The notes beneath the pieces were generated by a model. That model was given only the letters and a program-made list of their open reading frames with translations. It did not search any database and was not told the origin of the DNA. The position numbers and the translations under genes are program-made. A stretch of DNA of 46,520 bases from Thermoflexus hugenholtzii JAD2 (GTDB taxonomy: Bacteria > Chloroflexota > Dehalococcoidia > UBA2979): contig CAMDNW010000014.1 of NCBI GenBank assembly GCA_945903275.1, forward strand, positions 1 to 46,520. The letters are read 5' to 3'. Every line of letters begins with the position of its first letter. Position 1 is the first letter of the stretch. Positions 1 to 46,520 of the stretch are shown here, one piece after another.

Positions 1-169
1 CGGCCAGCCAACGGCTTCACGTCATTGTGAATGGCGTGGTGTCGGCCGGTGAACCGGTCGCGAGAAACAGTGGTGGGAGCGGTTGCGAACGATCGTGCAG
101 CCGGCCGACCCACAAACATTCTGGATGTGACGCTATGTCGCGGATACCAGCCCAGTGAAAGCCTCGGCG

Positions 170-877
170 ATGAGTGCAAAGATCCTCGTTGCCGACGACG
201 AGCCAAACATTGTCCGATTACTCCGGCTCTACCTGCATAACGAAGGCTTCGATGTTGTCGCCGCTGCCGATGGCAGGCAGGCGCTTGAACGCTTCGCCAC
301 GGAAGCTCCCGACCTGATCCTGCTCGACCTGATGATGCCACAACTGTCCGGTCTGGAAGTCTGCACGGAGATTCGCAAGAAGTCCGATGTGCCGGTGATC
401 ATGATCACTGCGCGCTCGGACGATGTCGACAAGATCGTCGGACTGGAGGTGGGCGCTGACGACTATGTGACAAAACCGTTCAACCCGCGCGAAGTCGTAG
501 CGCGCGTGAAGGCTGCCTTACGCCGGCGGAACTGGGATCGCGAGTCGGGTAACAATGATGAAACACCGCCAGCCACGGTGGCCGTAGGCAACGTCACGCT
601 CGATCCGGCGAGCCGCGATGTGACCGTCGCGGGGACACGGATCCGGCTGCGTCAGCGCGAGTTTGACCTGCTGGAGGCATTCCTGCGCTATCCGAACGTG
701 GTGCTGGATCGCGAGCGGCTGTTGCGGATGGTGTGGGGACAGGAATACGACGGCGACACGCGCACCATCGATGTCCACGTAGCGTGGTTGCGCGACAAGT
801 TGCGCGAGTCCGACGCGAAGATTGAGACGGTCTGGGGCATCGGCTACAAACTCGTGCCCGCGAGTAGTAATGCTTAG
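170..877 (+). CDS. OmpR/PhoB-family response regulator
   Basis: This is a cytoplasmic two-component response regulator that would be phosphorylated by the kinase encoded next to it and then bind DNA. The receiver domain fills about residues 1-120. It has the acidic pocket (ADDEPN), the phospho-acceptor Asp in LLDLMMP (about D53), the switch Thr in MITAR (about T80) and the conserved Lys in TKPF (about K102). A winged-helix domain follows at about 130-230 (RLRQREFDLLEAFL, RTIDVHVAWLRDKLRE). The 235-aa length is normal. I chose the ATG giving MSAKILVADDEPN; an in-frame GTG at 155 would add five residues and neither has a clear Shine-Dalgarno. The last 8 bases overlap the kinase gene, so the pair is co-transcribed. 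The signal sensed and target genes cannot be read from sequence. Confidence 0.93.
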   Translation: MSAKILVADDEPNIVRLLRLYLHNEGFDVVAAADGRQALERFATEAPDLILLDLMMPQLSGLEVCTEIRKKSDVPVIMITARSDDVDKIVGLEVGADDYVTKPFNPREVVARVKAALRRRNWDRESGNNDETPPATVAVGNVTLDPASRDVTVAGTRIRLRQREFDLLEAFLRYPNVVLDRERLLRMVWGQEYDGDTRTIDVHVAWLRDKLRESDAKIETVWGIGYKLVPASSNA

Positions 878-2366
878 CCTCCGGGCGCGGCTGCTCGCCA
901 GTTTCGGCCTCGTGATCGCGCTGAGCCTGTCAGCCGCCGGGTTCGTCTCGGTCTGGCTGCTGCGCGATGAACAAGCCGTCTCGGCGGAAAAGCGGATCGG
1001 CCGCCTTGTGGAGCCGCTATCGCGACGGTTGTTGCAACTCCAGTTGATCGGCGCGCCACCAGAGCGCGTGGCCGAGGAGATGGCAGCGTATGCGCGGTTT
1101 TACGAGGTGCGCGTGCTTCTGGTGGACAACGCACAACTGGTCACGCTCGACACCAATCTCCGCGATCCGCTGGTTGGTCAGCAACTCGAACCGCCGACCG
1201 GACGGCCAGTAGGCACCGGACCAACCGAAGCGTTCACTTCATCCCGAGTACAACAGCGCGGACAAGACTTAATCCTCTTCGCGCCGATTTCACGGCAATC
1301 CGGCGCACCAGCCGGATGGCCGTTCCAGATTCAGGACGTGAAACTGGTCGTGGCAGTGCCGTCCGGGGACGTAACGGCGGCATGGGCGAAGCTCATCCCC
1401 CGGCTGATGGTCGGCGGCGGATTTGCCGCAACAGCTGGGGTCATTGTCGCCACACTACTCGCGCGCCGGATCACGAAGCCGATCGTGCAGATGACTCACG
1501 CCTCACGAGCGATGGCACAAGGCGACTTCAATCAGCGGATCGATGTACATGGCGAAGACGAGGTTGCAACGCTCGGACGAGCATTCAACGACATGGCCCA
1601 GCAAATCGACCGGTCGCGCCATGCGATGCGCCAGCTCGTCGCTGATGTGTCGCATGACCTGAAGACGCCGCTCACCTCGATCCAGGGGTACACACAGGCG
1701 ATGCTCGACGGGGTGCTTAAGGACGAGCAGGAACAGACGCGCGCGGCGGAGATCGTGCACGAAGAGGCTGAGCGCATGCGCGCGCTTGTCGAAGATCTAC
1801 TCTACCTCTCGCAGATCGAGGCAGGCCAGTTGCCGTTGACTATTGAGCCACTCGACCTCGATAGAGCAGTTGCCGCCGCCGCCCAGCGATTCCGCTATCA
1901 GGCAGAAGCAGCCGGGGTCACCATTCGTCTCACGACCGACGGCGCGCCGGTGCTCGGCGACGAACGCAGGATCGAGCAGATCCTTGCCAACCTGCTCGAC
2001 AACGCCATTCGCTATGCGCCATCTGGATCGGAAGTGCTGCTCCGCACGGCGCGCGTTCTAGGTGCAGCGCTCATTGAGGTACACAACGGTGGCGAGCCGA
2101 TTCCGGAGGCCGACCAGCCGTACCTCTTCGACCGCTTCTACCAAGTGGATCGAGCCCGCTCCCGCGGCGTGCAAGTCCACAGCGGCCTTGGGCTGGCGAT
2201 CGTGCGCGAACTGGTGCAGGCACATCACGGGGCGGTCTCGGTACAGTCCACGCCCGATGCGGGAACCGTATTCACGGTGCAACTGCCACTTGCGCCGGGC
2301 GCGGCACAATCAGCCGGACGACCGGAATCTGCGCGGGCGCCCTCGGGCGCTCGCGCTACGACCTAG
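870..2366 (+). CDS. Sensor histidine kinase (HAMP, HisKA, HATPase)
   Basis: This is a membrane-bound sensor kinase and the partner of the preceding response regulator. From the ATG at 870 it is 498 aa. Segment order: TM helix at about residues 6-31, extracytoplasmic sensor region, second TM helix at about 176-197 (LMVGGGFAATAGVIVATLLA), HAMP linker (ARRITKPIVQMTHASRAMA), dimerisation H-box with phospho-acceptor His at about 262 (SHDLKTPLTSIQGY), N-box (LANLLDNAIRYAP) and G-box (SGLGLAIVRELVQAHHG). All kinase motifs are intact. The start overlaps the regulator's stop by 8 bases. The sensor region matches no ligand-binding fold I recognise. The C-terminal 20 residues are a low-complexity Ala/Arg/Pro tail. 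Confidence 0.92.
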   Translation: MLSLRARLLASFGLVIALSLSAAGFVSVWLLRDEQAVSAEKRIGRLVEPLSRRLLQLQLIGAPPERVAEEMAAYARFYEVRVLLVDNAQLVTLDTNLRDPLVGQQLEPPTGRPVGTGPTEAFTSSRVQQRGQDLILFAPISRQSGAPAGWPFQIQDVKLVVAVPSGDVTAAWAKLIPRLMVGGGFAATAGVIVATLLARRITKPIVQMTHASRAMAQGDFNQRIDVHGEDEVATLGRAFNDMAQQIDRSRHAMRQLVADVSHDLKTPLTSIQGYTQAMLDGVLKDEQEQTRAAEIVHEEAERMRALVEDLLYLSQIEAGQLPLTIEPLDLDRAVAAAAQRFRYQAEAAGVTIRLTTDGAPVLGDERRIEQILANLLDNAIRYAPSGSEVLLRTARVLGAALIEVHNGGEPIPEADQPYLFDRFYQVDRARSRGVQVHSGLGLAIVRELVQAHHGAVSVQSTPDAGTVFTVQLPLAPGAAQSAGRPESARAPSGARATT

Positions 2367-2399
2367 TTCAGCCGCGTCATGACAATATAACGATGCCCA

Positions 2400-4010
2400 C
2401 TATTCACGATAGTGCGTCATCCAGAACTCGTAGGCGTCCTGCAAAGCGAGCCACGATGCCTCGACCACATCGGTCGAGGCACCAACGGTGCGCCAGAAGT
2501 GGACTCCATCTGTGGATTCGACGAGCACACGCACGGCCGCATCCGCGCCACCGCCCGGATTGATGATGCGCACCTTGTAGTCGCGCAGCGCGACGCGTTC
2601 GAGGCCAGGATAGGCCTCGGCGAGCGCGCGGCGGACGGCGGCGTCAAGGGCGGAGACGGGGCCGTTACCGTCGGCGGCGGTCTGGGTGACGCGCTCGCCC
2701 GCGCGCACCTTCACCATAGCCTCAGCTTGCATCTCGTTCTCGCTGTTGTATCCTTCGGCACCGGGATGACGGCGACGTTCCACGATCAGGAAGTCTTCCA
2801 AACCAAAGGGTGCGACGTAGCCATCGAGTAACCGGCGGACGAGCAGTTCAAAAGACGCCTCGGCGGACTCGTACTGGAAGCCGCGATTTTCCTGCTCCTT
2901 CACGCGTTCGAGGATGTCGCGGGCCTGTGCATCGGTCAGTTCGATACCGGTGCCCTGCTCGCGCAATTTCGTGATCACGTTGCGACGACCGGAAAGCTCG
3001 GAGACGAGTACGCGCTCGGTGTTCCCTACCGCGAGCGGGTCGATGTGCGTGTACGAACCGGGCATCTTTGAAATCGCCGCCGCGTGCAGCCCGGCCTTGT
3101 GCGCGAACGCACTAGTACCGACATAGGGTTGGTGCGGGTTCTGAGCGAGGTTGGCGAGTTCTGAGGCGAAATGCGACAGGTCAGTGAGCCTAGTCAGTTG
3201 CTCGTCGGAAACGACATCAAGCCCCAGTTTCAGTTTCAGGTTCGCGATCACCGACAGGATGTTGGCGTTGCCGCAGCGCTCGCCCCAGCCGTTCAGACAG
3301 GCCTGCACCTGATTCGCGCCAGCCTGCACGGCGACGATGCTATTTGCGACCGCCATATCCGCATCATTGTGGGTGTGGATGCCGATGATGCACGGCACCG
3401 CCTCGGCGGCGGCGGCGACGGCGCGGGCGATGTGGTCGGGCATCGAGCCGCCGTTGGTATCGCAGAGCGCCACGGTGCTGGCGCCGGCGTTGGCAGCGGC
3501 ACGTAGGGTAGCGATAGCGTAGGCGGGATCTTCGCGGTAGCCATCGAAAAAGTGCTCGGCATCGAAGACGACCTCCCGACCGCGGTCCGTAAGGAAGCGG
3601 ACTGAGTCCGAGATCATGGCAAGATTCTCTTCTTCGCTTGTCTCCAGCACGTCACGCACTTGCGAGGCGGACGACTTGCCGACCAGCGTGACGACGGGCG
3701 TCTCAGCCTGATAGACGGCCAGGATCGCCGGGTCGGTGGCCGCATCGCCACCGGCACGCCTCGTGGAGCCGAAAGCGGCGAGGCGCGCGTGCTTGAGGTG
3801 CAAGCCGCGGACACGCTGGAAGAACTCCGCATCCGTAACGTTGGAGGCGGGGTAGCCGCCTTCGATGTAGTCGACGCCGAGGTCGTCGAGTTTCTGGACG
3901 ATGCTCAAACGATCTTCGAGCGAAAGCGACAGGCCTTCCATACCGAGGCCATCACGAAGAGTGGTGTCGTATAGGCGTACAGTGCGCGGTGAGTTCAGGT
4001 CAATTTTCAT
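2400..4010 (-). CDS. cimA: (R)-citramalate synthase
   Basis: It condenses pyruvate with acetyl-CoA to citramalate, the entry to the threonine-independent isoleucine route; LeuC/LeuD and LeuB can carry out the later steps. The DRE-TIM/HMGL motif LYDTTLRDGLGMEG is near the N-terminus. The metal-binding GIHTHNDADMAVANS and the NGWGERCGN loop follow, then a LeuA-type allosteric dimer domain at about 400-530. The length of about 536 aa and the GLGMEG variant fit the CimA subgroup rather than LeuA. I chose the ATG at 4010 (GTGGA about 7 nt upstream); a GTG at 4022 would add four residues. It is the last gene of the ilv-leu cluster, 248 bp after leuB, and has its own possible promoter. With leuA also present, the two paralogues probably divide citramalate and isopropylmalate synthesis. 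Confidence 0.9.
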   Translation of the reverse strand: MKIDLNSPRTVRLYDTTLRDGLGMEGLSLSLEDRLSIVQKLDDLGVDYIEGGYPASNVTDAEFFQRVRGLHLKHARLAAFGSTRRAGGDAATDPAILAVYQAETPVVTLVGKSSASQVRDVLETSEEENLAMISDSVRFLTDRGREVVFDAEHFFDGYREDPAYAIATLRAAANAGASTVALCDTNGGSMPDHIARAVAAAAEAVPCIIGIHTHNDADMAVANSIVAVQAGANQVQACLNGWGERCGNANILSVIANLKLKLGLDVVSDEQLTRLTDLSHFASELANLAQNPHQPYVGTSAFAHKAGLHAAAISKMPGSYTHIDPLAVGNTERVLVSELSGRRNVITKLREQGTGIELTDAQARDILERVKEQENRGFQYESAEASFELLVRRLLDGYVAPFGLEDFLIVERRRHPGAEGYNSENEMQAEAMVKVRAGERVTQTAADGNGPVSALDAAVRRALAEAYPGLERVALRDYKVRIINPGGGADAAVRVLVESTDGVHFWRTVGASTDVVEASWLALQDAYEFWMTHYRE

Positions 4011-4203
4011 TGTGGTGTCCACTTCCTGGCCGCCGGGCGCCCGAAGCGCACGACATGCTCTCTGGCCCTCGCCGGGGCCGAATACATCGAACCCGTGTAA
4101 GGAATGTGATCAGGAGCGGCCGATAATGGGCGTCGCCGGTCGCGAAGACCGGACGACGTGCACCGCTTTCATGTGAGGAAGTATCGAGATTGTCACGAGC
4201 TCG

Positions 4204-4233
4204 ATTCTAGAGGCAGGCGGTGCAGCCTCGCAA
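4204..4233 (-). promoter_or_regulatory. Possible internal promoter for cimA
   Basis: On the minus strand TTGCGA (4228-4233) is followed after 18 bases by TAGAAT (4204-4209), a 5/6 match to the -10 consensus. It lies in the 248-bp leuB-cimA gap and would give cimA a leader of roughly 180 nt. The rest of the gap holds no terminator that I can see. The match is moderate and untested. Confidence 0.4.
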
Positions 4234-4270
4234 ACTGGGAATACCCTCACTCGCCGCCTGCCCAAAATGG

Positions 4271-5365
4271 CTATCCGAGGCGGTCGAGGATCGCCTCGGC
4301 CATCTCGCGGGTGGAGAGGGCTTGTTCGCCGGGCTTGGTTATGTCGGCGGTGCGCATGCCGTCGTCGATGGCCTTGGTGACGGCGGCTTCGAGCGCCTGT
4401 GCCTCGGTCTCCAGGCCAAGCGAGTAGCGGAGCAGCAGCGCAGTGCAGCGGAGCATGCCGATGGGGTTGGCGATGCCCTTGCCCGCGATGTCCGGCGCGG
4501 AGCCATGGATCGGCTCGTACATACCGAGACCGGTGCCGTCGGGGCGCAGGGCGCCGAGCGAGGCTGACGGGAGCATGCCGAGGGAGCCAGCGAGCATCGA
4601 TGCCTCATCCGTAAGAATGTCGCCGAAGAGATTCTCGGTGATGATCACATCGAAGGTGGCGGGGCGGCGGATTAGATGCATAGCCATCGCGTCGACGAGC
4701 ACGTTCTCGAACTCGACATCGGCGTACTCGGGGCGCACCTCCGTCACGACCTCGCGCCAGAGCCGCGAGGAGGCCAGCACGTTGGCCTTGTCCACGTGCG
4801 TGACCTTACCCTTGCGCTTCCGCGCGAGCTGGAAGCCTAGGTGCGCCACGCGTGCCACTTCATCCTCGGTGTAGTACATGGAGTCGACCGCAGCGCGCTT
4901 GCCGTCTGCGGTAGTACTAGGGCCTTGCGGTTTGCCGAAGTAGACACCACCCGTGAGTTCGCGGATCACGATGATGTCGACGCCACGCAGCGTCTCCGGC
5001 TTAATCGTCGTGTTGTCGATCAGCGCCTCATCGACCTTCACCGGGCGGATGTTCGCCCACAGGCCGAGGCCCGCACGGAATGCGAGCAGGCCACGCTCCG
5101 GGCGATCGGTTGCGCGGGGGTCATCCCATTTGGGGCCGCCGACGGCGCCCCAGAGCACTGCGTCGGACTGCTTGGCGGCATCGAGAGTCTCGGGCTTCAG
5201 TGAAGTGCCAAAGGTATCGATGGCGATGCCGCCGACGAGGTCTTCCTGGAACTCGAAGGTGTGACCAAACTTCTTGCCGATCGCCTCGAGGGCGCGGACG
5301 CCCTCGGCGGTAACTTCGGGGCCGATGCCGTCGCCGGCGAGCACCATGATCTTGTAGTTGCCCAT
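4271..5365 (-). CDS. leuB: 3-isopropylmalate dehydrogenase
   Basis: It oxidatively decarboxylates 3-isopropylmalate to 2-oxoisocaproate with NAD+, the third step of leucine synthesis. The protein (364 aa, normal length) opens with [15 protein letters not shown]. It contains [12 protein letters not shown], the substrate Lys/Asp region ([16 protein letters not shown] in general form, here [17 protein letters not shown]) and the cofactor region [19 protein letters not shown]. The family also serves the citramalate/isoleucine route, which fits cimA immediately downstream. It is separated from leuD by a kinase gene and a membrane-protein gene, which is an unusual arrangement. Start is ATG. Confidence 0.96.
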
Positions 5366-5387
5366 GACTGGCCCCCTCGGCTACGGA

Positions 5388-5864
5388 CTAGGCGCCCGGC
5401 TTAAACACCATGAGTGCGATGAACACGATGACCATAAGCGATAGAACGTGGGTGGTGATCATCACCTTCATGTCGGCAACGGCAGCGATGAGCGCCGGAC
5501 TCTCCTCGCGACCAGCGGCGTTCTCGGATACAGCGAGCGCGTGCAGCTTGGTCTCGGCGGGGCCGAGGATCGCAGCGGAGAGGGCCATCGAGAGGATCCA
5601 GACGAGGTACGTCACGCTGACCCAGGGAGCACCGAAACTCTGACCAGTCACTGAGACCAGCCAGCTGCCCGTTATGATCGTGATCAGCGCTCCGGTGATG
5701 GTGAGCATTGGAACACGCGACCCGGCGTTCGCGAGAGCCAGGATGGCCGTGGTGCTTCGGGAGCGCCGCATCCCAGCGAGCGTGACTTCGCCGAGCCCTG
5801 CACCCGCGGCAATCATGAACGAGCCGAGGATATGGAAGAACAGCAGTATCTGGATCGTGGTCAC
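5388..5864 (-). CDS. Small integral membrane protein, DUF2269-like
   Basis: A 158-aa protein with about four hydrophobic helices: residues 4-28 (ILLFFHILGSFMIAAGAG), 48-72 (MLTITGALITIITGSWLVSV), 82-103 (YLVWILSMALSAAILGP) and 133-155 (HVLSLMVIVFIALMVF). The FHILGSFM start with a His in helix 1 resembles the DUF2269 family, whose function is unknown. It starts at a GTG preceded by AGGAAGGG. It lies between an APH-like kinase and leuB, 22 bp from leuB, so it is probably co-transcribed with the leucine genes. No role in leucine synthesis or transport can be inferred from the sequence. Confidence 0.75.
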   Translation of the reverse strand: MTTIQILLFFHILGSFMIAAGAGLGEVTLAGMRRSRSTTAILALANAGSRVPMLTITGALITIITGSWLVSVTGQSFGAPWVSVTYLVWILSMALSAAILGPAETKLHALAVSENAAGREESPALIAAVADMKVMITTHVLSLMVIVFIALMVFKPGA

Positions 5865-5902
5865 TGGCGAACCCTTCCTGGCGGGTGGCGTGCCTCGGGA
5901 TA

Positions 5903-6835
5903 CTACGGCCCCGTTGGCGGGCGTTCCAGCGCGGCTCGTGCGCGGGCGGCGAGTTTAACGCGACCCGCGCGTAGTTCCGCCGCGTCATTGGTCTCCACAC
6001 CGAACTGGACGGAGAAGAGTGGCACGACCGCTATGTAGAAGGCGACGCGCCGCCGCAGACCCGGATCGTCACGCACAACCGATGGCCCTGCGTAATAGCG
6101 GAGCACGCGTTCCATGAATGACGACGAGAACATATTGAGCAGACCCGCGAAATCGAGTGCCGGATCGGCAACCATTGAGGCCTCCCAATCGATTACGCCT
6201 GACAACGAACCGTCCGAACGCAGGCGCACATGCTCTGGGCCGAGGTCACCGTGCACGAAGACGCTCGGTGTGCCTCGCGTGGCGCCATCTGCGAGGAAGC
6301 GAGCGTAGACGGCATCGACCCAGTGCGCGCTCAGCGCTGAGAGATGCGGACGGGTGGCAGCGAGCATTGGGAGGTATTGATCTGCCCAAAGTTCGCGTCT
6401 GGGGACACCGGCAACTTCGGCGCGCTCGGGCGGGAACGAGTGCAGCGCGCTGAGGAAGACTGCAAGTTGCTGCGCTAGACGGTCGCGCGATTGGCGGGGT
6501 CGTGCGCCGGCCTTCGACGCAACGCCGTCGACGTACTCATGGGCGGTAGCGAGCAACGCACCGCCGGGTGCGCGGAGCGCGCGCATGCCCCGGGGAACGA
6601 AAGGCACCTCGGCGGCGATGAGCGGTAAGAGGCGGGTCTCCATGTCGAGGCTAGGGATGTTCGCGGCGGCTTTCGGGATGCGTACGACGATGTCACGCAC
6701 ACGCAACGCGGTCACACACCAGCCTGCACCGAGGACGGAAGCGGCATCGATATCGCGGACGGTCAGATGCGGAAACTCCGCACGGAGGGCCGCGCGGAGT
6801 TCCGGTGTGAGCAGCGAAGGAGCAGCGGTAATCAC
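5903..6835 (-). CDS. Aminoglycoside phosphotransferase-fold kinase of unknown substrate
   Basis: A 310-aa protein with the APH/choline-kinase fold. The catalytic loop reads VFVHGDLGPEHVRL, with His where many APH enzymes have Asn. The metal-binding motif is GVIDWEASMVADPALDFAG. The nucleotide-binding N-lobe (residues about 25-110) includes DIVVRIPKAA, with the Lys expected to contact ATP. I chose the GTG at 6835, which overlaps the leuD stop as GTGA; longer upstream reading would run through leuD. The overlap implies translational coupling to leuD. Proteins of this fold phosphorylate antibiotics, amino alcohols, sugars or amino acids. Nothing here identifies the substrate, so a resistance annotation would not be justified. 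Confidence 0.85.
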   Translation of the reverse strand: MITAAPSLLTPELRAALRAEFPHLTVRDIDAASVLGAGWCVTALRVRDIVVRIPKAAANIPSLDMETRLLPLIAAEVPFVPRGMRALRAPGGALLATAHEYVDGVASKAGARPRQSRDRLAQQLAVFLSALHSFPPERAEVAGVPRRELWADQYLPMLAATRPHLSALSAHWVDAVYARFLADGATRGTPSVFVHGDLGPEHVRLRSDGSLSGVIDWEASMVADPALDFAGLLNMFSSSFMERVLRYYAGPSVVRDDPGLRRRVAFYIAVVPLFSVQFGVETNDAAELRAGRVKLAARARAALERPPTGP

Positions 6836-7449
6836 GCCTTTGCGGACGCCTCGTTCTTCAGCGTGAGCGGAAGCAGCGGCGAGCGGCTCTCCTCGAAGAT
6901 CGCGATGTCGTCGTCGTACTGCATAGTGAGGCCGATGTCGTCGAGGCCGTTCATTAGACATTGGCGGACGAACGGGTCGATGTCGAAGTGACGCTGCCAC
7001 TCGGTGCCGGCAACGGATACGGTCTGGCTCTCCAGGCTGACAACGATCTGGCCAGCAGGAAGTTCCTCAGCGCGCGCCATGAGGTAGTCAACATCCGACT
7101 GCGGGAGCACTACGCAGAGAAGGCCGATCTTCGCGCAGTTGTTGCGGAAGATATCGCCGAAGGACGGGGCAATGATTGACTTCACGCCCATGTCCTCGAG
7201 ACCCCAGGGCGCGTGCTCACGAGACGAGCCGCAGCCGAAGTTCTGCTGCGCGAGCATGATCGGCGCGCCATAGTACTGCGGCTGGTTGGTTACAAAATCG
7301 GGGTCTTTCTTCCAGTCGTAGAAGGTGAACGGGCCGAAGCCAGAACGCTCGATGCGCTTCAGAAACTGCTTGGGCATGATCTGGTCGGTATCGACATCCG
7401 CGCGGTTGAGCGGGATCGCGTTGCCTACGATGTTGTGTACTGGCTCCAT
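6832..7449 (-). CDS. leuD: 3-isopropylmalate dehydratase small subunit
   Basis: Small subunit of isopropylmalate isomerase, which converts 2- to 3-isopropylmalate together with LeuC and probably also processes citramalate. The 205-aa protein has the family signature ADVDTDQIMPKQFL near the N-terminus and the swivel-domain motif NFGCGSSREHAPWGL. A C-terminal PFVRQCLMNGLDDIGLT segment completes the domain. The length is normal for bacterial LeuD. It starts 23 bp after leuC, and its stop overlaps the GTG of the downstream kinase gene. Confidence 0.96.
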   Translation of the reverse strand: MEPVHNIVGNAIPLNRADVDTDQIMPKQFLKRIERSGFGPFTFYDWKKDPDFVTNQPQYYGAPIMLAQQNFGCGSSREHAPWGLEDMGVKSIIAPSFGDIFRNNCAKIGLLCVVLPQSDVDYLMARAEELPAGQIVVSLESQTVSVAGTEWQRHFDIDPFVRQCLMNGLDDIGLTMQYDDDIAIFEESRSPLLPLTLKNEASAKA

Positions 7450-7472
7450 CTTTGCTGCTCCTTCTTCCGGAC

Positions 7473-8882
7473 TTACTTGCCGACGATGTCGCGGATGTCC
7501 ACGAAGTGGCCAGCGATAGCGGCCGCAGCCGCCATCTCCGGGCTGACGAGATGCGTCCGTCCGCCCGCACCCTGACGACCCTCAAAGTTGCGGTTCGAGG
7601 TCGAGGCGCAGCGCTCACCGGGCAAGAGGATGTCCGGGTTCATGCCGAGGCACATCGAGCAGCCCGCGTCGCGCCACTCGAAGCCGGCGTCCTTGAAAAT
7701 CTGGTCGAGGCCCTCGCGCTCGGCCTGCTGTTTGATGAGTCCAGAGCCGGGCACGACCATCGCGCTCACGGTGGAGGCGACGCGCTTGCCCTGCACGACC
7801 TTGGCAGCGGCGCGGAGATCCTCGATGCGCGAATTCGTACAGGAACCAAGGAAGACGCGGTTAATGGTTATGTCCTGAATCTTGGTGCCGGCAGTGAGGC
7901 CCATGTAGACCAGCGAGCGGGCAGCCGTCTCGCGGGCGGAGGGGGACACGGCCTCATCGGGGTCGGGGACCATGCCGCTGACCGGAACGCTCTGGGCCGG
8001 GGTGGTGCCCCAGGTTACGTGCGGCTCGATGGTGTTGCCGTCGAGTTCGACATACTTGTCGAACGTCGCACTCTCATCGGTGGGGAGGGTCTTCCAGTAC
8101 GCAACGGCCTTCTCCCAGTCTTCGCCCTGTGGCGCGTAGGGACGGCCCTTCACGTAGTCGAAGGTGGTCTGGTCGGGGGCAATGAGGCCAGCACGAGCGC
8201 CCGCCTCGATGGACATGTTGCACATGGTCATGCGGCCCTCCATCGAGAGGGCGCGTATTACGTCGCCTCGGTACTCGATGACGTGGCCGATGCCGCCGTC
8301 GACACCGATCTTGCGGATGATGGCGAGGATTACGTCTTTGGCGGTCACGCCGACGCCAAGCGTCCCGTTCACCTCAACGGACATGGTCTTGGGGCGGGCC
8401 TGCATGAGGGACTGCGTGGCGAGGACGTGCTCGACCTCGGAAGTACCGATGCCGAACGCGAGCGCGCCGAACGCGCCGTGGGTCGAAGTGTGCGAGTCAC
8501 CGCAGACAATGACCATGCCTGGCTGAGTCATGCCCTGCTCGGGGCCGATGATGTGCACGATGCCCTGGCGCAGGTCGAACATGTCGTAGAACGGGATGCC
8601 GAACTGGTTGCAGTTGTCGCGCAGAGTATCGATCTGCTTCTGTGAGGTCGGATCTGGGTTCGGTAGTTCGCGGCCGATCGTCGGGATATTGTGGTCGACC
8701 GTCGAGAACGTGAGATCGGGTCGGCGCACCGTGCGACCGGCGATGCGGAGCGACTCAAACGCCTGCGGCGACGTGACCTCGTGGACGAGGTGCATGTCGA
8801 TATAGAGCAAGTCAGGCTGGCCAGTTTGCTGGCGAACGAGGTGCTGCTCCCAGATTTTCTCGGACAATGTTTGTGGACTCAT
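7473..8882 (-). CDS. leuC: 3-isopropylmalate dehydratase large subunit
   Basis: Aconitase-family large subunit (469 aa, normal) that binds the 4Fe-4S cluster of isopropylmalate isomerase. The cluster cysteines are in [16 protein letters not shown] and [31 protein letters not shown] is the conserved substrate-loop signature. The start ATG is preceded by GGGGGG about 5 nt upstream. It begins after a conspicuously AT-rich 139-bp gap that follows leuA, suggesting a second control point for the leuCD part of the cluster. Confidence 0.97.
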
Positions 8883-9029
8883 GCGTTCCCCCCCGATGAT
8901 CTGATTAGCAATTTATTTCAAGTGAAGCAAATTGCTTGTCTAAGTGAACATTTTTTCGCACCACCACTGACCGATTGTGGCTTGAGATGGCGCTCGTAGA
9001 TTTACGTATATTCACGCATATTTACATAG
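8883..9029 (-). promoter_or_regulatory. AT-rich control region upstream of leuC, with decamer repeats and a palindrome
   Basis: This gap is far richer in A/T than the surrounding DNA. At 9000-9029 there are three contiguous 10-bp units on the plus strand: ATTTACGTAT, ATTCACGCAT and ATTTACATAG, one helical turn apart; the last overlaps the leuA stop. At 8925-8937 lies the perfect palindrome AAGCAA-A-TTGCTT. TTCACTT occurs twice on the minus strand on either side of it. Candidate -35/-10 elements exist (TAGACA, TTGCTT, AAATAA) but no pair is convincing. I read it as a regulator-binding site and promoter for leuCD, by inference. Confidence 0.5.
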
Positions 9030-10566
9030 ATTTTGCTGGCTCGCGGGATGTAACCGCGTTCAGGTGACGGTTCAGCGCATGGAGGTAGGCGCGCGCGCTG
9101 GCCACGAGGATGTCGGTATCCGCGGCGCGGCCAGTGTATACGCCTCCGTCTGCCTCGATGCGAATGGTGACTTCACCCTGGGCGTCGATGCCCTCGGTGA
9201 CGGATTTGACCGAAAACTCGGTCAGTTCGTTCTGGACGCCCATGACGCGATTGATGGCTTGGTAGATGGCGTCGACCGGGCCGGAGCCGATAGCGGCGTC
9301 CGAGTGCAGGGCGCCATCGGGGCCGATGAGGCGGACGGTGGCGGTGGGCGACGCGTGGTCACCCGCCGAGACCTGCACGAGGTCGAGCGTCCACTGCTCG
9401 GCGATGTGCACCGAGGTCTGTTCGGAGAGGATGGCCTCCAGGTCGCGGTCGTCCACTTCGTCGCGGCGGTCGGCGACATCCTTGAAGGCCTCGAAAACGC
9501 GCTCGAACTCCTCGGCGGAGAGCGAGACGCCTAGGTCATCGAGACGGGAGCGCAGACCGTGGCGGCCGGAGACCTTGGTGAGCACGATGGTGCCGCCAGC
9601 GGGAATGCCGATGTCGGCGGGGTTCATGATCTCGTAGGTCTCGCGCATCTTCAGAACGCCGTCCTGATGGATGCCCGAGGAGTGGCGGAAGGCGTTCTTG
9701 CCGACGATCGCCTTGTTGGACTGCGTCGCTATGCCGGAGACGCGCTCGACGAGGCGGCTGAGGCCGTACAACTCGCGCGTATTCACATCGGTGTGCACGC
9801 CCATGAAGTCCGGGCGGGTGCGGATGGCCATGATCACTTCCTCGATGGAAGCGTTACCAGCGCGCTCGCCGATGCCGTTGATAGTGCCCTCGACTTGCCG
9901 CGCGCCATTGAGCACGCCAGCCAGCGAGTTCGCCACGGCCATGCCGAGGTCGTTGTGGCAGTGGATCGAGATGCGGGCTTTGTGGATGTTCGAGACGCGC
10001 TCGCTCACCTGCTTGATGAGGTTGCCGAACTCCGCGGGAATCGCGTAGCCGACGGTGTCCGGAATGTTCACCGTAGTCGCGCCTTCTGCGATGGCAGCCT
10101 CAACCACCTGGAAGATGAACTCGGGGTCGGATCGGGAGGCATCCATGGGGGAGAACTCAACGTCTGATGTGTACTTCGCAGCGTGCGAGACGGTCGCGCG
10201 CACCATCTCGATCACGTCTTCCTTGTTCTTACGCAGCTGGTGCGCCATGTGCATGTCACTGGTGGAGATGAAGACGTGGATACGCGGCGTCTCCGCGTGA
10301 CGGACGGCCTGCCAACAGGCGTCGATGTCGCCGATGGCGGCGCGGGCAAGGCCGGCGATCACCGGGCCTTTGATCTCGCGGGCGATCAGCGACACGGCTT
10401 CAAGATCGCCGGGGGACGAGACCGGGAAGCCGGCCTCGATGATGTCCACGTTCAGGCGTTGGAGGTGGCGGGCCACTTCCAGTTTGTCCTCGATGGTGAA
10501 GCCGACACCGGCGGACTGTTCGCCGTCGCGCAGGGTGGTATCGAAGATGTAGACCTTGTCGCTCAT
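9022..10566 (-). CDS. leuA: 2-isopropylmalate synthase
   Basis: It condenses acetyl-CoA with 2-oxoisovalerate, the committed step of leucine synthesis. The 514-aa protein has the DRE-TIM motif IFDTTLRDGEQSAGVGF near residue 10, the metal-binding SIHCHNDLGMAVANSLAG and NGIGERAGNASIEE. The C-terminal LeuA dimer domain (about 390-505) normally confers leucine feedback inhibition. Length matches the classical LeuA type 1. Its ATG overlaps the stop of an upstream 79-codon ORF as ATGA, suggesting coupled translation. Confidence 0.97.
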   Translation of the reverse strand: MSDKVYIFDTTLRDGEQSAGVGFTIEDKLEVARHLQRLNVDIIEAGFPVSSPGDLEAVSLIAREIKGPVIAGLARAAIGDIDACWQAVRHAETPRIHVFISTSDMHMAHQLRKNKEDVIEMVRATVSHAAKYTSDVEFSPMDASRSDPEFIFQVVEAAIAEGATTVNIPDTVGYAIPAEFGNLIKQVSERVSNIHKARISIHCHNDLGMAVANSLAGVLNGARQVEGTINGIGERAGNASIEEVIMAIRTRPDFMGVHTDVNTRELYGLSRLVERVSGIATQSNKAIVGKNAFRHSSGIHQDGVLKMRETYEIMNPADIGIPAGGTIVLTKVSGRHGLRSRLDDLGVSLSAEEFERVFEAFKDVADRRDEVDDRDLEAILSEQTSVHIAEQWTLDLVQVSAGDHASPTATVRLIGPDGALHSDAAIGSGPVDAIYQAINRVMGVQNELTEFSVKSVTEGIDAQGEVTIRIEADGGVYTGRAADTDILVASARAYLHALNRHLNAVTSREPAKSM

Positions 10567-10802
10567 TGCTGTTCCCTCGTCATATTGTCCTCGGTAGTGA
10601 CGCCGTGGAGCCCTCCCAGCCGCCAGTTCGCGGCGGAGGGCCGACGAAGGGCGAGGGTGGGGGCGAGGTAGGCGAGCGGACCGAAGGTAAGCTGGGATAC
10701 GAGCCGCAGCACCCAGTTGGTGACGGCTGCGCGCACGCGGGCTCCGCCGTACAGGCGTACGGAGCGAGCCTCGGGCACCATGCGGAAGAAGTCTTCGGTC
10801 AA
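10563..10802 (-). CDS. Possible small leucine-rich ORF coupled to leuA
   Basis: A 79-codon ORF starting at TTG, with AGGA about 6 nt upstream (an ATG at 10781 is an alternative). It fills the gap between ilvN and leuA and ends with a 4-bp ATGA overlap with leuA. The middle of the product is rich in Leu (VLRLVSQLTFGPLAYLAP then TLALRR). Third positions are GC-rich like real genes here. I recognise no family. It could be a small protein, a coupling ORF, or a leucine-sensing leader, since the DNA also folds into hairpins (10610-10641, and CCGTAC-GCCT-GTACGG further upstream). Whether it is translated is unproven. Confidence 0.4.
   Translation of the reverse strand: MTEDFFRMVPEARSVRLYGGARVRAAVTNWVLRLVSQLTFGPLAYLAPTLALRRPSAANWRLGGLHGVTTEDNMTREQQ
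10610..10641 (-). other. RNA hairpin upstream of leuA
   Basis: GCCCTCC and GGAGGGC pair around an inner GCCGC/GCGGC stem with a six-base loop and a two-base bulge, giving 12 base pairs. It lies 44 bases upstream of the leuA ATG, inside the small ORF. No T-run follows, so it is not a classical terminator. It may be a stability or translational-control structure. Confidence 0.45.
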
Positions 10803-10819
10803 CGCGTTCCTGCTCTGCG

Positions 10820-11395
10820 CTAGTCGCTCACGTAGGGGAGCTTGCCTTCCGGCAGTCTTCCGGATTCCATGTGGAAACGTTCGATCGCCTCCGGCTCGTC
10901 CTCATGGACAGCAGTGGTGCCCGTGCCGCGCAACATGGCGACACGGCCGGTGCGGACGAGTTCGAGAATGCCGTAGGGTCGGAGGTTCACGAGGAACGCG
11001 TCCATCCGATCCTGCTCGGCGGCGATCTCCACCATCAGGTGATCAGGAGAGACATCGACGATGTGCGCCCGGAAGATCTCGATCAGGTCGCGCACTTCGT
11101 GGCGCTGGGTAGTGGCGCAGCGCACTTTGATCAGTGCGAGTTCGCGGACGACAGCCTCGGCGTTAGTCATGTCTTCGACGCGGATGACATCGATCAACTT
11201 GTCGAGTTGCTTCTCGACTTGATCGGCGATGCCTTCGGCGCCATCGACGACGATGGTCATGCGCGAGATACCAACTTCCTCGGTCGTGCCGACGGCGAGG
11301 GAGTCGATGTTGAAGCCGCGGCGGCGGAACAGTGAGGCGACGCGATTGAGGACGCCAGGGCGGTCTTCAACCAGGGCAACGACGGTGTGCTTCAT
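10820..11395 (-). CDS. ilvN: Acetolactate synthase regulatory (small) subunit
   Basis: Regulatory subunit of acetohydroxyacid synthase, which activates the catalytic subunit and usually mediates valine inhibition. The 191-aa protein begins with the ACT domain HTVVALVEDRPGVLNRVASL and FRRRGFNIDSLAVG. A second ACT-like domain follows at about 80-160. The length is slightly above the 160-175 aa typical of IlvN/IlvH because of a short C-terminal tail. It lies 103 bp downstream of ilvB; that gap carries a REP-like hairpin. ilvC, which often follows, is absent here. Confidence 0.95.
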   Translation of the reverse strand: MKHTVVALVEDRPGVLNRVASLFRRRGFNIDSLAVGTTEEVGISRMTIVVDGAEGIADQVEKQLDKLIDVIRVEDMTNAEAVVRELALIKVRCATTQRHEVRDLIEIFRAHIVDVSPDHLMVEIAAEQDRMDAFLVNLRPYGILELVRTGRVAMLRGTGTTAVHEDEPEAIERFHMESGRLPEGKLPYVSD

Positions 11396-11430
11396 GGGGT
11401 GACCTCATAGATGGATCTTGGCATCGATGC

Positions 11431-11463
11431 CCGCTCGCCCTTCGAAAGGCTCAGGGTGAGCGG
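11431..11463. repeat. REP-like intergenic palindrome between ilvB and ilvN
   Basis: CCGCTCGCCCT and AGGGTGAGCGG form an 11-bp imperfect inverted repeat (10 of 11 pairs) around TTCGAAAGGCTC. The core resembles the CCTTCGACAAGCTCAGGG element found scattered between genes in many environmental bacteria. Only this one copy was seen in the window. In the transcript it would form a hairpin in the ilvB-ilvN gap, where it could stabilise upstream mRNA. Confidence 0.6.
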
Positions 11464-11498
11464 TAAGCAGGTCTCTCGCCGATTGATTGAGACGCTGT

Positions 11499-13196
11499 TC
11501 ATCGGTTCACGCCTTGCTGCTCGCGGGGAGCTTCGACGGTTTCGCGGAGTGAGGCGCCGGCGGGGACCATCGGCCAGACATTGCCTTCGGCCTCGACCTG
11601 GAAGTCGAGGAGCACGGGGCCATTATGGGAGTTGGCAGCACGGATGGCGTCATCGACGGCTTCCTTCTCCGTGACGCGAATACCGAGGATGCCGTAGGCC
11701 TCGGCGATCTTCATGAAGTCGGGCTGGGACATGGCGACGGAGACGTAGTTGTCCTTGTAGAACAACTCTTGCCACTGGCGAACCATGCCGAGATAGCCGT
11801 TGTTCATGATGGCCATCTTCACGGGCAGGTGCTCGTCCACCATTGTGGCGAGTTCCTGGAACGTCATCTGGAAGCCACCGTCACCGCAGATCGACCAGAC
11901 CGTCGCGTCCGGGCAGGCGACCTGCGCGCCCATCGCTGCAGGCACCTCGAAGCCCATCGTGCCGAGGCCGCCGGAGGTGATGAGCTGGTGCGGGTGGGTG
12001 AACTTCATGTGCTGCGCGGCCCACATCTGGTGTTGGCCCACGCCGGTGACGATCACGAGGTCTTCATCGTTGATCTGCGAGATGCGGTTCACCACGTATT
12101 GCACAGATATCTCTGGGCCGGACGGGATCTGCATCGAATACGCGTGCTCGGCGCGGAGGTCATCGATCCAGCGCACCCATTCGACGTGCGTGTTCTGTTT
12201 CACAGCGGGGGTGAGTACCTGTAGCACGCGCTTCGCATCGCCGAGGACAGGCGCGTGCGTAGTGATGTTCTTGCCATGTTCTGCGGCGTCGATGTCGATG
12301 TGGACGATCTTCGCGGTGGGGTTGAAGTCTGCGAAGCGGCCGAGGGCGCGGTCATCCATGCGGTTGCCGATGCCGATGATGACATCCGCGTTCGACGCGG
12401 CGTGGTTGGCCTCGTAGGAGCCGTGCATCCCCAACATGCCGTAGGCGAGCGCGTGGTCGCCGCGGATGGAGCCGAGGCCGAGCAGCGTGTTCAGCACGGG
12501 CGTGCCGGTCTTCTCGGCGAAGGCGCGGAGTTCATCGGAGGCGTTGCTGAGGATGACGCCGTGGCCGGCGATGATCAGCGGGCGCTCGGCGGCATCGATG
12601 ATGTCCGCAGCGCGGGCGATCATGTCGGGGTCGATGCGCGGGTTCGCCGCGTAGCCGCGCACCTTGACCTCGGTAGGCCATTCGAACTCAGCTTCCTCCT
12701 GGAAGACATCCTTGGGGATGTCGATGTGGACGGGGCCGGGGCGTCCGGACTGCGCGATGAAGGCAGCCTCGGCGAAGGTGTAGGCGAGGTCTTGTGCGCG
12801 CATGACGAGGTAGTTGTGCTTCACGATGGGGGTCGTGATACCGGTGATGTCGGCTTCCTGGAAGCCGTCCTTACCGAGCAGGTTGCGCGAAACATTGCCG
12901 GTGACGAAGAGGGTGGGCACCGAGTCCATCATCGCGGTGGTAATGGCGGTGACGAGGTTGGTCGCACCGGGGCCGGAGGTGGCCAGCGCGCAGCCGAGGC
13001 GGCCGGAGGCGCGAGCGTAGCCGTCCGCAGCGTGGCCGCCGCCCTGCTCGTGCCGGACGAGGATGTGGCGCACCTCGGGATGCGCTGGGAAGCGGTCGTA
13101 CAAGGGGAGTACCACTCCTCCGGGGTAGCCGAAGACGGTGTCGATCCCCACCTTCTTGAGGCATTCGAGAACAATGTCGGCACCGCTCATTTTCAT
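11499..13196 (-). CDS. ilvB: Acetolactate synthase catalytic (large) subunit
   Basis: ThDP-dependent enzyme making acetolactate (valine/leucine) and acetohydroxybutyrate (isoleucine). The 565-aa length is normal. The cofactor-activating glutamate is in LVRHEQGGGHAADGYARASG (about E50). The central FAD-binding region and the C-terminal ThDP/Mg motif ICGDGGFQMTFQELATMV with IMNNGYLGMVRQ are intact. The ATG at 13196 has GAGGGAG upstream; ATG 13190 is an alternative. It is the first structural gene of the operon, directly downstream of the transcription attenuator at 13246-13395. Confidence 0.97.
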   Translation of the reverse strand: MKMSGADIVLECLKKVGIDTVFGYPGGVVLPLYDRFPAHPEVRHILVRHEQGGGHAADGYARASGRLGCALATSGPGATNLVTAITTAMMDSVPTLFVTGNVSRNLLGKDGFQEADITGITTPIVKHNYLVMRAQDLAYTFAEAAFIAQSGRPGPVHIDIPKDVFQEEAEFEWPTEVKVRGYAANPRIDPDMIARAADIIDAAERPLIIAGHGVILSNASDELRAFAEKTGTPVLNTLLGLGSIRGDHALAYGMLGMHGSYEANHAASNADVIIGIGNRMDDRALGRFADFNPTAKIVHIDIDAAEHGKNITTHAPVLGDAKRVLQVLTPAVKQNTHVEWVRWIDDLRAEHAYSMQIPSGPEISVQYVVNRISQINDEDLVIVTGVGQHQMWAAQHMKFTHPHQLITSGGLGTMGFEVPAAMGAQVACPDATVWSICGDGGFQMTFQELATMVDEHLPVKMAIMNNGYLGMVRQWQELFYKDNYVSVAMSQPDFMKIAEAYGILGIRVTEKEAVDDAIRAANSHNGPVLLDFQVEAEGNVWPMVPAGASLRETVEAPREQQGVNR

Positions 13197-13245
13197 CGGG
13201 TGGCTCCCTCTCGGCCGGTCAGTTGGCTAGTCACTGGGTGGACAC

Positions 13246-13271
13246 GAAAACGACCCGCATGGGCGGGTCGT
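13246..13271 (-). terminator. Attenuator terminator of the ilvB operon
   Basis: On the minus strand ACGACCCGC-CCAT-GCGGGTCGT forms a perfect 9-bp, GC-rich stem with a four-base loop. It is followed at once by TTTTCG. It sits between the leader-peptide stop (13309) and the ilvB start (13196), the expected place for a ribosome-controlled intrinsic terminator. The U-run is short, which is common in GC-rich genomes. Confidence 0.8.
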
Positions 13272-13275
13272 GACA

Positions 13276-13364
13276 GGCGACGCGGGCGGCCGGGGCCGCA
13301 TGCGTCGCCTAGGTAAGTACGAGTACGACGATGAGGCCCTGCCCGGCGATGCGGGCGGCCGGGG
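13276..13364 (-). repeat. Near-identical 20-nt direct repeats in the ilvB leader
   Basis: The 20-mer at 13276-13295 and that at 13345-13364 (plus strand ggcgaYgcgggcggccgggg) differ at one base. Between them, just after the leader stop, GGCGACGC (minus strand) can pair perfectly with GCGTCGCC of the downstream copy, or with one mismatch with the upstream copy inside the leader ORF. CCGGC/GCCGG pairing inside the leader is a third option. Mutually exclusive pairings of this kind are the mechanical basis of attenuation. The exact switch was not computed. Confidence 0.6.
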
Positions 13365-13395
13365 AAGTGTGTCCTGCAGCAATCGTGATGTTCAT
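13309..13395 (-). CDS. ilvB operon leader peptide (branched-chain amino acid attenuator)
   Basis: A 28-codon ORF beginning ATG-AAC-ATC-ACG-ATT and ending in codons for GLIVVLVLT, followed by TAG. Seven of the eight codons before the final Thr are Leu, Ile or Val (two CTC, one CTT, ATC, GTC and two GTA). That run of regulatory codons just before the stop is the signature of ilv leader peptides such as ilvGMEDA and ilvBN. A terminator hairpin lies 38 nt downstream of the stop and ilvB begins 113 nt downstream. When charged tRNA is scarce the ribosome would stall here and favour readthrough into ilvB. The promoter's -10 box lies so close that the transcript may start at or just before this ATG; no Shine-Dalgarno is seen. 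Confidence 0.85.
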   Translation of the reverse strand: MNITIAAGHTSPAARIAGQGLIVVLVLT

Positions 13396-13404
13396 TGCGT
13401 ATAC

Positions 13405-13434
13405 ATTATTGCGGAGGGCGGGGAGCGGCGTCAA
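13405..13434 (-). promoter_or_regulatory. Promoter of the ilvB attenuator
   Basis: TTGACG (13429-13434) and AATAAT (13405-13410) lie 18 bases apart on the minus strand; each matches consensus at 5 of 6 bases. The -10 box covers the TAA stop of the upstream lipoprotein gene. Transcription would begin around 13396-13399, which leaves only 0-3 nt before the leader-peptide ATG. Confidence 0.7.
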
Positions 13435-14899
13435 CCGGTGGCGTAGACGCTGGTGTCAGGTACGCGCCGGACCAGGCGAACCAGTAAGCCTGACGCCAGG
13501 GGACGGCGGCGAGAGTCTTGCGAGTGGCGTGGTGGACGAGGGCCTGCTCGCGCATATCCCAGCGCTCGCCATGCTCATCGATGGCGACGAGGTCGACGCC
13601 GGTGCCTTCGAGGCGCTGGAACTGCACACCATCGGCTTTGTAGGCACCAATGGCGAGGCCACGACCTTCAGAAAGGACGACGATGTCCTGCGTACCGAGA
13701 CGGTCGTGAATGACGCGGCGGCTTTCAGCCTCGGAGACGAGGTAGGCGCGAAAGGCACCGCCGGCGGCGACGCCGAAGACCGGCTCTCTAGGCTGGTAAC
13801 GGCCGTCGAGGGGCGCAACGGGGTAGAGCGGAGCAGCGGAGGCGGCCACATCGACGGTGGCGGCACCGGCGGCGTAGTCACGGACGACGCCAGTGGCTGT
13901 ATCGACGACGGTGGTGTCGGGGTGCCTCGCGAGCCAGTCCTGCCAAGTGGTCGTGAAGGCGGGGAGCCAGGTGAGGGAGGTGCGCGGCTCGCCGATGCTC
14001 TCACCCGTCAGCGCGTCCCACAGCCTCGACTCCTGCGCGTCGAAGAGGAGTGTGCGGGAGTGGAGTGCGAGGCCAGCGGTACCGAAGTCGAGTGCGCGGC
14101 CGCCCACGCGGCGGTCGAATGCGACCGCGCCGCCGCAGGGGAGGCAATGGGAGAGGACAACCGGCACGCCGCCGAGGGTGTCGTTGACGAGGCCGTGCCA
14201 GGCGACGATGCGCTGCGGGTACGCGCGGGCCTGCTCATTAGCGACGATGCCGTAGACGACATCGGTAGCAGCGAGAAACTGCGAGGCCCGGCCGCTGACG
14301 GGGCGGGGGGTGACGAGAGGCCTCGACGCGTTGGGCTGAACGCCGATCCAGTGGATGAGCGGGAGGGCCGCGCCAAGGCGCTCCGTGAGGAGCACGTCGT
14401 ACTTCGGTTGCTGGGTACTTGCTGCCGTGAGCGCGAGCAAGCGAGCCTTCCATGCGGCGTAGCCGGGTGGGGGAGGGGTGGGGTGGTGGGCAAGCCATTC
14501 ACGCCAAGCACGGGGGCTGCTGACGCTCGCGCCGGTCAGCCTCGTGAGGGCGGCGTCGACGGGGACACGCCAGCCGAGTTCGAGGGCGATGAGGTCGACG
14601 AGCGGGGCGGTGAAGCGGCGATCGCCGGAGCGGCCCATCTCCTCGATGGCGAGGAGAGCGTCCTGCTGGGGCGGCAGGCAGGCGGGCGCAAGGGCGGGAT
14701 CCGCGAGCCAGCAGACGGTGCGGCGAAGGAGCGCCTCGGCCTGTGCGGCGGGCAGGGTGACGTTCGTTACGGGCGGGGGCGTCGAGGTTGCTGTCGCGGC
14801 CAGCGGCGTGGGAGTGAGCTGGCCGCGAGGGGTGGCGATGCAGGCCGAGGCGAGGAGCGCGGAGGCGAGGAGCAAGGCGGCGCGTACGCCTCGGTGCAC
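13406..14899 (-). CDS. DUF3179-domain lipoprotein
   Basis: A 497-aa exported lipoprotein. A signal peptide runs to the lipobox LLASAC, with the lipidated Cys at 20, followed by a Pro/Thr-rich linker. From about residue 200 the protein resembles DUF3179: VYGIVANEQARAYPQRIVAWHG, GGVPVVLSHCLPCGGAVAF, TGLALHSRTLLFDAQESRLWDALTG (in two parts) and DALTGESIGEPRTSL. The CLPC pair is a conserved DUF3179 feature and may bind metal or form a disulfide. The family's function is unknown. Its stop overlaps the -10 box of the ilvB promoter. It is 6 bp downstream of the oxidoreductase gene, so the two are probably co-transcribed. Confidence 0.85.
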   Translation of the reverse strand: MHRGVRAALLLASALLASACIATPRGQLTPTPLAATATSTPPPVTNVTLPAAQAEALLRRTVCWLADPALAPACLPPQQDALLAIEEMGRSGDRRFTAPLVDLIALELGWRVPVDAALTRLTGASVSSPRAWREWLAHHPTPPPPGYAAWKARLLALTAASTQQPKYDVLLTERLGAALPLIHWIGVQPNASRPLVTPRPVSGRASQFLAATDVVYGIVANEQARAYPQRIVAWHGLVNDTLGGVPVVLSHCLPCGGAVAFDRRVGGRALDFGTAGLALHSRTLLFDAQESRLWDALTGESIGEPRTSLTWLPAFTTTWQDWLARHPDTTVVDTATGVVRDYAAGAATVDVAASAAPLYPVAPLDGRYQPREPVFGVAAGGAFRAYLVSEAESRRVIHDRLGTQDIVVLSEGRGLAIGAYKADGVQFQRLEGTGVDLVAIDEHGERWDMREQALVHHATRKTLAAVPWRQAYWFAWSGAYLTPASTPPVDAAPRPPQ

Positions 14900-14905
14900 A
14901 GTGTG

Positions 14906-16093
14906 CTACCTCGGGCCGTACTTCGCGACGGTGAGGCGGCGGGCGACCTTCGCGAGGGGGGCGAGGGTGTGGGCGAGGGGGCCGGTGGACTGCACGATGG
15001 CGTCGTAGCCCTTGCCGCCGGAAATGGCGCCGCACATCGCGCGCCAGACACGGCCGGAGTGCTGTGCAGCCCAGACGAACGGTGCGGGGTAGGCGTGGAA
15101 GACCTCCATGAGGCCGCGCGAGGCCACGAGGTCAGGGATGACCTCGCGTTCGAGGGCGAGTTGGTAGCCACGCATGTCGGGCGTGACGCCTCGGAGGTAG
15201 TCGGAGGCGGGAGAGGAGACGGCGAGGCCGGAGGCGACGGCGGCGGTGATGCCCTCGCCGGAGAGCGGGTCGACGAGGCCGGCGGCGTCACCAATGAGGG
15301 CGACACCGCGGGCGGTGAGCACGACACCGGCGCGAAGCATCGGGAGATTGTGGCCGCGAACAGCATCGAGATCATCGGGGTTCCAGCCGTAGGAGCGGGT
15401 GTAGGCATCAAGCGCAGCGCGGAGGCGGGGGCCGGCAACGTGCTTCCAGCCGCCGACGCCGACGTTGATGTGGTCGCCTTTGGGGAAGAGCCAGCCGTAG
15501 CCTCCGGGCATCAGGCCGAGGCTGAGGGCGACGCGCCCATGCAGCCACTGCGGGATGCCGTCGGGGAAGCGCAGATTGCCTTCGAGGGCGACGGCGGCAT
15601 CGGCGGGGTGCTCGAAGCCGAGGAAGGTGCCGACGACGCCATTCGCGCCGTCGGCACCGATCAGGGCGCGGGCGGTGTGCGTATCGCCGTTGGCAGCACG
15701 CACCTCGAAGGCGCCATCGGCACGCTCGGTGATGGCGCGGACGGCGTGAGCGTCGCGGAACTCGACGCCTGCTTCCTGCGCGCGCTCGACGAGGAAGGCA
15801 TCGAGGCGACGACGCTGCGTCATGTAGGTGAGCGGCGCATGCGCCTCACGAGTCACGACGGGGGCATTGGGGGCGCTGAGGATCGCGCCGGTGACGACGT
15901 GCTCAACGACGTGGGTGATGTCGAAGGGGAAGAGGGCAGCGCAGCGGACAGTGACGCCGCCACCGCAGGGCTTGTCGCGAGGGAACGAGGCGCGGTCGAG
16001 CAGGAGCACGGAATGACCTCGCGACGCGATCTCGCGCGCAGCGGTGGAGCCGGCCGGGCCGGCACCGATGACGATAGCCTCGTACTCAGTCAT
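14906..16093 (-). CDS. Geranylgeranyl reductase family FAD-dependent oxidoreductase
   Basis: A 395-aa flavoprotein. The N-terminal Rossmann motif EAIVIGAGPAGSTAAREIAS binds FAD. SFPRDKPCGGGVT follows, as in geranylgeranyl reductases, and the second FAD motif is GVALIGDAAGLVDPLSGEGI. The family reduces isoprenoid double bonds in lipids, quinones or pigments; the substrate here is unknown. I chose the ATG at 16093 (MTEYEAIVIG). A TACCAT -10 box ends 6 nt before this ATG with CTGACC 17 bases further up, suggesting a leaderless transcript. The longer frame back to 16219 has a Ser-rich, unrelated N-terminus and was rejected. Confidence 0.9.
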   Translation of the reverse strand: MTEYEAIVIGAGPAGSTAAREIASRGHSVLLLDRASFPRDKPCGGGVTVRCAALFPFDITHVVEHVVTGAILSAPNAPVVTREAHAPLTYMTQRRRLDAFLVERAQEAGVEFRDAHAVRAITERADGAFEVRAANGDTHTARALIGADGANGVVGTFLGFEHPADAAVALEGNLRFPDGIPQWLHGRVALSLGLMPGGYGWLFPKGDHINVGVGGWKHVAGPRLRAALDAYTRSYGWNPDDLDAVRGHNLPMLRAGVVLTARGVALIGDAAGLVDPLSGEGITAAVASGLAVSSPASDYLRGVTPDMRGYQLALEREVIPDLVASRGLMEVFHAYPAPFVWAAQHSGRVWRAMCGAISGGKGYDAIVQSTGPLAHTLAPLAKVARRLTVAKYGPR

Positions 16094-16099
16094 GCCTCG

Positions 16100-16105
16100 A
16101 TGGTA
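16100..16105 (-). promoter_or_regulatory. -10 box (TACCAT) of the geranylgeranyl-reductase-family gene
   Basis: TACCAT ends 6 bases before the ATG at 16093; CTGACC stands 17 bases upstream as a partial -35. This spacing would place the transcription start at or next to the start codon. Confidence 0.45.
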
Positions 16106-16124
16106 CGGGAGAGAGCGGTTGGGG

Positions 16125-17021
16125 TCAGGCGAGGGCGAGGAGGATGGCGACGAAGATGACGACCTGCACGGCGACGGCGGCACCGAGGACAAGATAGCCG
16201 GCCATGCGGTCCCAGGCATGGGCGAGGACGCCGAGGGCGAGGTTGACGGTCAGCAGGAGCGTGGCAGTCCCGGGGAGTTCGAGGATGGCCTCGCGGGCGG
16301 TGACGGTGATGACAGCGGACTGCGAGGTGTGGGGCCAGGGTAGCGTGAGGGCGGGAGGGAGGCCAGGGTAGCGGACGGCGATCTGCGCCCAGACGAGGGC
16401 GCAGGCGACAACAGCCCCGACGGCCAGCCAGCGCGCCCACGGGTCGACGAGCACGGTCTGGAAGAGCGGGCCGGCGCGCTCGACGCGGTGCGTGATGGCG
16501 GCGGTGGGGCCGAGGTCCTGCCGGGTCTGCACCTCCTGCGCGAAGGCGGCGGGGTCCTCGACGGAGATGGCGTAGGCGCGCTCGTTGGTGACGACATAGA
16601 GCAGTTGCTCGGCGGCCTGATGGGTGGAGTAGAAGAGCACGGAGCCGATGCGAGCGACCTCGGCACTGCCGATGTAGTGACCCCACCACGAGATGCCGCG
16701 GACATGCGGGACACCAACCGATGAGCCGGGGACGAGGCGTTCGATGGCGTGGAGGGGGATTACCTGACGGATAGAGCCCCACGCGATCACGAGGCCGTTG
16801 CGATCGAGGGAGTAGGCGAGCGTAGCGAGGGCGTATGTCCATGAGGCGAAGACCACCGCAAGCATGAGGCTGGCGACGCCACCGGCGTAGGCGAAGAAGC
16901 CGAGCAGCCCGCCTTGGCCGCTGATGCCTGCGTTCAAGAGGAGGAAGGCGACACCGACAGACCACATCACGAGGATGCTGCCGACGATGAGGCCGAGCGC
17001 GCGAGGTGGCTGACAATACAA
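16125..17021 (-). CDS. Membrane protein with a PH-like domain
   Basis: A 298-aa protein with two TM helices at the N-terminus (about residues 9-32 and 40-65) and two or more at the C-terminus (about 198-215, 250-268 and 275-297). The cytoplasmic middle (about 70-190) reads YSLDRNGLVIAWGSIRQVIP, with further beta-strand segments such as RIGSVLFYSTH and LYVVTNERAYAISVEDP. This is typical of bacterial PH (bPH-type) domains of unknown role. The TTG start at 17021 is preceded by GAAGG at 8 nt; no earlier start exists before an in-frame stop. It is 55 bp downstream of ilvE and 31 bp before the flavoprotein gene, whose -10 box lies in that gap. Confidence 0.7.
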   Translation of the reverse strand: MYCQPPRALGLIVGSILVMWSVGVAFLLLNAGISGQGGLLGFFAYAGGVASLMLAVVFASWTYALATLAYSLDRNGLVIAWGSIRQVIPLHAIERLVPGSSVGVPHVRGISWWGHYIGSAEVARIGSVLFYSTHQAAEQLLYVVTNERAYAISVEDPAAFAQEVQTRQDLGPTAAITHRVERAGPLFQTVLVDPWARWLAVGAVVACALVWAQIAVRYPGLPPALTLPWPHTSQSAVITVTAREAILELPGTATLLLTVNLALGVLAHAWDRMAGYLVLGAAVAVQVVIFVAILLALA

Positions 17022-17076
17022 ACCGCAGACCTTCGAGGTAGGGAGTGCCGCGCCTCGATCTTACCTCGTAGCAGGC

Positions 17077-18033
17077 TTATCGCGTGGCGAGGGGCGTGCT
17101 GGGCGGGACGGCGGAGGGTGTGTAGACGGGCGTCAACCACTGCATGTAGCGCGGGTTCCGGCCGGTGATGGCATCGAAGTAGGTGCGCTGCAGGAGCGTG
17201 CTGATCGGGCCGGGCTTGCCTTCGGCGACGGGGACGCGATCCACGGAGAGCACGGGGGTGACGTGCGCGGCGGTGCCGGTCATGAAGATCTCGTCGGCGA
17301 TGTAGAGCTCGGTGCGGTCGACGGAGCGCGCTTCCACCTCGTAGCCGAGGTCGCGGGCAACGGCGAAGACGGTCTCCATGGTGATGCCTTCGAGCACGTT
17401 GTCGGCGGGAGGCGGGGTGATCAATTTGCCGTTGCGGATGATCACGATGTTCTCGCCTGAGCCTTCTGAGACGTGGCCGTCCTGGTTGAGCAGGATCGCC
17501 TCGTCGAAACCGTTGAGTTGCGCCTCGGTCTTGGCGAGGGAGTTGTTCACGTAGAGGCCATTCACCTTGGCGCGGGCGGGGATCATGTTGTCATCGACGC
17601 GCCGCCACGAGGAAACGCAGCAGGTGATGCCGGCCTCGGAGTCGAGGTAGTTGCCGAGGGGTATGGCGAAAAAGAGCACGTCATCTGCGACGTTGTGAAC
17701 GCGCGGGCCGATGACGGTGTCCGACTTGTAGGCGATCGGGCGGATATAGACATCCTCACGGAAGTCGGCGCGGTGAACGAGGTTGGAGACGATCTCGGCG
17801 AGTTGCTCATCGGTGTACGAGATGCCAATGCGAAGAATCTTTGCGTTCTGGCGCAGCCGGCGCATGTGGTCGGCGAGGCGAAAGAGGTAGAGCTGGCCCT
17901 GATCGGCGTTCCAGTTGCCACGGACGCCCTCGAACACGGCGGTGCCGTACATGAAGGCATGAGTGTTGATCGGAATCTTGGCGTCCTCCAGCGGGAGGTA
18001 GTTGCCATTGAGGAAGGCCATGGGGGTCGGCAT
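17077..18033 (-). CDS. ilvE: Branched-chain amino acid aminotransferase
   Basis: PLP-dependent fold-type IV transaminase performing the last step of Leu, Ile and Val synthesis. The 318-aa protein has the PLP lysine in RAKVNGLYVNNSLAKTEA. The class IV signature is DGHVSEGSGENIVIIRNG with LEGITMETVFAVARDLG. Length is normal for class IV enzymes. A GAGGAG Shine-Dalgarno precedes the ATG. It is not in the ilvB-cimA transcript but lies just upstream of the same region, and has its own promoter inside the trxB remnant boundary. Confidence 0.95.
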   Translation of the reverse strand: MPTPMAFLNGNYLPLEDAKIPINTHAFMYGTAVFEGVRGNWNADQGQLYLFRLADHMRRLRQNAKILRIGISYTDEQLAEIVSNLVHRADFREDVYIRPIAYKSDTVIGPRVHNVADDVLFFAIPLGNYLDSEAGITCCVSSWRRVDDNMIPARAKVNGLYVNNSLAKTEAQLNGFDEAILLNQDGHVSEGSGENIVIIRNGKLITPPPADNVLEGITMETVFAVARDLGYEVEARSVDRTELYIADEIFMTGTAAHVTPVLSVDRVPVAEGKPGPISTLLQRTYFDAITGRNPRYMQWLTPVYTPSAVPPSTPLATR

Positions 18034-18087
18034 TGCGTGGCTCCTCTGCCGTAGGTGACGGGAACGCCTCGATGGCGAGTGTCAGCG

Positions 18088-18117
18088 AGGATAGGGCGCT
18101 TCGGCAGGGGCAGGCAA
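18088..18117 (-). promoter_or_regulatory. Possible ilvE promoter
   Basis: TTGCCT (18112-18117) and TATCCT (18088-18093) are 18 bases apart on the minus strand, about 55 bp upstream of the ilvE ATG. They lie just past the point where similarity of the trxB remnant to thioredoxin reductases stops. Confidence 0.4.
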
Positions 18118-18127
18118 GCCATGTACT

Positions 18128-18919
18128 CGGGTACAGCACGAGCGCATGTCCGCCGGAATCGAGCGGGACGAGGCTGTCGAGCAGGCCGGAGTTGGGGGTT
18201 TGACCGGTCGCCACGAAGGCTGCCGCGACATCAAGGTCGTGGACAGTCTTGGCACGGACATTGCGCACGGTGAGTGCGGTAAAGGCAGCATCGCCATTGA
18301 TGCGCTCGACAACGGTGTCCCAGAGAAACTGGATGTTCGCGGCGTTGCGGGCGCGCTGCTGGAGGATGGCAAAAGCGCGCAACGTATCGCGGCGGTGGAT
18401 GACGGTGGAGGCGAAGCGGGCAGCGAACAGAGCCTCATCGAGCGCGGCGTCACCACCACCGACGACCGCGACGGGGACACCCTTGAAGAAGGCGGCATCG
18501 CAGGTGGCGCAATACGAGACATCTTTGCCGACGAGTTCCGGCTCGCCGGGGACGCGGAGTTTGTTCGGCTCCGCGCCCGCGGTGACGATCACGGCGTTCG
18601 CACGCGCCTCGCCCGCCTCGGTGGTGAGGACGAAATAGGGGCATCGTGGCAGAGCGCAGTGACCTCGGCTGTGCGCATCTCGGCGCCGAAGCGCACAGCA
18701 TGGCGAGCGCGAGGTCGAGGCCGTTCACGCCATCGGGGAAGCCGGGATATTTCTCGACGACTTCGGTGGTCGCAATCTGGCCGCCTATGACGCCACGCTC
18801 GAAGACAACGGGGCGCCGCAACGCGCGGGCGGCGTAGAGCGCGGCCGAGAAACCAACGAGACCACCGCCGATGATGGCGATTCGACGACCTCGGTGCCGG
18901 TGCTATGTGGTGCGGTCAT
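18128..18919 (-). pseudogene. trxB: Thioredoxin reductase pseudogene (three frameshifts, C-terminus missing)
   Basis: Thioredoxin reductase pieces lie in order but in three frames. The ATG at 18919 gives [12 protein letters not shown]. After one missing base near 18880 comes [18 protein letters not shown] (FAD motif), continuing to [22 protein letters not shown] second missing base near 18700 leads to [15 protein letters not shown] third, in a CCCC run near 18635, leads to [20 protein letters not shown], the redox motif [11 protein letters not shown] and the NADPH motif [16 protein letters not shown]. The product stops making sense after SLVPLDSGGHALV: the final FAD-binding FAAGD segment is gone and ilvE upstream DNA begins. 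Three one-base losses restore the frame but the missing C-terminus cannot be explained by sequencing error. trxA directly upstream is intact, so another reductase is presumably used. Confidence 0.85.
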
Positions 18920-18953
18920 GGCGCGGGAACCTCGACATATCGATGGGGAAACG

Positions 18954-18983
18954 CAACACGGCGGGCGCGAGCCCGCCGTGTTG
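18954..18983 (-). terminator. Terminator-like hairpin after trxA
   Basis: CAACACGGCGGGC and GCCCGCCGTGTTG form a perfect 13-bp stem with a four-base loop. On the minus strand CGTTTCCCC follows, so the T-run is weak. It sits between the trxA stop and the trxB remnant start and would separate the two transcriptionally. Confidence 0.65.
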
Positions 18984-19007
18984 TTGCTGTGCTGAGAGGG
19001 GCAGTCG

Positions 19008-19331
19008 CTAGAGGACGGCCTCGATGCGCTTCTGGAGGTCGCTCTTGGGGCGGAAGCCAATGATCTGGCCAGCGACCTCGCCACCCTTGAAGACGAGGAG
19101 GGTGGGGATGGAGCGGATGCCGTACTTCATGGCGACCTGCGGGTTCTCGTCCGTGTTGAGTTTGACGAACTTCACGCGACCGTCGTACTCGCCAGCGAGT
19201 TCCTCGACGATAGGGGCGACCATGCGGCAGGGGCCGCACCAGGGCGCCCAGAAGTCGACAAGCACCGGAGTGTCGTTGTTGATGACGTCCGTCTCAAAGG
19301 TGGCGTCGGACGTGTCAGAGGGGTGAACCAT
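19008..19331 (-). CDS. trxA: Thioredoxin
   Basis: A 107-aa cytoplasmic thioredoxin with the redox motif FWAPWCGPC (Cys 32 and 35), the buried Asp in VLVDFWAP and the cis-proline segment [14 protein letters not shown]. Length and all active-site residues are canonical. AGGA precedes the ATG. It is divergent from the csoR-type gene with about 125 bp between. The adjacent reductase gene is broken, so its electron donor must be encoded elsewhere. Confidence 0.97.
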
Positions 19332-19382
19332 CAGTGCGTATCCTTTCAGGAAGTCGCGCTATTCAAACACACTCGCGCGACG

Positions 19383-19412
19383 TTGACAGGGCTGCGCCCC
19401 ATCAAATAGCAT
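19383..19412 (+). promoter_or_regulatory. Promoter of the csoR-type gene
   Basis: A perfect TTGACA (19383-19388) is followed after 18 bases by TAGCAT (19407-19412). The expected start lies inside the operator-like dyad at 19418-19434. Confidence 0.5.
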
Positions 19413-19417
19413 CGTAT

Positions 19418-19434
19418 ATACCGGGGTGGGGTAT
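19418..19434. promoter_or_regulatory. CsoR-like operator
   Basis: ATACC-N7-GGTAT is a perfect 5-bp inverted repeat with a G-rich centre (GGGGTGG), resembling the TACCC...GGGTA dyads bound by CsoR-family repressors. It covers the expected transcription start and lies 23 bp before the GTG start, which fits autoregulation. Confidence 0.6.
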
Positions 19435-19456
19435 GTCAACCCGCGAGGAGTCATCA

Positions 19457-19801
19457 GTGCCAGACATGGCGTCGCCAGAACAGTTGCGAGCACGGCTCAG
19501 CCGCATTGAGGGCCAGATCCGCGGCATCGCAAAGATGCTGGAGAGCGACCGCCAGTGCGAGGATGTGGTGACGCAGTTGATGGCCGTGCGATCGGGCATC
19601 GACACGGTGGGGGCACTGATCCTCGACCTACATATGTGTGCGTGTGTAGACAAGGCAGACCCGGGGAATCGCGTGGAGTCGCTGCGCGACTCGATGCGGA
19701 TGTGGTGGCGATTTGCGCCGGGAGCGGCGGGCTTTGGTGGCGTGGGGCCAGACGGTGAGTTGCCACCTGCGGTGTTGCCGCCGGGAGCGTCGGCACAGTA
19801 G
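19457..19801 (+). CDS. CsoR-type metal-sensing transcriptional repressor
   Basis: A 114-aa CsoR/DUF156 regulator. The core LRARLSRIEGQIRGIAKML starts near residue 10. The Cu(I)-ligand pattern C-x24-H-x3-C is present: C34, H59 and C63 (QCEDVV ... LDLHMCACVD), with an extra C61. This pattern points to copper sensing rather than nickel or formaldehyde sensing. I chose GTG 19457, with AGGAG 6 nt upstream; an earlier ATG at 19433 lies inside the operator. A Pro/Gly-rich tail of about 45 residues is unusually long. No copper pump or chaperone gene is adjacent. Confidence 0.88.
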   Translation: MPDMASPEQLRARLSRIEGQIRGIAKMLESDRQCEDVVTQLMAVRSGIDTVGALILDLHMCACVDKADPGNRVESLRDSMRMWWRFAPGAAGFGGVGPDGELPPAVLPPGASAQ

Positions 19802-19832
19802 CCGGATTACCCGGACTTCCACAACTCGTTTC

Positions 19833-19859
19833 ATGCCGGCAGAAATCTGCCGGCATTTT
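19833..19859 (+). terminator. Rho-independent terminator after the csoR-type gene
   Basis: ATGCCGGCAG-AAAT-CTGCCGGCAT is a perfect 10-bp stem followed by TTTTG. It lies between the convergent csoR-type gene and plsX and may also serve plsX on the other strand. Confidence 0.85.
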
Positions 19860-19860
19860 G

Positions 19861-20871
19861 TTAGGCCTCGGTGGCACCTGTGCGCAGATGCGTGGTGCTC
19901 TCGGCGAGGGCAGGCAGCATGCCGCGCTCGATCGCCGTTGCGGCGGTGCGGACGGCGCTCTCGATGGCGCGAGCATCGGAGCGGCCGTGGGCGACGAAGA
20001 CCGCGCCATCGATGCCGAGGAGCGGTACCGCACCATAGCGGCGGTAGTCGCTGCGGTCGGCGATGGCGCGCAGCGAGGGACGCAGCAGCCACGCGCCGAG
20101 GCGATCGCGCAGCGAGCCGCTGGCGAGATGACGCAACTCGCCGAACAGGACATCTATCACGCCTTCGGCGGTCTTGAGTACGACGTTGCCGGTGAAGCCG
20201 TCGGTGACGACGACATCGGCGCGATGGGCGAAGACATCGCGGCCCTCGACATTGCCGATGAAGCGGAGGCCGGAGGTGGCGAGTACAGCGTGCACCTCGA
20301 TGGCGAGGTGAGTGCCCTTGGTTGGCTCTTCGCCGATGTTCAGCAGGCCAACGGTCGGCTCGGCTACACCCATCACGGCGCGCATGTAGGCGACACCGAG
20401 GTGCGCGAACTGGGCGAGGTGCGTGAGTCGCACCTCGGCGTTTGCGCCGCCGTCGAGGAGCAGCGCGGGGCCGTTGGGCAGCGGCAGCAGAACGCCGAGG
20501 GCGGGGCGCTCGATGCCGCGCAGGCGGCCGAGCGAGAGCAGCGCGATAGCGAAGACAGCGCCGGTGTTGCCAGCGGAGACGAACGCCTCGGCTTCGCCAG
20601 TCTTGACGAGTTGGACGCCAACATAGATCGAGGAGTCGTGGCGCGTACGGGCCTCGAGTGCGGCGTGCTCGCCCATCTCGATGGCATCAGCGGCGTGCAC
20701 GATGCGGAGGCCGGAGGGCGCGCCGCCGAAGCGAGTGAGCAGCGGCGTGAGTACGGCCTCGTCACCGACGAGGGCGACCTCGATGCCGTTGCGGGCGGCG
20801 GCGATGGCGCCTTCGACGACCGCCTGTGGGGCTCGGTCGCCACCCATCGCATCGAGAGCGATGACGGTCAC
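19861..20871 (-). CDS. plsX: Phosphate acyltransferase
   Basis: It converts acyl-ACP to acyl-phosphate, the donor for PlsY in phospholipid synthesis. The 336-aa protein starts TVIALDAMGGDRAPQAVVEG, the family hallmark. It has VSAGNTGAVFAIALLSLGRL, LLDGGANAEV and VVVTDGFTGNVVLKTAEG, and ends at normal length. It overlaps the upstream methyltransferase by 4 bp (ATGA), so the two form an operon. No fab genes are next to it. Confidence 0.96.
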   Translation of the reverse strand: MTVIALDAMGGDRAPQAVVEGAIAAARNGIEVALVGDEAVLTPLLTRFGGAPSGLRIVHAADAIEMGEHAALEARTRHDSSIYVGVQLVKTGEAEAFVSAGNTGAVFAIALLSLGRLRGIERPALGVLLPLPNGPALLLDGGANAEVRLTHLAQFAHLGVAYMRAVMGVAEPTVGLLNIGEEPTKGTHLAIEVHAVLATSGLRFIGNVEGRDVFAHRADVVVTDGFTGNVVLKTAEGVIDVLFGELRHLASGSLRDRLGAWLLRPSLRAIADRSDYRRYGAVPLLGIDGAVFVAHGRSDARAIESAVRTAATAIERGMLPALAESTTHLRTGATEA

Positions 20872-21626
20872 TGCGCGTGCTCGAAGGTCGCGACGAGGCG
20901 GTCGGCACCGTCGGTAACGGGCGAGAGTTCGTAGTCGCCATAGATGGCGACCATATCGAGTCCCGCGAGGCGTCCGGCGAGTTCGAGTTCGCCGGCGGTG
21001 ATGAGACGGAGCAAGAACTCGTGGCTAACGCGGCGGAGGCCGCCGTCGGGCGGCTGTACGTCATAGTGGAAGGTCACATACCGGACGCCCTCAGCGGGAC
21101 GCGGTTCGACGGCGACGAGTTTGGTCACGTGGCCGCCCTCCCATGCGCGGGTCCAGTGCGCGACGAGGGGCTGCGGACCTGGTTCTAGGTCTTCGGGACG
21201 GGGGTTCTCGATATCGATGATGGCGATGCCGCCGAGAGCGAGGTGGCGCTTCACGGTGGCCATCGCGTCGGCGACATCACGGGCGGTCTCCATGTGCTGC
21301 ATGGTGCCGAAGGGGACAAGAACGGTGGCGAACTTGCGGCGGACGCGGAACGTGCGGAGATCAGCCTCGACGAACGTGAGGGGGAGACCGTCGCTCTGTG
21401 CGCGGGCGACATCGAGCATACCGGAGCTGAGGTCAACGCCGGTCACGGTGAGGCCAGCGCGGGCGAGGGGGAGGGCGATGCGGCCAGTGCCGCAGCCGAG
21501 TTCGAGGACGGGGCCATCCTGCCGGATGGCGAGTTCGCGGTACATCGTGACGTCGTCGTCGACGCCTTCGAGGTCAAGGTCGTAGAAGGGGGCGCTGAGC
21601 GCCCAGAGGTCATCGGTATCCGTCAT
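20868..21626 (-). CDS. Class I SAM-dependent methyltransferase
   Basis: A 252-aa methyltransferase. Motif I is VLELGCGTGRIALPLARAG, the acidic end of strand 2 is VTGVDLSSGMLDVARAQ, and VEADLRTF precedes a motif IV-like FATVLVPFGTMQHM. The substrate is unknown. The ATG is preceded by a TACGAT -10 box ending 6 nt upstream, with no Shine-Dalgarno, suggesting a leaderless mRNA. It overlaps plsX by 4 bp. Confidence 0.88.
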   Translation of the reverse strand: MTDTDDLWALSAPFYDLDLEGVDDDVTMYRELAIRQDGPVLELGCGTGRIALPLARAGLTVTGVDLSSGMLDVARAQSDGLPLTFVEADLRTFRVRRKFATVLVPFGTMQHMETARDVADAMATVKRHLALGGIAIIDIENPRPEDLEPGPQPLVAHWTRAWEGGHVTKLVAVEPRPAEGVRYVTFHYDVQPPDGGLRRVSHEFLLRLITAGELELAGRLAGLDMVAIYGDYELSPVTDGADRLVATFEHAQ

Positions 21627-21632
21627 AGCGGC

Positions 21633-21638
21633 ATCGTA
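21633..21638 (-). promoter_or_regulatory. -10 box (TACGAT) of the methyltransferase-plsX operon
   Basis: TACGAT ends 6 bases before the ATG at 21626; TTGCTC lies 16 bases upstream. This geometry fits a leaderless transcript. Confidence 0.5.
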
Positions 21639-21703
21639 CCCTCGGGATACGGGAGAGCAACCGTACCGTTGACTGCCCCGCTTGCGGCGAGCAGCATCCG
21701 GGC

Positions 21704-21944
21704 ATGGTTGATGTGACTGCGGTAGCGCGGTGGAAGAGCCTGATCCGGGACGTGCCGGACTTTCCGCAGCCGGGGATTCTGTTCCGGGACATCACGCCGC
21801 TGTTGCATGACCCGAATGCGCTGCGCGAGGTGAATGCCGGGCTGGCGGAGTGTCGCGGGGTTCGCGTTCTGCATCGAACTGACGGCGCTCGGCGGGCGAG
21901 AGCGGCTGGGTGGGCGTCCGGTGATGGCGCTGATCGAGTTCTGA
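21704..21944 (+). pseudogene. apt: Adenine phosphoribosyltransferase remnant (internal deletion)
   Basis: The first about 47 codons encode a good Apt N-terminus: [20 protein letters not shown] and [16 protein letters not shown]. The next recognisable stretch, in another frame, is [16 protein letters not shown] then RPVMALIEF followed by TGA at 21942, which is the Apt C-terminus. The central PRPP-binding part, roughly 100 residues, is missing and the join near 21840-21865 is out of frame. Read straight through in the first frame, the ORF runs on into an unrelated ABC ATPase fragment. The enzyme would have recycled adenine to AMP. Confidence 0.85.
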
Positions 21945-21950
21945 GGCGAG

Positions 21951-22360
21951 TACGCTCGACGGCCGCGCAGGGACGGACAATCCTGCTGACCACGCACGAT
22001 ATGGCGGAAGCGGAGTCGGTATGCAACCGCGTCGCGCTGATCGACCACGGACGCGTGATCGCGCATGAGACGCCGCGGACGCTGAGCCAATTGATCGCGC
22101 AGTCCGAACGCGTCAAGTTCGAAGGCGGCTCGGAGGAGACTGTAACGGTGCGGAACCTGCCCGCGGTCACCGGCGTGGAGATGCTGTCCGGCGGCGGGCG
22201 GCGGGCGGCGGGCGGCGGGCGGCGCGTGGAGATGTCGGATGGCGAGGCAATAGACCCGGTATTGCAGACGCGGGTAGAGTCCAAGGTGACATCGCTGCGG
22301 GCATCCCGGCCAAGCCTCGAAGACGTATAGGTGCACCTGATGGGACAGCGGGGTGGGTAG
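21951..22360 (+). pseudogene. ABC transporter ATP-binding protein, 3' remnant
   Basis: Only the C-terminal part of an ABC-2/drug-export type ATPase remains: [20 protein letters not shown] (switch-histidine region) then [18 protein letters not shown], and a C-terminal regulatory tail ending [10 protein letters not shown]. Walker A, the signature motif and Walker B are absent. TAG at 22328 replaces the aromatic codon normal after SLEDV; reading past it gives VHLMGQRGG and a stop at 22358. A (CGGCGGG)4 heptamer repeat interrupts the tail at 22192. It is fused in frame with the start of apt, so an uncritical call would give a chimeric 208-aa protein. Confidence 0.8.
22192..22224 (+). repeat. Heptanucleotide tandem repeat (CGGCGGG, four copies plus part)
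   Basis: Four exact CGGCGGG units and a partial fifth lie within the ABC ATPase remnant. They encode an uncharacteristic Gly/Arg/Ala run. Such repeats expand by slippage and fit a sequence no longer under coding selection. Confidence 0.85.
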
Positions 22361-22392
22361 CCCACGCGGGTGCCCCCGGCGGCAGCGGCCAC

Positions 22393-22398
22393 TACGAT
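22393..22398 (+). promoter_or_regulatory. -10 box (TACGAT) before the mtnP remnant
   Basis: TACGAT ends 6 bases before the ATG at 22405, the same geometry as at other leaderless-looking genes in this window. No -35 match is evident. Confidence 0.4.
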
Positions 22399-22404
22399 AG
22401 CGCC

Positions 22405-23296
22405 ATGAATGTCACGCATATAGGCGCATATGCCGAGATCGCGATGATCGGCGGGTCGGGCTTCTACAGCCTGCCGGGACTGACGGAGATCGAGCGGGTA
22501 GCGGTGACGACGCCGCTTGGCGAGCCGAGCGCGGAGATCGCGATCGGGACGCTGCATGGGCGGCGCGTGGCATTCCTCGCGCGACACGGGATGGCGCACC
22601 ATATCCTGCCGTCGGAGTTGCCGGCACGGGCGAACATCTGGGCGTTGAAGTCGCTTGGGGTAAGCCGGGTACTGGCGATTGCGGCAGTCGGATCGTTGCA
22701 GCCGCAATACGAACCGATGCATGCGGTGATCCCTGACCAGATGATTGACCGGACACACGGGCGCGCCTCGACATTCTTTGGGGACGGGGTAGTAGCGCAC
22801 ATCTCATTCGGCGAGCCGTACTGCGGGGAGACGAACGCCTCGCTAGCGCTAGCAGCCGAGACGGCGGGCGTGGTGACGCACCGGGGCGGAACGCTGGTGG
22901 TGACGGACGGGCCAGCATTCTCGACACGAGCGGAATCGCAGATGTACCGGGCGCGGGGCGGAGCGGAGCGGTGATCGGGATGACTTCGCTACCCGAGGCG
23001 AAACTGGCACGCGAGGCGGAGCTTTGCTACGACAGCGTCTGCTTTGTCACCGATTACGACAGCTGGCACGAGACCGAACACGATGTTACAGACGCAATCG
23101 TAGTCGAGCGGATGGCGCAGAACACCGCCCACGGTGCGGCGATCATCAGCGGCGTGGTGCAGGCGATCCCGGCGGCGTGTAGTTGCACGTGCGGGCAGGC
23201 GCTCGCCTCGGCGTTCCTGACGTATCGTGAGGTCGTGCCGACCGAGACACGGCGGCGGCTGGCATCGCTGCTGGAGCCGTACTGGTGGCCGACGCC

Positions 23297-23300
<4 letters not shown>
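22405..23300 (+). pseudogene. mtnP: Methylthioadenosine phosphorylase, frameshifted
   Basis: The enzyme splits 5'-methylthioadenosine into adenine and methylthioribose-1-phosphate. The first part (22405-22974) runs from AMIGGSGFYSLPGL through RHGMAHHILPSELPARANIW and GPAFSTRAESQMYRARGG. The rest (GTG at 22971 to 23300) continues as VIGMTSLPEAKLAREAELCY and FVTDYDSWHE, with the catalytic DxD. The break is a tandem duplication GGAGC-GGAGC near 22960; removing one copy restores a continuous reading frame of about 296 codons. The usual MEGP substrate loop reads TDGP, which suggests relaxed selection. A GTGA stop-start overlap could allow a second polypeptide, but a working split enzyme seems unlikely. 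Confidence 0.8.
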
Positions 23301-25494
<2,194 letters not shown>

Positions 25495-25535
25495 CACTCA
25501 GCGCGAGCAGGCGCAGCAGGCAGCAGGGGGAACCG

Positions 25536-26768
25536 ATGACTACAACCTTCATCAGCAGCGCGTCGATGATGCTGACCAGCGAATCAGTGACTGAAGGGCA
25601 CCCGGACAAACTGTGCGATCAGGTCTCTGATGCGGTGCTGGACGCGATGCTCGCGCAGGATCCGATGTCGCGCGTCGCGTGTGAGTCCACGGTGACGACC
25701 GGATTCGTGTCGATCCTAGGTGAGATTACGACGAACGCGTATGTCGACCTGCAAGAGGTCGTGCGACGGACAGTGCGGGAGATCGGGTACTCCTCGTCGG
25801 CAGTCGGATTCGACTGGGAGACGTGCGGAGTACTGTCTTCGATCAAGGAACAGTCGGGCGACATCGCACAGGGCGTGAACAAGTCGTACGAGGCGCGGAT
25901 GGCGCTGAACGAAGTCGAGCAGTACGACATGGTGGGCGCGGGCGACCAGGGGATGATGATCGGATTCGCGTGCACGGAGACCGACGAGTACATGCCGCTG
26001 ACGCTGGTGCTGGCGCACCGGCTGGTGCGGCGGCTGGCCGAACTGCGAAAAGACGGGACGCTGAAGTACCTGCGCCCGGACGGCAAGTCACAGGTGACTG
26101 TCGAGTACGCATACGGCGTGCCGAAGCGCATCGAGGCGGTCGTGGTGTCGACGCAACACGAGCCCGAGGTGAGCGAAGAGACGATCCGGCGCGACGTGGA
26201 GCAGTTGATCATCCGGAACGTCTGCCCGGCGGAACTGCTGGTGGATACGAAGATCTTCGTGAATCCGACGGGACGCTTCGTTCAGGGCGGGCCAGCCTCG
26301 GATGCTGGCCTGACGGGGCGCAAGATCATCGTGGACACGTACGGCGGGATTGCGCGGCACGGCGGCGGGGCGTTCAGCGGCAAAGACCCGACAAAGGTCG
26401 ACCGCTCGGGCGCGTACGCAGCGCGGCACATGGCGAAGAACCTTGTGGCAGCGGGCCTCGCGGAGCGGCTTGAGGTGCAGGTGTCATACGCGATTGGCGT
26501 GGCGCACCCGACTTCGATAGGCATCGAGACGTTCGGGACGGCGAAGATCGACGAGGCGGAGATCGATCGGCTAGCGCGGAAGCACTTCGACATGCGGCCG
26601 GCGGCGATCATCGACCGGCTGGACCTGCGGCGGCCGATCTACCGGCAGACGGCGGCGTACGGCCACTTCGGCCGCAACGACCTCGATTTGCCGTGGGAGC
26701 GCCTAGACAAAGTCGATGTATTGCGAGCCGAGGCGGGCCTGCCGGCGATACGCGCGCTCGGGGCCTAA
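25536..26768 (+). CDS. metK: S-adenosylmethionine synthetase
   Basis: It makes SAM from methionine and ATP. The 410-aa protein has [20 protein letters not shown], the [16 protein letters not shown] loop and the P-loop-like [20 protein letters not shown]. It is slightly longer than the 384-aa E. coli enzyme because of short insertions. The ATG at 25536 has AGGGGG 6 nt upstream; the earlier frame back to 25320 lies inside ahcY. It is 41 bp after ahcY, in the same operon. Confidence 0.97.
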
Positions 26769-26800
26769 CCGCCGCGCGGGAAGATCTACTGAACGCTTCC

Positions 26801-26830
26801 TTGTCGGCCGAGGCGAAACGCGCCTACGAT
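26801..26830 (+). promoter_or_regulatory. Promoter of the sugar nucleotidyltransferase gene
   Basis: TTGTCG (26801-26806) and TACGAT (26825-26830) are 18 bases apart; the -10 box ends 7 bases before the ATG at 26838, so the mRNA may be leaderless. Confidence 0.5.
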
Positions 26831-26837
26831 CTCGCGC

Positions 26838-27932
26838 ATGCGTGCAATCGTGCTGGTAGGGGGTGAGGGAACGCGGCTCCAGCCGTTGACACTGTGCACG
26901 CTCAAACAGTTCGTACCCATCCTCAACCGGTCGCTGCTGGAGCATCTTTTGCTTCACCTCCGCTCACATGGTGTCCTCGACATTACGCTGGCGATGACGA
27001 GACACAGCCAGCAGGTCGAAGAGGTGTTTGGCGACGGCGCGTCACTGGGGATGCGTATTGAGTACGTGTATGAAGAGATACCGCTCGGCTCCGGCGGTGC
27101 GATCGCCTGCGCCGCAGCCGAATGGACGGAGCCGTTCCTCGTTTGCAACGGCGACCTGCTGACGAGCCTAGATGTCACGGCATTCATTGCTGCCCATCAG
27201 GCAAAGGAGGCAGTGCTTTCGATCTCACTTCATGAGGTAGAAGACCCGTCACCGTTCGGGGTGGTGGTGCTGGGCGAGGGCGACCGCATCGTGCGGTTCG
27301 TGGAGAAGCCACCGCGTGAGACCGCGCCGTCACGGATGATCAACGCGGGCACCTGGCTGTTTGACCCGGCACTGCTGGACGAGATGGACGGGACGCAGTT
27401 CAACCGTGTTGAGGACGTGCTGTTCCCGAGCATCGCGAACGCGGGGCGGCCGATGTACGGCTTTATGCACCGGGGATTCTGGCTCGATGTCGGTAATCCC
27501 GATGTCTATCTGTATGCCAACCTTGCCCTGTTGCAGGGCGAGTATCCGGAGCGGCTACCAGCCGGCTGGCCCGCGAATGGACTTGCCACAGCTGAGGCAC
27601 GGGTGGACGCCGGTGCACAGCTCGACGCGCCGGTGCTGCTCGGGGCAGGGACGGTCGTTGAGGCTGACGCGACGGTGCGCGGGCCGGTCGTGATCGGAAG
27701 CGGGTGCGTGATCGGCGCGGGAGCGACGGTCACTAGGTCGGTGTTGTGGGACGATGTCACCGTCGAAGCAGACGCGTCAGTGTCTGACTCGATTCTCGCC
27801 AACGGCGTGCACATCGGGGCAGGGGCGCGCGTCGAGGGCGCAGTGTTCGGGCAGGGCGCCTCGGTAGGCGCGGGTAGTGTCGTGCCGCCGGGTACGCGCG
27901 TCGCGCCAGACACGCAGTGGATACCGGAATGA
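26838..27932 (+). CDS. Sugar-phosphate nucleotidyltransferase (mannose-1-phosphate guanylyltransferase-like)
   Basis: A 364-aa enzyme expected to join NTP and a sugar-1-phosphate into an NDP-sugar. The nucleotide-binding motif is IVLVGGEGTRLQPLT with the Lys of TLKQFVPILN. FLVCNGDLLTSLD holds the metal-binding Asp, FVEKPP and INAGTWLFDPALL contact the sugar, and a left-handed beta-helix of hexapeptide repeats fills about 255-360 (VVIGSGCVIGAGATV). The layout resembles GDP-mannose pyrophosphorylases, and the isomerase downstream can act on mannose-6-phosphate. Glucose-1-phosphate specificity cannot be excluded. Confidence 0.88.
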   Translation: MRAIVLVGGEGTRLQPLTLCTLKQFVPILNRSLLEHLLLHLRSHGVLDITLAMTRHSQQVEEVFGDGASLGMRIEYVYEEIPLGSGGAIACAAAEWTEPFLVCNGDLLTSLDVTAFIAAHQAKEAVLSISLHEVEDPSPFGVVVLGEGDRIVRFVEKPPRETAPSRMINAGTWLFDPALLDEMDGTQFNRVEDVLFPSIANAGRPMYGFMHRGFWLDVGNPDVYLYANLALLQGEYPERLPAGWPANGLATAEARVDAGAQLDAPVLLGAGTVVEADATVRGPVVIGSGCVIGAGATVTRSVLWDDVTVEADASVSDSILANGVHIGAGARVEGAVFGQGASVGAGSVVPPGTRVAPDTQWIPE

Positions 27933-27978
27933 GCCGGCGCATACGCACGGCACAGGAGCACGCGGACATGACGCAGTG

Positions 27979-29061
27979 ATGACGACCGGACAGGCCACCA
28001 TCAACCTCGATGACCCGATGATATATGCGCGGCTCGATACACAGGACATGGCTGGATACATCGCAGGGCTGCCTACGCAGTGCCGTCAGGCGTGGGACGC
28101 GGGGCAACGGTGGCCGCTGCCAGCGGGACTGCGCCGCCCCAGCCGGATCGTGGTGCTGGGGATGGGCGGTTCGGCGATAGGCGCGGAGGTCGTCACCACG
28201 CTCGCATCGCGACTCAGCCCGATTCCGATGCAGGTCGTGCGCGGTTACACCGCGCCGCCGGTCGATGCCGACACACTGGTAATCGCCTCATCGTGGTCGG
28301 GCGACACCGAAGAGACGCTCGAAGCGTTTCAACAGACGCTCGGCACGGGCGGGATGCGTCTGGCGATCACGGCGGGGGGCCGCCTTGGACGGCTGGGTCC
28401 GGAGATGGGGTACGAGACGTTCACCTACGAGTTCGCGGGGCAGCCGCGGGCGGCGATCGGGTGGGGCGTCTTCGCACTCCTCGCGATCTTGCAGCGGATC
28501 GGGGCGATCCCGTTCGAGAGCGGGGCAGCCGAGGCAGCCTGCACGGAGTTAGCACAGTGCGCGACGGACTGGGGCATCGACGTGCCTACCGAGCAGAACG
28601 CGGCGAAGCAGATCGCACAACGGCTGCACGAACGCATCCCTGTGATCTTCGGCGCGGATATCCTCGAAGTCGCGGCGCGGCGCTGGGCCGGGCAGATGTC
28701 CGAGAACGCGAAGCAGTGGGCGATGTTCGCCACCCTACCGGAGCTCGACCACAACCTGATCGTGGGGTTTCCGGGGCCGGACGTGACTCGGGATGCCGTT
28801 TATGTGGTGCAACTCGACAGCATGGCCGTCCACGAACGGACGCGGCTGCGGATTGCGCTGACCGGGGAAGAGTTAGACCGCAACGGCGTATCGCACGACG
28901 AACTGCTGATTGGGGGCACCGAGCCCTTGGATACGATCATGCGGGCGTGCTACCTGAGCGACTGGGTCTCGCTATACCTAGCAATGTTGAGCGGTGCTGA
29001 CCCGACGGCGGTCGGCGCCGTCAGCCGGCTGAAGGATGCGCTGACGAAACACCAGCGGTAA
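27979..29061 (+). CDS. Bifunctional phosphoglucose/phosphomannose isomerase-type SIS protein
   Basis: A 360-aa SIS-domain isomerase. The first SIS motif is IVVLGMGGSAIGAEVV and the phosphate-binding loop is ASSWSGDTEETLEAF. The bacterial PGI C-terminal domain includes RWAGQMSENAKQWAMFATLP and ELDHNLIVGF, with conserved Glu and His. The family interconverts fructose-6-phosphate with glucose-6- and mannose-6-phosphate. I chose ATG 27979 (a GTG sits directly before it). It follows the nucleotidyltransferase by 46 bp, as expected for a GDP-mannose supply pair, and ends before a strong palindromic terminator. Confidence 0.9.
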   Translation: MTTGQATINLDDPMIYARLDTQDMAGYIAGLPTQCRQAWDAGQRWPLPAGLRRPSRIVVLGMGGSAIGAEVVTTLASRLSPIPMQVVRGYTAPPVDADTLVIASSWSGDTEETLEAFQQTLGTGGMRLAITAGGRLGRLGPEMGYETFTYEFAGQPRAAIGWGVFALLAILQRIGAIPFESGAAEAACTELAQCATDWGIDVPTEQNAAKQIAQRLHERIPVIFGADILEVAARRWAGQMSENAKQWAMFATLPELDHNLIVGFPGPDVTRDAVYVVQLDSMAVHERTRLRIALTGEELDRNGVSHDELLIGGTEPLDTIMRACYLSDWVSLYLAMLSGADPTAVGAVSRLKDALTKHQR

Positions 29062-29078
29062 CGGCGAGCGCTCAGCGA

Positions 29079-29128
29079 TGCACATACACAAGAGGGCGGC
29101 TGTACAGCCGCCCTCTTGTGTATGTGCA
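29079..29128. terminator. Perfect 50-nt palindrome, bidirectional terminator
   Basis: Positions 29079-29103 and 29104-29128 are exact reverse complements (25-bp arms, no spacer). The core AAGAGGGCGGC...GCCGCCCTCTT gives a GC-rich stem flanked by short A- and T-rich runs, as in a two-way intrinsic terminator. It lies between the convergent isomerase and rpsI genes, 17 bp after one stop and 14 bp after the other. Confidence 0.85.
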
Positions 29129-29142
29129 GAGACCGATATGAC

Positions 29143-29538
29143 TTAGCGCTTAGTGAACTGCGGGGCCTTGCGGGCGCGCTTGAGTCCGAACTTCTTGCGT
29201 TCCTTCTCGCGCGGGTCGCGGGTGAGAAGGCCGTTGGCGCGGAGCGGGCGGCGGTGCAGCTCGTCAGCGACGACGAGGGCACGAGCGATGCCGAGGCGGA
29301 TGGCGCCGGTCCAGCCGGAGGTGCCGCCACCACCGACTTTGACCTGCACGTTGAACCGGCGTCCGGTCTCGGTGACGGTCAGGGGGCGGAGCAAGTCCTG
29401 CCGCGATGACGCGCGGACGATGACCGCGTCGAGCGGCGAGCCGTTCACGACGACTGTCCCGGTGCCGGGATAGAGCCGCACGCGCGCCACCGCCGACTTT
29501 CGGCGGCCGAGCCCGTAGTAATAGTGTTCTGTCGTCAT
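29143..29538 (-). CDS. rpsI: 30S ribosomal protein S9
   Basis: A 131-aa ribosomal protein with YYGLGRRKSAVARVRL, VKVGGGGTSGWTGAIRLGIA and the basic tail KFGLKRARKAPQFTKR that reaches the P-site tRNA. Length is normal. It is the last gene of the ribosomal cluster, 15 bp after rplM, and ends at the palindromic terminator. Confidence 0.98.
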   Translation of the reverse strand: MTTEHYYYGLGRRKSAVARVRLYPGTGTVVVNGSPLDAVIVRASSRQDLLRPLTVTETGRRFNVQVKVGGGGTSGWTGAIRLGIARALVVADELHRRPLRANGLLTRDPREKERKKFGLKRARKAPQFTKR

Positions 29539-29553
29539 CGCGTACTCGCTCTG

Positions 29554-30024
29554 CTATTCGGCGGGCTGCTGTGCGGGGCGCTGGGGCTTGCCGGTACCGG
29601 CATTGACCTGCGCCTCGTGCGGGTGGGTGGGTCCTGAGTAGACCTTGAGGTGGCGGAACAGTTCACGGCCAAGGGTGGTGCTGGGGAGCATCCCCTTCAC
29701 GGCCTTCTCGACGACGCGGCGCGGGTCGCGCAGTAGTTGCTCCTGTAGGGTGCGCTCGTGGAGCCCGCCCGGGTAACCGGAGTGGCGGTAGTAGATCTTC
29801 TGGATCGGCTTGTTCCCACCAGTGATCGCGATCTCTTTCGCGTTCACTATGATGACGAAGTCGCCCATGGGGAGGTGCGGCTCATAGGTGGGCTTGTGCT
29901 TGCCCATCAAGAGTTGGGCAGCCTCAGAAGCAAGGCGGCCCAACGGGCGGCCTTTCGCGTCGAGGACGTGCCAGGCACGATCCATGCTGCCGCTATGCAG
30001 CCGGTATGTCTTCATCGTTGTCAT
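29554..30024 (-). CDS. rplM: 50S ribosomal protein L13
   Basis: A 156-aa ribosomal protein with WHVLDAKGRPLGRLASEAAQ, NAKEIAITGGNKPIQKIYYRH (start of motif) and VEKAVKGMLPSTTLGRELF. It is about 10 residues longer than usual because of a Gln/Pro-rich C-terminus. The 5' end overlaps the 3' end of truA by about 30 bp (a second ATG at 30015 would shorten this), so the two are translationally coupled. Confidence 0.97.
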   Translation of the reverse strand: MTTMKTYRLHSGSMDRAWHVLDAKGRPLGRLASEAAQLLMGKHKPTYEPHLPMGDFVIIVNAKEIAITGGNKPIQKIYYRHSGYPGGLHERTLQEQLLRDPRRVVEKAVKGMLPSTTLGRELFRHLKVYSGPTHPHEAQVNAGTGKPQRPAQQPAE

Positions 30025-30796
30025 GCCAGTCCACCATCCCCTGTGCGTAGCTCACGGCTTCCAGCGTCAGTCCCTGCGGCGGAGCCGACGGCCCCGCACT
30101 CGATGGCGGCCCTGAGCGCAGCCGCGCGAACTCGTCCGGCGTCAGCCGCCCCAGTCCCACGTCCCGCAGCGCCCCGGCGATACGCCGTACCTGATGCGGC
30201 AGGAACGACTCCCCCTCCAGCGTGAGCGCGAGGCGATGCGCCCCACAGCGCCGGACGGCAGATGACTGTAGCGTGCGGACGGGTGAGCGTCCTGTTTCCA
30301 GCGGGCCGGCGAAAGCCGACCAGTCGCATGGCGTGAGCGGCAGCAGCGCGGCGGCCTGCGCCATTGATGCCTCGTCCAGCGGATCGTCGATCTGCCAGGC
30401 GTACGGGTTCAGCGGCGACCGCGACCGGCCATCCTGCATACGATAGACGTAACGCCGCGATTGGGCGTCGCGCCGCACGTCGAAGTCCGGCGATACCGCG
30501 CAGACTGCGCGCACCGCGACGTCCGGCGGCAGAAAGTGATTCAACGCCTCGCGCACCCGCAGCGGCGAGTGCGCCGTCGCGGTGTCCAGCGTCACTACCT
30601 GACCACGCGCGTGGACTCCCGAGTCCGTCCGGCCCGCAAACTTCATCCGCTGCTGCTCGCCGATAAAGGCTTGCAGCGCCGCCTCGAGGATGTCCTGCAC
30701 CGTGCGCAGCCGTGGTTGCGACTGCGAGCCAGCGAAGGCCGCCCCGTCGTACTCGACGAGGAGCGCGATCCGTCGCAACACGGGCGCGGCGGACAT
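29993..30796 (-). CDS. truA: tRNA pseudouridine(38-40) synthase
   Basis: It modifies uridines 38-40 of tRNA anticodon arms. The 267-aa protein has LLVEYDGAAFAGSQSQPRLR, the catalytic aspartate in FAGRTDSGVHARGQVV and FLPHQVRRIAGALRDVG. Length is normal. Its ATG overlaps the rplQ stop by one base (TAATG) and its end overlaps rplM. The rplQ-truA-rplM-rpsI order is common in bacteria. Confidence 0.96.
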   Translation of the reverse strand: MSAAPVLRRIALLVEYDGAAFAGSQSQPRLRTVQDILEAALQAFIGEQQRMKFAGRTDSGVHARGQVVTLDTATAHSPLRVREALNHFLPPDVAVRAVCAVSPDFDVRRDAQSRRYVYRMQDGRSRSPLNPYAWQIDDPLDEASMAQAAALLPLTPCDWSAFAGPLETGRSPVRTLQSSAVRRCGAHRLALTLEGESFLPHQVRRIAGALRDVGLGRLTPDEFARLRSGPPSSAGPSAPPQGLTLEAVSYAQGMVDWHDNDEDIPAA

Positions 30797-31146
30797 TAGA
30801 CGAGTTCAAGCTGTGCCATCATCGCGCCGTCACCGAGACGGGGGCCGATCTTCACCACGCGGGTGTAGCCACCGGGGCGCGCCGAGTACTTGGGCGCGAT
30901 TTCGGCGAAGAGGCGGTCGACGACATCTGGCTCATAGACGAAGGTGAGCGCCTGTCGGCGGGCGTGGACGGTGCCGCGCTTGCCGAGGGTGATCATCTTC
31001 TCCACGAGCGGGCGCACTTCCTTGGCGCGAGCCTCGGTGGTGCGGATCGAGTCGTGCTTGAGCACCTGCGTGGTGAGGTTGCGGAAGAGCGCGATGCGCT
31101 GATCCGTGGCCATGTCGAACTTGCGGCCGGATACCTGATGACGCAT
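30796..31146 (-). CDS. rplQ: 50S ribosomal protein L17
   Basis: A 116-aa ribosomal protein beginning [20 protein letters not shown], followed by [20 protein letters not shown] and [17 protein letters not shown]. It is of standard bacterial length and architecture. It follows rpoA by 2 bp and abuts truA, the usual end of the alpha operon. Confidence 0.98.
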
Positions 31147-31148
31147 GG

Positions 31149-32303
31149 CTACTCTTCCTCGTCCTCTTCATCCTCATCGTCGAGGTCAGACGGGGCGGCA
31201 CCAGCCTGACGCAGCGCCTGGATGAGCGCCGCGCCGAGGGAGCCGACCTCCTCAGCAGATTCGCGGCCATCTTCGGGCTGCGAGCCGCCGAGCGTCTTGG
31301 AGCCGACAGACGAAGCGCCAGCCATACCGCCCAGCTCCAGGCCATCGGAGAGCACCGCAGCACGACGCGAGTCGATGCGCGGGGCCGGGAAGCCCCTAGA
31401 CACGAGTTTGTCGCGGAGTTCCTCGTACGATTTTTCGCCGAAGTTCCGCAGGGCGAGCAGTTCCTCTTCGGAACGCTCCATGATTGCGCCGACCGTGGTG
31501 AGGCCAGAACGCTTGAGGCAGTTGTAGGCACGCACTGAAAGGTCGAGTTCCTCGATGGGCGTGTCGTAGCCATCGAAGCCGCCAGTGGGCTCCTGCATGC
31601 TGATGGTCATCCCGGTGTCGGGGCGGCCGAGGCGCTGGAAGCCGAGCAGCTGGTCGCGGACGATCTCCGAAGCGAGCGAGACAGCCATCGGGCCGCTCAC
31701 TGTGCCGTCAGTCCAGATCTCGAGTTCCAGGCTGTCGAAGTCCGTGTCCTGGCCGACACGCGTGTGCGAGACCTTGTAGTTCACGCGACGTACTGGGGTG
31801 AAGAGCGCGTCAACCGGGATTACGCCGATCGGCAGGCCCTCGCTGACGGTCGCCGGGAGGTAGCCTCGGCCAGTCTCGACGTTGATGTCGCAGACGAGCG
31901 AGGCGTCCTTGTGGTCGAGCGTCGCCAGTTTCAGTTCGGGGTTCACGACCTCGTAGTCGGCCGTGGACTGGATGTCGCCGGCGGTGACGATGCCTTCGCC
32001 GGACGCCTCCAAGAAGAGTTTGGCTGGCCGGTCCGAGTACGCGCGGAGGCGGACTTCCTTCAGGTTCAGCAAGAACTCGGTGACGTCTTCCTGCATGTGC
32101 GGGATCGTCGAGAACTCGTGCTCGACGCCATCCAGACGCACCGAGGTGATCGCGGCGCCCGGAAGCGACGAAAGCATGACCCGGCGCAGGGAGTTGCCTA
32201 TAGTCTGGCCAAAGCCCGATTCGAGCGGCTCCGCGACAATGCGCGCGTAGTCGCCTTCCTCAGCCTCGACACGGATTTCTGGAATGTGCAAATCAGCCAA
32301 CAC
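31149..32303 (-). CDS. rpoA: RNA polymerase alpha subunit with acidic tail
   Basis: Alpha subunit: the N-terminal domain dimerises and scaffolds the polymerase, and the C-terminal domain contacts UP elements and activators. NTD motifs include [20 protein letters not shown] and [20 protein letters not shown]. The CTD has [20 protein letters not shown] and [16 protein letters not shown]. At 384 aa it is about 55-60 residues longer than typical. The extra sequence after the CTD is Gly/Ser/Ala-rich and ends in an acidic run ([10 protein letters not shown]). The tail is intact in the reading frame; its role is unknown. Confidence 0.97.
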
Positions 32304-32354
32304 GCACCTCGCAGGGTGAACACGGCCACCGGCATGCGCCGGCGGACCGGCAAA

Positions 32355-32963
32355 TTACCGTGAGTAGTACTCGACAATCGCGTTCGGGTTGAAGTGGGCC
32401 TCGTAGTCACCGGGGCCTGGCTCGGCGACCATACGGCCGCTCATTGCCTCTCGATCGACTTCCACCCAACCGGGGTTGTCGCGCGCGAGGATTTCTTCCT
32501 TCACGATCTTCGCATACTCAGACCGCTTGCCGCGATCCGTGAACGCGATCTGCACGCCGACCCGCATCCGGGCGCTCGGCACGTCGAGTTTCTTGCCATC
32601 GACAGCGACGAGGCCGTGCGCCACCAACTGGCGCGCCTGGGCGCGCGTGCTGGCAAAGCCCATGCGGAACACTACGTTGTCCAGCCGCTCCTCAAGCCGG
32701 CGCATCAGCAGCTCGCCGGTCACACCGGGGCGGCGCGATGCCCAGTCGTAGTAGTCGCGGAACTGGCTTTCCATGATGCCGTAGGCGAACCGCACCTTTT
32801 GCTTCTCAATCAGTTGCAGACCGCGGTCAGACACCTTGCGGCGGCGTAGCGAACGCGGGCCCGGCGGCGTGGGCCGCTTGATGATCGCGCACTTCACTGT
32901 ACCGCAGAGCGACACACCGTAGCGGCGGCACTTCCGGCACTTGGGACCTGTATATCGAGCCAT
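32355..32963 (-). CDS. rpsD: 30S ribosomal protein S4 (zinc type, short loop)
   Basis: A 202-aa S4 with an N-terminal zinc site formed by C9, C12, C20 and C25 (KCRKCRRYGVSLCGTVKC). The S4 RNA-binding domain is RLDNVVFRMGFASTRAQARQ with VAHGLVAVDGKKLD. Compared with Thermus S4 (Cys 9, 12, 26, 31), the loop between the second and third ligands is six residues shorter. S4 is a primary 16S-binding protein and often represses its own operon. Confidence 0.97.
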   Translation of the reverse strand: MARYTGPKCRKCRRYGVSLCGTVKCAIIKRPTPPGPRSLRRRKVSDRGLQLIEKQKVRFAYGIMESQFRDYYDWASRRPGVTGELLMRRLEERLDNVVFRMGFASTRAQARQLVAHGLVAVDGKKLDVPSARMRVGVQIAFTDRGKRSEYAKIVKEEILARDNPGWVEVDREAMSGRMVAEPGPGDYEAHFNPNAIVEYYSR

Positions 32964-32985
32964 ACGACCTCGCTCTTACTACGGA

Positions 32986-33384
32986 CTATTGACGCGGCCG
33001 GCGGCGAGGCCGACAGCCGTTATGCGGGATGGGGGTGACATCGCGGATGGAGAGCACGCGGACGCCAGCGGACTGGAGCGCGCGCACTGCCGCCTCGCGG
33101 CCAGCACCGGGGCCTTTCACGAACACCTCGACCTCGCGGAGGCCGTGCTCGACGGCGCGCTGCGCGGCGCCTTCAGCAGCGATCTGCGCGGCGTAGGGCG
33201 TGCTCTTGCGCGAGCCCTTAAAGCCGGCGGTGCCGCCGCTGCCCCATGACAGCACGTTTCCGTTGGGATCCGTAAGCGTGATGATCGTGTTGTTGAACGT
33301 CGACGAGACGTAGGCCCGTCCGCGCGGAACGGATTTACGTTCGCGACGCCGGGTTGTGGTCCGCCGGGTGGCTGCTCGGCCCAT
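32986..33384 (-). CDS. rpsK: 30S ribosomal protein S11
   Basis: A 132-aa ribosomal protein with [20 protein letters not shown] and [20 protein letters not shown]. The C-terminus [21 protein letters not shown] carries the conserved HNGCRP motif. The N-terminus is an Arg/Thr-rich tail. It follows rpsM by 9 bp. Confidence 0.98.
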
Positions 33385-33393
33385 CCGTTCCTC

Positions 33394-33774
33394 CTACTTC
33401 CGCGGGGCCCGGCGCTTGCCGGACACAGTCCGGCGCACGCCACGGCGGGTGCGAGCGTTAGTTTTGGTGCGCTGACCGCGCACGGGGAGACCCCTGCGGT
33501 GCCGGTAGCCACGGTAGCAGTTGATCTCGATGAGGCGCTGAATGTTCTGGCGCACCTCGCGGCGGAGGTCACCCTCGACGACGTGGTCGCCTTCGATAAC
33601 CGCGCGCAACCGCGCGACCTCATCGTCGGTCAAGTCGCGCACCTTGGTGGCGGGGTCGACCTTGGTCTGTTCGAGGATGCGAACAGCCATAGGGCGCCCG
33701 ATGCCGTAGATGTACGGCAGCGAGAACAGCACTTGCTTCTCATTGGGAATATCGACGCCAGCGATGCGTGCCAT
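33394..33774 (-). CDS. rpsM: 30S ribosomal protein S13
   Basis: A 126-aa ribosomal protein of the 30S head. It has [39 protein letters not shown] (helix-hairpin-helix) and [21 protein letters not shown]. The basic tail ends GKRRAPRK. Length is normal. It is 10 bp downstream of rpmJ. Confidence 0.98.
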
Positions 33775-33784
33775 ATGGCGACTC

Positions 33785-33898
33785 CTAACCCTGCCGCTGC
33801 TTATGACGCGGGACGATGCAGATCACCCGCAACCGGCCGTGCCGACGGATGATCTGGCAGCGCTCGCAGCGCTTTTTGATTGAGGCGGATACCTTCAT
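33785..33898 (-). CDS. rpmJ: 50S ribosomal protein L36 (zinc type)
   Basis: A 37-codon gene starting [20 protein letters not shown] and ending PRHKQRQG with TAG. The zinc ligands are C11, C14, C27 and H32, the standard C-C-C-H set of the zinc-binding L36 form. Length (37 aa) is exactly typical. It lies between infA and rpsM, its usual place, and is short enough to be missed by gene finders. Confidence 0.96.
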
Positions 33899-33917
33899 GC
33901 CTGCGTCCTCACTAGGC

Positions 33918-34163
33918 CTACCGGAACCGATACGTAATACGCCCGCGCGTCAGGTCGTACGGACTCAACTCCACCAGAACGCGGTCGCCGAGCAGGATGC
34001 GGATATAATGCATCTTCATCCGCCCGGAGACGTGGGCCAGAACGTGGTGCCCGTTGGCGAGTTCGACATCGAACATCGCGTTGGGCATGGCGTCCTTGAT
34101 CACGCCTTCGACCTCGATGACCTCTTTCTTTGTTTTCGCCCGGGGGCGCCGCTCCTGTGTCAT
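33918..34163 (-). CDS. infA: Translation initiation factor IF-1
   Basis: An 81-aa S1/OB-fold factor that binds the 30S A site. The core reads [21 protein letters not shown] then [20 protein letters not shown] and ends GRITYRFR. It has about nine extra basic residues at the N-terminus compared with the usual 72 aa. It lies 13 bp after map and 19 bp before rpmJ. Confidence 0.97.
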
Positions 34164-34176
34164 ACATGCTCACCCG

Positions 34177-34953
34177 CTAGCGAATGCGGGTGAGCACCTC
34201 CGGTCCGTCGTCGGTAATGGCGATCGTCTCCTCGAAGTGGGCCGAGAGACTGCCGTCGCGCATGCGAACGGTCCAGCGGTCGGCCATCTCCTCGGTGGTC
34301 TTGTTGCCAAGCGCGAACATCGGCTCCAGCGCCAGCACCATACCCACCTTGAGGCGGTAGCCAACGCCAGGCTTGCCGAAGTTCTGGATGTGCGGCGGCT
34401 CATGCATCTCACGGCCGACGCCGTGCCCGCCGTACTCCTCGATAATGCCGTAGTCGGCGCGCTCGCCCCAGGCACCGATGGCTGCCGAGATGTCGCCCAG
34501 GTAGTTGCCCGCGCGGGCCTGATCGATGCCAGCCCAGAGGGAGGCCTCGGTCACGCGCAGGAGTTCTTCAGCCTCGGCGGTGGTCTTGCCGACGGCGCTG
34601 GTGAAGGCGGCGTCGGAAACCCAGCCTCGGTAGGTGACGCCGAGGTCAACGCTGACAATGTCACCTTCGTGGAGCGGGCGATCACCGGGGATGCCGTGGA
34701 CGAGTTCATCATTCACGGAGAAGCAGATCGCGCCGGGGTACGGCGGCCGCCCGCCCGGACCGTAGCCGACAAACGTCGGTTCAGCGTCGCGCTTCTTGAT
34801 CTCTGACTTGGCGATGCGATCCAGTTCGCGACCGGTCAGTCCGGGCGCGATCGCCTCGCGCAAGATGGCGCGAACCTCTGCGTTGAGGCGGCCTGCCTCG
34901 CGCATGAGGGCGATTTCGTCCTTCGACTTAATAACTACGGTCGCTACCGGCAT
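34177..34953 (-). CDS. map: Methionine aminopeptidase, type I
   Basis: It removes the initiator methionine from nascent proteins and needs two metal ions. The 258-aa protein has the metal ligands in VDLGVTYRGWVSDAAFT (two Asp), GHGVGREMHEPPHIQNFG (His), LALEPMFALG (Glu) and AHFEETIAIT (Glu). I chose ATG 34953 (MPVATVVIKSKDEIALM), 25 bp after adk; the longer frame to 35007 would overlap adk. Its position between adk and infA is standard. Confidence 0.97.
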   Translation of the reverse strand: MPVATVVIKSKDEIALMREAGRLNAEVRAILREAIAPGLTGRELDRIAKSEIKKRDAEPTFVGYGPGGRPPYPGAICFSVNDELVHGIPGDRPLHEGDIVSVDLGVTYRGWVSDAAFTSAVGKTTAEAEELLRVTEASLWAGIDQARAGNYLGDISAAIGAWGERADYGIIEEYGGHGVGREMHEPPHIQNFGKPGVGYRLKVGMVLALEPMFALGNKTTEEMADRWTVRMRDGSLSAHFEETIAITDDGPEVLTRIR

Positions 34954-34978
34954 CTGATCAGTGTACGCCTTTCGCCCA

Positions 34979-35635
34979 TTACCCGGCCGTGACGGTCTCA
35001 AGCTCACGGAGGAGCCGGCCAGTCACGTCCGATGGATCGCCGGTGCCGTCGACCGGCCGCAGCTTACCTTGCTTCTGGTAGAAGTCCGCCAGTTGTTCTG
35101 TCCACGAGCGGTTCGTGGACAGGCGCGTGGCAACGGTCTCGGGGCGGTCGTCGGCGCGCTGGATGAGCGCGGCACTGCACTTGTCGCATTTACCGGACTG
35201 CTGCGGAGGGCTGCTCAGTTCGTGGTAGATGGCACCACAACTCGGGCAGTTCCAGCGCCCGGTGAGACGAGCCATCAGCAAGTCTTCTGGCACCTGGATG
35301 TAGAGGGCGCCATCGATCTTGCGGCTCTGGCCCTCGAGGGCACGGTCGAGCGCCTCCGCCTGCGGGATGGTGCGGGGGAAGCCGTCGAGCATGATGCCCT
35401 CGGCGGCGTCGGGCTTCGCGATGCGGTCGAGCAACATGCTGATGGTGACCTCGTCGGGCACCAGTTCGCCTCGGGACATGTACTCCTGCGCGCGCTTACC
35501 GAGGCCGGTGCCTTCGGCGGCGGCAGCGCGGAAAAGGTCGCCGGTCGAGATGTGCAGCAGGCCAAGGCGTTGCGCGAGCAGTTGCGCCTGCGTGCCCTTA
35601 CCAGCACCCGGGAGGCCGAGCAGAATGAGTTGCAT
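34979..35635 (-). CDS. adk: Adenylate kinase (zinc LID type)
   Basis: It interconverts ATP + AMP and 2 ADP. The 218-aa protein starts MQLILLGLPGAGKGTQAQLL (P-loop). It has ISTGDLFRAA and LDGFPRTIPQAEAL. The long-form LID carries four Cys (WNCPSCGAIY and GKCDKCSAAL), the zinc type of Gram-positives and many thermophiles. The ATG overlaps the secY stop by one base (TAATG); upstream frame extension runs through secY and was rejected. Confidence 0.97.
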   Translation of the reverse strand: MQLILLGLPGAGKGTQAQLLAQRLGLLHISTGDLFRAAAAEGTGLGKRAQEYMSRGELVPDEVTISMLLDRIAKPDAAEGIMLDGFPRTIPQAEALDRALEGQSRKIDGALYIQVPEDLLMARLTGRWNCPSCGAIYHELSSPPQQSGKCDKCSAALIQRADDRPETVATRLSTNRSWTEQLADFYQKQGKLRPVDGTGDPSDVTGRLLRELETVTAG

Positions 35636-36972
35636 TACGAGATAAACCCTTCGTAATTGCGCATCATCATCTGGGCCTCGACCTGCCGCATGGTGTCGAG
35701 GACAACGCCGACGATTATCAGCAGGCCGGCGGCGCTGATCTGCACCGCCTGCACACCCGTGAGCGCGGTCGCGAAGTACGGAATCACAGACACTAGGCCC
35801 AAGAAGATCGCACCACCCCACGTGATGCGAATGAGCACCCGCATCACGTACTCCTGCGTGGGACGTCCCGGACGGATACCGGGAATGAACCCGCCCTGCC
35901 GCTGGAGGTTCTCGGCGAGGTTTTGCTGCTGGAACACGACGAGCGTGTAGAAGAAGGAGAACATCATCACGAGCAGAAACACGAACAGCCAGTAGATTGG
36001 CGCGGCTGGCGACAGCACACGGGCGATGAACTCCGACGCGGTGCGAATCCAAGCGACATCAACGGTCTGCGCCATGAACTGGAAGAACACCGGCGGGAAA
36101 ATCATGATCGAGAAGGCGAAGATCAAAGGCACCATGCCCGCCGAGTTCACGCGCAACGGAATGTGCGTCTGACCCTGCTGGCGGTACATCCGGCCGCCTC
36201 GAATAGTCGAGCGGGCGTACTGCACGGGGATGCGGCGCTGCGCTTCCTGCACCCAGACGATGGACGCGACCAGCACGATGGCGATGAGCGCGAGCAGCAC
36301 GAAGCCAGAGATCGCCACGCTGGTGCCGGTCAGCAGGCCGCCGCCGAGCAATGAGGGCATACCGGCGACGATGCCGGCGAAGATCAGCAGTGAGATGCCG
36401 TTGCCGATCCCCTGCTCCGTGATCAACTCACCCAGCCAGACGAGGAACATGGTTCCCGCGACCATCGAGAAGATCGAAGCTACGGTAATCAGCGCCTCAC
36501 CGGCCCCGAAGCCGATCTCGCTGATGCCGCCGAGTTGCTGGATGAGGAGCAACTGCGCGTATGCCTGCACCGCGGCGAGAGGCACCGTCATCCAGTGAGT
36601 GATGATCTGGACGCGTTGGCGGCCCGACTCACCTTCCTGCGAGAGGGCTTGCAGGCGCGGAATCAACGGCACGGCGAGCTGCATGATGATCGAGGCTGTG
36701 ATGTACGGATAGACGCCAAGCGCCGCCACCGACAGGTTGCGAAGCGCACCGCCGGAAAAGATGTTCAGGAAGCCGAGGATCGCGTTGTTATCGAACGTCT
36801 CGCGGAGCCGTTCGGTATCGACGTTCGGCAGCGGGATGTGCGCCACGAAGCGGAAGATAATCAGCATCGCCACCATGAAGAGCACCTTGCGGCGCACTTC
36901 CGGCTGTGCGAAGGCTTCGTAGCCTGCCTGAAGCAGTTGCGGACGCCGCGACGGCTGCTGACTGGTGGTCAC
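35635..36972 (-). CDS. secY: Protein translocase subunit SecY
   Basis: The 445-aa pore protein of the SecYEG translocon, with about ten TM helices. Visible family segments include RFVAHIPLPNVDTERLRETF, the plug-region start GGALRNLSVAALGVYPYITA, ASIIMQLAVPLIPRLQALSQ and the cytoplasmic-loop motif GGFIPGIRPGRPTQEYV. Length is normal. It starts with GTG 6 bp after rplO. Confidence 0.97.
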   Translation of the reverse strand: MTTSQQPSRRPQLLQAGYEAFAQPEVRRKVLFMVAMLIIFRFVAHIPLPNVDTERLRETFDNNAILGFLNIFSGGALRNLSVAALGVYPYITASIIMQLAVPLIPRLQALSQEGESGRQRVQIITHWMTVPLAAVQAYAQLLLIQQLGGISEIGFGAGEALITVASIFSMVAGTMFLVWLGELITEQGIGNGISLLIFAGIVAGMPSLLGGGLLTGTSVAISGFVLLALIAIVLVASIVWVQEAQRRIPVQYARSTIRGGRMYRQQGQTHIPLRVNSAGMVPLIFAFSIMIFPPVFFQFMAQTVDVAWIRTASEFIARVLSPAAPIYWLFVFLLVMMFSFFYTLVVFQQQNLAENLQRQGGFIPGIRPGRPTQEYVMRVLIRITWGGAIFLGLVSVIPYFATALTGVQAVQISAAGLLIIVGVVLDTMRQVEAQMMMRNYEGFIS

Positions 36973-36978
36973 GCGGAG

Positions 36979-37497
36979 CTACTCCTGCCCCGCCGTCGCC
37001 GACTGCTGCTGCTGCTTGCGGCGATGAATGCGGTTCCGGATATGCACCTGGACCGGCGCGGTCTCCTCGAAAGAGCCACCAGCGTCGGTGATCGCGGTCT
37101 TGGCGGCATCGGACAGCCGCGGCGCGATGATGGTCAGCGCGTGCTCAAGCGTGCCATAGGCCAGCACCTTGAACGGCGCACCAGGGGCATCAATGAGGCC
37201 AACCGCCGCGAGAGCGGGGCCGTCGACCGACGAGCCAGCGGGGAAGCGGCGACCGAGTTCACCGACGTTGACTGCCTGGAACTCGACTCGTGCGAAGTTG
37301 CGGAAACCGCGCTTGTGGCCCAACCGCCGGATGAGCGGCATCTGGCCGCCTTCGAAGCCGGGGCGAACCGTGTTGCGGGCGTTCTGACCCTTGCGGCCAC
37401 GGCCACCATAGGTGCCCTGACCGGACGCTTGACCACGCCCGACACGCTTCTTCGCGTGACGGGCGCCATCGGACTGACGGATCGTGTGCTGTTCCAC
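36979..37497 (-). CDS. rplO: 50S ribosomal protein L15
   Basis: A 172-aa ribosomal protein with KKRVGRGQASGQGTYGGRGR, FEGGQMPLIRRLGHKRGFRN and a C-terminal ITDAGGSFEETAP. It is about 25 residues longer than usual because of a Lys/Arg/Gln-rich C-terminal tail. It starts at a GTG that overlaps the rpmD stop (TAGTG). Confidence 0.97.
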   Translation of the reverse strand: MEQHTIRQSDGARHAKKRVGRGQASGQGTYGGRGRKGQNARNTVRPGFEGGQMPLIRRLGHKRGFRNFARVEFQAVNVGELGRRFPAGSSVDGPALAAVGLIDAPGAPFKVLAYGTLEHALTIIAPRLSDAAKTAITDAGGSFEETAPVQVHIRNRIHRRKQQQQSATAGQE

Positions 37498-37679
37498 TAC
37501 TCGACTTCTTCCACCGTCACCAGATGACGGACCTTGCGGGCCATGCCGCGAATGGTGCGATTGTCCTCGTGCTCGACGGTCTCGTGCATACGGTGCAGAC
37601 CCAGCGCGCGGACGGTACGCTTCTGGTCATCGGCATAGCCGATGGATGACTTTGTCCAGGTGATGCGCAGTTTGCTCAT
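37497..37679 (-). CDS. rpmD: 50S ribosomal protein L30
   Basis: A 60-aa ribosomal protein: KLRITWTKSSIGYADDQKRT then VRALGLHRMHETVEHEDNRT and IRGMARKVRHLVTVEEV. Length and ferredoxin-like fold are standard. It overlaps its neighbours rpsE and rplO by one base on each side. Confidence 0.97.
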   Translation of the reverse strand: MSKLRITWTKSSIGYADDQKRTVRALGLHRMHETVEHEDNRTIRGMARKVRHLVTVEEVE

Positions 37680-38221
37680 CAGGAGGCTCCCACCATCGCG
37701 CGGCGAGCCGCGACGACTTCGGCCGGATGCCGCAAGCCCTTGAGGCCTTCAAGCGTCGCGCGCACCACGTTCACTGGGTTGCTTGAACCGAGCGACTTGG
37801 TCAGTACGTCCTTGACGCCCGCCGCCTCCATCACCGCGCGCACCGCGCCACCAGCGATGAGGCCAGTACCAGCGGACGCGGGACGCATCACGACCTGCGA
37901 CGCCTTGTATCGCGAGACCGTGTCGTGTGCGATCGTGCCCTCACGCATGGGCACCTGAATCATTGAGCGGCGCGCGATCACGCCACCCTTGCGGATGGCC
38001 TCCGGCACTTCGTTGGCGCGGCCCATGCCGAAGCCGACCCGGCCAGCACCATCACCGACTACGACGATCGCGGTGAAGGAGAAGCGACGCCCGCCCTTCA
38101 CCACCTTGGCGACGCGGTTGATGAACACGACCTTCTCAATAAAGTCGCTGCCCCCATCGTCATCGCGACGGCGATCCCGGCGCGGACCTCGGTCGCGGTC
38201 GCCACCACGCTGTTGCACCAT
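37679..38221 (-). CDS. rpsE: 30S ribosomal protein S5
   Basis: A 180-aa ribosomal protein with [40 protein letters not shown] and [20 protein letters not shown]. The N-terminal tail is rich in Arg/Asp/Gly ([20 protein letters not shown]). It overlaps rplR and rpmD by one base each (TGATG junctions). Confidence 0.98.
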
Positions 38222-38580
38222 CAGAACACCAGCCCTTCTTCGCGGGCCGCTTCGGCCAGAGCCTTCACCCGGCCGGCGTAGGCGAACCCGCCGCGGTCGA
38301 ATACGACCGCATCGAGGCCTGCCTTACGCGCACGCTGCGCGAGCAGCGCGCCCACCTTGCGGGCACGCTCGGTCTTGGTTCCATCGTCGCCGCGCAACAC
38401 CACCTCGAGATCCGAAGCCTGCGCGAGCGTGCAGCCAGCACGGTCATCAATGACCTGCGCGTAGATATGCTGCGCGGAGCGGAACACCGCCAGCCGCGGG
38501 CGCTCGGAGGTGCCGGCCACCTTCTTGCGGAGCCGCGTGTGACGGCGAATACGTGAGGCTCGCATCGATTCGACAGCCAT
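38221..38580 (-). CDS. rplR: 50S ribosomal protein L18
   Basis: A 119-aa 5S rRNA-binding protein with [35 protein letters not shown] and [21 protein letters not shown] chose ATG 38580, 7 bp after the rplF stop, giving normal length. The longer frame to 38703 lies inside rplF and encodes an unrelated Arg/Ser-rich stretch. Confidence 0.97.
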
Positions 38581-38587
38581 CGTCGTC

Positions 38588-39124
38588 CTACCGTCCGGTC
38601 TTCCCGGCCTTGCGCCGGACCACTTCGCCCTGGTAGCGGATGCCCTTGCCTCGGTACGGCTCGGGCGGTCGCTGCTTCCGGATGAGCGCGGCCTGCTGGC
38701 CAACTACTTGCTTATCAATGCCGACCACGTGCAGACGAGTCGGCGTCTCTACCTCGAACACTGCACCAGCGAGCGGCTGCATTTCGACGGGGTGTGAGTA
38801 GCCGACGTTGAGCAGGAGATTCTGGCCTCGGAGCTCGGCGCGGTAGCCAGTACCTTGGATTTCGAGCGACTTACGGAAGCCGGCCGAGACGCCAGTGATC
38901 ATGTTCGCCAGCAGCGCACGCGTCAGGCCGTGCAATGCACGGTGCGAGGGTGCGTTGGACGGACGGGTCACGACGACGACGCCCTCATCGAGCGTGGCCG
39001 AGATCGACGGGTGAATATCGTGTTCGAGAAAGCCTCGCGGCCCCTGGACACGGGCGTGTTGTCCGTCGAGCGTCACCTGGACGCCATCGGGAACGGGAAT
39101 CGGGAGCCTGCCTACGCGCGACAT
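38588..39124 (-). CDS. rplF: 50S ribosomal protein L6
   Basis: A 178-aa protein near the factor-binding site. It starts [20 protein letters not shown] and has [40 protein letters not shown] and the C-terminal [20 protein letters not shown]. Length is normal. It is 9 bp after rpsH. Confidence 0.98.
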
Positions 39125-39133
39125 CGTCGACTC

Positions 39134-39532
39134 CTACCAGACGTAACAGATCACTTCGCCGCCGACTTTTTCACGCCAAGCCTCTTGACCTGACATGACG
39201 CCGAGCGAAGTGCTCATGATCGCGACCCCGAGGCCACCGTAGACCCTCGGAATCTCACCTTTGTTCACGTACACACGCAGGCCCGGGCGGGAGACGCGGC
39301 GGATACCCGCCAGCGTCGCCTTGCGGTCCTGGCGGTAGTTCAGTCTGAGGCGCAGATAGTGCCTGGCGCCCTCGGACTCTTCGGTGTACCCGCCGATGTA
39401 GCCCTCGCGTTGCAGCACATCGGCAACGGAACGCTTCACATTGGAGGCGGGGACGCGCACGGACTCATGCCGCGCGTTGACCGCGTTCCGGATACGGGTG
39501 CACATGTCTGCCAGCGGGTCCGACATACTCAT
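39134..39532 (-). CDS. rpsH: 30S ribosomal protein S8
   Basis: A 132-aa 16S-binding protein with DPLADMCTRIRNAVNARHES, VKRSVADVLQREGYIGGYT and the C-terminal VYGGLGVAIMSTSLGVMSG, EAWREKVGGEVICYVW. Length is normal. S8 often represses its own operon by binding the mRNA near rplE; no such site was checked here. Confidence 0.98.
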   Translation of the reverse strand: MSMSDPLADMCTRIRNAVNARHESVRVPASNVKRSVADVLQREGYIGGYTEESEGARHYLRLRLNYRQDRKATLAGIRRVSRPGLRVYVNKGEIPRVYGGLGVAIMSTSLGVMSGQEAWREKVGGEVICYVW

Positions 39533-39579
39533 GCTGTCACAGCCTACCTTCCGCCTGTGTTTCGGCTAGCGATCGCCGA

Positions 39580-39783
39580 CTACCAGGAGGACTTCTTCAC
39601 GCCCGGGAGTTTGCCTTGGTTTGCGAGGGACCGGAAGCAGATCCGGCACATGCCGAACTGCCGCATGAACCCGCGCGGACGGCCACACGGACGGTCACCC
39701 CACATCACTGTGCAGCGACTCCGGGTGCGCTCCTTGTATTTGCGCAACCGCGTCGATTTGACGATCTGCGACATTTTCGCCAT
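39580..39783 (-). CDS. rpsN: 30S ribosomal protein S14, zinc type with enlarged first knuckle
   Basis: A 67-aa type Z S14. The usual 61-aa form has two CxxC pairs. Here the second pair is normal (C46 and C49 in [12 protein letters not shown]) and the C33-x12-C46 spacing is kept. The first pair is C24-x8-C33 ([18 protein letters not shown]), six residues longer. The coding DNA in this loop holds a near tandem 12-mer, GTGACCGTCCGT then GTGGCCGTCCGC, a possible origin of the insertion. The rest ([27 protein letters not shown]) is canonical. Confidence 0.95.
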
Positions 39784-39803
39784 GCGGGCTCCCGTATTCC
39801 TAG

Positions 39804-40361
39804 CTACTTGGTAAACGGCATGCCGAGTAACTCGAGCAGCCGCTTACCTTCTTCGTCGGTGCGCGCGGTGGTGATCACATTGATCTGCATCCCGCGCACC
39901 CGCTCGACCTGATCGAACGTCACTTCTGGAAAGATAATTTGCTCCGTCAGGCCAAGCGCGTAGTTACCGCGCCCGTCGAACGCATTCGCCGACACGCCGC
40001 GAAAGTCGCGCACCCGAGGGAGTGCGACATTCATTAGGCGGTCAAGAAACTCCCACATCCGGTCGCCCCGCAGCGTCATCGAGACACCAATAGGGTTGCC
40101 CTCGCGCAGTTTGAAGTTCGAAATGGCTTTCTTGGCGCGGTTCACGACCGGGCGCTGACCGGTAATCGCTTGGAGATCGGTGCTTGCCGACTCCACCGCA
40201 CGGCCGTTGGTCAGCGCCTCGCCGAGGCCGATGTTCACACTGACCTTCGTCAGCGTGGGCACCTGCATCGGGTTCTGGTATCCAAACTCGCGCTTCAGCA
40301 CATCGACGATCTCGTCGCGGTAGCGCTGCTTCAGTGTTGGCAGAAGCGTCGCAGTCGTCAT
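39804..40361 (-). CDS. rplE: 50S ribosomal protein L5
   Basis: A 185-aa 5S rRNA-binding protein. Motifs are [40 protein letters not shown] and [21 protein letters not shown] chose ATG 40361, which overlaps the rplX stop (ATGA) and gives normal length; the frame extension to 40391 adds ten residues inside rplX. Confidence 0.98.
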
Positions 40362-40678
40362 CAGTCGATCGCCTCTCTGCACGCCTTGCAAACGCGCACC
40401 TTGCGGCCATCTTCGAGGTGCTTGAAGCCGACCCGCACCGCCTTGGTGCAGGACGGACAGACTACCTGCACGTTGGACACGTGCAACGGCGCCTCAATCT
40501 CGACGATCGCCGAGCTCTCGGTCATCGTGCGCTGGCGGCGGTGCCGCTTCGCGATATTGAGACCGGCTACCACGACGCGCTGCTCCTTGACGAGCACCGA
40601 ACGCACCTGGCCGCGCTTGCCGCGATCCTTGCCCGTGTTGATCTCCACGGTGTCATCACGCTTCACCCGGGCAGCCAT
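40361..40678 (-). CDS. rplX: 50S ribosomal protein L24
   Basis: A 105-aa ribosomal protein. The KOW motif [20 protein letters not shown] is near the N-terminus and [11 protein letters not shown] follows. The C-terminal half has two Cys pairs ([14 protein letters not shown] and [12 protein letters not shown]) that probably bind zinc. It overlaps rplN by one base (TAATG) and rplE by four. Confidence 0.98.
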
Positions 40679-41049
40679 TACAGCACCTCCGGGGCGAGCG
40701 AGACGATGCGCATGAACTCCCGGTCGCGCAGTTCACGCGCGACGGGGCCGAAGATGCGGGTGCCTCGAGGGTTGCCAGCTTTATCGGCCAACAGCACTGC
40801 GGCGTTCTCATCGAACTTGATGGAGGAGCCGTCAGCTCGCGAAATGGAGTGCGCAGTGCGCACGACCACGGCGCGGACGACTTCGCCCTTCTTCACATTG
40901 CTGTTCGGTTGGGCTTCTTTGACGCTGGCGATGATCGTGTCGCCAACACCGGCGTAGCGGCGGCGTGAGCCGCCGAGCACACGGATGCAGAGCAACTCGC
41001 GCGCGCCTGTGTTGTCGGCGACCTTCAGCCGGCTTTGCTGCTGGATCAT
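40678..41049 (-). CDS. rplN: 50S ribosomal protein L14
   Basis: A 123-aa ribosomal protein starting [20 protein letters not shown]. It has [40 protein letters not shown] and the C-terminal [18 protein letters not shown]. Length is normal. Its ATG overlaps the rpsQ stop (ATGA). Confidence 0.98.
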
Positions 41050-41438
41050 GCCTGTGCCTGCTCCCCGCCAGCAGGTGCTGCTGGCGACTCGCTGCCGCTT
41101 TCAGCGGCATGTGCCGCGGATCGCTGCATCTCCGTCACGAGCGTTGCGTCGATCGATGTCGCTGCGACATCGGCGACCTGGCGCTCGACGATGACCTCGA
41201 CGAGCCGCCAACGCTTGGTCTTGCTGATTGGCCGACATTCCTCGATACGCACGAGGTCGCCGAGCGTCGCGGTGTTTTCCGGGTCGTGCACGGGGTAACG
41301 CTTGGTCGTCCGGATGACCTTGTGGTACAGCCGGTGTGGCGCCGCGCGCGCAATCGACACGATGATCGTCTGGTCGCCCTTGTCGGACACGACAGTACCG
41401 ACGCGCGACTTACGATTGACAGGCCGTGCCTCGACCAT
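41046..41438 (-). CDS. rpsQ: 30S ribosomal protein S17 with C-terminal extension
   Basis: A 130-aa protein. The OB-fold core (residues about 1-90) has [39 protein letters not shown] and [21 protein letters not shown]17 is normally 80-90 aa. The extra 40 residues are Ala/Ser/Glu-rich with no recognisable fold ([15 protein letters not shown] at the end). No frameshift explains the tail: the ATGA overlap with rplN fixes the stop. Confidence 0.96.
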
Positions 41439-41441
41439 CGG

Positions 41442-41672
41442 TTACCCCTCGTTCCCCGCGCCGCCTGCGGCCGTGAGGATCGCCCGTTCCCGGACGAGTG
41501 TCTTCAAGCGCGCAATGTGCTTCTTTGCTTTCCGCACCTGCGAGACATCCGCAAGCTGACGCGTGGCGGATTGGAAGCGCAGGTTGAACAGAGCCTGATG
41601 CGCGGACTCCAAATCCGCGTTCAGTTCTGCTTCTGTGCGAGCCCGCAGATCGCGGTTTTCCTGAGCCGTCAC
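41442..41672 (-). CDS. rpmC: 50S ribosomal protein L29
   Basis: A 76-aa two-helix ribosomal protein near the exit tunnel. Motifs are [40 protein letters not shown] and [14 protein letters not shown]. The GTG start overlaps the rplP stop (GTGA). Confidence 0.97.
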
Positions 41673-42088
41673 TGGATTGTCTCCTCGCGCCCGATGACCT
41701 TTGTGTCCACCGGCAGCTTGTGGTGCGCGCGGCGGAACGCCTCGCGTACAGCTACCTCGGTCACACCGGCCACCTCAAACATCACGCGGCCACGCTTCAC
41801 GACCGCGACCCAGTGGTCAGGCGGTCCCTTGCCCTTGCCCATGCGCGTCTCGACGGGCTTCTTGGTCACCGGCTTGTCGGGGAAGATGCGAATCCACACC
41901 TTGCCGCCGCGCCGCAGCGACCCTGTGATCGCGCGCCGCGCCGACTCGATCTGACGCGAATCCACCCATGCCGTTGTCTGCGCCTGCAGGCCCCACTCGC
42001 CAAAGGCGACTGAGTTGCCCGTATGCGCAGCACCGGCCCGGCGGCCGCGATGCTGTTTGCGGTACTTGACGCGCCGCGGCATCAGCAT
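41669..42088 (-). CDS. rplP: 50S ribosomal protein L16
   Basis: A 139-aa ribosomal protein with [40 protein letters not shown] and [20 protein letters not shown]. An ATG two codons upstream of the canonical MPRR start (42082) is used here; either is possible. It is 4 bp after rpsC. Confidence 0.98.
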
Positions 42089-42092
42089 GGCG

Positions 42093-42761
42093 CTACTCCG
42101 TCACTTCCGCGCCAGCGATTGCCAGCGGGTTATCGTTGGGGCCGATGTCGCCCTTGTAGATCCAGCACTTCACGCCGATCTGGCCGAAGGTGGTGTGCGC
42201 CTCCTGCAGGCCGTAGTCGATATCGGCGCGCAGCGTGTGCAACGGCACGCGGCCCTGCATCTCGGCCTCGGAGCGGGACATTTCGGAGCCGCCGAGGCGG
42301 CCGGAGATGCGCACGCGGCAGCCGAGCGCGCCGCGCTGCATGGTGCGCTGCACGGCCTGCTTCATGGCGCGGCGGAAGGCGACGCGGCGCTCCAGCTGGT
42401 CAGCAACGGAACGGGCGACCAGTTGAGCGTCGAGTTCGGGGACGCGAATCTCCTCGATGTTCAGGCGCACGCGGCGCTCGGTCGCACGCTCCAGTGAACC
42501 GCGAAGGTTCTCCACGTTCTGCCCACCGCGCCCGATGACGATGCCAGGCTTGGCCGTGCGCACCGTCAGGTTCAACTGATTCGCGTTGCGGTCGATCATG
42601 ATTCCGGAGATCCCGGCGTCCGGGAGCAACTTCATCACGAGGCGACGCAGGCGCATGTCTTCCTGAACCAGCGTTGCGTATTCACGCTCGCTGAACCACT
42701 TGGACTGCCAGTCTTTCGTTATGCCGACGCGGAACCCGTAGGGGTGTACTTTGCGCCCCAT
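42093..42761 (-). CDS. rpsC: 30S ribosomal protein S3
   Basis: A 222-aa protein with [20 protein letters not shown], the KH-domain motif [19 protein letters not shown] and [20 protein letters not shown]. The C-terminus [20 protein letters not shown] is normal. The start overlaps the rplV stop by one base (TAATG). Confidence 0.98.
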
Positions 42762-43102
42762 TAGAAGCCCTCGTTCCCCTCAACCACGATTTCGATGTGT
42801 GCGCTGCGCTTCAGCACTTGTGTGGCCCGGCCACGCGACCGCGCCCGGAAGCGCTTCAGCGTGCGGGCGTCGTCCGCCACCGCCCGTTTCACCGTGAGGC
42901 GATCCGGGTTGAGGTTGTAGTTGTTCTCCGCGTTCGCGACGGCGGACTTCACAGCTTTGAGCACGATCTTCGCGCAAGGCTGCTGCAAGAACTCGAGCAC
43001 CGAGACCGCCTGCTGCACCGGCAGCCCACGAATCTGGGCGAGCACGAGCCGCACCTTGCGCGGCGAGATCGGCTGGTCATTGGCGACTGCGCGCGCTTCC
43101 AT
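42761..43102 (-). CDS. rplV: 50S ribosomal protein L22
   Basis: A 113-aa protein lining the exit tunnel. Motifs are PRKVRLVLAQIRGLPVQQAV, VLKAVKSAVANAENNYNLNP and the extended hairpin RFRARSRGRATQVLKRSAHI. Length is normal. It overlaps rpsS by one base (TGATG). Confidence 0.97.
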   Translation of the reverse strand: MEARAVANDQPISPRKVRLVLAQIRGLPVQQAVSVLEFLQQPCAKIVLKAVKSAVANAENNYNLNPDRLTVKRAVADDARTLKRFRARSRGRATQVLKRSAHIEIVVEGNEGF

Positions 43103-43386
43103 CAGCGAGACCTCGATGTCGTCTCGGACTTGCCGCGGTGACCGCGGAACGTCCGGGTGAATGCGAACTCGCCGAGCTTGTGCCCGACCATGTTCTCGGT
43201 GCAGAACACCGGGACGTGCCGCCGGCCGTCGTGCACCGCGATCGTGAGGCCCACGAACTCGGGCATGATGGTCGATGCGCGCGACCAGGTGCGGATTGCC
43301 TGCTTGTTGCCGGACCGCTGCACAGCCTCGACTTTTTGCATGAGGCTGGCCTCGATGAACGGGCCCTTCTTCGTGCTTCGCGACAT
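43102..43386 (-). CDS. rpsS: 30S ribosomal protein S19
   Basis: A 94-aa head protein starting [20 protein letters not shown]. It has [20 protein letters not shown] and [20 protein letters not shown]. Length is normal. It follows rplB by 6 bp. Confidence 0.98.
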
Positions 43387-43392
43387 GGCGCG

Positions 43393-44229
43393 TTACCTCC
43401 GGCCCTTGCTGCGGCGGCGCTGGATCATGCCGTCAGTGCGCTTGTTGTTGCGCGTGCGATACCCGAGCGCCGGCTTACCCCACGGTGTCTTAGGGCCGGG
43501 CATACCGATGGATGCCTTACCTTCACCACCACCGTGCGGGTGGTCAACGGGGTTCATCACCGAACCACGCACCTGCGGGCGGCGACCGCGATGCCGCGTG
43601 CGCCCCGCCTTACCGAGCTTGAGGAGCGCGTGCTCGACATTGCCGACGCTACCGACGGTTGCCAGGCATTCATCCGAGACGTAGCGCATTTCGCCAGAAG
43701 GCAGCCGCAACAGTGCGCGACCGTTCTCCTTCGCCATCAACTGGATACTCGTACCAGCGGCGCGGCCCATCTGGGCGCCTCGACCCGGCTGCAGCTCGAC
43801 GTTGTGCACGGTCGTACCAAGCGGGAGCGCCGAGAGCGGAAGCGTGTTGCCAGAGACGATCGGCACATCCGGGCCGGCCGCGACGACCTGACCGACGGAG
43901 GAGCCCAACGGAGCCACGATGTAGCGCTTGTCGCCATCGACGTAGTGGACAAGCGCGATACGGGCGCTGCGCCCGGGATCGTACTCAATCGCCGCGACCT
44001 TGCCGGGCACACCGGTCTTGTCACGGCGAAAGTCGATGATGCGAATCTTGCGCTTCGCGCCACCGCCACGGTGACGGATGGTGATGCTGCCGCTGTTGCT
44101 GCGGCCGGCGCGCTGCTTCTTGGGGAGGAGCAGGCTCTTCTCCGGTGTGCGCTTCGTAATCTCCTCAAAGGAGAATCCGGTGGCGCCACGGCGGCCGGGG
44201 GAGGTAGGACGGAATACGCGTACCGGCAT
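43393..44229 (-). CDS. rplB: 50S ribosomal protein L2
   Basis: A 278-aa core 23S-binding protein needed for peptidyl transferase assembly. Motifs are [40 protein letters not shown] and [20 protein letters not shown], which includes the conserved HPHGGG. I chose ATG 44229 ([15 protein letters not shown]), 2 bp after rplW; a longer frame lies inside rplW. Confidence 0.98.
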
Positions 44230-44231
44230 CG

Positions 44232-44528
44232 CTAAATCCCCTCGAAGACCTGGATTTGCTCGCCGGGTTGCAGCGTCACGATGGCCTTCTTCCAAGAGGC
44301 CTGCGTGCCACGCGAGGTGCCCGTGCGCTTGGTCTTGCCCCGGACGTGCATGGTGTTCACTTCGACCACATGCACGTTGAACGCCATTTCGACCGCTGTG
44401 GCGATCTGCGGTTTGTTCGCGCCGAGCGCGACCTCGAAGACATACTTGCCCACCGCACTGAGCATGGTGGACTTCTCAGTCACCAGCGGGCGGCGAAGCA
44501 CCTCGTACGGATGAATGGCTTTCGGCAT
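44232..44528 (-). CDS. rplW: 50S ribosomal protein L23
   Basis: A 98-aa exit-tunnel protein that docks trigger factor and SRP. It has [40 protein letters not shown] and [20 protein letters not shown]. Length is normal. It is 3 bp after rplD. Confidence 0.98.
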
Positions 44529-44531
44529 CGC

Positions 44532-45197
44532 TTACGCCTCCACCGCGACGGCAGCACGACGAGTCGTCGCGCGCTCGCCGCCCCATAGGGCCTCGATGCG
44601 GCGGATGCCGTCGACGGTCAGCACCATGGTCTGGTGCGAGAGCATGTCACCGACGTTCAGCGTGTCGGCTGGCAGCAACCGGATACCATCGAGGTTGCGC
44701 GCCGAGAGGTGCGCATTGCGATCCGGCGCGCCGGTCACGATCAGCGCCGAGCGCTCCACGCCTAGGTTCTTCAGCAAGCCCACGACCGCCTTGGCGGACG
44801 GCTCGGCGATGCCGAGGCCATCGACGACGAGCAACCGCTGGTCAGCGGCGCGCGACGAGAGCACCGATCGGATCGCCAGCCGGCGCATCATCTTGGGCAA
44901 CTTCTGCACGTACGAGTGCGGGATCGGCCCGAACACGACTCCACCGCCCCGCCGCAAGGGAGAGCGAATCGAGCCCTGGCGGGAGGTACCGCCGCCCTTC
45001 TGGCGGCGCGTCTTGCGAGTGGAGCCGCGGACTTCGCCGCGGGTCTTGGTCTTGGCGGAGCCAGCACGGCGCGAGGCGAGCTGTGCGAGCAACGCCTGAT
45101 GCACGACCGCGGAGTTCGGCTCGATGCCGAAAATGGCATCATCAACATCGATCTGGTTGAGGCTCGCGCCGGCACTGCTGCGCACGTCGAGTTTCAT
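44532..45197 (-). CDS. rplD: 50S ribosomal protein L4
   Basis: A 221-aa 23S-binding protein. The long basic loop is TRGEVRGSTRKTRRQKGGGT then SRQGSIRSPLRRGGGVVFGP. The C-terminal globular part has LLVVDGLGIAEPSAKAVVGL and RNLDGIRLLPADTLNVGDML-like sequence. It overlaps rplC by 4 bp (ATGA). Confidence 0.97.
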   Translation of the reverse strand: MKLDVRSSAGASLNQIDVDDAIFGIEPNSAVVHQALLAQLASRRAGSAKTKTRGEVRGSTRKTRRQKGGGTSRQGSIRSPLRRGGGVVFGPIPHSYVQKLPKMMRRLAIRSVLSSRAADQRLLVVDGLGIAEPSAKAVVGLLKNLGVERSALIVTGAPDRNAHLSARNLDGIRLLPADTLNVGDMLSHQTMVLTVDGIRRIEALWGGERATTRRAAVAVEA

Positions 45198-45985
45198 GCC
45201 TGCGCCTCGCTTTCGGTGCTCGCATCGCCCTCGGCGGCAGCCGCCTCGGCGTCCTCGGTCACGGTCGCGTCCTCAGCCGACATTTCCGGCTCGATGTCTT
45301 CGATCTCGTCATCGATAGCCGCCGACGGCAGCACCGGCGGCGCGTAAGTCTTCAGCGCGGGGCGGCGACCGCGGGTCACGGTCACCACGTGGTCGACGGC
45401 ACCAGGAACAGAACCCTCAATGAAGAGCAGGTTCCGCGTGGGGTCAGTCAGCACCACAAGCACGTTCTGTACGGTCATGTTCCGGGCACCCATGTGGCCG
45501 GCCATCTTCTGGCCCTTCCACACCTTGCCGGGCGTGGTGCCAGAGCCGACGGAGCCGGGTGCGCGATGCCGGTCAGACTGACCGTGGGTCTTAGGTCCGC
45601 CGTGGAAGCCCCAACGCTTCACACCACCGGCCCAGCCGCGGCCTTTGGATACACCAGCGACGTCGACGTACTCACCGGGGGTGAAGGCATCGACGGTCAC
45701 GGTCTGGCCGCGCGTCAACGTCTCCCCTTCGAGCGGGAACTCACGCAGCACGGTCAGCGTCTCATCGATTCCAGCACGGCGCAGGTGGCCTCGCTCCGGG
45801 CGGTTGATGCGCTTGCGCTTGCCGGTGAAGCCGAGCTGGACAGCCTCGTAGCCATCACGCTCAGTCGTGCGGACATCGGTGACCCGGTTGGGGCCGACCT
45901 CGATTACTGTCACGGCGCGCACACGGCCAGCGCCATCGTAGAGGCGCATCATGCCGACTTTGCGTCCGATCATCCCGTTGACCAT
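45194..45985 (-). CDS. rplC: 50S ribosomal protein L3 with acidic C-terminal tail
   Basis: A 263-aa protein. The core (about 1-212) has MIGRKVGMMRLYDGAGRVRA, SKGRGWAGGVKRWGFHGGPK and GKVWKGQKMAGHMGARNMTV. About 50 extra residues follow, rich in Glu, Asp, Ala and Ser (DDEIEDIEPEMSAEDA and SESEAQA-like end). L3 is usually 205-215 aa. The ATGA overlap with rplD fixes the stop, so the tail is encoded, not a frameshift artefact. Confidence 0.97.
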   Translation of the reverse strand: MVNGMIGRKVGMMRLYDGAGRVRAVTVIEVGPNRVTDVRTTERDGYEAVQLGFTGKRKRINRPERGHLRRAGIDETLTVLREFPLEGETLTRGQTVTVDAFTPGEYVDVAGVSKGRGWAGGVKRWGFHGGPKTHGQSDRHRAPGSVGSGTTPGKVWKGQKMAGHMGARNMTVQNVLVVLTDPTRNLLFIEGSVPGAVDHVVTVTRGRRPALKTYAPPVLPSAAIDDEIEDIEPEMSAEDATVTEDAEAAAAEGDASTESEAQA

Positions 45986-46016
45986 CTCAGTACCTATTGT
46001 CCCTAGCCTGCGGCGC

Positions 46017-46328
46017 TTAGAGCTTGATCTCGATGTCGACGCCCGACGGCAATTGCAGCCGCATGAGCGTGTCCACCGTGCGCGATGTCGGTTCGAAGAT
46101 GTCGATCAGGCGCTTGTGCGTCCGCGTCTCGAACTGGTCTCGCGAGTCTTTATCGATGAACGGTGAGCGAACCACCGTGTACTTGCGGATGCGGGTCGGC
46201 AGCGGCACTGGGCCGGCCACAGCCGCACCAGTGCGCTCCGCCGCTTCGACGATCTGCTGAGCAGAGCGGTCGAGCACGCGATGGTCATAGGCTTTCAGCC
46301 TGATCCGAATACGCTGCCGTGCAACCAT
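46017..46328 (-). CDS. rpsJ: 30S ribosomal protein S10
   Basis: A 103-aa protein: [40 protein letters not shown] and [20 protein letters not shown]. Length is normal. S10 also works in transcription antitermination as NusE. It is 48 bp after tuf and 31 bp before rplC. Confidence 0.98.
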
Positions 46329-46376
46329 CGATCCGCTCGCTTCCCTGTCGTACTTCGCTCTACTCGATGTGGCTGG

Positions 46377-46520
46377 TTAGGCAGTAATTTCGGTAATAAC
46401 GCCAGCGCCGACGGTGCGTCCGCCCTCGCGGATGGCGAAGCGTAGGCCCGCTTCCACCGCCACTGGCGTAATCAGTTCGATGCTCACGGTCACGTTATCC
46501 CCGGGCATCACCATCTCGGT
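46377..46520 (-). CDS. tuf: Elongation factor Tu, C-terminal fragment (runs off the window)
   Basis: The last 47 codons of EF-Tu are visible: [20 protein letters not shown] then [20 protein letters not shown], ending TEITA with TAA. These are the domain 3 residues that contact aminoacyl-tRNA. The 5' part lies beyond the end of the window. The tuf-rpsJ junction is the usual str/S10 arrangement. Confidence 0.96.

Follow-up and report, generated by a model that had tools for sequence, protein, structure and literature searches.

Putative ribosome-mediated attenuation of ilvB by a probably leaderless, leucine- and valine-rich leader peptide in an uncultured family of Dehalococcoidia

How the genes for branched-chain amino acid (BCAA) synthesis are controlled in an uncultured lineage of the Dehalococcoidia (Chloroflexota; placed by related loci) is the question raised by a short region preceding ilvB. 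The window, that is, the whole stretch of 46,520 nucleotides analysed here, contains on its minus strand ilvB, coding for the acetolactate synthase large subunit (11499..13196; TIGR00118, 708 bits), as first structural gene, with a Shine-Dalgarno-like GAGGGAG ahead of it (13204..13210), followed by ilvN (10820-11395; TIGR00119), leuA (9022-10566; TIGR00973), leuC (7473-8882; TIGR00170), leuD (6832-7449; TIGR00171), two genes assigned by Pfam, one of the APH family (5903-7000) and one with DUF2269 (5388-5864), leuB (4271-5365; TIGR00169) and cimA (2400-4022; TIGR00977), all TIGR matches being above cut-off. Judging from gene order, the genes from ilvB to cimA (2400-13196) appear to be co-transcribed. 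The ilvC gene, beside ilvB in most relatives, is missing from this operon, and a divergent, longer KARI-like gene is present elsewhere in the genome (G000:C19:9171-10391).

A first-pass annotation had proposed that a complete transcription attenuator, sensing all three BCAAs, lies upstream of ilvB. The promoter, the 28-codon ORF and the 9-bp hairpin that it described were all found, in that order, on the minus strand. The promoter (13405..13434) is formed by a -35 box TTGACG (13434-13429), an 18-nt spacer and a -10 box AATAAT (13410-13405), with 10 of 12 consensus matches, and the ATG of the leader ORF (MNITIAAGHTSPAARIAGQGLIVVLVLT-UAG, 28 codons, 13309..13395) is located 9 nt past the -10 box. 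The ORF ends in GLIVVLVLT-UAG, seven of its last eight codons being Leu, Ile or Val codons (CUC AUC GUC GUA CUC GUA CUU, the putative regulatory codons 21-27, 13315..13335). Such an ending had been considered unlikely to arise by chance and, in fact, of the 430 ORFs in the window that start with ATG and have 12-45 codons, the leader ORF is the only one with seven such codons in its terminal eight, the runner-up having five.

We identified a short ORF ending in a Leu/Val run upstream of ilvB in 35 of the 35 family genomes that have a biosynthetic ilvB (G026 is one family genome without a match to this gene), which agrees with the conservation that the first-pass annotation had expected in relatives. 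The promoter precedes the ORF and the hairpins in a conserved placement: TTGA[CT] is found 37-41 nt ahead of the ATG in all 35 leaders, and the spacing between -35 box, -10 box and ATG is conserved across the leaders of the family, so that transcription is predicted to start at or beside the ATG. The leader ORF is therefore probably translated from a leaderless mRNA. With the start chosen without use of the reading frame, the first ATG past the promoter is in frame with the stop codon in 35/35 leaders of nine different lengths, from 78 to 108 nt (26-36 codons); since these lengths vary by threes only, it is hard to argue that the ORF is not translated. UAG is the stop codon in 33 of the 35 leaders, and the C-terminus of the peptide is conserved, whereas its N-terminus is not. 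Judged by these comparisons, the leader ORF is a real, family-wide short peptide gene.

A covariance model of the ilvB leaders, applied to 294 genomes of the class, matched 21 genomes of the family; it does not detect the AT-rich members of the family or some of the divergent ones, and their leaders were identified in other ways. Two weak matches outside the family (G102 and G177) were discarded, as inspection revealed no ilvB or leuS downstream. In the genomes that gave the ilvB leaders, the same model also detected additional copies, located upstream of leuS; no similar leaders were seen in the regions upstream of ilvC and ilvD.

The choice of codons bears on what the leader may sense. In the GC-rich ilvB leaders, GUA encodes 45 of the 56 Val residues that fall within the terminal eight codons, compared with 54/869 (6%) in the genes of the window (p = 3e-38, a value that is too small, as are the others given here, because the sequences are related, some being near-duplicates, so that independence is overstated). 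Most of the genomes compared are metagenome assemblies. CUU is also over-used among the Leu codons of the leaders (24/107 vs 54/812 in window genes, p = 1.4e-6). The frame kept in all 35 leaders, the Leu/Val run and the enrichment in GUA together describe a short ORF carrying codons of the pathway, whose translation we infer. The same codons total 107 Leu, 56 Val and only five Ile; sensing of all three BCAAs, as initially suggested, is thus supported by conservation for Leu and Val and not for Ile. The codons of the ilvB leader therefore probably point to sensing of Leu and Val.

The leuS leaders follow the plan of the ilvB leaders, with a shared promoter, a CUU-Axx-UAG ending and P1, the hairpin described below; in them GUC replaces GUA, which accounts for none of 11 Val codons (p = 5e-7), the search pattern having left the Val codon free. 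Since GUC is used in the leuS leaders at the same site, GUA seems to have been picked because of tRNA sensing rather than the shape of the RNA. We suggest that ilvB would answer to Leu and Val, and leuS to Leu alone. In the genus of the window, the UAG of the leuS leader has been replaced (by TGG, CAG and TCG in three genomes; G000:C8:15197-15279, minus strand (L165, L176), L177 and L178), and these leaders stop 5-6 codons later, inside the P1 loop (LALTWAARR, LALIQAARRN and LVLTSAAAR).

Compared with shuffled sequences, the leader region folds with z = -5.1, and P1 and T alone with z = -6.0. P1 (13274..13311) has the G of the UAG stop codon as its first base, is indicated by both folding and covariation and is present in nearly all relatives, and T (13250..13271) is a 9-bp hairpin, terminator-like in the genus of the window. 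In a 20-sequence alignment, P1 and T include six pairs with double changes and score 0.268, compared with 0.126 +/- 0.014 for shuffled and at most 0.07 for slid alignments, the first-pass annotation having expected covariation of the terminator stem. Counted from the base of P1, the changes run from C-G to G-C, U-A and U-G, with pairing kept. The loop of T is usually CGUGN in the family; in the genus of the window and its near neighbours the loop differs, the stem is longer and the U-tract is better. A third hairpin, P0 (13335..13360), lies within the ORF just 5' of the regulatory codons and is weakly conserved (mean z -0.97).

T is followed by a short U-rich tail (TTTCGTGT, 13242..13249), also given, for the hairpin at 13271-13250, as TTTCGTGTCC. 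The hairpin with TTTT of the first-pass annotation stands as to the hairpin, but the fourth T is its last paired base, so that in the window the intrinsic-terminator features are 9 bp and a tail of UUU. The U content past T averages 0.38 in the family, against a background of 0.18; T covaries, and runs of at least four U are absent after it in most relatives and in nearly all leuS copies. The window shows no enrichment of canonical U-tract terminators. The T hairpin was rejected as a terminator motif used across the genome, its counts equalling those of the reversed-pattern control. Among the few good terminator-like sites of the window is a 10-bp hairpin with TTTGTT on the plus strand (19833-19856).

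Folding was computed at equilibrium, with an assumed ribosome footprint of about 29 nt. In the window, the probability of P1 is 0.97 while the ribosomal A-site is at codons 20-24 and falls to 0.89, 0.60, 0.26 and 0 over codons 25-28; given this drop, P1 reports the position of the ribosome, and this covarying hairpin is predicted to open when the ribosome enters the last codons. The probability of T is at least 0.96 at every ribosome position in the window, so equilibrium folding yields no switch at T. The 5' arm of P1 is an alternative partner for the ORF segment that includes P0 (about -25 kcal/mol in the window; family mean z -0.53), and to this extent the alternative stems of the first-pass annotation exist, but the search revealed no stem in competition with the terminator hairpin: competitors of T sought among the ORF, the P1 arms, the tail and the Shine-Dalgarno sequence were not enriched (family mean z about 0), and equilibrium folding gave no conserved pairing mutually exclusive with T. 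The designation of a complete attenuator fits the translated leader with BCAA codons and the covarying hairpins; it does not fit the constant T, the U-tract that is not conserved and the lack of a conserved alternative stem. A textbook terminator/antiterminator switch is only partly supported.

We propose, with a probability of roughly 0.68, that this leader acts as a ribosome-mediated attenuator whose leader peptide is probably leaderless. Transcription would begin at the ATG or within about 3 nt of it, and a ribosome would trail the RNA polymerase through the leader ORF. With charged tRNA-Val(GUA) and tRNA-Leu in short supply, the ribosome would stall on the CUC/GUA/CUU codons, P1 would remain folded and the polymerase would continue into ilvB; when charged tRNAs are plentiful, the ribosome would reach the UAG at which P1 starts and open the 5' arm of P1, and the polymerase would halt at or shortly past T, ahead of ilvB. 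At the level of sequence comparison, the translated ORF, the selection of Leu and Val codons, the placement of the promoter and P1 and T as conserved hairpins are established. That the state of P1 controls termination, and in the direction proposed, we infer. In the genus of the window, our first choice is an intrinsic stop at T; elsewhere in the family the stop may be Rho- or pause-assisted.

A Rho-dependent version, in which the leader ribosome decides a Rho stop between T and ilvB and neither P1 nor T is a terminator, would account for the U-tracts that are not conserved and for the lack of enriched canonical terminators in the window; Rho is in fact encoded (TIGR00767, 619 bits), and the stretch from T to ilvB has a C/G ratio above 1 in most GC-rich members. 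Nevertheless, this stretch is only 18-160 nt long, its excess of C over G is modest and stands without a baseline from other 5' leaders, the genus of the window has a good hairpin and U-tract, and the conservation of T would be left unexplained, so we regard this version as unlikely. A classical trp-type attenuator, with an exclusion between antiterminator and terminator that is kinetic or lineage-specific and was missed by the folding used, appears quite improbable. The pairing between the ORF segment and the 5' arm of P1, strong in the window and also in L003 and L006, would suit it, but the competition is not conserved and T-arm competitors have a family mean z near 0; in some relatives T is predicted to fall to 0.02-0.5 with the ribosome on the stop codon, covering the 5' arm of P1, but this is the replete state and thus the wrong direction for a terminator.

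P1 and T might instead form a tandem signal and not competing folds, giving a ribosome-gated processive antitermination: a stalled ribosome would leave a folded P1-T pair, with the CGUG loop of T in most of the family, that lets the polymerase ignore downstream (e.g. Rho-dependent) termination, and a ribosome at the UAG would open P1 and destroy the signal. We hold this idea to be doubtful at best. Still less probable, indeed very much so, is an arrest peptide whose hydrophobic LVLVL[TSR] C-terminus stalls the ribosome on a free amino acid or other ligand and not on tRNA charging; a conserved C-terminus next to an N-terminus that is not conserved would be in keeping with it, but such a peptide has no need of the synonymous choice between GUA (ilvB) and GUC (leuS) at the same site. 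That a chance ORF lies beside ordinary intergenic hairpins with no regulation at all is scarcely credible in view of the family-wide conservation, the frame, the codon bias and the covariation, and in its strong form it is refuted by conservation.

The proposed attenuator has close published counterparts among the Actinobacteria. In Streptomyces lividans/coelicolor, leaderless leader peptides IlvL (ilvBHC) and LeuL2 (leuS) were described, and some leaders have no U-tract (PMC8079986, PMC1262725); likewise, a probably leaderless ORF with BCAA codons precedes ilvB here, a second leader with Leu codons precedes leuS, and hairpins follow the ORF. Unlike the Streptomyces leaders, of 12-13 codons, the peptides found here, in the phylum Chloroflexota, have 26-36 codons, the LVLVL-UAG run is at the very end, P1 sits on the stop codon and GUA is selected in the ilvB leader only; no sequence relation between the two groups is shown. 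The Corynebacterium ilvBNC leader, or ilvB-II motif, has an overlapping antiterminator and terminator, the latter tested by mutation, and the motif was reported only once per genome (PMC10272879, PMC11857589). It shares with our leader a BCAA-rich uORF near the transcription start, hairpins and a terminator-like hairpin before ilvB, but here P1 and T have no conserved overlap, the U-tract is variable and there is also a leuS copy. For Mycobacterium tuberculosis ilvB1, a uORF whose LVVI codons include a regulatory GUA was described, together with control of readthrough in the leader and two proposed mutually exclusive folds (PMC13236596); a BCAA uORF with GUA upstream of ilvB is common to both, whereas the mutually exclusive folds were not found here. 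By analogy, our best reading is that the leader would work like those of Streptomyces, Corynebacterium and Mycobacterium, minus a mutually exclusive antiterminator, in another phylum. Our literature search, which covered few subscription papers and whose negative outcome is no proof, found no such leader described in Chloroflexota, in line with the earlier remark that such control is little described in this lineage.

In neighbouring families, a T-box riboswitch (RF00230) is located upstream of ilvB (L116, L117 and L119), in the same position and for the same need, whereas the leader described here would sense by translation. RF00230 has no match in the window at the gathering score and none in the leader at E values up to 5, and an Rfam copy that may not include ilvB-II or ilvB-OMG gave no relevant family for the window, the leader and the leuS loci. 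In two loci of other families (L116 and L117; G059 and G056), the ilvB T-box is followed by a BCAA-rich ORF (MSGGAAVLVELIVVGLLLRESG; ...LLPVRSLVLLPLPLI), so that a T-box and a leader peptide may stand in tandem there. About 150 nt upstream of ilvB, L045, L046, L048-L054 and L058 carry another type of leader, conserved and structured (GGCTTACCGG ... CGACCGAATGGCG ... GGCACCGG), with double changes in 10 of 40 predicted pairs and no Rfam match for the three tested (L045, L048 and L049). In L235-L238, L240, L241, L245 and L246, trpE is preceded by short ORFs that contain runs of Trp (GRWWWCS, RAWWWRT, GRGWWRAWRS and WSWHGWCW). Several of these ORFs share an ATGA between their stop codon and the trpE start, which suggests translational coupling, and L236, L237, L238 and L246 also show weak T-box matches upstream.

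Our reading would extend the control of ilvB and leuS by leader peptides to an uncultured family of Chloroflexota, in which GUA in ilvB versus GUC in leuS may serve as a built-in natural control separating the sensing of Val from that of Leu. As no competing stem was found to be conserved, the generality of the terminator/antiterminator picture for leaderless leaders is open to question, and, with T-boxes at the same gene in neighbouring families, this clade offers a case for studying the swap of regulatory mechanisms.
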